NCBI RefSeq assembly: GCF_003324485.1
Contig: NZ_QODK01000003.1
Location: 806,001-870,000, forward strand
DNA: 64,000 nt
DNA from: Cohaesibacter intestini
GTDB lineage: Bacteria > Pseudomonadota > Alphaproteobacteria > Rhizobiales > Cohaesibacteraceae
Reading direction: 5' to 3'
The stretch's first letter is position 1. Each line of letters begins with the position of its first letter. Made by a program: the position numbers and the translations under genes. Shown piece by piece: positions 1 through 64,000 of the stretch. Below the pieces are notes generated by a model. The model ran no database searches, was not told the origin of the DNA, and was given only the letters and a program-made list of their open reading frames with translations.

Positions 1-653
1 CTGAGGCGATCGGTGCGGATTTTAACGCCCTTGAAGCGTTCTATGCTGCAGGCCTTCGCTCTCTTGGTCCGGTCTGGAGTCGGGACAATATTTTTGGCGC
101 CGGTGTGCCGTTCGACTTTCCCGGATCTCCCGATCATGGCCCCGGCCTGAGTGATCTTGGCAAGGAACTGGTACGTCGCTGCAACCAACTTGGCGTGATG
201 ATCGATCTGTCCCACTTGAATGAAAAAGGATTCTGGGATGTTCAGAAACTCTCGGACAAGCCTTTGGTCGCTTCCCATTCCAACGTGCACAAATTGTCGC
301 AAAGCCGCCGAAACCTGACCGACAAGCAACTTGATGCCATCGCCGAAAGCAAGGGGCTGGTCGGACTCAACTATGCGGTCGGGTTCTTGCGTTCCGATGG
401 TGAAAAATTCAAACGCGATGTCTCGCTGGATCTGATGGTTGACCATCTTGCCTATCTGGTCGAAAAGCTTGGCGAGGATGGGGTGGGCCTAGGCTCGGAT
501 TATGATGGCGCAACGGTGCCCGATGTGGTGGCGGACGTGTCTCTCAACCAGAAACTGATCGATCATATGCGTCACCGCGGGTTCGGTGAAACGCTGGTCG
601 AGAAAATCGCCTTCAAGAACTGGCTAGGCCTGCTGGAGCGCACCGGCATCTGA
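1..653 (+). CDS. Membrane dipeptidase (peptidase family M19), C-terminal part
   Basis: The gene enters from the left edge; the reading frame is open from base 3 to the TGA at 651-653, so about 216 C-terminal residues are present and the N-terminal metal ligands are missing. Visible M19 (renal dipeptidase-like) signatures are MIDLSH, the ASHSN motif followed by RRNLTD, and GLGSDYDG near the C-terminus. The family are zinc hydrolases that cleave dipeptides, including some D-amino-acid dipeptides. It ends about 80 bases before a perfect hairpin terminator shared with the convergent NYN gene. Substrate cannot be told from this part. Confidence 0.88.
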   Translation, partial: EAIGADFNALEAFYAAGLRSLGPVWSRDNIFGAGVPFDFPGSPDHGPGLSDLGKELVRRCNQLGVMIDLSHLNEKGFWDVQKLSDKPLVASHSNVHKLSQSRRNLTDKQLDAIAESKGLVGLNYAVGFLRSDGEKFKRDVSLDLMVDHLAYLVEKLGEDGVGLGSDYDGATVPDVVADVSLNQKLIDHMRHRGFGETLVEKIAFKNWLGLLERTGI

Positions 654-732
654 TTGACATTGGCTGGCGGGCAGGGGGGCCATGCCAATCCTGCCACTCT
701 GGCGTTTGCGAGCATTCTTCCATCACAAACAG

Positions 733-760
733 AAAAGCCCGGTTTTTAACCGGGCTTTTG
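733..760. terminator. Bidirectional intrinsic terminator
   Basis: Perfect 12-bp stem (733-744 with 748-759), 3-base loop, A/T flanks on both sides. It lies between the convergent dipeptidase and NYN genes and can serve both. Confidence 0.85.
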
Positions 761-786
761 GTATGCATTCAGAAGCAGTATCGATC

Positions 787-1374
787 TTAATCGTCGAATT
801 CCTGATCTTCGTAATCGTCCTGCACTGGTGCACGTTGCGGGCGCTCGCTGACTTCGCGACCAATACGGTCGGCAATGTGGGCAAGATCAATGAAATGGTC
901 TGCCTGTCGGCGCAGTTCGTCGGCGATCATTGGTGGTTGGGTCGACATGGTGGATACCACGCTGACCTTGCGGCCACGGCGTTGCAACGCTTCAACCAAT
1001 TTGCGGAAGTCGCCATCACCGGAAAAGATCACGAAGTGATCAACATGCTCGACCAGTTCCATCGCATCGATGGTCAGTTCGATATCCATGTTCCCTTTGA
1101 TCTTGCGACGGCCAGCAGAATCGGTGAATTCCTTTGTTGGTTTGGTCACCACATGATAGCCGTTATAATCAAGCCAGTCGATCAACGGGCGGATGGAGGA
1201 ATATTCCTGGTCTTCGGCCAGTGCTGTGTAATAGTAGGTGCGCAGCAGGTAGCCTTTTCCACGAAATTCCTTTAGGAGACGCTTATAGTCGATATCGAAG
1301 CCAAGTGTCTTGGTAGTAGCGTATAGATTGGCTCCATCTATGAAGAGCGCGACCTTTTCACGAGGATCAAACAC
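787..1374 (-). CDS. NYN-domain (LabA/DUF88-like) PIN-fold nuclease
   Basis: 195 residues. The N-terminus carries FIDGANLY (Asp13), followed by GNMDIELTIDAM (Asp97, Asp103) and FSGDGDF (Asp120, Asp122), the acidic cluster of NYN/LabA proteins, which are PIN-like metal-dependent ribonuclease folds. The last 20 residues form an acidic tail (DDYEDQEFDD) outside the domain. Members of this family are common next to rpoZ/relA in Rhizobiales; the RNA target is unknown. Transcribed away from rpoZ across a 374-base divergent gap. Confidence 0.85.
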   Translation of the reverse strand: MFDPREKVALFIDGANLYATTKTLGFDIDYKRLLKEFRGKGYLLRTYYYTALAEDQEYSSIRPLIDWLDYNGYHVVTKPTKEFTDSAGRRKIKGNMDIELTIDAMELVEHVDHFVIFSGDGDFRKLVEALQRRGRKVSVVSTMSTQPPMIADELRRQADHFIDLAHIADRIGREVSERPQRAPVQDDYEDQEFDD

Positions 1375-1748
1375 GGATTTTCCTTCTTATGCTGGTTTTC
1401 TTTGGACCTAATTCCGTGCGGGAATGGCTGGTTTTGAAGAGAGAATGGCGGCAATTGCCATTATTGTCATTCAAACAATTCCGAACCATCTTTTTGAATG
1501 GGCATTCAGATGGTGCAATCACAAGAAACTAAATCGATTCATATCCTATAGGGATCTACCAATTATCACTATCGAGAATTTCAAAATACGGACGAAAACG
1601 CAATCTTTTTCAGATATATTACCAGAATTGCCACATTTCAGCGACAAAAAACCATAAACAAAGTGGCGATTTCGTCTGCTTCTCTCTTGTCAAGGACGGC
1701 TTTTGCCTTTAATGAGAAGAACGAATCCCCCCAATCAGGAGATAGTCT
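1375..1748. other. Divergent intergenic region NYN / rpoZ
   Basis: About 370 bases with no supportable gene. It must hold the promoters of both flanking genes. For rpoZ, TTGTCA at 1687-1692 and TAATGA at 1710-1715 with a 17-base spacer is the best match I see, but the -10 is poor. The rpoZ Shine-Dalgarno AGGAGA sits about 1737-1742. Confidence 0.35.
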
Positions 1749-2153
1749 ATGGCACGCGTGACCGTTGAGGACTGCGTCGATAAAGTTGAAAATCGTTTTG
1801 AACTTGTGCTGCTGTCCAGCCATCGCGCTCGCATGATTTCAAGCGGATCTTCCATCACGGTTGATCGCGACAACGACAAGAACCCGGTTGTGGCCCTGCG
1901 CGAAATCGCGGATGAGTGCGTATCCCCGGGTGACTTGAAGGAAGATCTCATTCATTCCCTGCAGAAATATGTTGAAGTGGATGAGCCTGAGACTGAAGAA
2001 GTCCACATGATCACCGCTGATGACGCTGCGACCACCGAATATGATGACGTTCTCTCCGAACCAAAGAGCGAAGTCGTGTTCGACCAGATGTCTGAGGAAG
2101 AGTTGCTGCGCGGCCTCGAGAGCCTCGTGCCGCCGGATCGCACCGACGACTGA
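1749..2153 (+). CDS. rpoZ: RNA polymerase omega subunit
   Basis: 134 residues beginning [20 protein letters not shown], the omega signature; the helix with ARMISSG and the VVALREIA segment match RpoZ. Omega assists folding and assembly of beta-prime and in many Proteobacteria forms part of a ppGpp site. The C-terminal half is acidic, as in other alphaproteobacterial omegas. The start has AGGAGA 7 bases upstream. The gene lies directly before the (p)ppGpp synthetase/hydrolase gene, the usual pairing, but a terminator separates them here. Confidence 0.97.
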
Positions 2154-2176
2154 GTCTTGTCATTGCTGAAGAATTC

Positions 2177-2206
2177 AAAAAAGCGGTCCAGTGGGATCGC
2201 TTTTTT
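2177..2206 (+). terminator. Intrinsic terminator after rpoZ
   Basis: 13-bp stem (2177-2189 with 2194-2206, one G-U pair), 4-base loop, ending in six T. It suggests that rpoZ and the downstream rsh gene can be expressed separately. Confidence 0.85.
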
Positions 2207-2373
2207 GTTTCGCAATGGCCTGTTCCTATCGAGCCTAATGAGCGGGTTCAAGTCGCTTGCCTTTTTCGTGGGCTTTCACCTATTGTGAACGGATGCTCCC
2301 GCTTAATGTGGTGAGAGTGATTTCCCCGCATTCCGTTTTCGGATAATCAGCCCAGTCAGGATCAATTTCGACC

Positions 2374-4635
2374 ATGATGCGTCAGTATGAGCTTGTGGAA
2401 CGTGTTTCAAGCTACAATCCAAACGCTGATGAGGCTTTGCTCAACAAGGCCTATGTCTATTCCATGCAGAAACATGGCTCGCAAAAGCGCGCCTCAGGGG
2501 ATCCCTATTTTCTGCATCCTCTTGAAGTGGCGGGCATTCTGACAGATCTGCGCCTTGATGATGGCACCATCGCGGTTGGTTTGTTACACGACACGCTCGA
2601 AGATACCGACGCCACCCGGGCAGAACTGGATCACTTGTTTGGTGAGGAAATCGGCAAGCTTGTGGAAGGTCTGACCAAGATCGCCCAGCTCGATCTGGTC
2701 TCCAAGCGCACCAAGCAGGCCGAAAACCTGCGCAAATTGCTGTTGGCCATCTCGGACGACGTCCGGGTCCTGATCGTGAAGCTGGCCGACCGGCTGCACA
2801 ATATGCGCACCCTGCATTTTGTCCCTGAGCATAAACGCCATCGCATCGCTCAGGAGACCATCGACATCTATGCACCACTCGCTGAACGCATGGGCATGCA
2901 GGACATTCGCGAGGAACTCGAAGGTCTGTCCTTCAAATATGTCAATCCGGAAGCCTATGAGGCTATTTCGGAGAAACTTGACGACATGCGCGAGCGCAAC
3001 CAGTCCCTGATCGAGGAAATTGGTGGCGACCTTCAGCACACCCTCGAAGAAAAGGGGATGGCAGCCCGGGTGACGGGGCGCGAGAAAAAGGCCTATTCCA
3101 TTTTCCGCAAGATGCAGCGCCAGTCGATCGGCTTTGAGCAGCTCTCAGACATCTATGCTTTCCGTGTTCTGGTCCCTGATATCGAAGCCTGTTATCAGGC
3201 ATTGGGCATTGTCCATACCATCTGGCCATGCGTGCCGGGGCGTTTCAAGGATTATATTTCAACACCCAAACCCAATGACTATCGCTCGATTCATACCACG
3301 GTGATCGGACCGGGTCGTCAAAGGGTCGAGTTGCAGATCCGCACCCACGAAATGCATCAATTCGCCGAATATGGTGTCGCGGCTCACGCCCTCTACAAGG
3401 ATATCACCGGCAAGACCAAGGGCGGTCGCTCTTTGTCCAAGTTGGCCAGGGACAGCAACGCCTATGCCTGGCTGCGCCACACGGTGGAGCTGTTGTCATC
3501 GGGCGATTCTGCAGAAGAGTTTCTGGAACATACCAAGCTTGAACTGTTTCAGGATCAGGTCTTCTGCTTCACCCCCAAAGGCCGTCTGATCGCCTTGCCT
3601 CGGGGTGCGATCCCCATTGATTTCGCCTATGCAGTCCATACCGGCATCGGCAATACCTGCGTTGGCTGCAAAATCAATGGTGCGATCATGCCGCTGGTCA
3701 CCGAATTGGCCAATGGCGATGAGGTTGAAATTATCACTTCAAAGGCCCAAACCCCACCCGCCGCTTGGGAAAGCATCGTGGTAACAGGCAAGGCAAGAGC
3801 CGCCATTCGTCGCGCCACCCGGTCTGCGGTTCGGGCGCAATATGCCGGATTGGGTGAACAGATCCTGCGCAATGCCTTCAAACGCGCGGATCAGGACTAT
3901 ACCGAAGATCAAATCAAACTGGCGCTGTCGCGACTGGGATATCTTTCAGTCGGCGACGTGCAGGCTGCGGTTGGGCGAGGCGAGTTGCAGTCCCGCAGCG
4001 TGATTGAGGCTGTTTTCCCGGACTATCAGGACCAGCGCGCCACTGCCTCAAGCAGCAGTGATCGCAAAGAACGTGATGATCGTGGTGACGGCTGGTTCGG
4101 TCTCAAGCAAGCCAATGCAATGAAGTTTCGTATTCCGGGTTCCAGTGCGCGAGGGGATCAGAATGGCAGCTTGGAAGAAGACGGAGCTTCAATTCCTATT
4201 CGCGGCCTGTCTGGCAATTTGCCCGTGCAGTTCGACCCTGACGGCGGCGCCGTACCAGGGGACCGTATCGTCGGAATTCTGACGCCGGGGCAGGGCGTGA
4301 CCATCTATCCGATTCATTCTCCCGCTCTCAGCCAGTTTGATGACAGTCCGGAACGTTGGCTGGATGTCCGCTGGGACATTGATGAGGAAAATTCAGACCG
4401 CTTTCCTGCAAGAATTGAAGTCAGCATGATCAATGAACCGGGTACCCTCGGTGAAATTGCCACAATTATCGGTGAGAATGACGGCAACATCGAAAATATA
4501 AAGATGGAACAAAAGGTCAGCGACTTCTTCGAGATGATCATCGATCTATCGGTCTGGAACCTGAACCATCTCAATCGAATCATCGAGCAGATCCGCGCCA
4601 AGAAAAGCGTATCTCGCGCCGCACGGTCCAATTGA
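2374..4635 (+). CDS. rsh: Bifunctional (p)ppGpp synthetase/hydrolase (Rel/Rsh)
   Basis: 753 residues, the normal length for a long RelA/SpoT homologue. Domains in order: HD hydrolase (HPLEVAGIL, LLHDTLEDT near residue 70), synthetase with RFKD near residue 290 and YRSIHTT near 303, TGS (DQVFCFTPKG from about 394), and a C-terminal ACT domain (from about 678). RFKD is the RXKD form found in bifunctional enzymes rather than the EXDD of synthetase-only RelA, so both making and degrading the alarmone is expected. Two adjacent ATG codons (2374, 2377) could each start it. It is probably the only long RSH protein of the cell, as in most alphaproteobacteria. Confidence 0.96.
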   Translation: MMRQYELVERVSSYNPNADEALLNKAYVYSMQKHGSQKRASGDPYFLHPLEVAGILTDLRLDDGTIAVGLLHDTLEDTDATRAELDHLFGEEIGKLVEGLTKIAQLDLVSKRTKQAENLRKLLLAISDDVRVLIVKLADRLHNMRTLHFVPEHKRHRIAQETIDIYAPLAERMGMQDIREELEGLSFKYVNPEAYEAISEKLDDMRERNQSLIEEIGGDLQHTLEEKGMAARVTGREKKAYSIFRKMQRQSIGFEQLSDIYAFRVLVPDIEACYQALGIVHTIWPCVPGRFKDYISTPKPNDYRSIHTTVIGPGRQRVELQIRTHEMHQFAEYGVAAHALYKDITGKTKGGRSLSKLARDSNAYAWLRHTVELLSSGDSAEEFLEHTKLELFQDQVFCFTPKGRLIALPRGAIPIDFAYAVHTGIGNTCVGCKINGAIMPLVTELANGDEVEIITSKAQTPPAAWESIVVTGKARAAIRRATRSAVRAQYAGLGEQILRNAFKRADQDYTEDQIKLALSRLGYLSVGDVQAAVGRGELQSRSVIEAVFPDYQDQRATASSSSDRKERDDRGDGWFGLKQANAMKFRIPGSSARGDQNGSLEEDGASIPIRGLSGNLPVQFDPDGGAVPGDRIVGILTPGQGVTIYPIHSPALSQFDDSPERWLDVRWDIDEENSDRFPARIEVSMINEPGTLGEIATIIGENDGNIENIKMEQKVSDFFEMIIDLSVWNLNHLNRIIEQIRAKKSVSRAARSN

Positions 4636-4868
4636 TGCCCGGTAGCATGGTGGCGAAGTTGCAACCGACAAAGGAGATTGCTTCTTCTTTGCGACGAATG
4701 CTCACGCTCGAAACTGTCGCATGAATGTGAATATGCATTCTCTTGTCAGGAAAAAATTTGCGATTACCTAATATGCTACCAAAACCATACTGGAAAAAGT
4801 CGACGATGGGTCTATAAGTATCGACCTGTGGGCCCCCGAGGCCAAGCAATGGGTGAGGATAAGAGACA

Positions 4869-5477
4869 GTGTTATTTGGCCGCAGAGACAAGCCATCCAT
4901 GGCCGAGCGTATCCGCATCTTTCTGTGGCCGCGCCGCAACTGGATGCGGTCTGGAAAGTATTTCGTCAAACGTATTCTGCGTCTGTCCGGGTCCCCCTAT
5001 ATGATCGCCGCTGGCGTTGCGGCGGGTGTCTTCACCTCCTTCACGCCTTTTCTCGGCTTCCACTTCCTTATCAGCTGGGCCATCGCTTTCCTGATTGGCG
5101 GCAACATGCTGGCTGCTGCCATCGGCACCGGAGTGGGCAATCCCATCACCTTCCCCTTTATTTGGGGGGCGACCTATACGACGGGATGTTTTCTGCTCGG
5201 CAAGGAGGCCATTCATGGTCAACTGCATAGTCTCAAGCATGATTTGCTGACCGAATCCTTCTCCACCATTTGGCCGACCATTCAGGTCATGGCGGTAGGC
5301 GCGATTCCCGTCGGTTTGGTTTTTGCCTTGATCTTCTACTATGTCACGCGCAAGGCAGCGCTCGTCTATCAAAAGCGCCGCAAGGCCATGCTGGCAGAGC
5401 GTGCATACGAAGCGGGGCGTTGGCGCAAGGCGATCGCCGAGCATGATGGCAAACGCGGCAAGGCGCAGTCCGCCTGA
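4869..5477 (+). CDS. DUF2062 inner-membrane protein
   Basis: 202 residues from a GTG start with GAGGA 8 bases upstream; the alternative ATG at 4899 lacks one. The protein has a basic N-terminus ([20 protein letters not shown]), then glycine/alanine-rich hydrophobic segments ([35 protein letters not shown]) and a second hydrophobic hairpin near residues 135-160, the DUF2062 pattern. Function is unknown; the location between rsh and acpS is common in Rhizobiales. The C-terminal 40 residues are basic and cytoplasmic. Confidence 0.85.
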
Positions 5478-5527
5478 GAATGTCCGCACAATTGGCCCAT
5501 GGCATTGAGCGGCAAAAAGAGGTCTCC

Positions 5528-5929
5528 ATGATCATTGGAACTGGCAACGATCTGATTGACATCCGGCGTATAGAACGATCCCTTGAACGCTTTGGCGAAC
5601 GCTTCATTCAGCGCATTTTCACAGACAAGGAAATCGCCCGTTCAGAACGCAAGGCCCAAAGAGCGGCCTCTTATGCCAAACGCTTCGCTGCCAAGGAAGC
5701 CTGTTCCAAGGCGCTGGGCACGGGCCTGTCCCACGGAGTTTTCTGGAAGGATATGGGGGTCAGCAATCTGGCCTCGGGCAAGCCGACCATGGTGCTGACC
5801 GGGGGCGCACAAGAGCGTCTCAAGGCAATGATTCCGGACGGGTACGAGCCGCAAATCGATCTCACCATCACGGATGAGTTCCCCCTTGCGCAGGCCTATG
5901 TCATCATTTCAGCCAATCCGATCCTGTAA
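5528..5929 (+). CDS. acpS: Holo-[acyl-carrier-protein] synthase
   Basis: 133 residues from ATG 5528, chosen because the family starts [16 protein letters not shown] and an AAAGAGG lies just upstream. AcpS transfers 4'-phosphopantetheine from CoA to the serine of apo-ACP. Magnesium/CoA residues are visible: Asp8 in GNDLIDI and the Glu of [13 protein letters not shown]. First gene of the acpS-lepB-rnc-era-recO cluster; pdxJ, often upstream of it, is absent here. Confidence 0.96.
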
Positions 5930-6195
5930 CGACCCCTCATTTCGACCGATATGAGACAATTATCTGAGGAAAAGCGCCTTGTTTGGCGCGCATGCCTCAC
6001 AATATTCACAACAGGCCGTGACTTTGCCCTTCAGTAAAGTTGAATATTGTCAGCGGCTCTTTGGCTCGCTATGACAAATTGATATTGGCCGGCCGGGCGC
6101 TCATTGCCCAAACTGCTGGCCCGATCCTATAGCTCGACCGACTGGTCCGAACCCGCGACCTGTTGTCGGGAAGACAAGCAGAAAAGAGAATTGAC

Positions 6196-6945
6196 GTGTC
6201 TGACGAAAGCATGAAAGAAACCGATAGCGGCCTTGGGGATACCATCAAGGTCATTGTGCAGGCATTGTTGCTGGCGCTTGTCGTCCGCACACTTCTGTTC
6301 CAGCCTTTCTCCATTCCGTCCGGCTCGATGAAGTCGACCTTGCTGGTCGGTGACTATCTGTTTGTCTCCAAATACAGCTATGGCTATAGCCGTTATTCCG
6401 TGCCGTTTGGTCTTCCGCTCTTTTCCGGCCGGATCATGGGCAGTGAACCTGAGCGTGGCGATGTGGTTGTTTTCAAACTGCCACGCGACAATTCCACGGA
6501 CTATATCAAGCGTGTCATCGGTTTGCCGGGCGACAAGATCCAGATGATCGACGGTCAGCTCTATATCAATGGCTCTGTGGTTGAGCGTGAGCAGGTTGAC
6601 GATTTCATCGAAACCGACAGCCAGGGACGCAAAAGCCGCGTCGTTCGTTATCGCGAAACCCTGCCGAACGGGGTCACCTACGACACCCTCGACATCCGGC
6701 CAAACAACTATCTCGACAACACCTCCGTCTATGAAGTGCCAAAGGGCCACTATTTCATGATGGGCGACAACCGGGACAATTCATCAGACAGCCGTGTGCT
6801 GAGCTCGGTCGGCTATGTGCCTTATGAGAATCTGATCGGCAAAGCGCAGGTCATTTTCTTCTCGATCGAAGAGGGCAGCGCGCCTTGGCAGGTCTGGAAA
6901 TGGCCAAGTGCGGCACGTTGGGATCGCTGGTTCACTGGTCTTTGA
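6196..6945 (+). CDS. lepB: Signal peptidase I
   Basis: 249 residues from the GTG at 6196; an in-frame ATG at 6211 and an upstream TTG at 6163 are alternatives. One N-terminal membrane segment (about residues 14-30) leads straight into the catalytic Ser box PSGSM (Ser44), and the general base Lys105 is in DYIKRVIGLPGD. The GDNRDNSSDSR box is intact. The enzyme cleaves signal peptides of Sec and Tat substrates at the periplasmic face. It has one transmembrane anchor, unlike the two of E. coli LepB, which is usual in this group. Confidence 0.95.
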   Translation: MSDESMKETDSGLGDTIKVIVQALLLALVVRTLLFQPFSIPSGSMKSTLLVGDYLFVSKYSYGYSRYSVPFGLPLFSGRIMGSEPERGDVVVFKLPRDNSTDYIKRVIGLPGDKIQMIDGQLYINGSVVEREQVDDFIETDSQGRKSRVVRYRETLPNGVTYDTLDIRPNNYLDNTSVYEVPKGHYFMMGDNRDNSSDSRVLSSVGYVPYENLIGKAQVIFFSIEEGSAPWQVWKWPSAARWDRWFTGL

Positions 6946-7095
6946 GTATTTGCTACCGATTCCGATCGATGACCTTGACATTGGAATCCGGCCAAGGGGC
7001 AAAGCTCAGGCGTAAATTGTTAGTGAGAGCTAACGCTTTTCATTGACCCTGCGGCAAAAGCTGTTACAAAAGCGCAACCTCTGAACAGCATTTGT

Positions 7096-7118
7096 GCCGC
7101 GCGGACAATCTGCGCGGC
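7096..7118 (+). terminator. Possible terminator after lepB
   Basis: 7-bp GC stem (7096-7102 with 7112-7118) with a 9-base loop, followed by a T-rich but interrupted tail (ATTGTTGTTT). Weak as an intrinsic terminator. Confidence 0.4.
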
Positions 7119-7188
7119 ATTGTTGTTTGCGACAGACTGCTGCACACTAACCGGCGACCAAAAACGCTGACAGAAACTGGAAACTCCC

Positions 7189-7896
7189 ATGCGAAAGAAA
7201 GATGTCGGACCGCTCGAAGAGCTACTCGGCTACCAATTTCGTGACAAGAACCATCTGGAGAAGGCGCTGAGCCATACCAGCCTCGTTGCCTCGCCCAAGC
7301 TACAGGTGGAAGAAACCTACCAACGTCACGAGTTTCTCGGTGATCGAGTTCTGGCGGTAACGATCGCAGACATGCTGTTGCATGCCTTTCCCAAGGCAGA
7401 TGAAGGAGAACTGGCGCGTCGTTTCAATGGCCTGGTGCGCAACGAAACCTGCGCAGACATTGCCAGAGAAATCGGCATTGGCCCATTCATCCGCCTCGGC
7501 GAGGGAGAAGCGCAGGCTGGAGGTCGCAAAAAGGACGCCATTCTTGGCGACGTCTGCGAAGCCATCATTGGAGCCATCTTTCTGGATGGCGGCTTCGATC
7601 CGGCGCGTGATTTCGTCACCCGATACTGGGAAAAGCGCATGCTGGAATGGAGCGGCCCGCTGCGCGATGCCAAAACCACCTTGCAGGAGTGGGTGCAGGG
7701 CAAAAAACTGCCGCCTCCCACCTACAAGATGGTTGAACGCACCGGTCCTGATCATGCCCCTGAATTCACCCTGCGGGTGGATGTGCCGGGTATGAAAAGC
7801 GCCACCGGCAAAGGCTCCTCCAAACGAATAGCCGAGCAGGATGCTGCTCGCACCATTCTAATTCGAGAAGGACAGTGGGATACGGATCAAGGTTGA
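7189..7896 (+). CDS. rnc: Ribonuclease III
   Basis: 235 residues: N-terminal RNase III domain and C-terminal double-stranded-RNA-binding domain (from about residue 155). Catalytic residues visible are Glu48 and Asp52 in HEFLGDR, Glu72 in DEGELARR, and Asp121/Glu124 in GDVCEAIIG. At the position of E. coli Glu38 there is Gln45 (YQRHEFLGD instead of NERLEFLGD). The enzyme processes rRNA precursors and structured mRNAs. Starts 243 bases after lepB and is followed 31 bases later by era, as in most alphaproteobacteria. Confidence 0.96.
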   Translation: MRKKDVGPLEELLGYQFRDKNHLEKALSHTSLVASPKLQVEETYQRHEFLGDRVLAVTIADMLLHAFPKADEGELARRFNGLVRNETCADIAREIGIGPFIRLGEGEAQAGGRKKDAILGDVCEAIIGAIFLDGGFDPARDFVTRYWEKRMLEWSGPLRDAKTTLQEWVQGKKLPPPTYKMVERTGPDHAPEFTLRVDVPGMKSATGKGSSKRIAEQDAARTILIREGQWDTDQG

Positions 7897-7927
7897 TCCA
7901 TCCCGATTACCTCAACAAAGGACATCC

Positions 7928-8878
7928 ATGTCAGATACATCCTCTCAACTGCCAAACGCCCCAATGTCTGGCGATCTGCCCGAAATGAATACCCAATGCG
8001 GCTATGTCGCGCTGATCGGCGCCCCGAACGCGGGCAAGTCGACCTTGGTCAACAAGATTGTTGGCTCCAAGGTTTCGATTGTCACCCACAAGGTGCAAAC
8101 GACCCGGTCGCTGATCCGCGGCATCGCGCTAAAGGACGAAAAGCAGGTCATTTTTGTCGACACGCCGGGTATTTTTGCACCGAAACGCCGCCTTGAGACC
8201 GCGATGGTCAACACCGCATGGGGTGGCGCCAAGGATGCAGACTGCATCGGTTTGATCGTCGACGCCCGCAAGGGTGTCACCGAGCAGATTGAAAAGATCC
8301 TCGAACGCCTCGAAGATATCAAGCTGCCTCGCGTGCTGATCCTCAACAAGATCGATTTGGTCAAACGCGACAGCCTGCTCGCGCTGGCGCAAAAGATCAA
8401 TGATGCCGTGCCCTTCGATGAAACCTTCATGGTTTCGGCGCTGAATGGCGATCACACCGATGATCTGCTCGACTATTTCGCCGAGCAAATGCCAAAAGGC
8501 CCGTGGCTCTATCCCGAAGACATGATTTCGGATTTGCCAATGCGTCAGCTGGCCTCTGAAATTACGCGCGAAAAGGTCTTCCTGCGCCTCCATCAGGAAC
8601 TGCCATATTCTTCCACCGTCGAGACGGAAAAATGGGAGCAAAAGGACGATGGATCGGTCCGCATCGAACAGGTCATCTATGTCGAGCGCGGCAATCAGAA
8701 AATGATCGTGCTGGGCAAGGGTGGCAAGTCGATCAAGGCCATCTCCATGGCCGCCCGCGAAGAGCTTCAGGAACTGTTGGAAACCAAGGTTCACCTGTTC
8801 CTCTTCGTCAAGGTCCGCGAACGCTGGGTCGATGACCCGGAACGCTACCGCGAAATGGGCATCGATTTCCCAGTATAG
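7928..8878 (+). CDS. era: GTPase Era
   Basis: 316 residues. G1 is GAPNAGKST (31-39), G3 DTPG, G4 NKID, and the C-terminal KH domain includes IVLGKGGKSIKAI. Era binds the 3' end of 16S rRNA and checks 30S maturation. The N-terminus is about 20 residues longer than in E. coli (MSDTSSQLPNAPMSGDLPEM). The stop codon forms the first bases of a 9-bp hairpin that begins a block of tandem repeats. Confidence 0.97.
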   Translation: MSDTSSQLPNAPMSGDLPEMNTQCGYVALIGAPNAGKSTLVNKIVGSKVSIVTHKVQTTRSLIRGIALKDEKQVIFVDTPGIFAPKRRLETAMVNTAWGGAKDADCIGLIVDARKGVTEQIEKILERLEDIKLPRVLILNKIDLVKRDSLLALAQKINDAVPFDETFMVSALNGDHTDDLLDYFAEQMPKGPWLYPEDMISDLPMRQLASEITREKVFLRLHQELPYSSTVETEKWEQKDDGSVRIEQVIYVERGNQKMIVLGKGGKSIKAISMAAREELQELLETKVHLFLFVKVRERWVDDPERYREMGIDFPV

Positions 8879-8898
8879 CGTTTGGCAACGCCAAACGC
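8878..8898. other. Perfect 9-bp hairpin at the era stop codon
   Basis: GCGTTTGGC at 8878-8886 pairs with 8890-8898 across a 3-base loop. There is no T run after it, so it looks like a transcript-end or processing hairpin rather than an intrinsic terminator. Its right arm is the start of the tandem repeat that follows. Confidence 0.6.
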
Positions 8899-9040
8899 GC
8901 ACCGTGGTGCCACAAACACTAGACTATCAGCGGCAGGTGTTTCGCAGAAACACCGAGAGCCTTCGCCAAACGCGCACCGTGGTGCCCCAGACACTGTGCT
9001 ATCAGCGACAGATGTTTTCGCAGAAACACCGAAAGCTAGG
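8890..9040. repeat. Two tandem copies of a 75-76-base intergenic repeat
   Basis: Copy 1 is 8890-8964 and copy 2 is 8965-9040. The first 22 bases of each copy are identical and the rest differs by scattered substitutions and one inserted T. Copy 1 contains a perfect 8-bp hairpin (GGTGTTTC / GAAACACC, loop GCA); in copy 2 that hairpin is partly decayed. A degraded third start may follow at about 9041-9060. No open reading frame through the block looks real. Confidence 0.8.
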
Positions 9041-9073
9041 CACAAACACGCAGTGCTGAAATAGAGAATTGCC

Positions 9074-9110
9074 AAACCCTGCCCAGCGTCTAAGCTGAGG
9101 CAGGGTTTTT
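9074..9110 (+). terminator. Intrinsic terminator after the era repeat block
   Basis: Outer 10-bp stem (9074-9083 with 9099-9108), inner CAGC/GCTG extension with one bulged A, then TTTTT. Strong; closes the lepB/rnc/era transcript. Confidence 0.85.
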
Positions 9111-9149
9111 CATTTACCCATTTGGATGCAAAAGATGAAGGAGGGAGCA

Positions 9150-9620
9150 ATGGCCCGTTTGGTATCAACTTACTTGCAACGCATGCTCGTTATCTGTTTT
9201 GCAACATTCTGGATGCTCGCAATTGCCACGGCGCAACAATCTGATCCGGCCCCTGACCCAAGCCACGGCACGCCCGCCCTTGAGGCGGAATTCATGACTG
9301 ACGGTTTGGCAACTGAAATTCAGGGTCGGTTGCTGGCTCTCGGTTTTGATCCCAAGGGGATTGATGGCAAACTGGGGGCAGGGTCTCGCGCAGCCATCAC
9401 GGCTTGGCAGAAACAGAGGGAGCTGGCCCAGACCGGTTATCTCACTTTCTTTCAGCTTGAGTTGCTGAAATATTTCAGTCACAAGCCTTTCAAGGCTCTG
9501 CTGAATAGCAACCCTGATCTCGCGGACAAAATGCCCCGCATGACCTTTTTCGATCTTGATGTCGAGCCGGAAATTCCGATGACCGTTCAGGATCGCAAAG
9601 CCTTCAGGGAAAATGATTGA
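9150..9620 (+). CDS. Secreted peptidoglycan-binding-domain protein
   Basis: 156 residues from ATG 9150, selected because GGAGGG lies 6 bases upstream; ATGs at 9126 and 9135 are in frame. A signal peptide is evident (hydrophobic core LVICFATFWMLAIA, cleavage near ATA-QQ). Residues about 50-100 form one PG_binding_1 repeat (IQGRLLALGFDPKGIDGKLG). The rest, including an acidic C-terminal tail (DLDVEPEIPM), matches nothing I recognise. Probably periplasmic; no catalytic domain is present. Confidence 0.75.
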   Translation: MARLVSTYLQRMLVICFATFWMLAIATAQQSDPAPDPSHGTPALEAEFMTDGLATEIQGRLLALGFDPKGIDGKLGAGSRAAITAWQKQRELAQTGYLTFFQLELLKYFSHKPFKALLNSNPDLADKMPRMTFFDLDVEPEIPMTVQDRKAFREND

Positions 9621-9651
9621 AGCGGCCGATTGGTTTGGAAAGCCGCTTTGA
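9620..9651 (+). terminator. Weak terminator-like hairpin
   Basis: 7-bp stem 9620-9626 with 9642-9648, 15-base loop, only three T. Overlaps the stop codon of the peptidoglycan-binding gene. Confidence 0.35.
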
Positions 9652-9702
9652 AACGGTCTGATCTCTCTTCCCTTTTGCCTCAAATCAGCCCAAAGTCGCC
9701 TG

Positions 9703-10443
9703 ATGGAATGGAGTGATGAGGCAATCATTTTGGGAACGCGCAGGCATGGTGAGACCTCGGTTTTGCTGGAAGTGATGACGTGCACTCACGGTCGGCATCT
9801 GGGGCTGGTACGTGGCGGCCGTTCCAAGCGCCTGCAGCCTGTGCTTCAGCCGGGCAACAGCCTCTCGGTTACATGGCGCGCCCGGTTGGAAAGTCATGTC
9901 GGCCAATTCTCGATTGAACTGACCACCTCACGCGCAGCCGCCCTGATGGCCAGACCGATGGGCACCTATGGCATCCAGTTTATTGCCGATCTCACCCGCC
10001 TGCTGCCAGAGCGTGACCCGCATCCCTATCTCTTTCAGGCACTTGAGGTGATCGTTGATGAGTTCAGGGAAGGCGACGTGGCGGGCGAATTGATGGTCCG
10101 CTTCGAGCTGGCCTTGCTAAGCGAGCTTGGCTATGGTCTGTCCCTCGATGCATGTGCTGCGACCGGGGGGCGGGAGGATCTCATCTATGTCTCGCCCAAG
10201 TCGGGCAGGGCGGTTAGCCGGGAGGCAGGAGCCCCCTATCACGACCGTATGCTGCCCTTGCCGGCATTTTTGCGCGGGGAGGCCGCATCCAACCGCCTTG
10301 CCTTTGAGGAAATTGCTCAAGGCTTCCAGTTGAGCGGCTTCTTTTTAGAAAAGCACATATACGGTCCGGCAGAGAAAAGCGCACCCGGTTTGCGCTCCAG
10401 TTTTATCGACGCGCTGCGCCGCGATCTCACCTTGGAAGACTAA
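9703..10443 (+). CDS. recO: DNA repair protein RecO
   Basis: 246 residues. The N-terminal OB-fold starts MEWSDEAIILGTRRHGETS and contains HLGLVRGGRS, typical of RecO. RecO helps load RecA on SSB-coated single-stranded DNA with RecR. The region CAATGGREDLIYVSPKSGRA corresponds to the family's zinc-finger area, although only one of the usual cysteines is there, as in other alphaproteobacterial RecOs. Lies 57 bases before parC on the same strand. Confidence 0.93.
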   Translation: MEWSDEAIILGTRRHGETSVLLEVMTCTHGRHLGLVRGGRSKRLQPVLQPGNSLSVTWRARLESHVGQFSIELTTSRAAALMARPMGTYGIQFIADLTRLLPERDPHPYLFQALEVIVDEFREGDVAGELMVRFELALLSELGYGLSLDACAATGGREDLIYVSPKSGRAVSREAGAPYHDRMLPLPAFLRGEAASNRLAFEEIAQGFQLSGFFLEKHIYGPAEKSAPGLRSSFIDALRRDLTLED

Positions 10444-10500
10444 CAGCTTCCTGCGGCGCAGAGATTGCACGAATCGCGCTGATTCTATAGGTATCACCTC

Positions 10501-12741
10501 ATGGGAAACGAAATCATACAGTCCGGCGAGCTGGAAACGATCAACCTGCGCGAAGCGCTTGAAGAGCGGTATCTGGCCTATGCCTTGTCAACGATCACGC
10601 AGCGTGCCTTGCCTGATGTGCGAGACGGGTTGAAACCTGTGCATCGGCGCATTCTCTATGCCATGCGCCAGCTGAAAATGGACCCCTCTGCGAGCTTCAA
10701 GAAATCAGCCCGCGTGGTCGGTGACGTGATCGGTAAATACCACCCCCACGGTGATCAGGCCGTCTATGACGCGCTCGTTCGTCTGGCACAGGACTTCGCC
10801 TCGCGCTACCCGATGGTGGATGGTCAGGGCAACTTCGGCAACATCGATGGCGACAGTGCTGCTGCGATGCGTTACACCGAAACCCGAATGACTGAGGTTG
10901 CGCGTCTGATGCTTGAAGGCATCGATGAGGACGCCGTCGATTTTCGCGAAACCTATGATGGCGAGGACAAGGAACCGATTGTCCTGCCTGCCAACTTCCC
11001 CAATCTGTTGGCCAATGGCTCCAACGGCATTGCCGTCGGCATGGCAACCGCTATCCCGCCCCACAATGCCTCGGAATTGTGTGAAGCTGCGCTTCACATG
11101 ATCAAATATCCCAATTGCACCGACGACAAGCTGCTCGAACTGCTGCCCGGTCCCGATTTCCCAACGGGGGGCGTGCTGGTGGAACCCAAGGAGCAGATCC
11201 TTGAGGCCTACCGCACCGGTCGTGGCGGTTTCCGTGTCCGTGCCAAGTGGGAGAAGGAAGAGCTGCCCCGTGGCGCCTATCAGATTGTTGTCACGGAAAT
11301 TCCCTATCAGGTGCAAAAGTCCCGCCTGATCGAGCGGATCGCCGATTTAATCCAGAATCGCAGGTTGCCGCTTCTGGTCGATGTGCGCGATGAATCTGCG
11401 GAAGACATCCGCGTCGTGCTCGAGCCGAAGAACCGCACCGTGGATCCGGATCTTTTGATGGAGGCTTTGTTCAAGCTCACCGATCTGGAAAGCCGAATCC
11501 AGCTCAACATGAATGTGCTCAATGATGCCGGTGTGCCGCGCGTCCTGAGCTTGCGGGATGTTCTGCGCCAATGGCTGGACCATCGCCGGGTGGTTTTGCA
11601 GCGGCGCTCCAGTTATCGCTTGAACAAGATTGAGCATCGGCTCGAAGTGCTCGACGGCTATTTGATCGCCTATCTCAATCTCGACGAAGTCATCCGCATC
11701 ATCCGCTTTGAGGATGAGCCGAAGGCCGAGTTGATGAAGACCTTCAACCTCACCGAAGTGCAGGCTGATGCGATCCTCAACATGCGCCTGCGCTCCTTGC
11801 GCAAGCTTGAGGAAATAGAAATCCGCACCGAGCATGACACGCTCAGCAAGGAACGTGCAGCGCTGATCGAGATGCTCGGGTCCGAAGAATTGCAATGGAA
11901 GCGGATCGCCCAGCAAATCCGTGAGGTCTACAAGATCTTTGGTCCCGACACCGAGCTTGGTCGCCGTCGCACCAGCTTTGGTGAGGCCGCAGAGCGTGAT
12001 ATCGAGGATATCAATCTCGCCATGGTCGAGCGTGAGCCGGTCACCGTGGTTCTGTCGGAAAAAGGCTGGATCCGGGCCCTGCGTGGCCATATTGCCGATT
12101 ATGCGAGCCTCAACTTCAAGGATGGCGACAAGCTGAAATTTGCCGTGCATGCGGAGACCACAGACAAGGTGCTGATCATGGCGACCGACGGGCGCTTCTA
12201 CACCTTGCAGGCGGACAAGTTGCCCGGTGGTCGTGGCCATGGGGAACCGATCCGCGTGATGGTGGACATGGAGCCGGGCATTGATGTGGTGCATCTCTTT
12301 GTCCATAAGCCAACGCGCAAATTGCTGTTGGCGGCGACTGACGGTCGTGGCTTTGTCACCAGCGAGGACGCTCTGATCGCCAACACCAGAAAAGGCAAGC
12401 AGGTGCTCAATGTCACTGCACCGGGTGAAGCCAAGATCTGCGTTGAAGCGGTTGGTGACCATGTGGCGGTCATCGGTCAAAACCGCAAGCTTCTGGTCTT
12501 CCCGATCGAGCAATTGCCAGAGATGAACCGCGGTCGTGGCGTCATGCTCCAGCGCTACAAGGATGGCGGCATCTCTGATGTCAAAGTTTTTGTTGGCGAG
12601 GAAGGGCTGAGCTGGAACGACAGCTCCGGACGTACCTTCCAGCGCTCGCTAGATGATCTGGCAGAATGGCGCGGTGATCGGGCCCAAGCCGGACGGATGC
12701 CGCCAAATGGCTTCCCGCGCAGCAACAAGTTCAGCAACTAG
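10501..12741 (+). CDS. parC: DNA topoisomerase IV subunit A
   Basis: 746 residues. The active-site tyrosine is Tyr125 in [11 protein letters not shown]; the winged-helix region [19 protein letters not shown] precedes it and beta-propeller repeats fill the C-terminal third (from about residue 500). Length and N-terminus fit ParC rather than GyrA, and the short C-terminal domain supports this. With ParE it decatenates daughter chromosomes. The positions equal to E. coli Ser80 and Glu84 are Gln and Asp here. Confidence 0.94.
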
Positions 12742-12764
12742 AACCGATCTGCTGTTCGAAATCA

Positions 12765-12805
12765 AAAGCCGTCTTGAAACCGTAAGGGTTGCAAGGCGGC
12801 TTTAT
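12765..12805 (+). terminator. Terminator between convergent parC and EEP genes
   Basis: 12-bp stem (12765-12776 with 12792-12803, one G-U pair) around a 15-base loop that can fold further. Its right arm overlaps the last codon of the convergent minus-strand gene. Confidence 0.65.
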
Positions 12806-13833
12806 TGTATCGGGACATAGAGATCAGTCAAAATCGGCCAATGATCGCCAATTTCTGTCGCAACGCGCACAACCGGACCAGTCGAAAGCGGGGCGCTGAC
12901 CATAATATGGTCCAGACTGAGAAAGGCAGGAAGCTGCAAAAATCCCTTGAGCCGCGAATTGGGTGAGGGGAAAGTTGGCACGAAGTGACTCTGTCGGCTC
13001 ATCCCGGCATTGGCTGCCAGCCGATCAATGCCGAAGGCCCAGCCAGTGGAATTGAAGTCCCCGCTTAGCACTTGCTGCGGATAGCGCTTGCGCTCGCGCT
13101 TGATGATCGCGGCGATTTCCTCCATTTGCCGCCGCTGCTGGGCGACAGGCAACGGCCAGGCCAGATGGACATTATAGATGCGAATTGGTGCGGAGCCTTT
13201 AACGCGCACCGTCGCGGCCAACATCTTGCCATGCATCGGATTGCGGGTGACCTCCGGTCCAAGATCGAACCGCTTGATTTCATCCATCGGATGCTTGGAC
13301 AGGATCGCCAGCGTACAGCGCCGCCAATAGCCGCAGCGTGCCTGATAGGGATAGTCGCGCTTGAGGTCCGGCTGGCGGCGAAACCGCTTGGGCGCATATT
13401 CCTGCAGCGTCGCAATGTCCGGGTCGTAGCGGCGCACGGTTTCAGCAAGGCCAATGCCATCCCATGTGCCAAGATAGATGTTGAAGCTGAGATATTTGAG
13501 CACCCGTTTGTTGCTCGCCGCCAGCGCTTCAGGGCTTTGCTCCGCTCCCATCAGCCGCTTGACGGCTTCCGTGCCAATCAAGCCACTTGATGCCAGCAAT
13601 GCGGCAAGAATAATGACCTGCGCAGGGCGCTTGAGACGCGGCAGACGATACGGCCAGACGAAAGTCATCGCAAAGGCGAGGGAGCCGCTCAGGAACAATG
13701 GCAGCTGGAAGTGGTTGATCAGGTCGAGGGCAGGCACATAAGCCCCCAAAAGACCGGACAGGGTCAGCAGAGCTGCAAGAACAAGCCCTGCAAAAATCAG
13801 ACAGTCAAGCAGGGCGCGGAAGCGGGAAATCAT
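12802..13833 (-). CDS. Endonuclease/exonuclease/phosphatase (EEP) family membrane protein
   Basis: 343 residues from ATG 13833. Three hydrophobic segments (about 9-30, 40-60, 70-90) are followed by a periplasmic or membrane-facing EEP domain with SFNIYLGTW, TLQEYAP, SGDFNSTGW, LDHIMVS and GDHWPILTDL, the conserved metal and His/Asp residues of DNase I-like enzymes. This architecture occurs in bacterial proteins of unknown substrate, from nucleic acid to phosphoinositide-like lipids. Convergent with parC. Confidence 0.82.
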   Translation of the reverse strand: MISRFRALLDCLIFAGLVLAALLTLSGLLGAYVPALDLINHFQLPLFLSGSLAFAMTFVWPYRLPRLKRPAQVIILAALLASSGLIGTEAVKRLMGAEQSPEALAASNKRVLKYLSFNIYLGTWDGIGLAETVRRYDPDIATLQEYAPKRFRRQPDLKRDYPYQARCGYWRRCTLAILSKHPMDEIKRFDLGPEVTRNPMHGKMLAATVRVKGSAPIRIYNVHLAWPLPVAQQRRQMEEIAAIIKRERKRYPQQVLSGDFNSTGWAFGIDRLAANAGMSRQSHFVPTFPSPNSRLKGFLQLPAFLSLDHIMVSAPLSTGPVVRVATEIGDHWPILTDLYVPIQ

Positions 13834-13955
13834 CAATGAAAAGGGCCTTGTGGTAAGTCACGCGCAGAGCGCATATCGCAACGGCCCATGCGAGCCTTCA
13901 GGAAAGCAAGAAAGGCTTATCATGGCCAAAGTGAGATGCCAAAGCGCTAATCGCC

Positions 13956-14702
13956 TCAATCCAGAATTTCCCAGCCATCATTGCCCAGAAATTCGAGCGG
14001 TTTGAAACGGGTCTTGTAGGCCATCTTCTGCGAATTCTTGACCCAGTATCCCAGATAGACATGACTGAGACCCTCTGCCATTGCTCGGCGTATATGGTCG
14101 AGAATGAAGAAGGTGCCAAGGCTGCGATGGTCGAGATCCGGCCGGAAGAAGCTATAGACCATCGAGGTGGCATCATTGAGCCGGTCGGTGAGGGCCACAC
14201 CGATCAGATCGCCTTTGGAGGTCCCTGTGATGCCGCTGTCAGCATCGCGTAGCCGATACTCGATCAGGAACGTATCGATATGGGTTTCTTCCACCATCGC
14301 CGCATAATCCTGCATGGCCATTTCCACCATGCCGCCATCCCCGTGGCGTGACTGGAGATAGCGCTGGAACAGGGCATATTGCTCAGACGTTGCTTCAGCC
14401 GGCTTGATAATCCCGATCAGGTCTGCATTGCGCTTGAGGACGCGGGTCTGATTGCGGGAAAAGCGAAACTGCGGCACCACCACACGCACAGACAGGCACG
14501 CCTGACATCCCTCACAGGCCGGGCGATAGGCAATGGTTTGACTGCGCCGAAAACCGCCAACGCTCAAGAGGTCATTGAGATGCGGCGCATCCTGTCCCAC
14601 CAGATAGGTAAATATCTTGCGTTCATGCTCGCCCTCAAGATAAGGGCAGGCTTGTGGGGCGGTCAGATAAAACTGTGGCTGGTCAATCAGATGCCGTGTC
14701 AT
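13956..14702 (-). CDS. bpt: Aspartate/glutamate leucyltransferase (arginyl-tRNA-protein transferase family)
   Basis: 248 residues. The N-terminal zinc/heme-binding-like motif ACEGCQAC and the C-terminal GNAT-like half ([33 protein letters not shown]) identify the ATE/Bpt family. In Proteobacteria Bpt transfers leucine from Leu-tRNA to proteins with N-terminal Asp or Glu, marking them for ClpS/ClpAP degradation (N-end rule). Leucyl rather than arginyl specificity is inferred from the bacterial type and length. Confidence 0.93.
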
Positions 14703-14756
14703 GGATGTCTTTCGGAAACATGGTCGAACACTATCAAACCACGTTTGCCCGAACTT

Positions 14757-14774
14757 GAAAAGTCCTTACGGACT
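14757..14774 (-). terminator. Possible terminator after the SLC13 permease gene
   Basis: On the minus strand a 5-bp stem (14770-14774 with 14761-14765), 4-base loop, then TTTT. Short, but correctly placed just past the permease stop. Confidence 0.35.
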
Positions 14775-14786
14775 AAGGCTTTTTGG

Positions 14787-16592
14787 TCATTGAAATCCGT
14801 AATACCACGGTGCAATGACGCTAAAACTGAGCCAGATGATCAACATCAGGGGGACGCCACCTATCAAGAAGTCGGCGAAGCGATAGTGACCCGGACCCAT
14901 GACAAGCAGGTTGGTCTGGTAGCCGATCGGTGTGGCAAAGGAGCAGTTGGCTGCAAAGATCACGCAAACAATGAACGGCTCGACCGGCAAGCCGGTCTGA
15001 TTGGCAATGGCAATCGCAATCGGTGCAAACAGCACGGCGGTTGCATTGTTTGACAAGATATTCGTCAAAACCGCAATCAGCAGGAACAGACCGGACAAAA
15101 GCACCGGTGCAGGTTGACCCTTCATCGCGTCAACAACGGCATTGGCCACATATTGCGCTCCGCCTGTTTCCTGCAGCGCCATGGCGCTTGCCAATGAAGC
15201 CCCAACCAGCATGAAGATGCGACTGTCGAGGGCACGCACCGCCTGTCGCAGATTGAGGCATTTGCCGATGATCATCAGAAACGCGCCGCCAAGGGCTGCT
15301 GTCGCAATGGGCATCAGACCACTGGACGCGACAAGGGCTGTCAGCACGAAGATCATCAAGGCACGATGCGCATAGCGACGCTGCGGCACTTCAGTGGTCG
15401 ACAACTCGATCAGCAGCAAGTCCTTGTTGAGCCGCAGGGCTTCCACATCATCGCGTGGACCGCCAACCAGCAGCACATCGCCTGCTTCGAGACGCATGTC
15501 ACTCATTGCCATGCGCGGCATGCGCGAGCGTCGCTGAACACCCATGGCAATACAATTGGTTTTTGACCGCATCCCGGACTGCTCAATCGTCTGACCGGTC
15601 ATGCGAGAGGCCGGGGGAACAATGACTTCAGCAAGAGTGAAGTCGGATTTGTAGGCCTGATTGCCGCTATCCTCTTCTGCCCCTTCGGTCGCCACATTAT
15701 GTCCGCCCTTCAGCGCGCTGGTCAGAGCCTGTCGCGTGGCGGCCACCACCACCGTGTCTCCGACCTGTAGGGTCACATTGTCAAAGGGAGGCAAATATGG
15801 TGTCTCACCGCGCTGGACGAGGCGAACCGTCATGTCTTTGAGGGCCGGGAACATGCCTGCCACCGCCTTGTGACCGACCAGTCGGTCTCCGTGCGAAATG
15901 GGAATCTGGGCGATGAATTGTTTGCCGGTGGTCTGGCTCATCTGATCGGTCATTGTCTCGCGCCTTTTCAGAATGCGCGGCAGAATCATCATGGCATAAA
16001 AGGCACCGGGGCTGGTAACCAGCAGGCCGACAATGGTGAAGTCGAAAAATTGCAGATCAAGGGCGCCGCTCTTGCGGGCGGCTTCGGCGACCAGGAGGTT
16101 GGTCGAGGAGCCGATGATTGTGGTCATACCGCCAAGAATGGAGACGAATGACAAGGGCATCAGAACTTTTGAGGCGGACAGGCGCAGGTTGGACGCAACC
16201 ACGGTCATGATCGGCAGAAACATTACCACAACGGGCGTGTTGTTGATGAAAGCGCTGATGAAGGACACCGCCACATAGACACCGATGAAGGCCATGAAGC
16301 GATATTTTTTCGCCATCTTGGTGATCATTTGTGCCGGGACATCCAGTGCATCGGTCTGAAACAGGGCCTGACCGATGATCAGCAAGGCGAGCACCGTCAT
16401 CAGCGCCGGATTGGCAAAGCCAGACAGCAACTCTTCCAGCGTGACCAGACTCTCCGCGCCATCGGCCGTTGGCAGGCCAACAAAGATCAGCATCAGGGCC
16501 AACAGGGAGCCAAGCGCCGTGATCTCGATTGCGATTTCCTCCAGACTGTAGGAGACAATCGTGACGGCGATGACCGCGAAGGTCAGCCACAT
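14787..16592 (-). CDS. SLC13-family permease with internal RCK_C domains
   Basis: About 601 residues from ATG 16592, which places the first membrane helix at the N-terminus as in relatives; an in-frame ATG at 16640 would add 16 residues. Membrane helices flank a central cytoplasmic part that holds two RCK_C (TrkA-C) domains, roughly residues 200-375. INNTPVVVMFLPI in the first half and SNNATAVLFAPIA in the second half are the two SNNT-like substrate motifs of the DASS fold. Probably a sodium- or proton-coupled anion transporter (dicarboxylate, sulfate or similar); substrate not predictable. Confidence 0.87.
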   Translation of the reverse strand: MWLTFAVIAVTIVSYSLEEIAIEITALGSLLALMLIFVGLPTADGAESLVTLEELLSGFANPALMTVLALLIIGQALFQTDALDVPAQMITKMAKKYRFMAFIGVYVAVSFISAFINNTPVVVMFLPIMTVVASNLRLSASKVLMPLSFVSILGGMTTIIGSSTNLLVAEAARKSGALDLQFFDFTIVGLLVTSPGAFYAMMILPRILKRRETMTDQMSQTTGKQFIAQIPISHGDRLVGHKAVAGMFPALKDMTVRLVQRGETPYLPPFDNVTLQVGDTVVVAATRQALTSALKGGHNVATEGAEEDSGNQAYKSDFTLAEVIVPPASRMTGQTIEQSGMRSKTNCIAMGVQRRSRMPRMAMSDMRLEAGDVLLVGGPRDDVEALRLNKDLLLIELSTTEVPQRRYAHRALMIFVLTALVASSGLMPIATAALGGAFLMIIGKCLNLRQAVRALDSRIFMLVGASLASAMALQETGGAQYVANAVVDAMKGQPAPVLLSGLFLLIAVLTNILSNNATAVLFAPIAIAIANQTGLPVEPFIVCVIFAANCSFATPIGYQTNLLVMGPGHYRFADFLIGGVPLMLIIWLSFSVIAPWYYGFQ

Positions 16593-16807
16593 CTGTATTT
16601 CGACAGTGAGGTGAAACAAGCGGCATATCCTTGGGGTCATTGAAAAGGCAATTCAACATAGTCCAGCCAACCGGCCCCGCCAAGGCAAAAATATGGTCAG
16701 GGGATGGTCAGTCCGTAACCTTGATGGATAGAGTATGCCTTGCTCTGGTTCAAGAGACAAAGAAGCCAACATGTTGGAAAGGCAAGTCAATTCCCGCTTT
16801 CCGGCCT

Positions 16808-16838
16808 CAAAAAACAAATGCCCGCATCTGGGCGGGCA
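16808..16838 (-). terminator. Intrinsic terminator after the RDD gene
   Basis: Minus-strand stem 16838-16832 with 16825-16819 (7 bp) followed by TTTGTTTTTT. Well placed 30 bases past the RDD-gene stop. Confidence 0.75.
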
Positions 16839-16867
16839 CTTTGTTTCACTCAAGGGTTGGCTGAGGT

Positions 16868-17386
16868 CTATTGGTCGACCTTGTGCTCCAGATCCCAAAG
16901 CGCGTCTCTGTCCATGACCATGGTGCCGAGAATCATGTCATGCAACAGCTGGCTGCGGCGAGAGAAAAGCCCCACCAGAATGATGAAGGGGGTCAGGATC
17001 GTGTTGCCCACCCAAAACAGAATTGCATGCATCATCGCCAACAGGCCATAAGGCTTGGCCCCGTACCACAGGCGCATCTCCAGCCCCATTAAGCGCATGC
17101 CTGGCGTCGCGGCCTTATGGCCCCCAAGGGTCAGCGCGGTGTAGGGAAGGGCAACCAAGGGAAACAGGATCGCATAGAGCGCCCAGCCAAGGCTGAAGGT
17201 CAATATGCCTATCACAAAGATAACGACAGACATCACGGCCATTAACGCAATGATCATCACAGCATCAAAAAGAAAGGCCAGAAAGCGCCGCGACAAAACA
17301 CCGTCAAACAGCGCAGGATGGGACTGCGGGTTAAAGGCATTGGTCCTGCCGGACATGTCGCCATGAGCCGTTTCGGCTTGGTTCAT
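16868..17386 (-). CDS. RDD-family membrane protein
   Basis: 172 residues. An RDD domain is recognisable: SRRFLAFLFDAVMI (the Arg-Asp pair), hydrophobic helices at about 37-60 and 65-90, LGGHKAATPGMRLMGLEMR, and a last helix near residue 120. RDD proteins are membrane proteins of mostly unknown function; some have been linked to sodium/proton transport. It stands alone, with its own terminator and a 440-base upstream gap. Confidence 0.85.
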   Translation of the reverse strand: MNQAETAHGDMSGRTNAFNPQSHPALFDGVLSRRFLAFLFDAVMIIALMAVMSVVIFVIGILTFSLGWALYAILFPLVALPYTALTLGGHKAATPGMRLMGLEMRLWYGAKPYGLLAMMHAILFWVGNTILTPFIILVGLFSRRSQLLHDMILGTMVMDRDALWDLEHKVDQ

Positions 17387-17825
17387 TTGGAAAACAATCC
17401 TTTCAAATGCGGTTGGTTCGTCAACACCGATGAAACGGATGGTTTCATGGTCGACATACTAGACATTTGTATGCGGGAGACGATTGTCAAGGAAAGAGCG
17501 GGAAAATCTGCGCGTTGGAAGGTTTTACGTCGGATCGCAGCATTTCCAAAAAAATTGGCGCTTCGAAAGTTTCGAAGCGCCAGTCTTGCAAAGCTGGTTT
17601 TCTTATTTTGGCCTTTCAGCCATCAGACCTGGTCGGGAGGAAAACCAAGCCTGAACTCTTCACCTTCGCGGAACGATGACACCGTGTTCAGGAGGACTGT
17701 GTGTCATGCTAGTAGATTCGCACGAAAATGGAAATAAGTAGTTAATTGCTTATAACAAGGACTGTGAGCATCAAAATCAGCGGGCCTCTGTGGAAAAGGC
17801 CCGGCATGGAAGCGCTTCGGCTCGC
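17387..17825. other. Intergenic region upstream of the RDD gene, with an orphan terminator
   Basis: About 440 bases without a firm gene. A strong minus-strand terminator lies in its middle (17549-17581), and a weaker GGGCCT/AGGCCC hairpin close to the threonine ammonia-lyase stop (about 17780-17805). Between them the minus strand holds a TGA-bounded frame of 26 sense codons ending in the peptide EEFRLGFPPDQV just before the orphan terminator; I cannot show it is translated. Confidence 0.4.
17549..17581 (-). terminator. Intrinsic terminator, minus strand, not adjacent to a gene
   Basis: Perfect 11-bp stem (17557-17567 with 17571-17581 region, loop 3) followed on the minus strand by eight T. 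It is some 240 bases beyond the threonine ammonia-lyase stop, so it may end a separate short transcript or a read-through product. Confidence 0.75.
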
Positions 17826-19064
17826 TCATTCCTGAGGGGCGTTCAAATGCTCCACTTCATGGCCTTTGGCCTCAATGCCACGGATGATCTCCCGCGCATG
17901 TTCGGCGTCCCGGGTTTCAATCGTAATATCGATTGATGCTCCCTTGACCGGGACGTTGAGGAATGTCCGGTGATGGTCAACTTCCAGAACATTGCCGCCC
18001 AGATCACCAATGACCGTGGAGATTTCACCCAAAATACCCGGACGGTCGGGAATGGTGATCCTGAGCCCAACAATCTGCTGCTTGCGCCCCAGCTGCCGCA
18101 CGATGATCGAGGACAAAAGCCGCGGATCGATATTGCCACCGCACAGCACAAGGCCAACCCGCTTGCCTTTGAAGCGCTCAGGCTTGGCGATTACGGCTGC
18201 CAGACCAGCAGCACCAGCGCCTTCCGCCATGGTTTTCAGATGGGTCGCATAGGCATTGATCGCCTGTTCGATCTGGCCTTCGGTCACCAGAATGATGTCT
18301 GACACCAGATCCGACGCGATCAAGGCGGGCAGCCGTCCAGCTTTTTTTACCGCGATTCCTTCGGCCAGAGACTGGCCACCGCAGGGCAGTTCCAGATTGT
18401 TAAGCTCGTTAAACATGGTCGGATAAAGCTCGGTCTCCACACCGATGATCTCGATATCCGCATTGATTGCCTTGGCAGCGGTCGCCATGCCGGAAATCAG
18501 CCCGCCGCCACCAATCGGTACAACGAGACAGTCAAGGTTTGGCACATCGGCCAGCATCTCGAGCGCCACCGTGCCCTGACCGGCGATCACATAAGGGTCG
18601 TCATAGGGGTGAACAAAGGTCGCGCCACTCTCCTCGGCCATCCGCATCGCCGCAATCCCGGCCTCTGCAACGGTTTCGCCCTCCAGAATGACCGTGGCCC
18701 CATAAGCCTTGGTTGCCGCCACCTTCACGAAGGGGGTGAATTCAGGCATCACGATGGTCGAGGGAATGCCAAGACGCGTCGCATGAAGCGCCACGGCCTG
18801 CGCATGGTTGCCCGCAGACATGGCAATCACGCCAGCATCCTTTTGTTCCTGAGTCAGCGACAGCAGCTTGTTCAGCGCCCCGCGTTCCTTGAAGGCATTG
18901 GTGATCTGCATATTGTCATATTTGACGAAAATCTCGGCCCCGAAAATCTGTGATAGAATCTGCGCAGGCAGCGTTGGCGTGCGAAGCACGGAAGTTGCGA
19001 TGCTCTCGGCAGCTTTTTCGATATCAGACAGGCTTGGACGCAAATCAGACAGGGACTGAGACAT
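17826..19064 (-). CDS. ilvA: Threonine ammonia-lyase (threonine dehydratase), PLP-dependent
   Basis: 412 residues from ATG 19064 (MSQSLSDLRPSLSDIEKA). The PLP-binding lysine is in NAFKERGAL, the phosphate-binding glycine loop is PIGGGGLISG, and residues about 335-410 form one ACT domain (ITIPDRPGILGEI). It converts threonine to 2-oxobutyrate and ammonia. Length and a single C-terminal ACT match the short 400-residue type found in alphaproteobacteria, which can be catabolic or feed isoleucine synthesis; this cannot be decided here. Confidence 0.93.
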   Translation of the reverse strand: MSQSLSDLRPSLSDIEKAAESIATSVLRTPTLPAQILSQIFGAEIFVKYDNMQITNAFKERGALNKLLSLTQEQKDAGVIAMSAGNHAQAVALHATRLGIPSTIVMPEFTPFVKVAATKAYGATVILEGETVAEAGIAAMRMAEESGATFVHPYDDPYVIAGQGTVALEMLADVPNLDCLVVPIGGGGLISGMATAAKAINADIEIIGVETELYPTMFNELNNLELPCGGQSLAEGIAVKKAGRLPALIASDLVSDIILVTEGQIEQAINAYATHLKTMAEGAGAAGLAAVIAKPERFKGKRVGLVLCGGNIDPRLLSSIIVRQLGRKQQIVGLRITIPDRPGILGEISTVIGDLGGNVLEVDHHRTFLNVPVKGASIDITIETRDAEHAREIIRGIEAKGHEVEHLNAPQE

Positions 19065-19310
19065 GGATTTCTTTTCTATCTGGGTTGGAATGATCCGCCG
19101 ACAATGCCCTATTGCTCCCCCACTTTCAAATGCTCTGAGCACTTACGGGGCGAAGACTGGCCATTCGTCGGGGATGTCTGCATGTTGTGGGTGGGCAATG
19201 GGCGCAAAAAGATCCCCCAAACAACCGCTTCGTGCTTGAGGTGCGATCATCAAAGCTGTATCAGCAATAGCTAGCCAAAATGATACATGCCCTCTATGGG
19301 GAGAGATTTT

Positions 19311-19841
19311 ATGACTGACATGCGCTTTGAAAGTTTGACCAGCAACGATCTGGATGCGGCCTTGCCGGATCTGACCGAGATTCTCCATGCCTGTGTCAAC
19401 AAAGGCGCAAGTGTCAGCTTTATCGAACCTTTTGGCCCCGAGGATGCCCGCGCCTTCTGGCATGACAAGGTCTTCCCGTCAGTGCGTGATGGAGGAACCT
19501 TGTTGATGATCGCCCGGAGCGAAGACAAGATCGTCGGCACGGTTCAACTGCAAATCGCCATGCCCCCCAATCAGGCCCATCGTTGTGAGGTTGCCAAGTT
19601 GCTGGTCCATCCGGACTTTCGCAAACGCGGCATCGCCACCTTGCTGATGGAAATGCTCGAAAGCGAAGCCCGCACATTGCGAAAAAGCCTGATCACTCTG
19701 GATACAAGATCAGGCGATCAGGCCGAGCCGCTCTATATCATGCTCAATTACAAGATTGCTGGCCGGATCCCGAACTTTGCCCGAGCAACGGATTCAGACC
19801 GTCTGGATTCGACTACCTACATGTATAAAATTTTGGCCTAA
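19311..19841 (+). CDS. GNAT-family N-acetyltransferase
   Basis: 176 residues from ATG 19311, which has GGGGAGAG upstream; two earlier in-frame ATGs (19287, 19296) overlap or precede that site. The acetyl-CoA-binding motif A is VAKLLVHPDFRKRGIATLLM (residues about 98-117), followed by LDTRSGDQAEPLY. Substrate unknown. Convergent with hemB, whose stop lies 17 bases downstream. Confidence 0.85.
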   Translation: MTDMRFESLTSNDLDAALPDLTEILHACVNKGASVSFIEPFGPEDARAFWHDKVFPSVRDGGTLLMIARSEDKIVGTVQLQIAMPPNQAHRCEVAKLLVHPDFRKRGIATLLMEMLESEARTLRKSLITLDTRSGDQAEPLYIMLNYKIAGRIPNFARATDSDRLDSTTYMYKILA

Positions 19842-19858
19842 GACACAGAATTCAAACG

Positions 19859-21203
<1,345 letters not shown>

Positions 21204-22343
21204 ATGGACTTTGCACTGTCAGAAGAGCAACTCGCATTTCAGCAAATGGCGTCGGATTTCGCGCAAAACGAGCTCGAACCCCATGCGGCCGAATGGGATG
21301 AAAAATCCATCTTTCCGGTCGACAAGTTGCGCGAGGCGGCTGCCTTGGGCTTTGGTGGCATTTATGTGCGCGATGATGTCGGCGGCTCAGGGCTCAGTCG
21401 TCTGGATGCGGCGATCATCTTTGAGGAATTGTCAAAGGGCTGCACCTCGACAGCGGCCTATATCTCCATTCACAATATGACTGCCTGGATGATCGACACC
21501 TATGGCAATGAAGCCCAGCGCCAGCGCTGGCTGCCTTCCATGTGTAGTATGGATCTCTTCGGGGCCTACTGTCTGACCGAGCCAAATTCCGGCTCCGACG
21601 CTGCGTCCTTGCGCACAAGGGCTGAAAAAGACGGCGACCATTATGTGCTCAATGGCTCAAAGGCCTTCATCTCCGGTGGTGGCGCGGCAGATATCTATCT
21701 GGTGATGGTGCGCACCGGTGAAGAGGGACCAAAGGGCATCAGTTGCATTGCGGTCGAAAAAGACACACCCGGCCTGTCCTTCGGTGCGCAGGAACAAAAG
21801 CTCGGCTGGAAGAGCCAGCCAACCGCAGAAGTCATTTTCGAGAATTGCCGCGTGCCCGTCGACAATCTGATTGGCGCAGAAGGGCAGGGCTTTTCCATCG
21901 CCATGTCCGGGCTTGATGGCGGTCGCCTCAATATTGGCGCTTGCTCGCTGGGCGGGGCCCAATTCTGCCTCGATCGTGCCATCACCTACATGAAAGAGCG
22001 CAAGCAGTTTGGCCGCCCGATTGCCGATTTTCAGGCCCTGCAATTCCGCATTGCCGATATGGCAACCGAGCTGGAAAGCGCCCGCTTGATGCTGCATCGC
22101 GCGGCTGTTTCCGTTGACGCCAAAAAACCAGAGGCCACCAAACAGGCTGCCATGGCCAAGCGTCTGGCAACCGACATCGGCTTCAACGTTGTCAATCAGG
22201 CGCTTCAGCTGCATGGGGGCTATGGCTATTTGCGTGACTATCCGATCGAGCGTTTCTTCCGTGACGTCCGGGTCCATCAGATCCTCGAAGGGACCAACGA
22301 GGTCATGCGCCTAATCATTTCCCGCGACTTGCTGAAAGACTGA
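21204..22343 (+). CDS. Acyl-CoA dehydrogenase, probably isobutyryl-CoA dehydrogenase
   Basis: 379 residues, full-length ACAD fold: substrate/FAD segments [15 protein letters not shown] and [41 protein letters not shown], and the catalytic glutamate in [11 protein letters not shown]. The assignment to isobutyryl-CoA (valine pathway) rests on its similarity in pattern to ACAD8 and on the next genes, which encode the hydrolase and dehydrogenase of the same pathway. FAD-dependent; passes electrons to ETF. First gene of the operon, with a strong Shine-Dalgarno. Confidence 0.88.
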
Positions 22344-22357
22344 CAAGTTGATAGGCC

Positions 22358-22388
22358 AAGAGGGGCGTGTTTGCGGACGCGCTCTTTT
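22358..22388 (+). terminator. Intra-operon hairpin with short T run
   Basis: Outer AAGAG/CTCTT and inner CGTGT/ACGCG helices separated by a GGG bulge, followed by TTTT. It may lower expression of the downstream genes relative to the dehydrogenase. Confidence 0.35.
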
Positions 22389-22428
22389 CTCCTCTCTCTC
22401 TTCATCATGATCTGGAGGCCATCGGGCA

Positions 22429-23457
22429 ATGAATGATATTCTGTTTGAGCAACGCGGTGTTGTCGGACTTGTAACCCTCAACCGCGTTAAAGCGCTCAAC
22501 GCACTTTCCCATGACATGATTGTCCAGCTGACAGACCAGCTTGATGCCTGGCGCGAGAATGACAGCATCAAGGCTGTCATCGTGACCTCTGCCAGCGAAA
22601 AAGCCTTTTGCGCAGGTGGCGACATTCGTCATATGTGGGAGCGTAAAGGCAATCCGCCCTTCGAGTTTTTCTATGCGGAATACCGCCTCAATCAGAAAAT
22701 CTTCCGCTACCCCAAGCCCTATCTGTCGCTGATCGATGGCATCGTCATGGGCGGTGGCGTCGGCATTTCGCTCCATGGCCAATATCGTGTTGCGGGCGGA
22801 GGCATTCGCTTTGCCATGCCAGAGGTTGGGATCGGCTTCTTCCCCGATGTTGGCGGTTCTTATCTGTTGCCCCGCATGAAAGGCAAGTCCGGCACCTATT
22901 GCGCCATGTCTGGCGCGCGCCTGAAACAGGGAGCCTGTCTTGATCTCGGTCTGGTCACCCATGCGGTGACAGCGTCAAAGCATGCTTCCATCATCGAGCG
23001 TGTTGCAGCGGGTGAGGCTGTTGATGCGGTGCTGGCTGATCTGGCTGAAAGTGTGTCATCGGAATTGTCCGATGCCGAGATGACCACCATCAACACGGCC
23101 TTTGCCGCCGCCAACGTGTCCGACATCGTTGCCGCGCTTGAAGACGATCCATCCGAATTCGCCCAGACGACACTGAAAGTGATCCGCTCCAAGTCCCCAA
23201 CGTCCGTGCATGTCGCCTTTGAGCAGGTGATGCGCGGTGCAAAGCTCGATTTTGAAGATTGCATGCGGTTGGAATATCGCATTGTTCATCGCATACTTCA
23301 GGATGAGGATTTTTATGAGGGTGTCCGTGCGACGATTGTTGACAAAGATGGGGCGCCGAAGTGGAATCCGGCAGACCTTGAATCGGTCAATCCATCCCTC
23401 ATCGCGGCCCATTTCGAACCTCTCGATGGTCCGGAGCTTGAATTCGAGACACAATGA
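22429..23457 (+). CDS. 3-hydroxyisobutyryl-CoA hydrolase (crotonase fold)
   Basis: 342 residues, the length of HIBCH rather than the roughly 260 of enoyl-CoA hydratases. Oxyanion-hole motifs AFCAGGDIRHM and GIVMGGGVGIS are present, and the catalytic Glu and Asp of HIBCH are seen in AMPEVGIGFFPDVGGSYLLP. It releases CoA from 3-hydroxyisobutyryl-CoA in valine degradation, removing a toxic methacrylyl-CoA-derived intermediate. Its stop overlaps the start of the next gene by 4 bases. Confidence 0.9.
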   Translation: MNDILFEQRGVVGLVTLNRVKALNALSHDMIVQLTDQLDAWRENDSIKAVIVTSASEKAFCAGGDIRHMWERKGNPPFEFFYAEYRLNQKIFRYPKPYLSLIDGIVMGGGVGISLHGQYRVAGGGIRFAMPEVGIGFFPDVGGSYLLPRMKGKSGTYCAMSGARLKQGACLDLGLVTHAVTASKHASIIERVAAGEAVDAVLADLAESVSSELSDAEMTTINTAFAAANVSDIVAALEDDPSEFAQTTLKVIRSKSPTSVHVAFEQVMRGAKLDFEDCMRLEYRIVHRILQDEDFYEGVRATIVDKDGAPKWNPADLESVNPSLIAAHFEPLDGPELEFETQ

Positions 23458-23879
23458 CACTGAAACTGACAGACCCGGCACCCAAAATCTGGGGCGAACA
23501 GCTACCCTTCTGGTTCAGCGCGATTGCACGCATTGCCAGCCTGTTCTTGATGGCAACTGGCATACTCTACTGGGTGGATATGTTGGGGATCCTAGGTGAG
23601 AGTGGGCTGGTTCGTGGGCCGTGGCAGGAGGCCGGGGCGCGGGTGCTGCTCGCCTGTTCGTTCCTGATCGCCTCGGTTGGCGTTTGGCAGCTGACTTTCT
23701 GGGGCGTGGTCATGTGGGTGCTCAGCACCACCGCACAGACTGCCTCGATCGTGATGATTGATAAATTCATGCCCTATCAGGCGATCATCTCGATCAGCCA
23801 CTTCACCGCTTTGTTGATGCTGGCGGCGGCTTGTGGCTGGATCTACTTCAAGGCGTTAAGACCACAAGAAGAGGCCTGA
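23454..23879 (+). CDS. Small four-helix membrane protein (DUF6163-like)
   Basis: 141 residues with four hydrophobic helices (about 20-45, 58-78, 80-100, 112-135). I recall DUF6163 as a Rhizobiales-restricted family of this size, but the match is from memory. The ATGA overlap with the hydrolase means translation is coupled. It sits between two soluble enzymes of valine catabolism, so a role in transport or membrane association of that pathway is possible but unproven. Confidence 0.75.
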   Translation: MTLKLTDPAPKIWGEQLPFWFSAIARIASLFLMATGILYWVDMLGILGESGLVRGPWQEAGARVLLACSFLIASVGVWQLTFWGVVMWVLSTTAQTASIVMIDKFMPYQAIISISHFTALLMLAAACGWIYFKALRPQEEA

Positions 23880-23888
23880 AACAAAGGT

Positions 23889-23911
23889 GGGCCGGACCTG
23901 ATATCCGGCCC
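23889..23911 (+). promoter_or_regulatory. GC-rich mRNA hairpin before mmsB
   Basis: Perfect 8-bp stem (23889-23896 with 23904-23911), 7-base loop, no T run. Located in the 68-base gap before the dehydrogenase gene; probably affects mRNA stability or processing. Confidence 0.4.
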
Positions 23912-23947
23912 GCAACACCACATAAGATATTGCTGGGGGAGGAAACC

Positions 23948-24832
23948 ATGGCGAATATTGCATTCATCGGTCTGGGAAATATGGGTGGGCCGATGGCGGC
24001 CAATCTGTTGGCTGCCGGTCATCAGCTTTGCGGTTATGACCTGAGCGAGGAGGCGCTTGCCAAGCTGAAGGAGCAAGGCGGCACCGCTGCCGTCTCCGTC
24101 GCTGAAGCTGTAAAAGACGCAGATGTGGTTGTGACCATGCTGCCTGCCGGCAAACATGTGCGCACCGTCTATTCTGGTGAACATGGCATCTTGTCGACCG
24201 TTAAGTCCGGCGCGACCCTGATCGATAGCTCGACGATTGATGTCGAATCCGCCCGCGTTGTGGCTGAGGCCGCTGCCAAGGCTGGCATGAAAATGGTCGA
24301 TGCCCCGGTTTCCGGCGGGGTAGGGGGAGCCACGGCCGGCACTCTGACCTTCATGGTCGGCGGACCTGACGAGGCCTTTGAAGCCGCCAAACCGTTTCTC
24401 GACATTATGGGCAAGACCATCATCCATGCAGGCGGTGCAGGCAATGGACAGGCAGCCAAAATCTGCAACAACATGATGCTTGGCATTCAGATGATTTCGG
24501 TTTGCGAAGCCTTCGCTCTGGCCGAGAAGCTGGGTCTTGATCATCAGAAGCTCTATGACATTTCCTCCACCGCTTCGGGACAATGCTGGTCGCTGACCTC
24601 TTATTGTCCAGTGCCCGGACCGGTGGAAACATCGCCAGCCAACCGCGACTATCAGCCCGGCTTTGCCGCAGCCATGATGCTCAAGGATCTCAAGCTGGCG
24701 CAGGATGCGTCGGATGCAGTTGCCGCCAACACGCCTTTGGGGGCGCAAGCCAGTGCCCTTTATAATGCCTTCTGTGAAGAGGGGAATGACGGGGTGGACT
24801 TCTCAGGCATCATCAAGATGCTGCGCGGTTAA
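23948..24832 (+). CDS. mmsB: 3-hydroxyisobutyrate dehydrogenase
   Basis: 294 residues from ATG 23948 (GGGGAGGAAACC just upstream; MANIAFIGLGNMGGPMAANL is the family N-terminus). The Rossmann GLGNMG binds NAD, DAPVSGGVGGATAGTL is the substrate loop and the catalytic Lys lies in GQAAKICNNM. It oxidises 3-hydroxyisobutyrate to methylmalonate semialdehyde, the step after the hydrolase encoded two genes upstream. The methylmalonate-semialdehyde dehydrogenase (mmsA) is not in the window. Confidence 0.94.
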   Translation: MANIAFIGLGNMGGPMAANLLAAGHQLCGYDLSEEALAKLKEQGGTAAVSVAEAVKDADVVVTMLPAGKHVRTVYSGEHGILSTVKSGATLIDSSTIDVESARVVAEAAAKAGMKMVDAPVSGGVGGATAGTLTFMVGGPDEAFEAAKPFLDIMGKTIIHAGGAGNGQAAKICNNMMLGIQMISVCEAFALAEKLGLDHQKLYDISSTASGQCWSLTSYCPVPGPVETSPANRDYQPGFAAAMMLKDLKLAQDASDAVAANTPLGAQASALYNAFCEEGNDGVDFSGIIKMLRG

Positions 24833-24872
24833 TGCCTTCGCGCCAAAGCGACCGCATGGGGATGCAAACGAG

Positions 24873-24896
24873 ACCCCGGCCACGCTTGGTCGGGGT
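24873..24896 (+). terminator. Hairpin after mmsB
   Basis: 9-bp stem (24873-24881 with 24888-24896, one G-U pair), 6-base loop, no T run. First of two hairpins in the gap before ldtR. Confidence 0.45.
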
Positions 24897-24990
24897 CGGC
24901 TTATCCAGTCATCGTGACGCCTCGAAAGCTTTGACTTGGGCGAACTGCGTATTCAGTCTTTTTCTCTAACCACTTATTTACCACAGTTGG

Positions 24991-25020
24991 AAGTCGGCCC
25001 GTTAAAAGGCCGACTTTCTG
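24991..25020 (+). terminator. Second hairpin upstream of ldtR
   Basis: Perfect 9-bp stem (24991-24999 with 25008-25016), 8-base loop, tail TTTCTG. Together with the preceding hairpin it insulates the valine operon from ldtR. The remaining roughly 120 bases before ldtR are AT-rich and should contain its promoter. Confidence 0.5.
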
Positions 25021-25137
25021 CGTATTAAGCCTTTGTTTAGGGTGTTGTTTAAGCAGATTTTATTTCGAAATAGCTACGTTTGGTTCAGAAGCGGAAAAAC
25101 CGCCAAGAAAAAAGTCTAGAAAACGAGGCTCAGACGG

Positions 25138-25650
25138 ATGATTACAGCACAAAAAGCAATGGATGCAGCCGAGCAAGCCGAAGGTGAAGCGGAAGTTAAG
25201 CCGCTTTATATGGACGCTCTGCGGTTGGTAGAACGCCTCCATCGCCGGCTCCTTGACGTGATCAAGGATGAATTTGAACGCCGTGGTCGGACTGATGTGA
25301 ACAGCGTGCAGGCCCTGTTGTTGTTCAATATCGGCGATTCAGAAGTGACGGCAGGCGAATTGCGTTCCCGTGGCTATTATCAAGGCTCAAACGTTTCTTA
25401 CAATCTCAAGAAACTGGTCGATATGGGCTATGTGAACCACGAGCGCTCCAAGGTTGATCGTCGTTCCGTGCGAATTTCCCTATCTGATAAAGGCGTGGAA
25501 GTGCGGGAGATTGTCAGCGAACTGTATGATCGTCATATCAACACGATCGAGCAGTTGGGTGGCGTGTCGTCCGAAGACTTCATGGTCCTGAACAAATCGC
25601 TTCAGCGTCTGGAACGCTTCTGGACCGACCAGATTCTTTACCGTCTCTAA
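25138..25650 (+). CDS. ldtR: MarR-family transcriptional regulator, LdtR type
   Basis: 170 residues. The winged helix-turn-helix spans about residues 60-125 (AGELRSRGYYQGSNVSYNLK, then the wing SKVDRRSVRISLS). The sequence pattern and the L,D-transpeptidase gene following on the same strand match LdtR of Liberibacter and Sinorhizobium, which controls ldtP and osmotic-stress tolerance. A long N-terminal extension (about 25 residues) precedes the dimerisation helix, as in LdtR. Confidence 0.85.
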   Translation: MITAQKAMDAAEQAEGEAEVKPLYMDALRLVERLHRRLLDVIKDEFERRGRTDVNSVQALLLFNIGDSEVTAGELRSRGYYQGSNVSYNLKKLVDMGYVNHERSKVDRRSVRISLSDKGVEVREIVSELYDRHINTIEQLGGVSSEDFMVLNKSLQRLERFWTDQILYRL

Positions 25651-25768
25651 TTCTGCGGCATGTCCAGCAGAAATCTGGAACGTCGTCACGGCTCGTCATG
25701 GCCGTGGGGCTCAAGTTTGCGACACTTGAACACAATTTGACGGCGTTCATGTTCTGACCACATGCACG

Positions 25769-25800
25769 AACCCTCGCAAGGACACTTGCGGGGGTTTTTT
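25769..25800 (+). terminator. Intrinsic terminator after ldtR
   Basis: 12-bp stem (25769-25780 with 25785-25796, one wobble), loop GACA, then six T. Strong. Confidence 0.88.
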
Positions 25801-25804
25801 GTGT

Positions 25805-25810
25805 TATAAT
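25805..25810 (+). promoter_or_regulatory. Candidate -10 element (TATAAT) for the L,D-transpeptidase gene
   Basis: Consensus TATAAT lying immediately after the ldtR terminator. No good -35 is seen at 16-18 bases upstream (the terminator occupies that place), so a weak or activator-dependent promoter is likely. Confidence 0.4.
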
Positions 25811-26125
25811 GCCCCTTTCATTGACGACAGGGGGAACCAACAGACCCAGTAAACCGTTGCCCTTTCACAACGACGTGAAGGGAAGTGATGCGATTGGCGC
25901 GGTTCATCTGTCATTCATCCAGAATTTGCCACATTATGCTGGCACGCGTCAGTGAAGTTGTTGTCGAACGTGGCAGAATCAATAATAGCTTGATCTGCCT
26001 GACTGGTCGCCCATCACGGCGGTCATTGATCCGGTCATTCAGGACCACCAGCAGCTTGGCATCACAAGATGACTTTGCAAATCCGATGCTGTGTGGCAAA
26101 CAGACCGTCTATGGAGTGAGAATTG

Positions 26126-27463
26126 GTGAAGAAGGCGATGAAGAAGACGAATTATTCCTCAGAGTGCGCAAAGGCATCGGGCGTGAACAGCGCTCGGCGC
26201 AGCTTCTTGACCACGAGCGGCTCTATGCTTGCTGGCCTCGCTTCGCTCACAGCCACTCCGGTTTGGGCACAAAGCACCAATCCGATTGATGAAGTGCTCA
26301 AGCAGCGACCGGCAGAATGGGGGGATCGTTTCGATACGCCCGGCCAGACCGTCGCTGCGGTACGGACCGCCGAGCCAACTCTTTCAAAAAACACCGCCGA
26401 CAATATCCAGATGGCAATCCAGACCTATTATGGCATTGTTCAACAGGGTGGCTGGCCTCTGGTGCCCGATGATCAGACCTTGCGCATTGGTGCGCGGTCG
26501 CAAACCGTGGCCATTCTGCGTCGTCGCCTGTTGATGTCCGGTGATTTGCAACAGAATGTCGGCATGAGCGATGTGTTTGACTCCTACGTCGATGCCGCCG
26601 TGCGCCGCTTCCAGTCCCGTCATGGCTTTTCCCCGGACGGCATTGTTGGCAAGGACACTTTTGCAGCCTTGAATGTGCCGGCAGAGGTGCGCATGCGTCA
26701 GTTGGAAACCAATCTCGTGCGCGTGCGCTCCATGTCCGGCTATCTCGGTGAGCGCTATGTAATGGTCAATATCCCAGCCGCCGAGATTGAGACCGTCGAA
26801 GGTGGCTATGTCCATTCCCGTCATACCGGCGTCGTTGGCAAGATTGACCGCCAGACCCCTGTTCTGGCTTCCAAGATTCACGAGATCAATTTCAATCCCT
26901 ACTGGCATGTTCCCAAAAGCATCATCATCAAGGATCTGATTCCGAAGATGCAGAAGGATCCCAGCTATTTGTCCGACAACAAGATCAAGATCCGCGATCT
27001 GAGAAACAATGTTGAGCTGGATGCCACGCAAGTGGACTGGACGACCGATGAAGCTCTGAACTATCAGTTCCGTCAAGAGCCGGGCGCCAAGAACTCCATG
27101 GGGTCGATCAAGATCAACTTCCATAACAAACATGCGGTCTATCTGCATGACACCCCGTCCAAGACGCTGTTCGGGTCGAGCTATCGTTTCCACTCTTCAG
27201 GCTGCGTTCGCGTGCAGAATGTCCGCGAGTTCGTGACATGGGTTCTCAAGGATACCCAGGGCTGGGACCGGCTGGCAATTGATGAAGCGATCCGGGCCGG
27301 CGAGCGGGTCGATGTCTCCGTGCGTGGTCGCGTGCCGATCTACATGACATACATCACCGCTTGGTCTACCAACGGCGGCATGATCCATTTCCGCGATGAT
27401 ATCTATAACCGCGATGGTCTGTCCGCCATGGAGCCGACCTTGCAGGCTTCCCAGCCACTGTGA
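26126..27463 (+). CDS. ldtP: Exported L,D-transpeptidase (YkuD) with peptidoglycan-binding domain
   Basis: About 445 residues from GTG 26126, which has GGAG 10 bases upstream; ATG 26138 is the alternative. The N-terminus carries a twin-arginine-like signal (ARRSFLT, then a hydrophobic stretch and PVWAQ cleavage site). A PG_binding_1 repeat (about 140-190) precedes the YkuD domain, whose catalytic cysteine is Cys360 in FHSSGCVRVQN. It forms 3-3 peptidoglycan cross-links or attaches proteins to the wall. The adjacent LdtR-type regulator supports this identity. Confidence 0.88.
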   Translation: MKKAMKKTNYSSECAKASGVNSARRSFLTTSGSMLAGLASLTATPVWAQSTNPIDEVLKQRPAEWGDRFDTPGQTVAAVRTAEPTLSKNTADNIQMAIQTYYGIVQQGGWPLVPDDQTLRIGARSQTVAILRRRLLMSGDLQQNVGMSDVFDSYVDAAVRRFQSRHGFSPDGIVGKDTFAALNVPAEVRMRQLETNLVRVRSMSGYLGERYVMVNIPAAEIETVEGGYVHSRHTGVVGKIDRQTPVLASKIHEINFNPYWHVPKSIIIKDLIPKMQKDPSYLSDNKIKIRDLRNNVELDATQVDWTTDEALNYQFRQEPGAKNSMGSIKINFHNKHAVYLHDTPSKTLFGSSYRFHSSGCVRVQNVREFVTWVLKDTQGWDRLAIDEAIRAGERVDVSVRGRVPIYMTYITAWSTNGGMIHFRDDIYNRDGLSAMEPTLQASQPL

Positions 27464-27496
27464 TGAGACAACAGGATCGAAGCTGAGGGATCGCCA

Positions 27497-27691
27497 ATGG
27501 TTGCGCCAAAACCCGGTGAAATCTACATCGAATTCTTCCAGATCGGACAGCAGGTGAAAGCCGTTGCGGTCGATGCCACCACAGGTGTCGAGGTGACGGT
27601 TTTCGGCCCGGCAAGCGTTTCACAGCATGACCTGCAGAATCTGGCCGTCCGAAAGCTGCAAATGCGTTTGCGCCAACTCGGCCATTCCTGA
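27497..27691 (+). CDS. Small conserved protein, DUF6898-like
   Basis: 64 residues starting MVAPKPGEIYIEFFQIGQQV, with VAVDATTGVEVTVFGPAS and a basic C-terminal helix (LAVRKLQMRLRQLG). I recall this pattern from short alphaproteobacterial proteins named DUF6898, normally near cell-envelope or glyA genes. A compact beta-rich fold with one helix is likely; no function is known. It starts 33 bases after the transpeptidase gene and is probably co-transcribed. Confidence 0.7.
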   Translation: MVAPKPGEIYIEFFQIGQQVKAVAVDATTGVEVTVFGPASVSQHDLQNLAVRKLQMRLRQLGHS

Positions 27692-28049
27692 AACCATCTT
27701 TTTGGGGAATATTCACTCCTCTGCATCCACTGTCGCTCTAAATCCTTATTGGGTTTGAGAAGCGAGTGTGCTAATCCCAAAATATGACGAGCATGAAGTC
27801 GCAAAAAGTGTCCACAGTGATGCCAATATGTGATCATGAAATCATGTTTCATAGAGATATTTGTGACAGACATTGCGAGGCTGTTTGTGCTAGCTAATAG
27901 CCTCCATTTTTGTCTTGCGCATCAGACGGAATGCTGAGTCCCTTGTGCTTCCTCGGCACCTTGGACACCAAAAGGCACTCAAAATCGCGAGCAGGTCTGG
28001 CATGTGTTGACCGCCATCCTTGCTTCCGCCAATCGAAGGGGTACGTTTC
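27692..28049. other. Intergenic region upstream of glyA
   Basis: 358 bases without a gene. A GAGGCT/AGCCTC hairpin (27877-27904, 16-base loop) followed by ATTTTTG could end the upstream transcript or attenuate glyA. I looked for a glycine riboswitch and saw none. Confidence 0.4.
27877..27910 (+). terminator. Possible terminator/attenuator before glyA
   Basis: 6-bp stem 27877-27882 with 27899-27904, loop containing GCTAGC, then five T after CA. Weak. Confidence 0.35.
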
Positions 28050-29360
28050 ATGTCTGCCAATGATAACAATGCGGGAGTCATTTTCCCGGACTTTTTCTCC
28101 CGCGATCTTGCCGCCGGTGATCCGGAAATCGCCAAGGCAATTCAGGACGAGCTTGGTCGTCAGCAGCACGAAATCGAGCTGATCGCGTCTGAGAATATCG
28201 TTTCCAAGGCCGTGCTCGAAGCGCAGGGCTCGATCATGACCAACAAATATGCCGAAGGCTATCCGGGCCGTCGCTATTATGGTGGGTGCCAGTTTGTGGA
28301 CGTGGCCGAAAATCTCGCCATTGAACGGGTCACCAAGCTGTTTGGCTGTGAGTTCGCCAACGTCCAGCCCAATTCTGGTTCGCAGGCCAACCAGGCCGCT
28401 TTCATGGCGCTGATCAAGCCGGGCGACACCATTCTGGGCATGAGCCTTGATGCCGGCGGTCACCTGACCCACGGTGCCAAGCCAAACCAGTCTGGTAAAT
28501 GGTTCAACGCCATTCAGTATGGCGTCCGCAAGCAGGATGGCCGCATCGATTTCGATCAGGTTGAAGAATTGGCCAATGAGCATAAGCCTGCCATGATCAT
28601 CGCTGGTGGCTCTGCTTACAGCCGCGAATTTGACTTCAAACGCTTCCGCGATATCGCTGATTCCGTTGGCGCTTACCTGATGGTCGATATGGCCCACTTT
28701 GCGGGTCTGGTGGCTGCAGGCCTGCATCCGAGCCCATTCCCATATGCTCATATCGCCACCTCCACCACCCACAAGACCCTGCGTGGCCCGCGTGGTGGTT
28801 TGGTGCTGACCAACGATGCGGACATCGCCAAAAAGGTCAATTCCGCTGTCTTCCCTGGCCTGCAGGGTGGCCCGCTGATGCATGTCATCGCAGCCAAAGC
28901 TGTTGCCTTCGGGGAAGCCTTGACCGACGACTTTAAAGTCTATGCAAAGGCTGTCAAAGACAATGCGCAGGCGCTGGCTGACACCCTCTATGCAGGCGGC
29001 GTTGAGCTGGCCTCTGGTGGCACCGACAACCATCTGTTGCTGGTCGATTTGCGTCCAAAAGGCCTGACCGGTAAAGCCGCTGAAGCCGCCCTTGGCCGCG
29101 CTTTCATCACCTGCAACAAAAATGGTGTGCCTTTTGATCCGGAAAAGCCGATGATCACTTCTGGCATTCGTCTTGGCACGCCTGCCGGCACCTCGCGTGG
29201 GTTTGGCACAGAAGAGTTCAAACTCATCGGTCAATTGATCATCGAAGTGCTTGACGGTCTGGTCGCAAATGGCGAAGAAGGCAATGGAGCCGTGGAATCA
29301 GCCGTGAAGGAAAAGGTCATCGTCTTGACCGATCGCTTCCCGATTTACGCGGACCTGTAA
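28050..29360 (+). CDS. glyA: Serine hydroxymethyltransferase
   Basis: 436 residues from ATG 28050 (AAGGGG upstream). The PLP lysine is Lys242 in [27 protein letters not shown] and [10 protein letters not shown] are SHMT signatures. It interconverts serine and glycine with tetrahydrofolate, supplying one-carbon units. The N-terminal [13 protein letters not shown] is the usual alphaproteobacterial form. Followed by a stem-loop and nrdR, a common order in this class. Confidence 0.97.
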
Positions 29361-29369
29361 GACGAATAT

Positions 29370-29396
29370 GGGCAGGGCCCCTGAGGGGGCCTGCCC
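29370..29396 (+). terminator. GC-rich hairpin between glyA and nrdR
   Basis: 7 bp plus 4 bp stem with one mismatch (29370-29381 with 29385-29396), 3-base loop, tail TTAC. Strong fold but without a T run; could attenuate read-through into nrdR. Confidence 0.45.
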
Positions 29397-29419
29397 TTAC
29401 AGCAAGGTGAGGCGGAAAG

Positions 29420-29902
29420 ATGAAATGTCCCTATTGCGGATTTGATGATACCCAAGTCAAGGATTCCCGTCCCACCGAAGACAATACCGCCATCCGCCGC
29501 CGCCGTGTTTGTGGTGGTTGCGGAGGCCGTTTCACCACGTTTGAGCGCGTTCAGCTCCGTGAATTGTCGGTGATCAAGCGCACTGGTCGCCGTGTCCCAT
29601 TTGATCGGGACAAATTGATGCGTTCCGTACAGGTCTCCCTGCGCAAACGTCCCGTAGAAGATGAGAAAGTTGAACGCATGGTCTCAGGCATCGTGCGCCA
29701 ACTCGAAAGCGCGGGCGATGCCGAAGTGCAGGCAGAACATATCGGTACCTTGGTGATGGAAGGCCTGAAAGGGCTCGATGAAATCGCCTATATCCGATTT
29801 GCGTCCGTCTATAAGAATTTCCGCGAGGCCAAGGATTTCTCGGATATGCTCACTGAGCTGTCCGAAGGTCAGGAAAAGGAACGCGGAGAAGAAGGCGCAT
29901 AA
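29420..29902 (+). CDS. nrdR: Transcriptional repressor NrdR
   Basis: 160 residues. Zinc ribbon [15 protein letters not shown] ... CGGCGGRF at the N-terminus, then an ATP-cone ([19 protein letters not shown]). NrdR senses ATP/dATP and represses ribonucleotide reductase genes by binding NrdR boxes. Standard length. First gene of the nrdR-ribD-ribE...nusB-thiL cluster. Confidence 0.97.
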
Positions 29903-29963
29903 ACGGGTAAAGCCATCCGGGTCGCCTCAAACTGTGAGACAAGACTGGGAGGGCTTACAAGAT

Positions 29964-31124
29964 ATGCAAAGCTTCACACGCAATTTAAGCGACGAAGACT
30001 TGATGGCCCTTGCCCTAAGATTGGGGCGACGCGGTCAGGGCAACACAGCCGAGAATCCCGCCGTTGGCTGCGTGATTGCGCGTCATGGTTCCGATGGAAC
30101 CACGATCCTTGGCCGCGGTTGGACGCAAGCAGGCGGCCGCCCTCACGCAGAACGGGTCGCTTTGGCTGAGGCCGGACATGCGGCACAAGGTGCGACCGCC
30201 TATGTCACCCTTGAGCCTTGCTCCCATCACGGCAAATCCCCACCTTGTGCAAGTGCGCTGATCGAGGCCGGTATTGCCCGGGTCGTGGCGGCTCATCCAG
30301 ATCCTGACCCCCGCGTCGCCGGGCGCGGCTTTTCTATGTTGCAAAGGGTTGGCATCAAGACGCAATGCGGTCTCTTGGAACATAGAGCGCACCGGGACCT
30401 GTCTGGCTTCCTGTCGCGCACCGTGCGCGGTCGCCCATGGGTGCAAGCCAAAATGGCCGTGTCCCAAGACGGCAAAATCGGCCTGACCAATGTGGCCAAC
30501 CATCCCATCACTGGCAAGGTCGCCAAAAACAAGACCTATGCTCTGCGGGCGCAGGCTGATGCAATTCTGATTGGATCGCACACCGCCCTTATTGATGATC
30601 CCAGCCTGACTGTGCGCAGCGCGGGGCTTGAAGGGCGCTCACCGATCCGGGTTATCCTTGATAGCGCAGGAAGCCTCGCGCTTGACAGCCAGCTTGTCAA
30701 AAGCGCCCACAAGGTGCCTGTCTGGCTGCTGACAACCGGTCGGATCGCTACAGAGAAAGCCTTGTTGCTGGAAGAGGCTGGGTGTCGTCTATTTCTATTT
30801 AAGGCAGATGAAACCGGTCATGTTCCGCTTCATGAAGCCTTGGAGACCTTGGCTGGGCAAGGCATCAACACGCTCTTTGCCGAATGTGGTGCCGCACTCG
30901 CCCAAGCGCTCCTGTCCGCCAAACTGATCGATGAATTCTTCCTGTATCGCGGCGCGGGCACCGTCAGCCCGGAAGGCATTCCCGCCTTCAAACAGTCTGT
31001 GAGTGACAGTATGCAGCAGGCAGGATTGACCCGCGAGCGGCAAGAAAGTCTGGGCAAGGACCATATGGAGGTTTATATACGACCTCAAAGTTTGACCGAA
31101 TTGTATGAAGACCCAACAGAATAA
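29964..31124 (+). CDS. ribD: Bifunctional diaminohydroxyphosphoribosylaminopyrimidine deaminase / uracil reductase
   Basis: 386 residues from ATG 29964 (GGAGGG 10 bases upstream). The N-terminal deaminase zinc site is PHAERVALAEA and PCSHHGKSPPC; the C-terminal reductase domain begins near RPWVQAKMAVSQDGKIG. It carries out the second and third steps of riboflavin synthesis. The pattern SPPC replaces the commoner TPPC. Its stop is 11 bases before ribE. Confidence 0.94.
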   Translation: MQSFTRNLSDEDLMALALRLGRRGQGNTAENPAVGCVIARHGSDGTTILGRGWTQAGGRPHAERVALAEAGHAAQGATAYVTLEPCSHHGKSPPCASALIEAGIARVVAAHPDPDPRVAGRGFSMLQRVGIKTQCGLLEHRAHRDLSGFLSRTVRGRPWVQAKMAVSQDGKIGLTNVANHPITGKVAKNKTYALRAQADAILIGSHTALIDDPSLTVRSAGLEGRSPIRVILDSAGSLALDSQLVKSAHKVPVWLLTTGRIATEKALLLEEAGCRLFLFKADETGHVPLHEALETLAGQGINTLFAECGAALAQALLSAKLIDEFFLYRGAGTVSPEGIPAFKQSVSDSMQQAGLTRERQESLGKDHMEVYIRPQSLTELYEDPTE

Positions 31125-31135
31125 GGGGACGTGAG

Positions 31136-31747
31136 ATGTTCACCGGAATTGTGACTGACATTGGCGAAGTGATTGAGCACCAGACAATACCAGCTGGTCA
31201 GCGGGTGAAAATCGCCACCCACTTTGACCCTAAAACCATCGAAATCGGCGCCTCAATCGCTTGTTCTGGTGTGTGTCATACGGTCATTGCGTGCGGCGCT
31301 CTGGAAGGTGGCAAAAATTACTTTGTCGTCGAATCTGCAAAGGAAACCCTGGACCTGACCAATGCGGGTGAATGGCAAGTTGGTCGCAAGCTCAATCTTG
31401 AACGATCCTTGCAAATGGGTGATGAGCTGGGCGGTCATCTGGTTCTCGGCCATGTAGACGCTTCTGCGGTGATCGTTGAGCGTGAAGACCATCCTGATAG
31501 CGTCTTTTTCAAATTGCGCGCGCCCGACCAACTGGCACGCTTCATCCCGGCCAAGGGCTCCGTTGCGCTTGATGGCACCTCGCTGACGGTCAATGATGTG
31601 GATGGTGATGATTTCACGATCTTTCTCATTCCCCACACCTTGGACAACACCACTTGGTCGGAAAAGCAGGTGGGCGACAAGATCAATCTTGAAGTGGATA
31701 TGATGGCCCGATATGTTGCCCGACTGAATGAATATACCCCATCCTGA
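31136..31747 (+). CDS. ribE: Riboflavin synthase alpha chain
   Basis: 203 residues starting MFTGIVTDIGEV, the invariant start of the family; two lumazine-binding repeats (1-97, 98-203) with SIACSGVCHTV and GSVALDGTSLTVNDV. It dismutates two 6,7-dimethyl-8-ribityllumazines to riboflavin. Together with ribH it forms the last two steps. AGGGGACGTG precedes the start. Confidence 0.96.
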   Translation: MFTGIVTDIGEVIEHQTIPAGQRVKIATHFDPKTIEIGASIACSGVCHTVIACGALEGGKNYFVVESAKETLDLTNAGEWQVGRKLNLERSLQMGDELGGHLVLGHVDASAVIVEREDHPDSVFFKLRAPDQLARFIPAKGSVALDGTSLTVNDVDGDDFTIFLIPHTLDNTTWSEKQVGDKINLEVDMMARYVARLNEYTPS

Positions 31748-31773
31748 CAGGGGACGGTCTTACTGGACCATGC

Positions 31774-31779
31774 TATAAT
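31774..31779 (+). promoter_or_regulatory. Candidate -10 element before ribH
   Basis: TATAAT inside the 161-base gap between ribE and ribH. No convincing -35 at standard spacing, so a separate promoter for ribH-nusB-thiL is only possible. Confidence 0.25.
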
Positions 31780-31908
31780 GGATCGACAGGTGCGGCGGAT
31801 TGAGGTTCGGCGCACCTGATTGCCTTTTTGGGCTGGACAAATTCCACCTTTCGTGGTTTGACACGCCCTCACAGCGCTATCGCTGGAACAAGACGATTGG
31901 ACAAAGCA

Positions 31909-32364
31909 ATGAGTGCAAAAGACCCCCACTTTCTGATCATTGAAGCTCGCTTCTACGACGATCTCGCCGACGAGTTGGCGAAAGGTGCCATGGCTGCTTT
32001 TGAGGAAGCAGGTGTGACCTATGAGCGTGTGTCCGTTCCAGGTGTGCTGGAAATTCCTGCTGCCCTCTCCATGGCGATGGCTGCCGTGGAAGAAGGGGAG
32101 GCCGATTATGATGGCTATGTCACCCTTGGTGTGGTGATCCGTGGTGAGACCACCCACTATGATATCGTGGCGAATGAATCCGCCCGCGCCATCATGGATC
32201 TGGCCGTCGAGGGCTGTGTGGCCGTCGGCAATGGCATTCAGACCGTTGAAAATTCCGATCAGGCTTGGGCGCGCGCAAATGTCACCGATAAAGACAAAGG
32301 TGGCGGTGCTGCGAAGGCTGCCCTCGCGATGGTCGATCTACGAGAAAAATTCGGAATCGAATAA
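31909..32364 (+). CDS. ribH: 6,7-dimethyl-8-ribityllumazine synthase
   Basis: 151 residues from ATG 31909 ([20 protein letters not shown]). [28 protein letters not shown] with the catalytic His, and [10 protein letters not shown] are lumazine synthase motifs. It condenses the pyrimidine from RibD with dihydroxybutanone phosphate. Its stop overlaps the nusB start by one base (TAATG), indicating coupled translation. Confidence 0.96.
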
Positions 32365-32855
32365 TGACCGATCATGAAAAACCGGTCCGTACGGCCAACA
32401 AGCGCGGGTCAGCCCGCCTTGGTGCCGTGCAGGCCCTGTATCAAATGGATGTCGGCGGCACGCCGCTGGTGGAAGTGCTTCAAGAATTTGAACTCTATCG
32501 CCTCGGCAAAGAGGTTGACGACGAGCTCTATCTGCCGGCTGACTATTCCTATTTCAAGGGACTGGTCAGTGGTGTTGTGCGCGAGCAACGCCGCCTCGAC
32601 CCAATGATCCATAATGCCCTTGAAAAAGGGTGGCCGCTGGCTCGCATTGACCAGACCATGCGCGCCATCTTGCGCTGTGGCCTGTATGAGCTGATGTCAC
32701 ACAAGGAAGTGCCGGTACCGGTGATTCTGACCGAATATGTGGATGTCGCCAAAGCCTTCTTCGAAGAAGACGAACCGCGTTTGGTCAATGCAGTGCTCGA
32801 TAATTTGGCCCGCGGCATGCGTGCCGACGAAATGAAGAAGAAAAGCAACAAGTAA
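32364..32855 (+). CDS. nusB: Transcription antitermination protein NusB
   Basis: 163 residues. All-helical NusB fold with [15 protein letters not shown] at the N-terminus and [32 protein letters not shown], and [10 protein letters not shown] at the C-terminus. With NusE (S10) it binds boxA and supports rRNA antitermination. The linkage to ribH is nearly universal in alphaproteobacteria. Confidence 0.95.
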
Positions 32856-32866
32856 CAGGCCTACTC

Positions 32867-33862
32867 ATGTCAGACCAGAAGCGGCGGATTGGCGAAAGCG
32901 CGATGATTGCGCGTTACTTCGCCCCTTTGTGCAAAGAGGATGCCGCCTATGGCCTGAGCGATGATGCGGCCTTTTTGAGCGTGCCGGACGGCCAGCAATT
33001 GGTGCTCACCAAAGATATGCTGGTCGCCGACGTGCATTTCTTTGCCAAGGATCGCCCTGACCTGATTGCCGCGAAAGCCCTGCGGGTCAATTTGTCCGAT
33101 CTCGCCGCCAAGGGTGCAAAGCCTTATGGCTACATGCTCGGTCTGGGGCTGCCCCTCGATTGGACCGAAGACTGGCTTGAGCAATTCTGTGTCGGGCTTG
33201 CGCGCGACCAGAAGCTGTTCGATTTTCCTCTGCTGGGCGGCGATACGGTCAAAAGTCCGGAGCGACTGACCCTCTCCATCACCGCCTTTGGCCTGCTAGA
33301 TCACCATCGGCAGGTGTTGCGCAAGAATGCCGCGCCCGGCGATCTGGTCTATGTGTCTGGCACCATCGGTGACGGTGCGCTCGGGCTTCAGGTATGCAAG
33401 GGCGAATTGGCCGATATCTTGACACAAGAGCAGCATGCCTTTCTGGCCGATCGGTTTCTATTGCCGCAACCACGCGTCGCCCTGCGCGAGATGATTGCTC
33501 GTCTGGCCACTGCTTCGATGGATATATCGGACGGATTGTTGGGAGACGCTACGAAGATGGCACAGGCTGCCAAGGTTGCAATCACCATCAGTCAGGAAAA
33601 CGTTCCTATTTCCGACGCGGCCCGCGCCGTCGTGACCCAGATGCCCGACATGTGGCAGTCAGTGTTGGGCGGTGGTGATGATTATGAGCTTCTTTTCACG
33701 ATTCCACCGAAACATCGCATCGAAGCAGAAAGCGTGGCGAAGGCCTGTGGTGTCCCGATCGCCCATGTCGGTTCCGTTGGCGAAGGCAACGATGTGCACT
33801 TGCGCGACAAGCAGGGTGCTTTGCAGTCCATCGGCAACATGACCGCCTACGAGCATTTTTGA
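32867..33862 (+). CDS. thiL: Thiamine-monophosphate kinase
   Basis: 331 residues. SDDAAFL, TKDMLVADVHF, AKALRVNLSDLAAKGA, LLGGDTVKS, DISDGLLGDATKM and GGDDYELLFT are the PurM/ThiL metal and ATP motifs. It phosphorylates thiamine phosphate to thiamine diphosphate. Starts 11 bases after nusB and closes the operon; convergent with bamE. Confidence 0.95.
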   Translation: MSDQKRRIGESAMIARYFAPLCKEDAAYGLSDDAAFLSVPDGQQLVLTKDMLVADVHFFAKDRPDLIAAKALRVNLSDLAAKGAKPYGYMLGLGLPLDWTEDWLEQFCVGLARDQKLFDFPLLGGDTVKSPERLTLSITAFGLLDHHRQVLRKNAAPGDLVYVSGTIGDGALGLQVCKGELADILTQEQHAFLADRFLLPQPRVALREMIARLATASMDISDGLLGDATKMAQAAKVAITISQENVPISDAARAVVTQMPDMWQSVLGGGDDYELLFTIPPKHRIEAESVAKACGVPIAHVGSVGEGNDVHLRDKQGALQSIGNMTAYEHF

Positions 33863-33883
33863 TCACAATGCAATCGGAGCCAT

Positions 33884-33917
33884 AAAAAAACACCGTCAAC
33901 CTGAGGCTGACAGTGTT
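33884..33917 (-). terminator. Intrinsic terminator after bamE (minus strand)
   Basis: On the minus strand a 13-bp stem with two G-U pairs (33917-33905 with 33901-33889), loop TCA, then seven T. On the plus strand the same two positions would be C-A mismatches, so it mainly serves bamE. Confidence 0.8.
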
Positions 33918-33963
33918 GTGGTATTCAGAGCTGATCTGTCGGAAAAGGTTCGGATCAAAGAAA

Positions 33964-34467
33964 CTAGTTTCCGAACGGGCTTGCCGGGCCAAGGCCTTCC
34001 ATCAGACGACCAAGGAACGAAGCTTCCGCACCACCGGTCGGGGTGACCTGATTGGTGAAATCGAACAATTTGCCATCCTTGAGACCATAGCGAGCGGTGC
34101 GAGCCACGCGCTGTTCTTCGTCCATATATACGGCGACAACGGTCTGATCGACGGGTTTGGCATTCATAAAGGCGACCGGCTTTTTGCGGGTCTGCGAAAT
34201 ATAATAGAACACCTCATTGCCAAAGTTGGCCGTCGTTGATGGGGAGCCCAGAGTGAGGATCACCTGTTCACGACTGGAGCCGACAGCAATCTGGTCGAGC
34301 GTGTAATCGCTCGGCACGAAGCCGTGGACCGAGGTCTCTTCGGTAAAGCAGCCTGCCAACAGGAAAGTGCCGAGACAAACAGCGGCGCTCACGGCCTTGA
34401 CAGACGATAGGATCTTGTGGTTTTGACGGGCGTCGCGACTGTCGGCGCGGTGACTGAGGCTGAACAT
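33964..34467 (-). CDS. bamE: Outer-membrane assembly lipoprotein BamE (SmpA/OmlA)
   Basis: 167 residues. A signal peptide ends in the lipobox LLAGC (Cys near residue 40), followed by the SmpA/OmlA domain with VGSSREQVILTLGSPSTT and FYYISQTRKK. BamE supports the BAM complex that inserts beta-barrel proteins. The 25-residue polar segment before the hydrophobic core is long; an internal start is possible. Divergent from the cytochrome bc1 chaperone gene, the typical order in Rhizobiales. Confidence 0.9.
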   Translation of the reverse strand: MFSLSHRADSRDARQNHKILSSVKAVSAAVCLGTFLLAGCFTEETSVHGFVPSDYTLDQIAVGSSREQVILTLGSPSTTANFGNEVFYYISQTRKKPVAFMNAKPVDQTVVAVYMDEEQRVARTARYGLKDGKLFDFTNQVTPTGGAEASFLGRLMEGLGPASPFGN

Positions 34468-34731
34468 GTGAGTGTGCTACTCCTGCTGATGACTGATCCA
34501 CATGCCTGTTGACGAGCAACATGCAACGCAATGGGTAAACTGAGGCGCGGCCGATGCAAACGCCAGACCACAGACATCTCGATGTCTGTCATTTTTTCTA
34601 GTCGGTATCCTTTTTGCTGTTTAAATGCAATCTTTGTCGCAAATCGGGCGATGATTTCTGGCAATTGTGATACTAACAACCAAGCAAAGCCCCGCTTTCG
34701 CACATTTTGGATCGACAAGACGGATTAAAGC

Positions 34732-35289
34732 ATGATCTTCAGCCTATTTCACAAGGAAACTGCTCAGGAAAAGGCCGCCGACGCTCTTTATCGCGAGATT
34801 GTTGCCCAGGCACGGCAACCTGAATTCTATATCGACTATCAAGTAGAAGATAGTGTGACGGGGCGGTTCGAAATGATCGTTCTGCATGCCTATATGCTGT
34901 TTCACCGGTTGCGGGACGAAGACCAGCAGGCACGGGATCTGGGACAGGCTGTGTTTGACCGCTTCTTCAAGGATATGGACCATTCCTTGCGCGAAATCGG
35001 TATTGGGGATCTGTCGGTGCCAAAGAAGATCAAGAAAATGGCACAGGCCTTTTATGGCCATGTGGGTGCCTATGACACCAGTCGCGAAGAGGGCGACGAG
35101 AGCTTTGCTGCCGCCCTTACCCGCAACATCTATCCCGATACAGATGGCATTCATGACAAGGCCCCTGCATTGGTCGACTATGTTCAGGCCTGCACCCAAG
35201 CCTTGGCTGAACAAAGCGTCGAAAACTTTGCCAAAGGACAGATCCACTTCCCGGCAATCATTGCGGTGAGCAAAACAGGGGCTGTTTGA
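34732..35289 (+). CDS. Ubiquinol-cytochrome c chaperone (CBP3-like)
   Basis: 185 residues of the Ubiq_cyt_C_chap family: LYREIVAQARQPEFYIDYQV, FEMIVLHAYMLFHRL, FDRFFKDMDHSLREIGIGDL and KIKKMAQAFYGHVGAYD. In mitochondria Cbp3 assists cytochrome b assembly; the bacterial protein is presumed to do the same for bc1. Position upstream of the DUF177 gene and plsX is conserved in alphaproteobacteria. Confidence 0.9.
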   Translation: MIFSLFHKETAQEKAADALYREIVAQARQPEFYIDYQVEDSVTGRFEMIVLHAYMLFHRLRDEDQQARDLGQAVFDRFFKDMDHSLREIGIGDLSVPKKIKKMAQAFYGHVGAYDTSREEGDESFAAALTRNIYPDTDGIHDKAPALVDYVQACTQALAEQSVENFAKGQIHFPAIIAVSKTGAV

Positions 35290-35440
35290 CAACAAATCTG
35301 TGTATGATTGACGCCTTGCCCTAAGGAATTTGCCAACGGGCCTAGGAACGGCCTCAAAAGCCTCTAAATCTACACCAAGCAAAGAAAACAGCCCAATAAA
35401 GATAACAGCGCAGCAAGATGCGCGATCCGAGGCAACGCCC

Positions 35441-36043
35441 GTGACGCAAAAACACAACGACCCCGTCACTGAAAAACGTGACCCCCTTTTGTCCCTGCCG
35501 GTCATCGTAGCCCGCATCAAGAGCCTTGGCGAAGTCGTCAAGGCCAAGGCTGACGCGGACCAATGCGCCGAATTGTGCCGTCGATTGGGGATCTTGTCGG
35601 TCAAGTCCTTCGCGATCGATGCGCGTGTGACGCCATTCAAGAAAACCGGAGCACGGATGGAGGGGCGCGTGATGGGTGAGGTGGAGCAAGCTTGCGTCGT
35701 CACCCTGAAACCAGTTCTGCAAGTGATTGACGAACCCTTCTCCTTGACCCTGGTGCCGGAAGGATCGCCCTTCGCGCGCAAGTCCAATGACGAGCTCTCT
35801 GGTGGCGAAATGATCATCGATCCGGAAGGAGAAGATCCACCGGAGGCGTTTGAAGGCGAAGTGATTGATGTCGGAGCCTATGCCGAAGAGTTCTTCGCAC
35901 TGGCCCTTGATGATTATCCGCGTGCTGATGATGCCGACTTCCACGATCACATCGAGGACAAAGGCGGCCCCGACAGCGCTGACAATCCATTTGCAGCCCT
36001 TGCAGGCCTGAAGGATCAATTGTCAACAGATGGCGAGAATTAA
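35441..36043 (+). CDS. DUF177 / YceD-family protein
   Basis: 200 residues from GTG 35441, which has GAGG 8 bases upstream; an upstream TTG at 35330 is in frame but poorly supported. Core signatures: MEGRVMGEVEQACVVTLKPV, DEPFSLTLVP and the acidic tail after EGEVIDVGAYAEEFFALALDDYPR. The E. coli relative YceD lies with rpmF-plsX; plant homologues affect 23S rRNA accumulation. The second half of the usual CxxC pair is absent, as in other alphaproteobacterial members. Confidence 0.85.
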   Translation: MTQKHNDPVTEKRDPLLSLPVIVARIKSLGEVVKAKADADQCAELCRRLGILSVKSFAIDARVTPFKKTGARMEGRVMGEVEQACVVTLKPVLQVIDEPFSLTLVPEGSPFARKSNDELSGGEMIIDPEGEDPPEAFEGEVIDVGAYAEEFFALALDDYPRADDADFHDHIEDKGGPDSADNPFAALAGLKDQLSTDGEN

Positions 36044-36222
36044 GGGCCTTTCGATCAACTAACCCATAAGGCGGTTGTTTCTTGATTAGAAATCGATATT
36101 GTCCATCACAATCTTGTGACGGTGCGATTTGGCTGAAATCCAAAGGACGATATTCGATAGCAGGCGCAGGGCCAGCGGACCGGATGTCCGAACGAACAGA
36201 AAGCGGCGTAGAGTAGTCAGGT

Positions 36223-37293
36223 ATGGCAGAAATTGTGAACATTTCCCTCGATGTGATGGGTGGTGACAAGGGACCTGCAACTGTGCTTTCAGGGGCTGAC
36301 ATCGCACTCGAACGGTATCCGGATATCCGTTATGTGCTCTATGGTGACAGCGCCATTATCGAGCCGCTGCTGGAACAATTCCCGAAGGTCAAAGCTGCCA
36401 GCACGCTGATCCATTGCGAGGTCAGTGTCCAGATGGATGAGCGCCCGAGTCAGGCCTTGCGGCGCGGCCGATTCAAGTCTTCCATGTGGCAATCAATCGA
36501 AGCCACAAAGAACGGGACCGCCGATGTCTGCATTTCGGCGGGCAACACCGGCGCCCTGATGGCGATGTCGAAATTCTGTCTTCGAACCATGGCGGATATC
36601 GAACGTCCGGCCATTGCTGCCATTTGGCCAACTTTACGTGGCGAGTCTATTGTGCTTGACGTTGGGGCAACCATTGGTGCCGATGCATCACAACTCATCG
36701 ACTTCGCGATGATGGGTGGTGCGATGTCCAGATCCCTGTTTGGCATTGAGCGCCCGACGGTGGGCCTGCTCAATATTGGCGAGGAAGATGTGAAGGGCCT
36801 TGATGAAGTCAAGGAAGCCAGCCGCCTTCTTCGCGATTTCAAGCTGCCGCATATCGAATATAAAGGATTTGTGGAAGGCGACGATTTGGGCAAGGGTGTC
36901 GTCGATGTGGTTGTGACGGAAGGCTTTTCCGGCAACATCGCGCTGAAGACTGCAGAAGGGACCGCCAAGCAGTTGGCAACCTATTTGCGGGAATCGATGA
37001 AGCGGACCTGGATGTCACGGCTCGGTTATGTCTTTGCGCGCTCGGCTTTTGACCGATTGCGCGAAAAGATGGATCCGAGCAAGGTCAATGGCGGTGTCTT
37101 TCTCGGCCTCAATGGCATCGTGATCAAAAGTCACGGCGGTGCCGACGGCGAGGGATTCTCATCTGCCATCGGTCTTGGATATGACATGGTCAAAAATGGC
37201 CTGACGCAAAATATTGAACAGGATTTGTCTGTTTTCAACAAAAACCGGTACGCGATCGAAGAAGAACTCGCGACCGATGAGGAGAACGCATAA
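36223..37293 (+). CDS. plsX: Phosphate acyltransferase PlsX
   Basis: 356 residues starting with [48 protein letters not shown] and [17 protein letters not shown] are PlsX signatures. It converts acyl-ACP to acyl-phosphate for PlsY-dependent phospholipid synthesis. FabH starts on the base after its stop codon, so the two are translated as a pair. The 180-base gap upstream could hold a promoter but none is clear. Confidence 0.96.
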
Positions 37294-38271
37294 GTGAGTG
37301 TGTTACGATCAGTCGTCGTAGGTTCGGGTGCCTACTTGCCGCAAAATGTCGTCACCAATGACGACATGACGAAAATCGTCGATACGTCGGATGAGTGGAT
37401 CCGCCAGCGAACTGGTATCGAGCAGCGTTACTTTGCTGCGGAGGGCGAATATACCTCTGATCTGGGGTACAATGCCGCAATCGACGCACTGAACAACGCC
37501 GGAATGGATGCGCAGGACATTGATCTGATCATCTGTGCCACTGCCACCCCGGACAACACATTCCCTGCGACCTCCGTTGCCATCCAGAACCGTCTGGGCA
37601 TTCATCATGGTGCCGCATTCGACTTGCAGGCCGTATGCTCGGGTTTCGTTTTTGCCTTGTCGACTGCCGATATGTATATCCGCTGCGGTCGCGCGAAGAA
37701 TGTACTTGTTATCGGAGCCGAAACATTTTCCCGTATTCTCGACTTTGAGGATCGGACCACCTGCGTGCTGTTCGGCGATGGGGCCGGTGCTCTTGTGCTT
37801 CAGGCACAGGAAGGGGAAGGGACGAATGACGATCGCGGCATTCTGACCAGCCATATCCGATCTGATGGCCGGCACAAGGAAAAGCTGCTGGTCGATGGTG
37901 GCCCCTCCACCACACAGACCACCGGTCATTTGCGCATGGAAGGCAAGGAAGTCTTCAAGCATGCGGTGGGCATGATCACCGACGTGATCACCGACGCCTT
38001 TGCCGCGACGGGCATGTCGGCGGACGATCTTACCTGGTTCATCCCGCATCAGGCCAACCGCCGGATCATCGATGCCAGCGCCAAGAAGCTGCATATCGCC
38101 AAAGACAAGGTGGTCACCACAGTCAACCTGCATGGCAACACCTCGGCAGCGTCCATTCCGCTGGCCATCAACACCGCCGTTCGCGATGGCCGTGTGAAGC
38201 AAGGGGATGTGGTGATGCTCGAAGCCATGGGCGGCGGATTCACCTGGGGGTCCGTCCTGCTGCGCTGGTAG
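37294..38271 (+). CDS. fabH: Beta-ketoacyl-ACP synthase III
   Basis: 325 residues from GTG 37294. The catalytic triad is visible: Cys115 in LQAVCSGF, His252 in IPHQANRRI and Asn282 in HGNTSAAS. It starts fatty-acid synthesis by condensing acetyl-CoA (or another acyl-CoA) with malonyl-ACP. Directly follows plsX; ends at a strong terminator. Confidence 0.96.
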
Positions 38272-38302
38272 TCGACTTCTGGCCTTTGAGATATTTGGTT
38301 TG

Positions 38303-38342
38303 CCCGCAGGGCTTGCACCATGGCAAGCTCGGCGGGTTTTTT
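38303..38342 (+). terminator. Intrinsic terminator after fabH
   Basis: CCCGC/GCGGG and GCTTGC/GCAAGC helices with a 3x3 internal loop, followed by six T. Separates plsX-fabH from ihfA. The 260 bases between it and ihfA contain no supportable gene. Confidence 0.85.
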
Positions 38343-38605
38343 GTGCGTCATTATTTCCTGCGACAATACAGAGGCTTGCTATCCAAGGCTTACTTGGAAC
38401 TTGAACACTCACTGACTTTTGTCGTCATATGCGCACCCGGCAGGGATCAACGAAGCCGCCGATAGCCGTTTCATCCAACAATAGCCGAATTAATGACCGT
38501 CCATACAGACAATTGCGCACTCTTGCAGTTGACGGAACCCGATTCCGGCAATACCATTTTAGCCTAGGTGAGTCAGAGTTTATGCTTCTAGATGAGGGTT
38601 GTAGC

Positions 38606-38917
38606 ATGGGGGGCAAGACAGTTACACGAGCGGATTTGTGTGAGGCGGTCTATCAGAAAGTTGGCCTGTCTCGAACAGAATCTGCCGAACTGGTTGAGAT
38701 GGTTCTGGAAGAAGTAAGCAATAGCCTCGTAGAAGGGCAACAGGTCAAATTGTCTTCGTTTGGTACTTTCTTCGTGCGTGAGAAGAGTGAACGGATCGGG
38801 CGTAACCCGAAAACCGGGCAGGAAGTGCCGATTTCTCCACGTCGGGTCATGGTTTTCAAGCCATCCAACGTACTGAAGAAAAAGATCAACGATTCGCTTG
38901 CTCCGGTTAAATCCTGA
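38606..38917 (+). CDS. ihfA: Integration host factor subunit alpha
   Basis: 103 residues from ATG 38606 (GAGGG 7 bases upstream; [20 protein letters not shown] is the alphaproteobacterial IHF-alpha start). The DNA-binding arm [20 protein letters not shown] and [12 protein letters not shown] are characteristic. With IHF-beta it bends DNA sharply. The frame is open far upstream but without family similarity. Followed by the MerR gene, as in most of the class. Confidence 0.95.
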
Positions 38918-39073
38918 TTTCATGAAGGCTGTTTTCTCATCGTGTGGATGGGCGTGACCCAAATCACGCCTGATTTGTATGATATGTACGCATTGCGCCG
39001 GGGTTGGATGGTCTGGCGGCTTGATATATTTTGATGTTTTTTAGCGGCGGCGATAATCGGTTACGCGAGCTAG

Positions 39074-40447
39074 GTGGGAATCTTGCGCAAAAGCCCAGAT
39101 GCATTTCGGACGATCAGCGAAGTTGCGCAGGATCTCGACCTGCCGCAGCATGTGCTGCGCTTTTGGGAAACCCGCTTCTCCCAGATCAAGCCGATGAAGC
39201 GGGGCGGCGGTCGTCGCTACTATCGTCCCGATGATATTGATCTGCTCAAAGGTATTCGCCATCTGCTTTATGATGAGGGATACACGATCAAAGGTGTGCA
39301 GCGCATTCTGAAAGAGCAGGGTGTCCGCTATGTGATCGACACGATCGTCGGCACCGATGAGACATCCGAAACCGCAACTGCTGCGCAGACTGATGCAGGG
39401 GCGACTTCCGCACATCAGGACTATCTTGAACCCAATCAGTTGGAAGTGGCCCGTCCGCCATTGGTTGCTCCACGCACCCCGGCACCGGAATCGCCCCAGC
39501 AACAGATGGCTCACCCGGCAGGTCAGATGCCAGCGCAAGGAGCGGATCATTCTGCCGCCCAACCTGTGCGTCCTGCTGCGGGGGGATACAATGCCCCTCA
39601 AGCCGCTCCCTCAGCTCCAATCAATCACGCAACAGCTACAGCCCCTGTTCCGCAACCGGCTGCGGCCGTGCATGCGATCCAGCAGGCGGCAGCAAATGCA
39701 GTGCTCGGACAAGGTGACGCGGGTCCTGCCCACCCAGCCGCTCCCGCTCCGAACCAACCGGGCCCGCAAGCTGCGCCACCTTCAGGACTTCAAGCAGGGC
39801 CCCAGGCCGGGCCTCAGACTGGGTCCCAGACCGGGCCTCAGACTGGGTCCCAGACCGGGCCTCTGACAGGGCCATATGCCGCAACTGCTCTGGCTCAACG
39901 TCCGGTGGCCGAGCCGCACTATCAGGACCAGCAGCCTCAGTCTTCTGCCCCACAACCGGCCCAACCTGTTGTCACAAGGGAGCCGGACCAAGCTCAGCCC
40001 GTCGGTCAGCAATCTGTTTGGCAAGAACCGCAGCAGCTGCTTTCATCCACTACCCCCCCACAGCCAGTCGTCGCAAAGTCAACTCAGCAACAGGTCCCAA
40101 CCAGCGACATGCAGCCGCCAAAGGCCGCCAATCTGGCGCGGATGCATCCGCATGAGGGAGAACATCACGGCGTTGCGCTGCCCCGCGATCTAGCAATGGG
40201 TGAACCCAAATTCGTTTCTGGTGAGGCTGCATCTATTTCGGTTTCCGAAGCGCAACGCGTCTTGGGTGAACAAAGCGGCGGTACCAGCCTGTTCAATCGG
40301 CTGCGTGGACGCTCGGAAGAGGCCGCCAAGTCTGAAAAGCCCAAAGCCGGCATGGCAAGAGACGATATTCGTCGCCTGCAATCCACGCTGTTCGAACTGC
40401 TCGAATGCAAGCGAATCCTTGATCAGGCTCGTTCTGAAGACAGATAG
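39074..40447 (+). CDS. MerR-family transcriptional regulator with long repeat-rich linker
   Basis: 457 residues from GTG 39074. Residues about 8-80 are a MerR helix-turn-helix and wing ([38 protein letters not shown]). Relatives beside ihfA are usually much shorter; here about 270 residues of Pro/Gln/Ala-rich, low-complexity linker follow, including GPQT/GSQT tetrapeptide repeats at about residues 240-266. A conserved C-terminal helix ([20 protein letters not shown]) ends the protein. The ligand and targets are unknown; no metal-binding cysteines are seen. Confidence 0.87.
39794..39871 (+). repeat. In-frame 12/24-base tandem repeats in the MerR gene
   Basis: A 24-base unit at 39809-39832 is repeated without change at 39833-39856 and followed by a diverged half-unit (39857-39868). 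Each 12-base half encodes GPQT or GSQT. Unit number may vary between strains by slippage while preserving frame. Confidence 0.85.
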
Positions 40448-40469
40448 GGTCGCCATGAGGGCAGGGAGG

Positions 40470-40763
40470 TTAGCGCAGGGCTTCCATCAGATCCTGAGAG
40501 GCAGATGCAACCGTCTTGGTTGCCAAGGCACTGGCCTTGAAGGCAACCTCCGCTTCAATCAATTCCACCAATTTGGCAGGATCAAGACTGGGGGATGCGG
40601 AGACTGGCGCAATCGGATCGGTCGGCTTGACCTCTGACTGTGCCTTGACTGTCGTTTCCGGCGCATTGTCGGGCACAGGATTGGCGATGCCGATCGCGAT
40701 ATCCTCGAGGCGATCTGCTGCAGCCGTCATTCCGGCGGAGGCTATGGACAATGCTGGTATCAT
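40470..40763 (-). CDS. Very short flagellar-basal-body-rod-like protein
   Basis: 97 residues. The N-terminus ALSIASAGMTAAADRLEDIA resembles the first helix of flagellar rod/hook proteins (SGMxAAxxRLxxxAxNIAN), and the C-terminus LVELIEAEVAFKASALATKT resembles their last helix (hMvexixAqrafxAnxxxikt). The roughly 40-residue Pro/Ala-rich link between them replaces the whole beta-domain. No flagellar genes are nearby. It could be a relic, a small coiled-coil protein, or an unstudied accessory protein. Confidence 0.7.
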   Translation of the reverse strand: MIPALSIASAGMTAAADRLEDIAIGIANPVPDNAPETTVKAQSEVKPTDPIAPVSASPSLDPAKLVELIEAEVAFKASALATKTVASASQDLMEALR

Positions 40764-41233
40764 TGCTCCAGTATAGCGCCGAAATCTTAATCATCTTTTT
40801 GCCCGAACCGCAAAATTCTGTGCTTTTTGTAAGAATGTCGTTAACTGTTACGACAGAACAGACTGCCGGACAAAAAAATGGCCCCGCAATCCAACAGGGC
40901 CAGTATAGGCATCATCGGTCAGAAACCATGACGCTCTGGTGTGCGTGGTTCGGCCAGCGTGGCAAATGGCCATGCGCTGAGCCTAACGATCCCCGACAAG
41001 AGCGACTCAGTGGATGTCACCCCTGCCAATGTGATGCAGCGAACCTAGGCATCGGATATTGCACTCATGTGACATGTCTTGATGTCAGCAAGCAGCTCTG
41101 GGCTTTGTTTGTCATTCAGTGCCAAACAAGCTGTGTCTGTGCATCTTTTTTATGGGGCATGGGAAATTTACGTATGCAAACTGTGCGTCTCCCTATGTTA
41201 GGCTTTTTCCGGTAACGACAGCGAGGCAGGCAG
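40764..41233. other. Intergenic region with an orphan minus-strand terminator
   Basis: 470 bases between the divergent rod-like gene and ppk2. A minus-strand terminator at 40872-40901 has no gene upstream of it on that strand; a structured RNA could occupy about 40872-41070. No tRNA, SRP RNA, tmRNA or RNase P motif was recognised. Confidence 0.4.
40872..40901 (-). terminator. Orphan intrinsic terminator (minus strand)
   Basis: Read on the minus strand: GGCCC (40901-40897) pairs with GGGCC near 40884-40880 over a 12-base loop, then ATTTTTTT. Nothing annotated on the minus strand lies upstream. Confidence 0.65.
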
Positions 41234-42058
41234 ATGGCGAAGAAAAACTCTTCCGAAGACCAGAAAAAGAGCGGCAAGATCTCCAGCGAACTATATGAAA
41301 GCGAGTTGCTGCGCCTGCAGATTGAACTTGTGAAAATGCAGGAATGGATCAAGCAGACCGGACATCGGGTAGTCGTCATCTTTGAAGGCCGTGATGCAGC
41401 AGGCAAGGGCGGAACCATCAAGCGGATCACCGAACCGCTCAATCCTCGCATCACGCAAGTCGTTGCCTTGCCCGCCCCGACCGAGCGCGAAAAGACTCAA
41501 TGGTATTTCCAGCGCTACGTCGCCCATTTGCCTGCTCGGGGTGAGATGATCATTTTGGACCGGTCCTGGTACAACCGGGCTGGTGTCGAGCGGGTCATGG
41601 GATTCTGCACTGAGGAAGAATATCGCGAGTTTTTGCGCAGTTGTCCGGAATTTGAGCGCATGCTGGTGCGTTCAGGCATCCAGTTGATCAAATACTGGTT
41701 CTCCGTTTCAGACGAAGAGCAGGAACGCCGCTTTCAGAACCGCCTGAAAGATCCGACAAAACGTTGGAAGCTGAGCCCAATGGATCTGGAAAGCCGCAAA
41801 AGATGGATGGATTACTCCAAGGCGAAGGATGAAATGTTCGCCCATACGGACATCAAGCAAGCGCCTTGGTATGTGGTCGAGTCGGACATCAAGAAACATG
41901 CACGGATCAATTGCATCAGTCACCTTCTCTCGATGGTGCCTTATGAGGATCTGACACCCGAGCCGCTCGAGCTGGAACCCCGACCGGTCCAGAGCGGCTA
42001 TGTTCGTCCACCAATGGACGAGCAGACCTTCGTGCCGGAGGTCCACAAAGACCTTTGA
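41234..42058 (+). CDS. ppk2: Polyphosphate kinase 2
   Basis: 274 residues, single PPK2 domain. Walker A is EGRDAAGKGGTIKRI (about residues 50-64), the lid-side motif LDRSWYNRAGVERVMGF follows, and KYWFSVSDEEQERRFQNRL is typical. The enzyme transfers phosphate between polyphosphate and nucleoside diphosphates, usually favouring NDP phosphorylation from polyP. Standalone gene with its own terminator. Confidence 0.94.
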   Translation: MAKKNSSEDQKKSGKISSELYESELLRLQIELVKMQEWIKQTGHRVVVIFEGRDAAGKGGTIKRITEPLNPRITQVVALPAPTEREKTQWYFQRYVAHLPARGEMIILDRSWYNRAGVERVMGFCTEEEYREFLRSCPEFERMLVRSGIQLIKYWFSVSDEEQERRFQNRLKDPTKRWKLSPMDLESRKRWMDYSKAKDEMFAHTDIKQAPWYVVESDIKKHARINCISHLLSMVPYEDLTPEPLELEPRPVQSGYVRPPMDEQTFVPEVHKDL

Positions 42059-42092
42059 GAGCTGTCTTCGGAGAACGGTCCCTGCAAACCAC

Positions 42093-42120
42093 AAGGCGCG
42101 GCTTTGATCGCGCCTTTTGT
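42093..42120 (+). terminator. Intrinsic terminator after ppk2
   Basis: Perfect 8-bp stem (42093-42100 with 42109-42116), 8-base loop, TTTT then GTGTTT. Confidence 0.75.
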
Positions 42121-42223
42121 GTTTGCATTGGAAATGTCCAGTCCCCCCTCAGGCAAACGCGCAAGAGGCGCAGCAAGCAATATGCTGCGAGGGGAAGATG
42201 GATAGATTTTAAAGAGAAGAAAA

Positions 42224-42300
<77 letters not shown>

Positions 42301-42422
42301 ACACGTGGGCTTTATAGAGTCATTGTCATCCGCTTGCAATAAAACTTGCGCCCGGTCGGGCAATTATCCTCAGTCAACCGCTTTGAAATGCATAACAAAG
42401 TTGGATTTCAGAGGCAGAACGG

Positions 42423-42451
42423 AAAAGGGCCGGCATGTGGCATGCTGGCCC
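42423..42451 (-). terminator. Terminator after the glycosylphosphotransferase gene
   Basis: Minus-strand 11-bp stem with one G-U pair (42451-42441 with 42437-42427), 3-base loop, then TTTTCC. Confidence 0.7.
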
Positions 42452-42486
42452 TGATACAATCAGCGGTCATCCATTCGCGTGGCTGA

Positions 42487-44022
42487 TCAATAGGCATTGT
42501 CCTGATTGAGCAGCTTGAGTGGCGTGACGGCAAGGATATATAGATCCATCGATAACGACCAGTTTTCGATATAGTAGATATCATGCTGGACACGCTGCTT
42601 GAGTTTCTCCGGATCGTCAATTTCACCGCGCCAGCCATGGATCTGCGCCCAGCCTGTGATGCCCGGCTTGACCTTGTGGCGCGCCATATATCCGTCGGCC
42701 ACTTCCTCGAACAATTTGTTGTTGGTCTGCTGGTGCGGCACATGGGGCCGGGGGCCAACCAGTGACAAGGTGCCGGAAAGCACGTTGAACAATTGTGGCA
42801 ACTCATCAATCGACGTCTTGCGGATGAAGCGACCGACCTTGGTGACGCGATTGTCGTTCTTGGTGACCGATTTCTGCGCCTTCTGGTCGGAGCTTTCATG
42901 ATAGAGGGAGCGGAATTTGTAAACGACCACTTCCTCGTTGTTGAAGCCAAGACGTTTCTGTTTGAAGATGATTGGCCCCTTGCTGTCGCGTTTGATGGCG
43001 ATGGCCGTGCCAACCAGCAGGGGAGACAGCACAAGAATAGCTGTCGCCGCGACCACCACATCAAAGGCGCGTTTGAACAACGAACCCCAATTGGCGATCG
43101 GTTTGGCAAAGACCGGCACGGTGGGCAAATTTCCGACATAGCTGTATGTGCGGCGACGGAACTGCATCTTGTTCATGTGAGCGCTCAGATGAATATCAAG
43201 CGGCAGAACCCAGAGCTTGTGCAGCATCTGCAAGACACGATTTTCTGCGGTCACGGGAATGGTGACAATCAGCATGTCGATTTTGCAAAGACGGGAAAAC
43301 TCGACCAAATCACTGACAGTGCCGAGCTTGGGATAGCCCGCGACAATCGCAGGTGACCGGTCATCATCGCGGTCATCGAAAATTCCGCAAATGCGAATGT
43401 CGTTATTTTCCTGCGCTTCCAGTGACTCAATGATTTCTGCCGCTGGTCTCCCACCGCCGACAATAACAGCGCGACGTTCGAGGCGGCCATCGGCCTGCCA
43501 GCGCCGGATAAACAGGGTCTCGATCGCTCGCATGGAGCACATTACGGCCAATCCCAGCGTAAACCAGATGCCCAGCCAAGCGCGGTTTTGTTCCAGATCC
43601 GTGCCAGAAAGAAAGCCGACCAGAAGAAACAGCACGACCAGCATCGTCATCGAGCCAATCACCTTGCCCAGATGCGGCGCCATATTGTTCATTTCATGCA
43701 CATTATAGCCGTCCGCAGACAACATGAAGAGCATGAACAAGGCCGCTCCGACGATCGAGAAGGTCAGTGGCATCTCATATCCGGCCAACTGCGCCCCTCC
43801 CGCGATGGAGTAGGCCGTCAGTCCCATGATCATGACAATCAGAAAATCGGAAAGCTGCACCAGCCCGCGCACCATCATGGGGGCGTAGGTCGTCGTCGAG
43901 AATTCCGAGGCGACTTCACGAGCAAGGTCGGAAATCTGGGAACTTGACCGGAAATCTTCCTCTTGTGCGGTCGCCAGAACAGCACTTGATGAAAAGGCTG
44001 TCTTCGGATCCAGAGCCTGCAT
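42487..44022 (-). CDS. Undecaprenyl-phosphate sugar phosphotransferase (exopolysaccharide initiation)
   Basis: 511 residues from ATG 44022. Four hydrophobic helices (about 50-150), a CoA-binding-like Rossmann middle (AVIVGGGRPAAEIIESL), a fifth helix (VVVAATAILVLSPLL), and the C-terminal bacterial sugar transferase domain with KFRSLYHES, RKTSIDELPQLFNVL, GPRPHVPHQ and VKPGITGWAQI. WbaP/WcaJ/ExoY-type enzymes load the first sugar phosphate on undecaprenyl phosphate. Same strand as the Wza-like gene upstream and divergent from the Wzz-like gene. Confidence 0.92.
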   Translation of the reverse strand: MQALDPKTAFSSSAVLATAQEEDFRSSSQISDLAREVASEFSTTTYAPMMVRGLVQLSDFLIVMIMGLTAYSIAGGAQLAGYEMPLTFSIVGAALFMLFMLSADGYNVHEMNNMAPHLGKVIGSMTMLVVLFLLVGFLSGTDLEQNRAWLGIWFTLGLAVMCSMRAIETLFIRRWQADGRLERRAVIVGGGRPAAEIIESLEAQENNDIRICGIFDDRDDDRSPAIVAGYPKLGTVSDLVEFSRLCKIDMLIVTIPVTAENRVLQMLHKLWVLPLDIHLSAHMNKMQFRRRTYSYVGNLPTVPVFAKPIANWGSLFKRAFDVVVAATAILVLSPLLVGTAIAIKRDSKGPIIFKQKRLGFNNEEVVVYKFRSLYHESSDQKAQKSVTKNDNRVTKVGRFIRKTSIDELPQLFNVLSGTLSLVGPRPHVPHQQTNNKLFEEVADGYMARHKVKPGITGWAQIHGWRGEIDDPEKLKQRVQHDIYYIENWSLSMDLYILAVTPLKLLNQDNAY

Positions 44023-44190
44023 AGTCCAACACCATTGGTTTTGAGTTCGGTTGTGACTAAGAGGATTAACAGCCAATTTTTGAATAAGATTTAACCGACT
44101 GTTTTTCTAAACACGGGTGAACCGCTTTTGGCCATTGTAGTTAACAAAGTTCAAAAGACGACACGCAGCAAGGCTGGCTCATCGGGTCCC

Positions 44191-44748
44191 TCAGAAAAGC
44201 CGCTCGCGAACATAGATGGTGTCACCCGGACGCACCGGGGCAGTCAGCTTGACGCGGCCTGTCAGGATCTTGCCATTCAACTGCCGCGTGACATCGACAT
44301 AGCGTTGCTGGGCGCGCGGCGAGAAGCCGCCTGCAATGGCAATGGCTGTCTGCACCGTCATGCCGGTGACATAGGCATATTGCCCGGCAGTGGTCACTTC
44401 ACCCATAACAAAGAACGGCCGATACTGGGAAATTTCGACGGACACGTCAGGATTCTTGATGAAGCCATTTTCAAGGCGTGCGGCAATGTCCCGCGCCAGA
44501 TCGTTCGTCTCGCGGCCACGGGCCACCACATTGCCGATCAACGGCACCGAGACATAGCCCGACTGGTCTACTGTATATTCATTATTCAGTTCGGTCTGAT
44601 TGTAGACAATCAATCGCACCCTATCTCCTGAATCGAGCAAATAGGGCCCGACGAGGGATTTGTGGAAGGCTTCGCCTGCAGGCCGGTAGCTGGAGCAACC
44701 TGCCAAACCGGAAATTACGGCCAAAAGAACGAGAATACGAACAAACAT
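44191..44748 (-). CDS. Polysaccharide export lipoprotein (Wza/OtnA family)
   Basis: 185 residues. Signal peptide with lipobox GLAGC (Cys18). Poly_export domain YLLDSGDRVRLIVYNQTELN ... DQSGYVSVPLIGNV, then an SLBB-type segment FVMGEVTTAGQYAYV. At under 200 residues it is much shorter than E. coli Wza and resembles the short rhizobial ExoF/GumB-like type that lacks the C-terminal outer-membrane helix. Probably a periplasmic/outer-membrane export component working with the divergent Wzz-like protein. Confidence 0.9.
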   Translation of the reverse strand: MFVRILVLLAVISGLAGCSSYRPAGEAFHKSLVGPYLLDSGDRVRLIVYNQTELNNEYTVDQSGYVSVPLIGNVVARGRETNDLARDIAARLENGFIKNPDVSVEISQYRPFFVMGEVTTAGQYAYVTGMTVQTAIAIAGGFSPRAQQRYVDVTRQLNGKILTGRVKLTAPVRPGDTIYVRERLF

Positions 44749-44950
44749 CGGAACCGACTCATCAGATTAAGACTGCATCTTTTATGAAATATTGTGGTTA
44801 ATGCTGCGTAAAGAGGAGGAGGTGCATATCCATTTGATCGCGTTATTCGTGCATTTTGCTTCGATTTTGGCGAGGTGAGGCCGTTGTTAAGGAGCTGGTT
44901 ACCATGACGTGTCAGGATTTGGGAAACCTCATTTACGGCGACCTAGATCC

Positions 44951-46633
44951 ATGCCCAATCAGACCAGTCAAAGTTCCAACAACAACGCCATGCCTGTCAG
45001 ACAGCCATTTTCGCATGCCGGGTGGTTGCTGTGCCTTGCTTTGCTGTTGCCTTTGGTGGTCGCTTCGGTCAGTGCATATTGGGTGACGATGCAGGAGGAG
45101 AGCTACCGCGCAACCGCCAATATTCTGATCCTGGCGCCCAATGAGCGCTATATACCGGAGCAGGGGGCTGCCCAGTCGGTTTCTGACTGGCAGAATGCAG
45201 ACCGAATTGTTCAGGATGCACGGCAATTGCTGTTTGGGGAAGGAGAGCGGACAAGTGCCCTGATGGCCAAAGTTTCTTTATCCTTTGACGCAGCCTTGCG
45301 AACCCTGTCGATCCGAGTAACCGACGAAGACCGTGAAGAGGCAATGAACAATGCCAACCGGCTGGCAAATGCGTATCTCTCCCGGTTGAAAGCCCGCCGC
45401 GCCACGCAGTTCCATGATGCAGTAGACAAGCTTGCTACCGATATTTCCGCGATTGAGTTCCAACAGGTCGCTCTGACCGCTAGGCTGGCTCCCAATCCAG
45501 TTCCCCAATTGGAGAGTGACGCTGCTCTTCAAACCTGGAAGGAAAAGGAAGCCCAACGGATCGCCGGGGTGCAGAAAAGCATCAATGCTACGGACCGCAT
45601 TCTCAACAATATGCGCAACTTGCACCAACAGGCCGTTACAAAACAGAAATATGATCTGTTACCGCCAGAAGCACGACTGCTCGTGCGTGCATCGCTGCCC
45701 GAATATTCGATCAAGGCAAGCGCGCTGGGCCTCTTTGTGAAGACCCTATGGATCAGCGCCCTGTCGATGGTGTGTCTTTGGGGGATCTACAGCCTGCATC
45801 TGCGACGCAAGTCTGCTCGCCGCTCTGCTGTGCGTCCAGACCTTCCGGTCTCTCTGGAAAAACCTGACGTTGACACACGCAATCCGATTGCAGTCGATTC
45901 GACCTCTATTTCTCAGTTGCCAGTACCATTGGAGACAGTGCCTCAGGTGACAGTTCCTCTGGTGACAACTCCACAGGCACCGGTGCAACAGGCCCCTGTG
46001 GCTGCCCCTTCACCCGTCCACGACATCATGTCTGGGACAGACTTGGACATGGAAAGCGTGGCCTTGCAAATACGGGCCACTGGGCACCAACGGGTCGTGC
46101 TGCTGTCAGAGAGTGGCCGCTGGGGTGAACAGGCGAACATCCTCATGCAGGCGCTGATGGATCTCGATCAGGCTGTTCTGTTGGTCAGATTGGGAGATGC
46201 AGGCGCGGATCACGCTCATGCAGGTATCACCGATCTCATCGATCAGACCGCCAGCTATGCCGATCTGGTGCAAATCGATGATAACACAGGGCTGCATCAC
46301 ATCGCTCGCGGTACGCGGGCAATGCGTCTTGAGGACTTCTTCAGTCATGAATTTCATGGGTTGCTGCTGGCTCTGGAAGAGGCATGCGATATCGTGTTGA
46401 TTGATCTCGGTAGCCATTACGACAATGACTATGCGCTGAAGAGTCTGGGGATTGCTCGCGATGCACTGGCCTGCATTGACGCACCCGATGCCGGGGAATC
46501 GGTTGCCCAACAGGTGCGAGCCGTGATAGGGCATTTCGGTTATCAGGACTGCCTGATCTTGCCGTTGGATTGCAAAAAGCAGCTGGATCTCATCGGTTAT
46601 GAAGAACAGGAAAAGGCCATTGCGGCCGAGTGA
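44951..46633 (+). CDS. Wzz/GumC-like chain-length protein fused to a degenerate BY-kinase-like domain
   Basis: 560 residues from ATG 44951; a GTG at 44909 is an alternative, and neither has a well-spaced Shine-Dalgarno. A first membrane helix (GWLLCLALLLPLVVASVSAY), a coiled periplasmic region (about 60-250) and a second helix (LWISALSMVCLWGIYSL) form a Wzz-type protein. After a Pro/Val-rich linker, residues about 360-555 look like the cytoplasmic kinase domain: RVVLLSESGRWGEQAN takes the P-loop place but lacks GKS/T, while the Walker B-like DIVLIDLG remains. No C-terminal tyrosine cluster is seen. Probably regulatory rather than catalytic. Confidence 0.82.
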   Translation: MPNQTSQSSNNNAMPVRQPFSHAGWLLCLALLLPLVVASVSAYWVTMQEESYRATANILILAPNERYIPEQGAAQSVSDWQNADRIVQDARQLLFGEGERTSALMAKVSLSFDAALRTLSIRVTDEDREEAMNNANRLANAYLSRLKARRATQFHDAVDKLATDISAIEFQQVALTARLAPNPVPQLESDAALQTWKEKEAQRIAGVQKSINATDRILNNMRNLHQQAVTKQKYDLLPPEARLLVRASLPEYSIKASALGLFVKTLWISALSMVCLWGIYSLHLRRKSARRSAVRPDLPVSLEKPDVDTRNPIAVDSTSISQLPVPLETVPQVTVPLVTTPQAPVQQAPVAAPSPVHDIMSGTDLDMESVALQIRATGHQRVVLLSESGRWGEQANILMQALMDLDQAVLLVRLGDAGADHAHAGITDLIDQTASYADLVQIDDNTGLHHIARGTRAMRLEDFFSHEFHGLLLALEEACDIVLIDLGSHYDNDYALKSLGIARDALACIDAPDAGESVAQQVRAVIGHFGYQDCLILPLDCKKQLDLIGYEEQEKAIAAE

Positions 46634-46642
46634 TCCTGTCGA

Positions 46643-46843
46643 CTAATCCTTTTCCATCCAGCGGATGATCAAACCCGCAGGCACCACCCACAACGCACCG
46701 GAAATCACAAAAAAGATAATCTGAACCCAGCCGCTGGCATTGGCGACGACAGCGGCGCCTACGGTCATGCCGACCGCGGCATAAAGAATGATCCAGGTCA
46801 CCAAAAGGATCATGCCGATGAATTTGCGCGTGCGTTTGTTCAT
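46643..46843 (-). CDS. DUF2842 small membrane protein
   Basis: 66 residues from ATG 46843 (MNKRTRKFIGMILLVTW). Two hydrophobic helices with VGMTVGAAVVANASGWVQII between them and WVVPAGLIIRWMEKD at the end, the DUF2842 pattern. Found near ctaA in many alphaproteobacteria; function unknown. An upstream in-frame ATG at 46858 is possible. Convergent with the Wzz-like gene, 9 bases away. Confidence 0.85.
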   Translation of the reverse strand: MNKRTRKFIGMILLVTWIILYAAVGMTVGAAVVANASGWVQIIFFVISGALWVVPAGLIIRWMEKD

Positions 46844-47103
46844 AATCTGTCTTGCCAAGGCGTTGCGAAGTGGAAAGGATCGTGAAACGAAAGCTCACGC
46901 CCAGCGTCTTAAACCAGCTTGACGGCTCTGAAAAGAAAAAAGACCAGCAAGGCTCAATGCCAATGGGAAAAATACCAATTGGCGCTTGGGCGGGGTGGAA
47001 TTTGCACTTTGCCGTGGGCATTTTGTCTGGCAATCGCGTATAAGGGATTCAACAACAAAAACAGGCATGACTTCAAGACCGAAAGACCAATAGGGAGTGT
47101 GAG

Positions 47104-48201
47104 ATGGAAGGCCATATCAGTGAAGCGGAACGGGCCAGTCGCTATGTCGACATCAAACCGGACAAGGTGGCACCATCCAGAGGTGCCGTGCGGGTCTGGC
47201 TCTATTGCGTCGCGTTCCTTGTTTTCCTGATGGTGATTGTCGGCGGCGCGACACGGCTGACCGATTCCGGTCTTTCAATCACCGAATGGAAGCCGATTCA
47301 TGGTGCGATTCCACCGATGAATGCCGCCGAATGGACCGAAGAATTCGAAAAATACCGTCAGACACCTGAGTACCAACAGGTCAACAAGGGCATGAGCCTT
47401 GAAGATTTCAAGTTCATCTTCTGGTGGGAATGGGGTCACAGGCAGTTGGGTCGCTTCATCGGTCTGGTTTTCTTTGTGCCGATGCTGTTTTTCTGGTTGA
47501 GCGGACGACTTTCCGACGAAGTCAAACCCCGACTCGTGGTGTTGCTGTTTCTGGGCGGCTCACAAGGGGCGATTGGCTGGTGGATGGTGGCCTCCGGGCT
47601 GGTGGATCGGGTCGATGTCAGCCAATATCGCCTCGCAACCCATCTGTTGCTCGCCTCGATCATATTTGTCGCGCTGCTGTGGGTGGCGCGCGGCTATCGC
47701 AGCGTCAGGCAAGTGCCCGAATGTGTCAGCAGCGAACGTCACAGCTGGACGCTTGCTGTGGTTGTGGGTCTATTGCTTGTCCAGATTTTTCTTGGCGGAT
47801 TGGTGGCTGGCACCCATGCGGGCCACACCTACAATACCTGGCCTCTGATGGATGGCAGCCTGATCCCTGAGGGGCTTTATGTCTACAGCCCGCCATGGCT
47901 TGCCGCTTTTGAAGATCATTTGACGATCCAGTTCAACCACCGTGTCGTGGCCTATCTGATCATGGTCGTTGTCGGGTTGGTCTGGTTGCGCATCTGGCGC
48001 GACCCTTACGCGGCCAAAATGACCATTGCAGCCTCTATTCTTGCAGCGCTGGTGCTGGTGCAGGTGGTGATCGGCATCACGACCTTGCTGTTGGTTGTGC
48101 CTTTGTGGCTTGGCCTGCTGCATCAGGCAACGGCGGCTCTGCTGCTGGCGGCCAGTACCGTTCTGTACCGGGATTTGAAGGACAGTCAACAGCGGATCTG
48201 A
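47104..48201 (+). CDS. ctaA: Heme A synthase (COX15/CtaA, type 2)
   Basis: 365 residues with eight predicted membrane helices. GGATRLTDSGLSITEWKPI, WWEWGHRQLGR and QFNHRVVAYL hold conserved histidines that bind heme. It oxidises heme O to heme A for aa3-type cytochrome oxidase. AGGGAGTG upstream is the ribosome-binding site. Opposite in direction to DUF2842, usual neighbours. Confidence 0.95.
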   Translation: MEGHISEAERASRYVDIKPDKVAPSRGAVRVWLYCVAFLVFLMVIVGGATRLTDSGLSITEWKPIHGAIPPMNAAEWTEEFEKYRQTPEYQQVNKGMSLEDFKFIFWWEWGHRQLGRFIGLVFFVPMLFFWLSGRLSDEVKPRLVVLLFLGGSQGAIGWWMVASGLVDRVDVSQYRLATHLLLASIIFVALLWVARGYRSVRQVPECVSSERHSWTLAVVVGLLLVQIFLGGLVAGTHAGHTYNTWPLMDGSLIPEGLYVYSPPWLAAFEDHLTIQFNHRVVAYLIMVVVGLVWLRIWRDPYAAKMTIAASILAALVLVQVVIGITTLLLVVPLWLGLLHQATAALLLAASTVLYRDLKDSQQRI

Positions 48202-48230
48202 AGAGATCTGAAGTGAAGAAAAGCAAAGGC

Positions 48231-48260
48231 AAGGGCGCGAAAGCAAACGCGCCCTTTGTC
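48231..48260 (+). terminator. Terminator after ctaA
   Basis: Perfect 9-bp stem (48231-48239 with 48248-48256), 8-base loop, weak tail TTTGTC. It also faces the convergent DUF6404-like gene. Confidence 0.65.
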
Positions 48261-48618
48261 ATTTCATGGCCAATTGGGGCCAGCTGGACAGGCCATGCTT
48301 GCGCGCAGCCGCGCGATAATAAATCGCCATCCCGATGCCAAACAGCATGCCGGCGAAAAAGCCCGCCCAGAGGGCAATCGACACCGTCATGCCAATCTGG
48401 TCTTCCCAGACAAACAGCCACATCAAGCCACTCCAGAGAATGCCGAATGGAATGCCAGTCGTCAGCATATTGACGGGCATGCTGGCATAGTGAGGCGGCC
48501 GCATCGAGAATCCCAATCGTAGCAGCAGTTTGTGCAAAGGCGGCGCGTAATTGTCCCGCAGGATCTCTGTTCCTTGCAGTTCGGTCATCGCCAGTTGGTA
48601 ATGGTCATCAAAGGTCAT
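48259..48618 (-). CDS. Small membrane protein, DUF6404-like
   Basis: 119 residues. A cytoplasmic N-terminal part ending NYAPPLHKLLLRLGFSMRPP, a first hydrophobic stretch (about 50-68), a second (about 73-98) and the C-terminal segment YYRAAARKHGLSSWPQL. The pattern matches DUF6404 as I remember it. Function unknown. Its downstream side shares the ctaA terminator hairpin. Confidence 0.7.
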   Translation of the reverse strand: MTFDDHYQLAMTELQGTEILRDNYAPPLHKLLLRLGFSMRPPHYASMPVNMLTTGIPFGILWSGLMWLFVWEDQIGMTVSIALWAGFFAGMLFGIGMAIYYRAAARKHGLSSWPQLAMK

Positions 48619-48694
48619 GATGATACTTTATGGGGAGCGATGTCCCTTGCAAACCGGTCCATTTGACCCATCTTGCATTTGATCGTCCGGCCAC

Positions 48695-48724
48695 AAAAAA
48701 GCCGGGCTGACGGGGCCCGGCTTT
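48695..48724 (-). terminator. Intrinsic terminator after metY
   Basis: Minus-strand perfect 10-bp stem (48724-48715 with 48707-48698), 7-base loop, then six T. Confidence 0.88.
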
Positions 48725-48747
48725 CCTATGTCATTCAATCCGCAGGA

Positions 48748-50028
48748 TCAGGCAAGGGCCTGTTCCAGATCGGCGATGATATCGGCCACATCTTCGATGC
48801 CGATCGACAGACGCACCGTTTCAGGCGCTGCACCAGCGGCCGTCTTCTGCTCGTCGGTCAGCTGGCTGTGTGTGGTGGAGGCCGGATGGATCGCCAGAGA
48901 ACGGGTGTCGCCGATATTGGCAACATGGCTGAAGAGTTTGAAGGCGGCAATCAGTTTGACACCTGCCTCATGACCGCCCTTCAGGCCAAAGGTGAAGACA
49001 GACCCGGCACCTTTGGGCATGTACTTCTTGTGCAATTCGTAATGCGGGCTTGATTCCAGACCGGCATAGGAAACCCAACTGACCGCTTCGTGGTTTTCCA
49101 GCCACTTGGCGACTTTCAGTGCGTTCTCGCAATGGCGTTCCATACGCAAAGGAAGGGTTTCGACGCCTGTCAGGATCTGGAAGGCGTTGAAAGGCGAAAT
49201 TGCAGGGCCCAGATCGCGCAGACCAAGCACCCGGCAAGCAATCGCAAAGGCGATGCCGCCAAAAGTTTCGTGCAGTTTGACGCCGTTATATTCTGGCCGT
49301 GGCTCGGTCAGCATCGGGTACTTGTCTGATGCGGACCAGTCAAACTTGCCTGCCTCGACAATGATACCACCCATCGAATTGCCATGACCACCCATGAACT
49401 TGGTCATCGAATGCAGCACAATATCCGCGCCATACTCAATTGGCTTGCACAGATAGGGGGTCGCCATTGTGTTATCGACGATCAGCGGAATGCCAGCCTC
49501 GGCAGCCACTTTGGCAAAGCCCTCAATGTCCGAAATGACACCACCCGGATTGGCAAGACTCTCGATGTAAATGGCCTTGGTTTTCTCGTCGATCAACGCA
49601 CGGGCCTTTTCCGGGTCCATTGCATCGGTCCATTTGACATGCCAGTCAAAGCTCTTGAAGGAGTGGTTGAACTGGTTGATCGAACCACCATAGAGCTTGT
49701 CGGCGGCGATGAAGTTGTCGCCGGGGCGCATGATGGAATGGAAAGTGAGCAACTGCGCCGAGTGACCAGACGCAACAGCCAGAGCTGCAGTGCCGCCTTC
49801 AAGAGCAGCAATGCGTTCTTCCAGAACCGCCTGTGTAGGGTTCATGATGCGGGTATAGATATTACCAAAGGCCTGCAGACCGAACAGGGCGGCCGCATGG
49901 TCCGCATCCTGAAACTCGTAGGACGTGGTCTGATAGATCGGCGTCACGCGTGCGCCAGTGGTCGGGTCAGGCTGTGCCCCTGCATGGATCGCCAAAGTGG
50001 AAAAGCCCGGATTGTTCGCCTCGCTCAT
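48748..50028 (-). CDS. metY: O-acetylhomoserine sulfhydrylase (aminocarboxypropyltransferase)
   Basis: 426 residues. Cys/Met-metabolism PLP fold: YTRIMNPTQAVLEERIAALE, ASGHSAQLLTFHSI, VDNTMATPYLCKP and the PLP lysine in HSMTKFMGGHGNSMGG. The length, longer than cystathionine synthases, fits MetY, which makes homocysteine directly from O-acetylhomoserine and sulfide. I searched its 290-base upstream gap for a SAM riboswitch and could not support one. Confidence 0.94.
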   Translation of the reverse strand: MSEANNPGFSTLAIHAGAQPDPTTGARVTPIYQTTSYEFQDADHAAALFGLQAFGNIYTRIMNPTQAVLEERIAALEGGTAALAVASGHSAQLLTFHSIMRPGDNFIAADKLYGGSINQFNHSFKSFDWHVKWTDAMDPEKARALIDEKTKAIYIESLANPGGVISDIEGFAKVAAEAGIPLIVDNTMATPYLCKPIEYGADIVLHSMTKFMGGHGNSMGGIIVEAGKFDWSASDKYPMLTEPRPEYNGVKLHETFGGIAFAIACRVLGLRDLGPAISPFNAFQILTGVETLPLRMERHCENALKVAKWLENHEAVSWVSYAGLESSPHYELHKKYMPKGAGSVFTFGLKGGHEAGVKLIAAFKLFSHVANIGDTRSLAIHPASTTHSQLTDEQKTAAGAAPETVRLSIGIEDVADIIADLEQALA

Positions 50029-50320
50029 GAAAGCCCCCTTCTAAAGAGTGTTTGCGCGCAGGCCTCTGATTGGCCTCACCGCAAATCGCGTTATTGATCG
50101 AAATATGCGCAAGACTTTATAGCAGCAGCCAATGGGATGCTATTTCCGATTTTGGAATATTTTTTCGAAGATGGGAGGGAAGAAGGAAGTTTGTTCTTCT
50201 GTGTCCAATTCGATGCCTTTACACAGAAAGAATAAACCTCAACACCCATGTCCTGACGCAAACAGAAAGGCCGCAGACATGGGGATCTGCAGCCTATCAA
50301 ACAAATTCAAGTGGGGCGGG

Positions 50321-50734
50321 TTAGAAGTAGATCGGATATTCTATCTTCGGGCAGCGATCCATAATGACGGTGATGCCTTCGGCTTCCGCACGCGCTGCCG
50401 CCTCTTCATTGATGACGCCAAGCTGCATCCAGACAACTTTTGCCTTGATGGCAATGGCTTCATCGACCACTTGGCCCGCCGCTTCGGAATTGCGGAAGAT
50501 GTCGACCATATCGACCGGTTCGGCAATGTCAGCCAGCGAACCGACCACTGTCTGACCAAGGATCTCACCGCCAGCCTTGCCCGGATTGACCGGAATGACC
50601 CGATATCCCTTGTCGAGCAAAAAGGCCATAACGCGATGACTGGCGCGTGCCGGCTTGTCACTGGCTCCTACAAGGGCAATGACCTTGGTCGTTTCCAGAA
50701 TGTGCTTGATGGTGTCTGCCTGATGATCCTGCAT
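50321..50734 (-). CDS. CoA-binding domain protein (YccU-like)
   Basis: 137 residues from ATG 50734. Rossmann CoA-binding fold: VIALVGASDKPARASHRVM, GYRVIPVNPGKAGGEILG, VDMVDIFRNSEAAGQVVDEA, WMQLGVINEEAA and the C-terminal MDRCPKIEYP. Function of the family is unclear. The start lies 1 base after the stop of the crotonase gene, so the two form an operon. Confidence 0.9.
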   Translation of the reverse strand: MQDHQADTIKHILETTKVIALVGASDKPARASHRVMAFLLDKGYRVIPVNPGKAGGEILGQTVVGSLADIAEPVDMVDIFRNSEAAGQVVDEAIAIKAKVVWMQLGVINEEAAARAEAEGITVIMDRCPKIEYPIYF

Positions 50735-50735
50735 G

Positions 50736-51566
50736 TTATTTGCTGTCCGGCCAGTCGGCTTTGCGCTTTTCAAGGAACGCGCTGATGCCTTCCTTGGCAT
50801 CGCCCGCAAGCATGTTTTCCGCCATCACAAGAGAGGCAAGGTCATAGGCATCGGCAACATTCATATCGGCTTGACGATAGAAGGTCTCTTTGCCGAACTT
50901 CAGTGCGGTCTGGGACTTGGCTGCGATCTCCATCGCGTATTTGTCTACGACCAGACGCAGATAGTCCTTCGGCACCACCCGGTTGACCAGACCATAAGCC
51001 TTGGCAGTATGGGCGTCGATTTGCTCCCCGGTGACCAGCATTTCCATCGCCTGTTTGCGTGGCACGGCGCGGGTGAGGGCAACCATCGGCGTTGAACAGA
51101 ATAGGCCGATATTGACCCCCGGGGTGCAGAAATTGGCTTCATTGACGCAAATGGCCAGATCGCAGGTGGCGACCAACTGGGTGCCAGCGGCTGTGGCCAT
51201 GCCTTGCACTTCGGCAATGACGATCTTTGGTGTGTTGATGATCGACTGCATCAGCGCTGCGCAGGTGCGCATGATCAGCGAATAGTAATGACGACCGCCA
51301 TCACGATCGCTGCGACGGGCGGTCATTTCCTTGAGATTGTGACCGGAGCAGAAAACCGGACCATTGGCCGCCAGAACAATGACATGGGTCTGGCGATCAT
51401 TGTTGGCATGTTCGATCTCGTCCGACAGGGCATGCATCATCTCTTCCGACAAGGCATTGCGGCTTTCAGGGCGGTTCATGATCAACCGACGGATCGATCC
51501 AATCTGTTCGACGAGGACAGCAGCCTCTGGGGCAGAAGCCTCTTGAACTGGGGTTGGCGCAGACAT
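50736..51566 (-). CDS. Crotonase-fold protein, ECHDC3-like
   Basis: 276 residues. Oxyanion-hole motifs FCSGHNLKEM and GMATAAGTQLVA are present, but both catalytic glutamates of enoyl-CoA hydratase are missing (Gln in GTQL, Gly in FCTPGVNIG). STPMVALTRAVPRKQAMEML matches ECHDC3. A true hydratase reaction is unlikely; isomerase-like or another acyl-CoA chemistry is possible. Upstream of the CoA-binding gene. Confidence 0.85.
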   Translation of the reverse strand: MSAPTPVQEASAPEAAVLVEQIGSIRRLIMNRPESRNALSEEMMHALSDEIEHANNDRQTHVIVLAANGPVFCSGHNLKEMTARRSDRDGGRHYYSLIMRTCAALMQSIINTPKIVIAEVQGMATAAGTQLVATCDLAICVNEANFCTPGVNIGLFCSTPMVALTRAVPRKQAMEMLVTGEQIDAHTAKAYGLVNRVVPKDYLRLVVDKYAMEIAAKSQTALKFGKETFYRQADMNVADAYDLASLVMAENMLAGDAKEGISAFLEKRKADWPDSK

Positions 51567-51781
51567 GCTTTCTTTCCTCCGGCATAGTCAAAACTGCGAT
51601 CAGGTGAGCGGCACATTGCCTGCCAAAAATTCCCTCTGTCAAGTTAGCCTCGTGAATAATATGCCCCCATCCAAGGCTGGAAGGGCTTGCAATCCGTACT
51701 TATCCGGGTCAACATTTGACCAAAACGTCAAAGTAAATGCGTGACGCGGCCTATCTCGTGGGTCAGGAGGAGGGAACGACA

Positions 51782-52231
51782 ATGACGGAACAAGCAGCTC
51801 AAGAGACAGCTCAAGCAATGACAGCTGAGGAAATCACCATTCTGCTTGACGACATTTTCCCGCAGCTCAATCAGGGCAGGCGTTGTTACTTCATCGACTG
51901 GGTCAAGAATAGAGAGGCGGTTTTGCGGCTGAAGGCTGATGAACGCCATTTGCGCCCCGGAGGAACGGTGTCGGGCCCAACCATGATGGGTTTGGCGGAT
52001 TTCGCCGCTTATGTTGTCATTCTGGCTGAAATCGGCCCTGTTGCGCTTGCCGTGACCACCAGCCTTAACATCAATTTTCTGATGAAACCCGCTCCGGGAG
52101 ACATGCTGGCCCATGTCCGGACTTTGAAAATGGGCAAGCGGTTGGTGGTGGTCGAAGTGGATATGTGGTCTGAAGGGCAGGAAGATTTGGTTGCCCACGC
52201 CACGGCTACCTATTCGATTCCGCCGCAATGA
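51782..52231 (+). CDS. PaaI-family hotdog thioesterase
   Basis: 149 residues from ATG 51782 (GGAGGAGGGAAC upstream). Hotdog fold with GGTVSGPTMMGLADFAAYVV, SLNINFLMKPAPGDML and a beta-rich C-terminus LVAHATATYSIPP. Such enzymes cleave aromatic or medium-chain acyl-CoA. The catalytic Asp is probably in GLADFAAY. Substrate unknown. Confidence 0.85.
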   Translation: MTEQAAQETAQAMTAEEITILLDDIFPQLNQGRRCYFIDWVKNREAVLRLKADERHLRPGGTVSGPTMMGLADFAAYVVILAEIGPVALAVTTSLNINFLMKPAPGDMLAHVRTLKMGKRLVVVEVDMWSEGQEDLVAHATATYSIPPQ

Positions 52232-52329
52232 AGGCGAGGAAAAGGGGCGGAAAAAGTTGATTTTGTGTGGTAATTATATACCGCAAAAATAATGCATTGT
52301 TTTTGTTGATGAATTTTGTTCGAAACTGC

Positions 52330-52355
52330 TTGACAAAGTCACGGGCTCGTATAAA
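52330..52355 (+). promoter_or_regulatory. Promoter of rplM-rpsI
   Basis: TTGACA at 52330-52335 and TATAAA at 52350-52355. The spacer is 14 bases, shorter than the ideal 17. A GC-rich inverted pair (CGGCG ... CGCCG) lies downstream in the leader. Confidence 0.5.
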
Positions 52356-52433
52356 AGAAGCGCCAGACATTGCGGCGGCTCTCTCGGGTCGCCGTTTCCT
52401 GTTGTCAATGTGACACCGAGATACGGAATAGCA

Positions 52434-52895
52434 ATGAAAACATTTTCTGCAAACCCTTCCAACATCGAGAAGAAGTGGATTCTCATCGATGCCGAAGGTC
52501 TTGTGCTGGGTCGTGTGGCAGCGTTGATCGCCATGCGTCTTCGCGGCAAACACAAAGCCACCTTCACGCCACATATGGATTGTGGTGACAACGTGATCGT
52601 AATCAATGCCGACAAAGTCAAACTGACTGGTCGCAAATACGAGAACAAAAAATACTACTGGCACACCGGTCATCCGGGCGGCATCAAAGAGCGTACCGCT
52701 CGTCAGATCATCGAGGGCAAGTTCCCTGAGCGTGTTCTGGAGAAAGCTGTTCAGCGCATGATGCCAGGCGGCCCACTGACCCGCGTTCAGCTGTCCAACC
52801 TGCGTGTCTATGCTGGTGCAACGCACCCGCATGAAGCCCAGGCCCCAGAGGCACTGGATGTTAAATCCCTGAATGCCAAGAATGCGAGGGCTTAA
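52434..52895 (+). CDS. rplM: 50S ribosomal protein L13
   Basis: 153 residues from ATG 52434. [51 protein letters not shown] and [11 protein letters not shown] are L13 signatures. L13 binds 23S rRNA early in assembly. It is co-transcribed with rpsI 3 bases downstream. Confidence 0.97.
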
Positions 52896-52897
52896 GA

Positions 52898-53380
52898 ATG
52901 AGCGATTCTGTACAGTCTCTTGAAGAACTCGGCTCTGCTATTGGCGTAGAAGCTGAAGAGTCCGCACCAGTTCACGTTCAGAAGCTTGATGCTCATGGTC
53001 GTGCATACGCCACCGGCAAGCGTAAAGACGCTGTTGCCCGCGTATGGATCAAACCAGGCTCTGGCAAGATCATCGTGAACAAAAAAGAATACAACGTCTA
53101 TTTTGGTCGCCCAGTTCTGCAGATGGTTGTTAAACAACCTCTGGTCGCTGCTGACCGTGATGGCCAGTTCGACATCATCTGCACCGTTTCTGGTGGTGGT
53201 TTGTCCGGTCAGGCCGGTGCGATCCGTCACGGCATCTCCAAAGCTCTGACCTATTATGAGCCAGAGCTGCGCGGCGTTCTGAAAAAGGGTGGGTTCCTCA
53301 CCCGTGACTCTCGTGTTGTCGAACGTAAGAAATTCGGTCGCGCGAAAGCACGTCGTTCCTTCCAGTTCTCCAAGCGTTAA
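52898..53380 (+). CDS. rpsI: 30S ribosomal protein S9
   Basis: 160 residues. The C-terminus [10 protein letters not shown] reaching the P-site is present, with [19 protein letters not shown] and [19 protein letters not shown]. An N-terminal extension of about 35 residues (acidic, [11 protein letters not shown]) is common in alphaproteobacterial S9. Confidence 0.97.
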
Positions 53381-53409
53381 TCTCACGCTTCGAACTGCGC
53401 GAATTCAAG

Positions 53410-53440
53410 AAAGCCGCTTCCAACTGGAGGCGGCTTTTTT
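53410..53440 (+). terminator. Intrinsic terminator after rpsI
   Basis: 12-bp stem with one T-G pair (53410-53421 with 53426-53437), 4-base loop, then T run to 53440. Confidence 0.85.
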
Positions 53441-53872
53441 CGTGCGTCATGGAATATATCCGGTCGACATTATGCCGTCAAAGGGCAGGCATGAACCACT
53501 TTCATCTCACCTTACAGTTCCTTCAAGTATAACTGGAGTGGATTGCCAAACTGGGATTTGAGGCGTGATTATTGTAAAGAATATCCTGAATTTAAGCTTC
53601 CAATTTGCTTAAAATCTTCTTTTTGAACCTGTTTTCGGCGGGTAGTTGTGCGTCTTTACAACCTGTAATTCTTTACATGGCGGGCGAAAAGCAGACGGAA
53701 AATACGAAAAAATGCGTATATGGCGCAAATTTGGGCAGGAAAACTCGTAATTTTTTACAATATTTCTGATTTTAATTGTTCCAGACTATTTGAATAAAGA
53801 ATTGATTAGGATTGTACAGTCATGCTTTTTCCCAAATAGGACCAAAATGCCCCTCAGTATTGGGAAAACAAC
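53441..53872. other. AT-rich upstream region of the chemoreceptor gene
   Basis: About 430 bases with no supportable gene. The octamer TCTTTACA occurs at 53653-53660 and 53670-53677 (same strand, 17 apart) and inverted at 53573-53580; a related TTTTTACA is at 53752-53759. The lower G+C stands out against the flanking genes. No TTAA-N7-TTAA CtrA site was found. Confidence 0.5.
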
Positions 53873-55846
53873 ATGTCTAAGAAACCAGTCTCGACCGAAA
53901 TCAGGTTGACGAAGGGAATCATGGCAAAGACTCTGACCGTTGCGACTGCTGCGGTTATTGCGGTCTTTGCGCTGTTTGCCTTCTACAACGACACGCTGCA
54001 GCGTGAAACCATCCGGAACGAAACCGCCGTCTTGATGGACAATATCGGCAAGACGACTGCCAATAGCATCAATAACTGGCTGCAGGGCCGGATGACGCTG
54101 ATTGCATCGTCGACCGAGTTTGCCAAGAAGATGGATAGTGACACGGATCCGCTGTCTTTGTTCAGCAACCAGACCTATCTCGACAACTTCCAATATTCCT
54201 ATATTGGGATGGAAAAGACAGGCGAGTTCTTCATCTGGCCAGTCACCAAGATGGCGGACGATTACGACCCCCGCAAACGGCCTTGGTACAAGGACGCTGT
54301 TGCCAAGGGTGGGCCGGTTCTGACCGCTCCCTATGTCGATGCCTCCACCAAGGATCTGATCATCTCAGCCGCGCATCCGGTCAAGACCTCAGACGGTCTG
54401 CTCGGCGTGGCCGCAGGTGACTTCAGCATTAAAAGCCTTGTCCAGATGCTTTCCCAGACGGACCTCGACGGCAAGGGGCACGCCTTCCTGGTGTCAAAGG
54501 AAGGCAAGATTCTCGTTCACAGCAATATCGACTATGTCGATAAGGACCTCTCCGTTGCCTACCCAAATGGTGCTCCGGCCATTCGCCAGGAAATGGCCGA
54601 AGTGGAAGACGCCAACGGAACCTCGCTGATGACCTTTGTGCCGATCGAAGGCCTGCCGGTTGAATGGTATGTAGCCCTGTCGATGGACAAAAATCTGGCC
54701 TATGCATCGCTGTCTGACTTCCGTATGTCAGCCGCCATCGCAGCAACTCTGGCCGCCATTCTGATGATCATCGTGCTGGGCTTCTTCCTCACCAAACTGG
54801 TTGCCATGCCGATCAGCAACATGACGTCTGCCATGGGCCGCCTTGCTCACGGGGACAATGATGTCGAAATCGATGGACTTGATCGTCAGGACGAAATTGG
54901 TGCAATGGCAGAAGCCGTCATGGTGTTCAAACAGAATGCCATTGAGCAGGACCGGCTGCGTGCACAGCAGGCCAAGGAAGAGCAGGCCAAGCAGCAGCGG
55001 GTCGAACTGGTTGATCAATTGATCTCCGAGTTTGATCTGGAAGTCAGTGAAGTTCTCAAGACGATTTCGGTCTCTTCCTCCGGACTGGAAACCACCGCAG
55101 GATCATTGAATTCCACCGCAGAAGCCTCAGCCGCCAGCGCGACCACTGTGGCAGCCGCTTCGGAGGAAGCCTCGATCAACGTGCGTTCGGTTGCCGCCGC
55201 ATCCGAAGAGCTGGCCGCTTCGATTTCCGAAATCAGCCGCCGGGTGAACCAGTCCCGCGAAATAGCCGAACGGGCCAGTGGTGCAGCCAAGCAGACGGAC
55301 CAGACCGTGCAAAGCCTTGTGTCCACCACAGACCGGATCAGCCAAATCGTCAGCCTGATCAACGACATCGCGGCCCAGACCAATCTGCTGGCCCTCAATG
55401 CGACAATTGAAGCAGCGCGTGCCGGTGAAGCAGGCAAGGGCTTTGCGGTCGTGGCGTCAGAAGTGAAGTCACTCGCCGATCAAACCTCCAAGGCGACCGA
55501 TGAAATTGCCACGCAGATTTCCGCCATGCAGTCGGTGTCGAATGAAGCCGCAGGTGCCATTCGCGGCATCGGGGATGTGATCGTCGAGATCAACGAGATC
55601 GCTTCTGAAATCGCTGCATCCGTCGATCAGCAGGGCGGCGCAACGCGCGAAATCGCCCATAATGTCAATGAAGCGGCGAAGGGTACACAGGAAGTGAGCG
55701 AAAGCACGGTGCTGGTGACCAAGGGAGCCAGTGACACCGAGGAGAGCGCAGCCAACGTTCTTTCCGCTGCGCTTGATCTGTCTGGCAAGTCGAGCGCTTT
55801 GCGTGACACTGTTCAGAACTTCGTCAACAAGATCCGTGCCGCCTGA
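53873..55846 (+). CDS. Methyl-accepting chemotaxis protein with dCache sensor
   Basis: 657 residues. TM1 at about 18-40, periplasmic dCache domain (about 42-280; [20 protein letters not shown] matches the binding-pocket motif of amino-acid-type dCache), TM2 at about 285-310, HAMP ([20 protein letters not shown]), and a signalling domain whose tip is [20 protein letters not shown]. Repeated AASE and SISEISRR motifs fill the adaptation helices. No C-terminal CheR-binding pentapeptide (ends VNKIRAA). Ligand unknown. No other chemotaxis gene is in the window. Confidence 0.94.
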
Positions 55847-55890
55847 TCCAAGGGTCTGCACGGGGTGCCGAAGCACCAATTGTCAAAACG

Positions 55891-55922
55891 AGAAAAGCCG
55901 TCATGCAAATGACGGCTTTTCT
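55891..55922. terminator. Bidirectional terminator between chemoreceptor and glpK
   Basis: Perfect 14-bp stem (55891-55904 with 55909-55922) closed by a GCAA tetraloop, T run on the plus strand side and A run opposite. Strong in both directions. Confidence 0.9.
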
Positions 55923-55949
55923 TATGTCTGTTGCCAGATAGAAAGTGCC

Positions 55950-57443
55950 CTAGTGGCTGAGCGTGCGCGACACCGCGTCCTTCCAACCGGCATATTTGCG
56001 CTCTCGCACATCCTCGTCCATATGTGGCTCAAAGCGATTTTCAACCGCCCAGCTTTTTGCGAATTCCTCAGGCTCGGGATAGAAACCGACCTTCCAGCCT
56101 GCCAGATAGGCAGCACCAAGCGCGGTGGTCTCCAGAATGCGTGGCCGCTCCACCTTGGTGTTGAGGATGTCGGACAGGAACTGCATCGTCCAGTTGGAGG
56201 CAACCATGCCGCCATCCACCCGCAGCATCGTTTCGCTGTCGGTCTCCCAGTCCTTGCGCATCGCAGTCAGTAGATCACGGGTCTGGTAGCAGACCGACTC
56301 CAGCGTTGCACGGCAGACTTCTTCCGGTCCCGTCGCACGCGTCAGGCCAAACATGGCCCCGCGGCAATCCGCATCCCAGTAGGGCGCGCCAAGGCCGACA
56401 AAGGCCGGCACCAGATAGACCTGCTGGCTTTCATCCGCCTTGCGGGCCAGTGGGCCGGTCTGGTTGGCTTTTTCGATGATGCCAAGACCATCGCGCAACC
56501 ACTGCACCGCAGCGCCTGCAATGAAGATCGAACCTTCCAGTGAAAAGGTCGGCTTGCCGTCAAATTGATAGGCGATGGTGGTCAAAAGGCGGTTCTCGGA
56601 ACGAACCGGTTTCTCGCCTGTATTGAGCAGGGCAAAGCAGCCCGTGCCGTATGTCGATTTCATCATGCCCGGCTCAAAGCAGGCCTGACCAATGGCCGCA
56701 GCCTGCTGGTCTCCGGCAATGCCGGTGATCGGGATCGGGCCGCCAAACAGTTCGGGCATGCAGGTGCCAAAATCATCGGCACAATTCTTCACTTCTGGAC
56801 GTGCCAGAGCTTGCGGCAGATTGAGGATCTGACGCAGGGTGCTGCTCCAGCGGCCATTGTGAATGTCATAAAGCATCGTGCGGCTGGCATTGGTCGCATC
56901 TGTCGCATGAACCTTGCCACCCGTCAGGCGCCACAACAGGAAGCTGTCAACCGTGCCAAAGGCCAGATGGCCCGCTTCGGCTTTCTCGCGCGCGCCTTCG
57001 ACATTGTCGATGATCCAGGCCACCTTGGTGGAAGAAAAATAGGGGTCAAGCAATAGACCGGTTTTCTCGGTCACCGTTTCCTCAAGACCCTCATCCTTGA
57101 GCTTCTTGCAATAGTCCGACGTTCTGCGGTCCTGCCAGACGATGGCATTGTAGACGCATTCACCGGTGCGCTTGTCCCAGACGAGGGTGGTTTCACGCTG
57201 GTTGGTGATGCCGATGGCGGCGATTTCCGAGGCATGCGCCCCGGCATTTTCCATCGCCTCGCGACAGACGGTCACCACCGTATCCCAGATTTCCTCCGGA
57301 TCATGTTCCACCCAGCCAGACTGCGGAAAATGCTGGGTGAATTCCTGCTGTGCGACAGACCGAATGCGGTAGTCCGCATCAAACAGGATGGCCCGTGATG
57401 AGGTGGTGCCCTGATCGATGGCCATTACGTAATTGTGTTTCAT
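55950..57443 (-). CDS. glpK: Glycerol kinase
   Basis: 497 residues. FGGY kinase with [15 protein letters not shown] near the N-terminus, [27 protein letters not shown], and [13 protein letters not shown] close to the end. It phosphorylates glycerol to glycerol 3-phosphate, the substrate of the glpD product encoded upstream. Third gene of glpR-glpD-glpK; glpF is not here. Confidence 0.96.
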
Positions 57444-57552
57444 GAGCGATTCGCCTCTTCCCTCGAATGCTGCGCGTCTCTTGATCTTATGCGTCCCTCT
57501 TGGCCTTGCAAGGGGGACGCAGGGTTCATCTCTTGGATGCCGTGGGCAGGAG

Positions 57553-59070
57553 CTAGGCTTTGCCCGCCCAATAGGCCTTTAGATAGGCCTCAAGGGCTGC
57601 TGTTTGATCGGATGTGAAATGCAAGCCGCATTTGGTCCGGCGGAACAGAATGTCCTCCGCGGTCATGGCCCATTCGTTTTCGATCAGATAACGCACTTCG
57701 GCTTCATACAGATCCGCTCCGAAGCACTGGCCAAGACCGTCGGTATCGGTGATGCCTTCGAGCAAATCCCACGCCTTGGTGCCATACAGCCGCATCAGAC
57801 GATAGGCCAGACGGTCCGACAGATAACCATGCTCAGATTTCAGGCGGGCCAACAGATCGTCAAAGGCGCTGGCATTGAAGTCACCCCCCGGCAAACGAGC
57901 GACCTTGGTCCATTTCTTGCCTTTCGGGCCGAGTTTCATTTCAATTTTCTTGAGCACCGATTCCGCCAGCATACGGGCCGTGGTGATTTTGCCGCCAAAA
58001 ATGTGAATGATCGAGTTGTCGCATTCTTCCTTGCTCTGGCGTAGCACATAATCGCGGGTGGCTTCCTGCGCCGCCGATGCGCCATCATCATAAAGCGGCC
58101 TCACACCGGAATAGCTCCACACCACATCATCGCGGGTGACCGGCTTGGCGAAATACTCGCTGGCTGCATTGCACAGATAGAGCAGTTCTTCTTCTGTTGC
58201 CGCGACCTTGTCCTTGTCGAGATCGCCCTTGAAGTCATGATCGGTGGTGCCGATCAGGGTGAAATCTTCTTCGTAAGGAATGGAGAAGATGATCCGGCCG
58301 TCTTTATTCTGGAAGATGTAACAGCGCTTGTGGTCGAACATTTTCTTCACGATCATGTGGCTGCCCTGCACCAGACGCACATTCTTGTCGTCCGGTTTGC
58401 CCAAGGCATCGCCGATGATGTGATCGACCCACGGACCGGAAGCATTGATCACCATCCGGGCGTGATGAACAGTCTCTTCGCCGCTGATCTGATTTTTGGT
58501 CACGACCTTCCAGCTGGTGCCTTCGTAGGTGGCGGAAATGACCTTTTCGCGCACCAGTATGTTGGCACCGCGATCCCGGGCGTCCATGGCTGCCAGCACA
58601 ACGAAACGGGCGTCATTGACCCAGCAATCAGAATATTCAAAGCCCTTGGTGAAGAGCGGCTTCAGCGGCTTGCCGACTTCATCCTTGGTCATGTCAATGT
58701 CGGCTGTCGCAGGCAACTCCTTGCGGCCACCAATATGGTCATAGAGAAACAGGCCAAGGCGGATCAGCCAAGCCGGACGCAGGTCCTTGTGATGCGGCAG
58801 CACGAAGCGCAATGGCCAGACGATATGCGGCGCATTGGCCCAAACCACTTCGCGTTCCTTGAGCGCTTCGCGGACCAGACGGAATTCATAATATTCCAGA
58901 TAGCGCAGGCCACCATGGATCAGCTTGGTCGATGCGGAGGAGGTGGCGCTAGCCAGATCGTTCATTTCCGCAAGGGTCACGGAATATCCACGTCCAATGG
59001 CATCACGCGCGATGCCTACACCATTGATGCCACCACCAATGACAAAGATATCCTTGAGGTCTGCAGTCAT
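57553..59070 (-). CDS. glpD: Aerobic glycerol-3-phosphate dehydrogenase
   Basis: 505 residues. FAD-binding [17 protein letters not shown] at the N-terminus, [26 protein letters not shown] and [11 protein letters not shown], then the DAO C-terminal helical domain. A membrane-associated flavoenzyme that oxidises glycerol 3-phosphate to dihydroxyacetone phosphate and reduces quinone. Its ATG overlaps the glpR stop (ATGA), showing translational coupling. Confidence 0.96.
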
Positions 59071-59882
59071 AATTCACTCTCGCTGTTCGAGGGGAGGGCG
59101 ACGATGATCTCGGTTTCAGCGTCGCGACAAAGGGTCTGGATGGCCTCGCTGGGCATCCGATCGGTTACGAAATAGTCGATATCGGCCAGATGGCCGATCC
59201 GCACGGGGGCGTTGCGCTCAAACTTCATCGAGTCGCTGACCAGGATGCGTTTGCGGGCATGTTGCAGGATCGCCTGCGCAATCCGCACCTCGCGATAGTC
59301 ATAGTCGAGCAGGGATCCGTCGCTATCGATTGAGGAAACCCCGATCACCGCGAAATCGACCTTGAACTGCTTGATGAAATCGATGGTCGCTTCACCGACA
59401 AGCCCGCCATCAGACTTGCGCAACATGCCACCTGCCACCACCACCTCAGCATTCGATCCGTTATGCAGAATGTTGGCGACGTTGATATTGTTGGTGATGA
59501 CCATCAGGCCATCATGGCGCACAAGAGCTTCAGCCACCTGTTCGGTGGTTGTCCCGATATTGAGGATGAGAGAGGCATTGTCCGGGATCAGCTGAGCTGC
59601 TGCCTTGCCAATGGCTGCTTTTTCCGCTGCCGCATGTGACCGCCGCGCGGTGTAGGCATAGTTGGACACGCCGGATTTGTAGATCGCACCGCCATGCACA
59701 CGCTCCAGCAGGTCGTGATCGCACAGCACGTTGAGGTCCTTGCGGATGGTTTGCGGCGTGACATCGAAATGAGCCGCCAACCCGTCGACATCAACCCGGC
59801 CGTCGCGCTTGGCAAGTTCCATAATGTCAGAATGGCGTGGAATGAGGGGATCCAAGACTATGCTCCTTTTGGTGGGCATCAT
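59067..59882 (-). CDS. glpR: DeoR-family regulator of the glp operon
   Basis: 271 residues from ATG 59882; a TTG at 59855 with AGGAG 7 bases upstream would give a start nearer the usual DeoR length. Helix-turn-helix HFDVTPQTIRKDLN, then DeoRC sensor domain with LNIGTTTEQVAEAL and GGMLRKSDGGLVGE. Probably represses glpR-glpD-glpK and is relieved by glycerol 3-phosphate. A palindrome at 59915-59938 upstream is a candidate operator. Confidence 0.9.
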   Translation of the reverse strand: MMPTKRSIVLDPLIPRHSDIMELAKRDGRVDVDGLAAHFDVTPQTIRKDLNVLCDHDLLERVHGGAIYKSGVSNYAYTARRSHAAAEKAAIGKAAAQLIPDNASLILNIGTTTEQVAEALVRHDGLMVITNNINVANILHNGSNAEVVVAGGMLRKSDGGLVGEATIDFIKQFKVDFAVIGVSSIDSDGSLLDYDYREVRIAQAILQHARKRILVSDSMKFERNAPVRIGHLADIDYFVTDRMPSEAIQTLCRDAETEIIVALPSNSESEL

Positions 59883-59914
59883 GCGCTCGAATCTTCCTTT
59901 TGCCAAGGGTGAAA

Positions 59915-59938
59915 GTTCATTTCACAGGGAATGTGAAC
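59915..59938. promoter_or_regulatory. Palindrome upstream of glpR, candidate operator
   Basis: TTCACA-N5-TGTGAA (59921-59926 with 59932-59937), flanked by GTTCA/TGAAC (59915-59919, 59934-59938). Its arms are reversed relative to a CRP site. Near it are the TTCGT and GTTC tracts often seen in DeoR-family operators. Position just ahead of glpR suggests autoregulation. Confidence 0.45.
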
Positions 59939-60036
59939 AAAAACGAACCTTAAATTGCAAATAGTGCGCCTCATAACGAAAAAGGCCGAGCCTGAATGAA
60001 CAGGCCCGGCCAATCGGTAAGACTGAAGGTCAGCTC

Positions 60037-63000
60037 TTAGATTGTCTCACCGCGTCGGTAGGAAACACCATAGAAGATGGAGAACAGCACCGGCACCACA
60101 ATCAAGGTGAGGATGGTGGCGGCTGCCAAGCCGAACATGATGGTCACCGCCAGCGGCGCAAAGAAGACGTCGCTCAACAGAGGGATCAGACCCAGCACCG
60201 TGGTGATGGCAGCCATCGTCACCGGACGCATACGCGACACCGCGGCCCGTGTGATGGAATCATGCATATTCAGCCCTTCTTCCTCATTCAGCCGCTTGAT
60301 CTCTTCGATCAGCACGATGCCATTTTTCAGCAACATGCCCGACAGGGACAAAAAGCCCAGCAAAGCCGTGAACGCGAAGGGCTGGTTGAAGGTCAGGAGG
60401 CCCGAAGTCACCCCGATCACCGCCAAAGGCAGGGTCAACCACACAACCATCGTCTGGCGGAACGAGTTGAACAGCATGATGGTGATGGCGAACATGACCA
60501 GCACACCAAGAGGGACGAAGGCAAAGACCGCCTTGTTGGCCTTGGACTGGGCTTCAAATTCCCCACCCCATGACAGTTCATAGCCCGGTGGCAGGTCCAA
60601 CGCCTCGACCTGAGGCCGCAGACGTTCGAACAGGGCAAAGCTGTTGGTGTCGGAATTCGGATCCGCATCCACCCAGACCTGAATGGTGCGTTTGCGGTCG
60701 CGACGCATCACCAGCGGATCTTCCCATGCCAAGCCGATTTCCTGCACCACCTGATCAATGCTGACATAGCGGTTAAGCACGGGACTGAAGACCTGAATGT
60801 CACTCAATTGCTCGACATTCGACCGCTCGTTCAGAGGCGGGCGCAGGATAATCGGCAGAATCGAGGATCCATCGCGCATTTTGGCAATTTCCAGCCCCTT
60901 CACATTCATCAAAATGGCAGAATCGATGTCGGCCTTGGAAATGCCGAGTCTGCGGGCCTCGGCCTCTGCGAATTGTGGCTGCAACACCTTGCTACGTTCC
61001 CGCCAGTCATGGCGAATGTTGATGGTATCGGGATCATCGCGATAGATGTCGATCACTTCACTTGCCAACCGGCGCAGCTCTTCCGGATCCGGACCCGAAA
61101 GCCGGGCCTCGATCTTGGCCTTGGTGGCAGGGCCAATCTGGAACTGGTTGGTTTTGACAAAGGCTTGCGGCGCTTCTTCCTTAAGTAGATTGAGCACCCA
61201 ATTGCGAATTTCTGGCATGTCATTATAGGATTTCACCCGAATGATGAACTGGCCAAAGTTGGCAAAAGACCGCTCGCCCTGATAGGTCAGCATGAAACGC
61301 TCTGCCGTGGTGCCGACCGTCGTCGTCACCTGATCGATGCCCTCATGTGCGCGGATCTTGACTTCCAGAGCAGCCATGTCCTCGATGGTCGAGCGAATGT
61401 CGGAGCCCTGTGGCAGCCAGTAGTCCGCCGTGAACATCGGCAGGTTGGAAGGCGGGAAGAAGGCCTTGTTGACATATTTGAAGCCATAGACCGCTGTTGC
61501 CATCGTGGCAATCATCACAAAAGTGGTGACCCAACGCCAACGCAAGGTGAACAGCAACAGCCCCTTGTAGATCTGATAGAAGATGCTCTGATAAGGATCA
61601 TCCAGTTGCTGGCTGTCTGAAGCATCTATTTCGCTTTTGTCGCTCTCGTTACCGCTTTCTTTGGTTGGTTTCTTGCCGCGGAACATCACCGAGGCAAGGA
61701 ATGGCGTCAGCGTGATGGCAAACAGCCAGGAGATTAGCAATGAGATGAACAGGATCCAGAACAGCGAACCGGTAAATTCACCAGATGCATCTGGTGACAG
61801 GCCAATGGGAGCAAAGGCTGTGACGGAAATAACCGTTGCCCCGAACAGCGGCCACATGGTCTGACCGACGATCCGCTTGGCAGCATCACGGGTGGAAAGA
61901 CCTTGCTTGATGCCTATCAGAATGCCGTCAGTGATGACGATGGCATTGTCAACCAGCATACCCAGCGCAATGATCAAGGCACCAAGGGAAATGCGGTGGA
62001 GATTGATGTTGTAAATGTCCATCACGATGAAAGTGGCACAAATGGTCAGCAACAGGATGAGGCTCATCAAGACCCCGGATCGCGCCCCCATCGTCAGCAG
62101 CAGCACCACCACCACAATGGCCAGCGCCTGACCAAGACTGACAAGGAAGTCATTGACCGAATTTTCGACCTGTCGCGGCTGGTCATAAATGGTCGCCAGT
62201 TCCACTCCGATCGGACGGGTATAATCGAGCTCCGCGAGACGGGCCCGCACGGACTGCCCCACTTCCACCACGTTGACACCGCTGGCAAAGGAAACTCCGA
62301 TCGTCAGAGCATTTTCGCTGTTGAAATGATAGACATGTCGGGGTGGCTGCACATAGTCGATTTTCACATTGGCCACATCCGACAAATATATCAGTTCGTC
62401 TCCTGTCTGGCCCAGCAGAATGTCGCGGATCTGTTCAACATTGCTGTAATTGCCTGTCGAACTGATGCGGATAAATTCCGTACCGATGCGCAGATTGCCT
62501 GCATTGGTGACCAGATTCTGGTTTTGCAGCAGCTGCTTGAGGGCTGTCACCGAAATATTGTGCGAATTGAGCTTGGCGCGGTTGATCTCGATGATGATCT
62601 GACGCTCCAGTCCGCCGCCAATCGATACCTTTCCAACCCCGTCCACCAGCACCAGCTCGCGGCGCAGAAAGTCGACATAGTCATTGAGCTCTTGATGGGA
62701 ATAGCCAGCCCCCGTGACTGCCATGAACATGCCATAGACATCACCGAAATCGTCATTGACCACAGGCGGACGCGATCCAAGCGGCAGGGAAGGGGCGAGG
62801 TCGTTGATTTTACGCCGCATTTCATCCCAGATCTGAGCAAGATCCTTCTTGCGGTAGATCGATTTCATTTCCACGGTGACCTGACTGAGGCCAGCCGAGG
62901 AAATGGAGGTTACATGGTCGACATAGGGCAGTTGCTGGATCGCGGTTTCGATCGGCAGCGTTACTTCTTCCTCGACCTCCATGGATGAGGCGCCGGGATA

Positions 63001-63150
63001 GGCCGTGACGACCACTGCCTGCTTGATGGTGAATTCGGGGTCTTCCAGACGACCCAGATTGAAAAAGGCCAGGACACCGCCTGCCAACAACAGGATGGTG
63101 ACCATCCAGCTGACGGTTTTCCGCTCGATGGCGTAATCAGTCAAATTCAT
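60037..63150 (-). CDS. RND efflux transporter, HAE1-type inner-membrane pump
   Basis: 1037 residues, 12 membrane helices expected, with two large periplasmic loops (about 35-330 and 560-850). N-terminus MNLTDYAIERKTVSWMVTIL is family-like. The proton-relay segment reads ALGMLVDNAIVITDGIL, with Asn in place of AcrB Asp408. LPQGSDIRSTIEDMAALE in the second loop is the usual TriC/MdtF-like pattern. Forms a tripartite pump with the adaptor encoded 11 bases upstream and an outer-membrane TolC-type channel not in the window. Substrate unknown. Confidence 0.93.
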   Translation of the reverse strand: MNLTDYAIERKTVSWMVTILLLAGGVLAFFNLGRLEDPEFTIKQAVVVTAYPGASSMEVEEEVTLPIETAIQQLPYVDHVTSISSAGLSQVTVEMKSIYRKKDLAQIWDEMRRKINDLAPSLPLGSRPPVVNDDFGDVYGMFMAVTGAGYSHQELNDYVDFLRRELVLVDGVGKVSIGGGLERQIIIEINRAKLNSHNISVTALKQLLQNQNLVTNAGNLRIGTEFIRISSTGNYSNVEQIRDILLGQTGDELIYLSDVANVKIDYVQPPRHVYHFNSENALTIGVSFASGVNVVEVGQSVRARLAELDYTRPIGVELATIYDQPRQVENSVNDFLVSLGQALAIVVVVLLLTMGARSGVLMSLILLLTICATFIVMDIYNINLHRISLGALIIALGMLVDNAIVITDGILIGIKQGLSTRDAAKRIVGQTMWPLFGATVISVTAFAPIGLSPDASGEFTGSLFWILFISLLISWLFAITLTPFLASVMFRGKKPTKESGNESDKSEIDASDSQQLDDPYQSIFYQIYKGLLLFTLRWRWVTTFVMIATMATAVYGFKYVNKAFFPPSNLPMFTADYWLPQGSDIRSTIEDMAALEVKIRAHEGIDQVTTTVGTTAERFMLTYQGERSFANFGQFIIRVKSYNDMPEIRNWVLNLLKEEAPQAFVKTNQFQIGPATKAKIEARLSGPDPEELRRLASEVIDIYRDDPDTINIRHDWRERSKVLQPQFAEAEARRLGISKADIDSAILMNVKGLEIAKMRDGSSILPIILRPPLNERSNVEQLSDIQVFSPVLNRYVSIDQVVQEIGLAWEDPLVMRRDRKRTIQVWVDADPNSDTNSFALFERLRPQVEALDLPPGYELSWGGEFEAQSKANKAVFAFVPLGVLVMFAITIMLFNSFRQTMVVWLTLPLAVIGVTSGLLTFNQPFAFTALLGFLSLSGMLLKNGIVLIEEIKRLNEEEGLNMHDSITRAAVSRMRPVTMAAITTVLGLIPLLSDVFFAPLAVTIMFGLAAATILTLIVVPVLFSIFYGVSYRRGETI

Positions 63151-63161
63151 GATAGCGGTTC

Positions 63162-64000
63162 CTAGAGGCCACGTTCTTTTTGGTAGGCACGCAGTTTCAT
63201 GCCTTCTGCGACATGGGAAACCCCGACGGCGACAAGGCGGTCGCCATCCTGCAAACCCTCAAGAATGCGCACAGAGCCATCCTCAAGTCCGAGTACTTCC
63301 ACTTCTGTCTTGCGGGCCTGATTCTGCGGATCCACCTTCCAGACCCAGCGCTTGCCAGCTTCTTCAAAAACGGATTCAAGCGGCACAAGGACACCGCCGG
63401 TGCCTTCGGGTGCCGTGAGACCGGCCACATCGGCCCGCACATTGACACTCATGCCCGGCAACACGCTAAGCTCTTTGGGAACCGGCATGGTCGCCGTCAC
63501 TTTGAAAGAGCGTGTCACAGCATCGGGAAGGGCGTCATGCTCTTTGTAGGTTGCCAGAAACTTCTGATCGGGCAGGGCATCGAACCGCACCTCAAAAGCC
63601 AGGCCAAGCGAGTTGCTGATCGGATTGAACAGCAGCAACAGCTTTTCTGGGACGTTGAAGACAATGTCGATGTCATCGCGCCCCTGAAACTGGATCACAG
63701 CCGCGCCCGCAGCCACATTCTGGTAGCGTTCGACATTGACCTTGGCGATCACGCCATCATAAGGCGCGTGCAAGACCGTATAGCCAACATCTTCCTTGGC
63801 CATCTTGAGGGCAACCTCTGCACCGGAAAAGGTTGCCTTTGCCGTATCCAGCGCCGCTTTTGCCACATGCTTCTTTTCAAACAGGGATTCGGTTCTGGTC
63901 AGCTGAATTTGCGCCAGATCGAAGGTTGCCTGCCGCTGCGCCACGACATTTTTGTAGGGCGTGTCGTCAAGCTTGGCGATGACGTCCCCTTCTTTCAAAA
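63162..64000 (-). CDS. RND periplasmic adaptor (HlyD/AcrA family), partial
   Basis: About 279 residues up to the right edge of the window; the N-terminus with signal sequence lies outside. Visible are the lipoyl edge (EGDVIAKLDD), an alpha-hairpin (ATFDLAQIQLTRTESLFEKK, AKAALDTAKATFSGAEVALK), lipoyl return APYDGVIAKVNVE, beta-barrel (FNVPEKLLLLF) and the membrane-proximal domain (GLEDGSVRILEGLQDGDRLV). First gene of the pump operon. Confidence 0.92.
   Translation of the reverse strand, partial: LKEGDVIAKLDDTPYKNVVAQRQATFDLAQIQLTRTESLFEKKHVAKAALDTAKATFSGAEVALKMAKEDVGYTVLHAPYDGVIAKVNVERYQNVAAGAAVIQFQGRDDIDIVFNVPEKLLLLFNPISNSLGLAFEVRFDALPDQKFLATYKEHDALPDAVTRSFKVTATMPVPKELSVLPGMSVNVRADVAGLTAPEGTGGVLVPLESVFEEAGKRWVWKVDPQNQARKTEVEVLGLEDGSVRILEGLQDGDRLVAVGVSHVAEGMKLRAYQKERGL

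Follow-up and report, generated by a model that had tools for sequence, protein, structure and literature searches.

A short PCP-2-like membrane protein of Cohaesibacter with a fused BY-pseudokinase domain and a shortened periplasmic arm

The analysed window, a stretch of 64,000 nucleotides from the genome of Cohaesibacter intestini, contains on its plus strand an open reading frame whose product is a PCP-2-like membrane protein of the short form that carries a BY-pseudokinase domain (44951..46633; ATG at 44951, stop codon ending at 46633, 560 codons ahead of the stop, 560 aa). Walker A, Walker A' and the tyrosine tail of this domain have been lost across a clan of relatives that spans the order, and in this lineage the periplasmic arm has been lost as well and the Wzy and sugar genes of the associated cluster are absent. 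The protein is probably a descendant of PCP-2 co-polymerases whose membrane and periplasmic part is still fused to the BY-pseudokinase, and which serves as a phosphorylation-independent scaffold together with a priming transferase and an outer-membrane exporter. PCP-2 proteins are thought to require a phosphorylation cycle that switches them from octamers to monomers and back. This requirement appears to have been dropped in an old clan across a bacterial order, and polysaccharide export may proceed in one genus with no recognised BY-kinase.

The initial annotation had described divergent wza-like and glycosyltransferase genes beside this open reading frame, and both could be confirmed. The first encodes a Wza-like short outer-membrane export lipoprotein of 185 aa (44191..44748, minus strand; PF02563 71.5 bits, SLBB 33.7 bits), which we label as D1D2 type, and the second a WcaJ-type polyprenyl-phosphate (undecaprenyl-phosphate) glycosylphosphotransferase (42487..44076, minus strand; TIGR03023 458 bits, above the cut-off of 410.75). 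On the 3' side of the PCP gene a DUF2842 gene is followed by CtaA/COX15; the small DUF2842 membrane protein between PCP and CtaA is encoded at 46643-46843 on the minus strand (PF11003 70.4 bits). Whole-protein searches of the window PCP protein returned no Pfam or NCBIfam family above cut-off. The Wzz family PF02706 matched neither this protein nor the short form L025, and TIGR01005 gave no match to the window protein at E<=1. The long family members L035 and L041 reach PF02706 at 29.3 and 32.8 bits, above the gathering cut-off of 25.5.

The domain layout was derived from AlphaFold2 models and alignments, and residues are given in P0001 numbering, which leaves out the initiator methionine and is therefore one lower than the numbering of the complete protein; all features of the protein lie on the plus strand. 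According to the full-length model mfeba287f9498, two predicted transmembrane helices (residues 21-46, 45014..45091, and residues 255-290, 45716..45823) flank a periplasmic alpha/beta and helical domain as in PCP-2 proteins, an assignment of modest confidence that is further backed by orthology and synteny with the PF02706-positive long forms. This model is poor overall (pLDDT 66.4, pTM 0.40), and both structure models were built from 7 sequences. A shortened periplasmic helical hairpin (residues 127-232, 45332..45649) was delimited from the same model and from length comparison across the family. The second helix is followed by a Pro/Val-rich cytoplasmic linker (residues 291-354, 45824..46015), which is probably disordered (pLDDT <50 over 287-363) and at 30% identity is the least conserved stretch between the window protein and its G015 orthologue. 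The BY-pseudokinase domain proper covers residues 355-540 (46016..46573) and was modelled with pLDDT 81.6 and pTM 0.80. The last codons encode AAE (46622..46630), where a tyrosine tail would be expected.

Structural and profile comparisons indicate that the cytoplasmic domain has the predicted fold and the ancestry of BY-kinases. In the VIA search the domain model aligned to 19 BY-kinase rows with Z 15.7-18.5, and MinD, the next family, starts at 12.3. The best row was VpsO (Z 18.5, 177 residues, 2.9 A), followed by the other 18 BY-kinase rows at 15.7-17.7, among them Etk at 17.2. The full-length model returned the same ranking, and in Foldseek its top 20 rows were all Wzc chains. A profile built from 16 family members (A1) found Wzc (4.3e-10, spanning Wzc 210-643), BceF (3.3e-6) and VpsO (1.5e-4) among PDB sequences, and Etk at merely 0.41; a profile from the short forms alone (A2) still reached BceF (2.1e-4) and VpsO (1.2e-3), and the single window sequence found VpsO only, with E 0.076. 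Aligned by hhalign to ten P-loop BY-kinases, the domain scored 97.6% (E 2.6e-12, 170 columns), compared with 0.2% for a control with the genome's own ParA. Both the structure prediction and the HMM comparison proposed in the initial annotation thus relate the domain to BY-kinases.

Most kinase motifs of this domain are gone, as the initial annotation had already read from the letters. The general layout is retained: in an alignment of 105 sequences RVVLLSE falls on the beta-1 strand, and hhalign places DIVLIDLG (46388..46411) on the Walker B strand, where the Asp is kept and both D479 and D484 are invariant in A1 and A2. At the position of the Walker A P-loop of true BY-kinases, given as GEGKST in the initial annotation, the alignment shows SGRWGEQAN (46112..46138), and LVRLGD (46181..46198) occupies the Walker A' position (LLIDAD), both Asp residues being gone. 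No tyrosine cluster follows, with at most 3 Tyr in the last 40 residues, and EX2RX2R, which we take to be the oligomerisation motif before beta 1 of BY-kinases, is missing too. The Walker B Asp is therefore the only kinase motif left in a domain that otherwise shares fold and ancestry with BY-kinases, and the protein joins a PCP part to a kinase fold without Walker A or tyrosine tail, as is characteristic of fused BY-pseudokinase PCP-2 proteins.

The survey of orthologues that had been suggested as a check revealed that the P-loop loss is not a local decay but is common to relatives across the order. No intact P-loop, defined as GK[ST] at the corresponding alignment position, was present in any of the 18 family loci outside the window. 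The alignment of 105 comprises 109 loci without L105 (no match), L028 (broken), L119, L127 and L131 (truncated or domainless) and L048 (partial), plus the window protein and a 918-aa paralogue from the same genome. GK[ST] occurs in 45 of these sequences. A FastTree tree, which is effectively unrooted and was displayed with midpoint rooting, separates with support 1.0 a group of 49 sequences that includes all 45 P-loop-bearing ones from a group of 56 without any GK[ST], which by our count of family labels come from 25 families of the order. We speak of a clan because an effectively unrooted tree does not distinguish one loss from several. A tail with at least 4 Tyr among the final 40 residues was counted in 0/56 P-loop-less sequences (maximum 3) and in 29/45 P-loop-bearing ones, and the strict EX2RX2R pattern in 0/56 and 20/45, respectively. 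The four members of the P-loop side that lack GK[ST] are L137 (GAT), L103 (AKS), L142 (GRS), which neighbours GKS sisters in the tree, and the 918-aa paralogue. Relic loops read GRP in six sequences and GRT in L128, which has retained the Walker A' Asp pair, and such loops appear to mark the path of decay.

The two groups were partly chosen by design, since the P-loop-bearing sequences were obtained mainly by a TIGR01007 search and the P-loop-less ones by the family profile. Crossing cases exist in both directions: L129, from the family-profile search, has GKS, and L152 and L153, from the TIGR01007 search, are without a P-loop and were placed in the P-loop-less clan. Among the 40 non-family loci from the family-profile search (the 20 best matches and 20 picked mostly as one per family), 36 carry a P-loop-less domain, one is L129 and 3 are truncated or domainless, which is not an unbiased frequency. 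At a threshold of 1e-5 the family profile matched 274/297 genomes of the order, P-loop PCPs being counted among them.

Within the family, a PCP match at E<=1e-3 was obtained in 19/20 genomes, including that of the window. A single-protein scan of the genome contigs for relatives found none, and the scan was repeated with the A1 alignment. The gene order transferase - exporter | PCP - CtaA - further genes is family-wide: the exporter adjoins the PCP gene in 17/18 other family loci and the transferase is present in 16/18, the exceptions being a contig end in G019 and G018, where no transferase was seen within the 18 kb read. Six genomes (G002, G005, G006, G007, G018, G019) have a long PCP of 677-847 aa, and twelve, the window's included, an intact short PCP of 536-637 aa, which corresponds to 12/18 Cohaesibacter genomes. 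In the tree a long branch leads to the short forms, and their orthology to the long forms is deduced from synteny rather than from the tree. In G013 the PCP gene is missing between exporter and CtaA (L216 9438-11680), a natural deletion that has spared the transferase, the exporter and the 918-aa PCP. In G009 the PCP is split into two overlapping open reading frames (L028 8427-9828) and the adjoining Cys-metabolism gene is split too, from either sequencing errors or decay.

Long-form loci also carry GT4, acetyltransferase, deacetylase and Wzy-like genes within the contigs or stretches read, named after the Pfam assignment of the G002 genes. In searches with one protein query each at 1e-8, which leave room for other Wzy families, the Wzy, glycosyltransferase, acetyltransferase and deacetylase were each detected in the same 7/20 family genomes, namely the six with a long PCP and G010, where the acetyltransferase was matched only weakly (22% identity, 6.4e-10). 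The PCP of G010 is a short one, and the four cluster genes lie about 90 kb away from it beside a 493-aa PCP of their own, so that 13/14 genomes without an intact long PCP are also without all four cluster genes. The separate G010 cluster (L217 7486-17110) consists of relatives of the glycosyltransferase, deacetylase, acetyltransferase, Wzy and transferase together with this 493-aa PCP, which is too small to include a kinase domain; no PF02563 exporter gene was found there.

Long and short forms differ in the periplasmic arm. The helical region that matches residues 127-232 measures 89-106 residues in 12/12 short and 238-240 in 6/6 long family members, which means that about 130-150 residues of the arm are gone. 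Among 58 further sequences 54 have a region of 229-244 residues, the others being L140-L142 (108-120) and L139 (207); the 30 loci L085-L114, cut at the N-terminus, were left out of the 58, and two of them (L099 and L101) read 163. The PCPs L140, L141 and L142 belong to one other family and likewise have a short arm, with GKS in two and GRS in the third, and they are possibly a second, younger start of the same decay. In a comparison with E. coli Wzc, residues ~312-366 (the motif 3 arm) had no counterpart in the family profile. As described in the excerpted text on the Wza-Wzc structure (PMC12881504), Wzc contacts Wza through K332, Y334, T335 and H338; changing all four residues abolished polysaccharide production, and Y334 and T335 alone had little effect. 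Wzc without the motif 3 helices is reported, in the excerpt of PMC8285477, to form octamers and to keep kinase activity but to yield no polymer. Because the missing counterpart of Wzc 312-366 includes the Wza-touching stretch, the short form would by analogy be unable to make a Wzc-type contact with its exporter.

Despite these losses the reading frame is under purifying selection, as judged from dN/dS values of 0.12-0.21 in 6/6 short pairs (NG86 method; two of these pairs, with dS of 1.97 and 1.73, are close to saturation), and this selection covers the pseudokinase domain too. In the same pairs exporter and transferase gave 0.03-0.07 and CtaA 0.04-0.14, so the short form lies about 2.4-7x above transferase and exporter and 1.5-4.8x above CtaA. 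Relaxed constraint is thus part of the picture, given the raised dN/dS and a second transmembrane helix that is just 33% identical between the window protein and G015. The kinase-like part is more identical than the periplasmic part in 5/6 short pairs and less identical in 3/3 long pairs; in the remaining short pair the periplasmic part is better conserved. Considering the shared branches, and the near-saturated dS and small differences in some pairs, these comparisons amount to a trend rather than a test.

The fold, the order-wide motif losses and the selection values together decide between several readings of the domain. An unrelated Rossmann fold could be suspected from a protein that passes no Pfam or NCBIfam cut-off, but A1, A2, hhalign and VIA all point to BY-kinases, and the gap in Z between 15.7-18.5 and 12.3 for MinD together with the ParA control rules this candidate out; we give it practically no credence. 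Fast evolution of the short form, the broken copy in G009 and the missing gene in G013 would be compatible with a kinase that decayed recently or with a pseudogene of this strain. Such local decay is ruled out by the P-loop-less orthologues and the dN/dS values and is extremely improbable, as the P-loop is missing in 18/18 other family loci and in 56/56 sequences of the clan and the gene is under purifying selection. An atypical kinase that binds nucleotide or phosphorylates through unusual residues would find an argument in the two invariant Walker B-like Asp residues of the short forms, but it is improbable, since the P-loop Lys, the Ser/Thr and both Walker A' Asp residues are gone, the loop is unconserved among orthologues and the tyrosine tail is missing. 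The initial reading as a pseudokinase is therefore upheld by fold, by profile ancestry and by an order-wide absence of the Walker A and A' motifs and of a tyrosine tail.

The end of the protein may offer a lead to what replaced the tyrosine tail. The clan ends in alanine, with -AA in 29/38 and -A in 35/38 non-family members; long family members end in -A in 6/6 and in -AA in none, and the short forms end in -AAE or -AAQ in 12/12. Such -AA endings were seen in 3/49 sequences of the P-loop side and in 6/210 and 2/99 other open reading frames of the fetched loci (8/309), all of these being raw counts of related sequences. In Streptomyces, two terminal alanines are a recognition site for ClpP proteases, according to the excerpted text of PMC9775585. 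As a lead only, the clan-wide Ala-Ala tail might have taken the place of the tyrosine tail, as a docking peptide for the neighbour's dead active site or as a protease signal, in which case docking or turnover would have replaced a switch formerly run by phosphorylation. For the short forms the Glu or Gln cap disfavours a free-end degron and favours a docking tail.

The claim that this is the only co-polymerase holds within the window but not for the genome, which encodes a 918-aa Wzz/GNVR protein at C1:128840-131593 (L053 7838-10594, minus strand). Close orthologues of this second PCP were found in 16/20 family genomes, with GK[ST] in the last 200 residues in 0/16; several keep relics such as TSAQPGDG, and the C-terminal domain is read from its sequence as BY-kinase-like. 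A further 379-aa protein has a Wzz match below cut-off and is presumably KpsE-like. TIGR01007 gave nothing above cut-off over the window's genome, and two weak matches (E<=0.01) resemble ParA and Mrp/ApbC, judged from the matched fragments; the open reading frame beside the ParA-like match is presumably ParB. In a sample of the order, TIGR01007 matched at 1e-20 in 70/150 genomes; the listed rows, from which 60 genomes lacking a match are absent, include 5 family genomes, and none of these 5 was matched.

What the protein does can be proposed with less certainty. It would be incapable of autophosphorylation, and any cycle of assembly and disassembly of an inner-membrane oligomer would therefore not be driven by tyrosine phosphorylation. 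The cytoplasmic domain may act as a static or partner-gated scaffold, the dead kinase domain most likely binding partners without ATP hydrolysis, and such a scaffold could anchor either the exporter and the priming transferase or a regulator from the cytoplasm to the membrane. A scaffold role has been proposed for EcpK and HfsB in the excerpt of PMC12004946. Counter-evidence comes from G013, where the short form has been lost and transferase and exporter are retained without it. More weakly, the short form would no longer be a full co-polymerase, as the exporter-reaching arm is gone and the original polymerase was not found.

Regulation of chain length without phosphorylation, as initially suggested, is doubtful for the short form, because the periplasmic arm, on which polymer output depends in Wzc, is missing and the cluster's usual Wzy has no match in the genome. 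An ordinary chain-length regulator that happens to be a pseudokinase, with Wzy encoded elsewhere and a short arm sufficing, is rather unlikely, yet it has several points on its side. A short arm could do, as in the Gram-positive CapA or the PCP-1 Wzz, and fused pseudokinase PCPs are reported from rhizobia in the excerpted PMC12004946. In addition, a flippase and glycosyltransferases are encoded at another locus (C1:121000-140500), whose genes may need the window exporter, given that PF02563 finds none there; besides the window exporter the genome has a single PF02563 gene (C1:585250), and no relative of the window transferase lies within C1:575000-610000. Against this reading stand the 918-aa PCP that the C1:121000-140500 locus has of its own, the one-protein query at 1e-8 that did not match the cluster's own Wzy in the window genome (other Wzy families are possible), and the loss of polymer output on deletion of the Wzc motif 3 helices (excerpt of PMC8285477). 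Returning to the preferred scaffold, a tentative extension, itself rather unlikely, is that the protein gave up its co-polymerase role in most Cohaesibacter once the polymerase, glycosyltransferase, acetyltransferase, deacetylase and arm were lost, and that constraint left the periplasmic part and settled on the dead kinase domain. If so, what has been retained, in a genome without a detected BY-kinase, is a membrane-anchored pseudokinase platform together with a short exporter and the priming transferase. These relatives form a natural series, from intact P-loops over GRS, GRT and GRP relics to none, and from long arm over short arm to gene absence at the same syntenic spot, which allows one to ask which part of a co-polymerase is essential and what selects for a dead kinase domain.

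Among known systems, Wzc of E. coli (PCP-2a) shares the membrane and periplasmic part with a cytoplasmic BY-kinase fold, but it has the P-loop and the tyrosine tail, and its helical arm contacts Wza; none of these features is present in the window protein. All five long P-loop-less relatives tested match the ExoP-type model TIGR01005 with 213-377 bits, four of them over most of its length, and all remain below the cut-off of 411.7 bits. Fused pseudokinases occur in S. meliloti, Brucella and Mesorhizobium, which we take to belong to the same order as the window organism. The examples listed after Cuthbertson et al. in the excerpt of PMC12004946 are S. meliloti SMc01795, Brucella ceti BCETI_6000729, Mesorhizobium Mlr8439 and V. 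vulnificus VV1_2305, which by published description likewise combine a PCP part and a BY-pseudokinase in one polypeptide; the window form has in addition lost the periplasmic arm, and its genome is without the cluster's Wzy and glycosyltransferase genes. In EcpK of Myxococcus xanthus (with EpsV), too, a BY-kinase fold is combined with the absence of the Walker A and A' motifs and of the tyrosine tail, but EcpK is a stand-alone partner protein without a Walker B match as far as that excerpt describes it, whereas the window protein retains the Walker B Asp. HfsA/HfsB of the Caulobacter holdfast is likewise a kinase-dead PCP-2 system of an alphaproteobacterium; according to the same excerpt it is bipartite and HfsA has no fused domain, in contrast to the fused window protein. 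The kind as such is thus already known, since fused BY-pseudokinase co-polymerases were reported in rhizobia (excerpt of PMC12004946). Among the papers listed from an open-licence library, none was seen to report a pseudokinase PCP that is short and armless, and what is new here is the loss of the arm, its coupling to an absent polymerase cluster, and a lineage that has no recognised BY-kinase.
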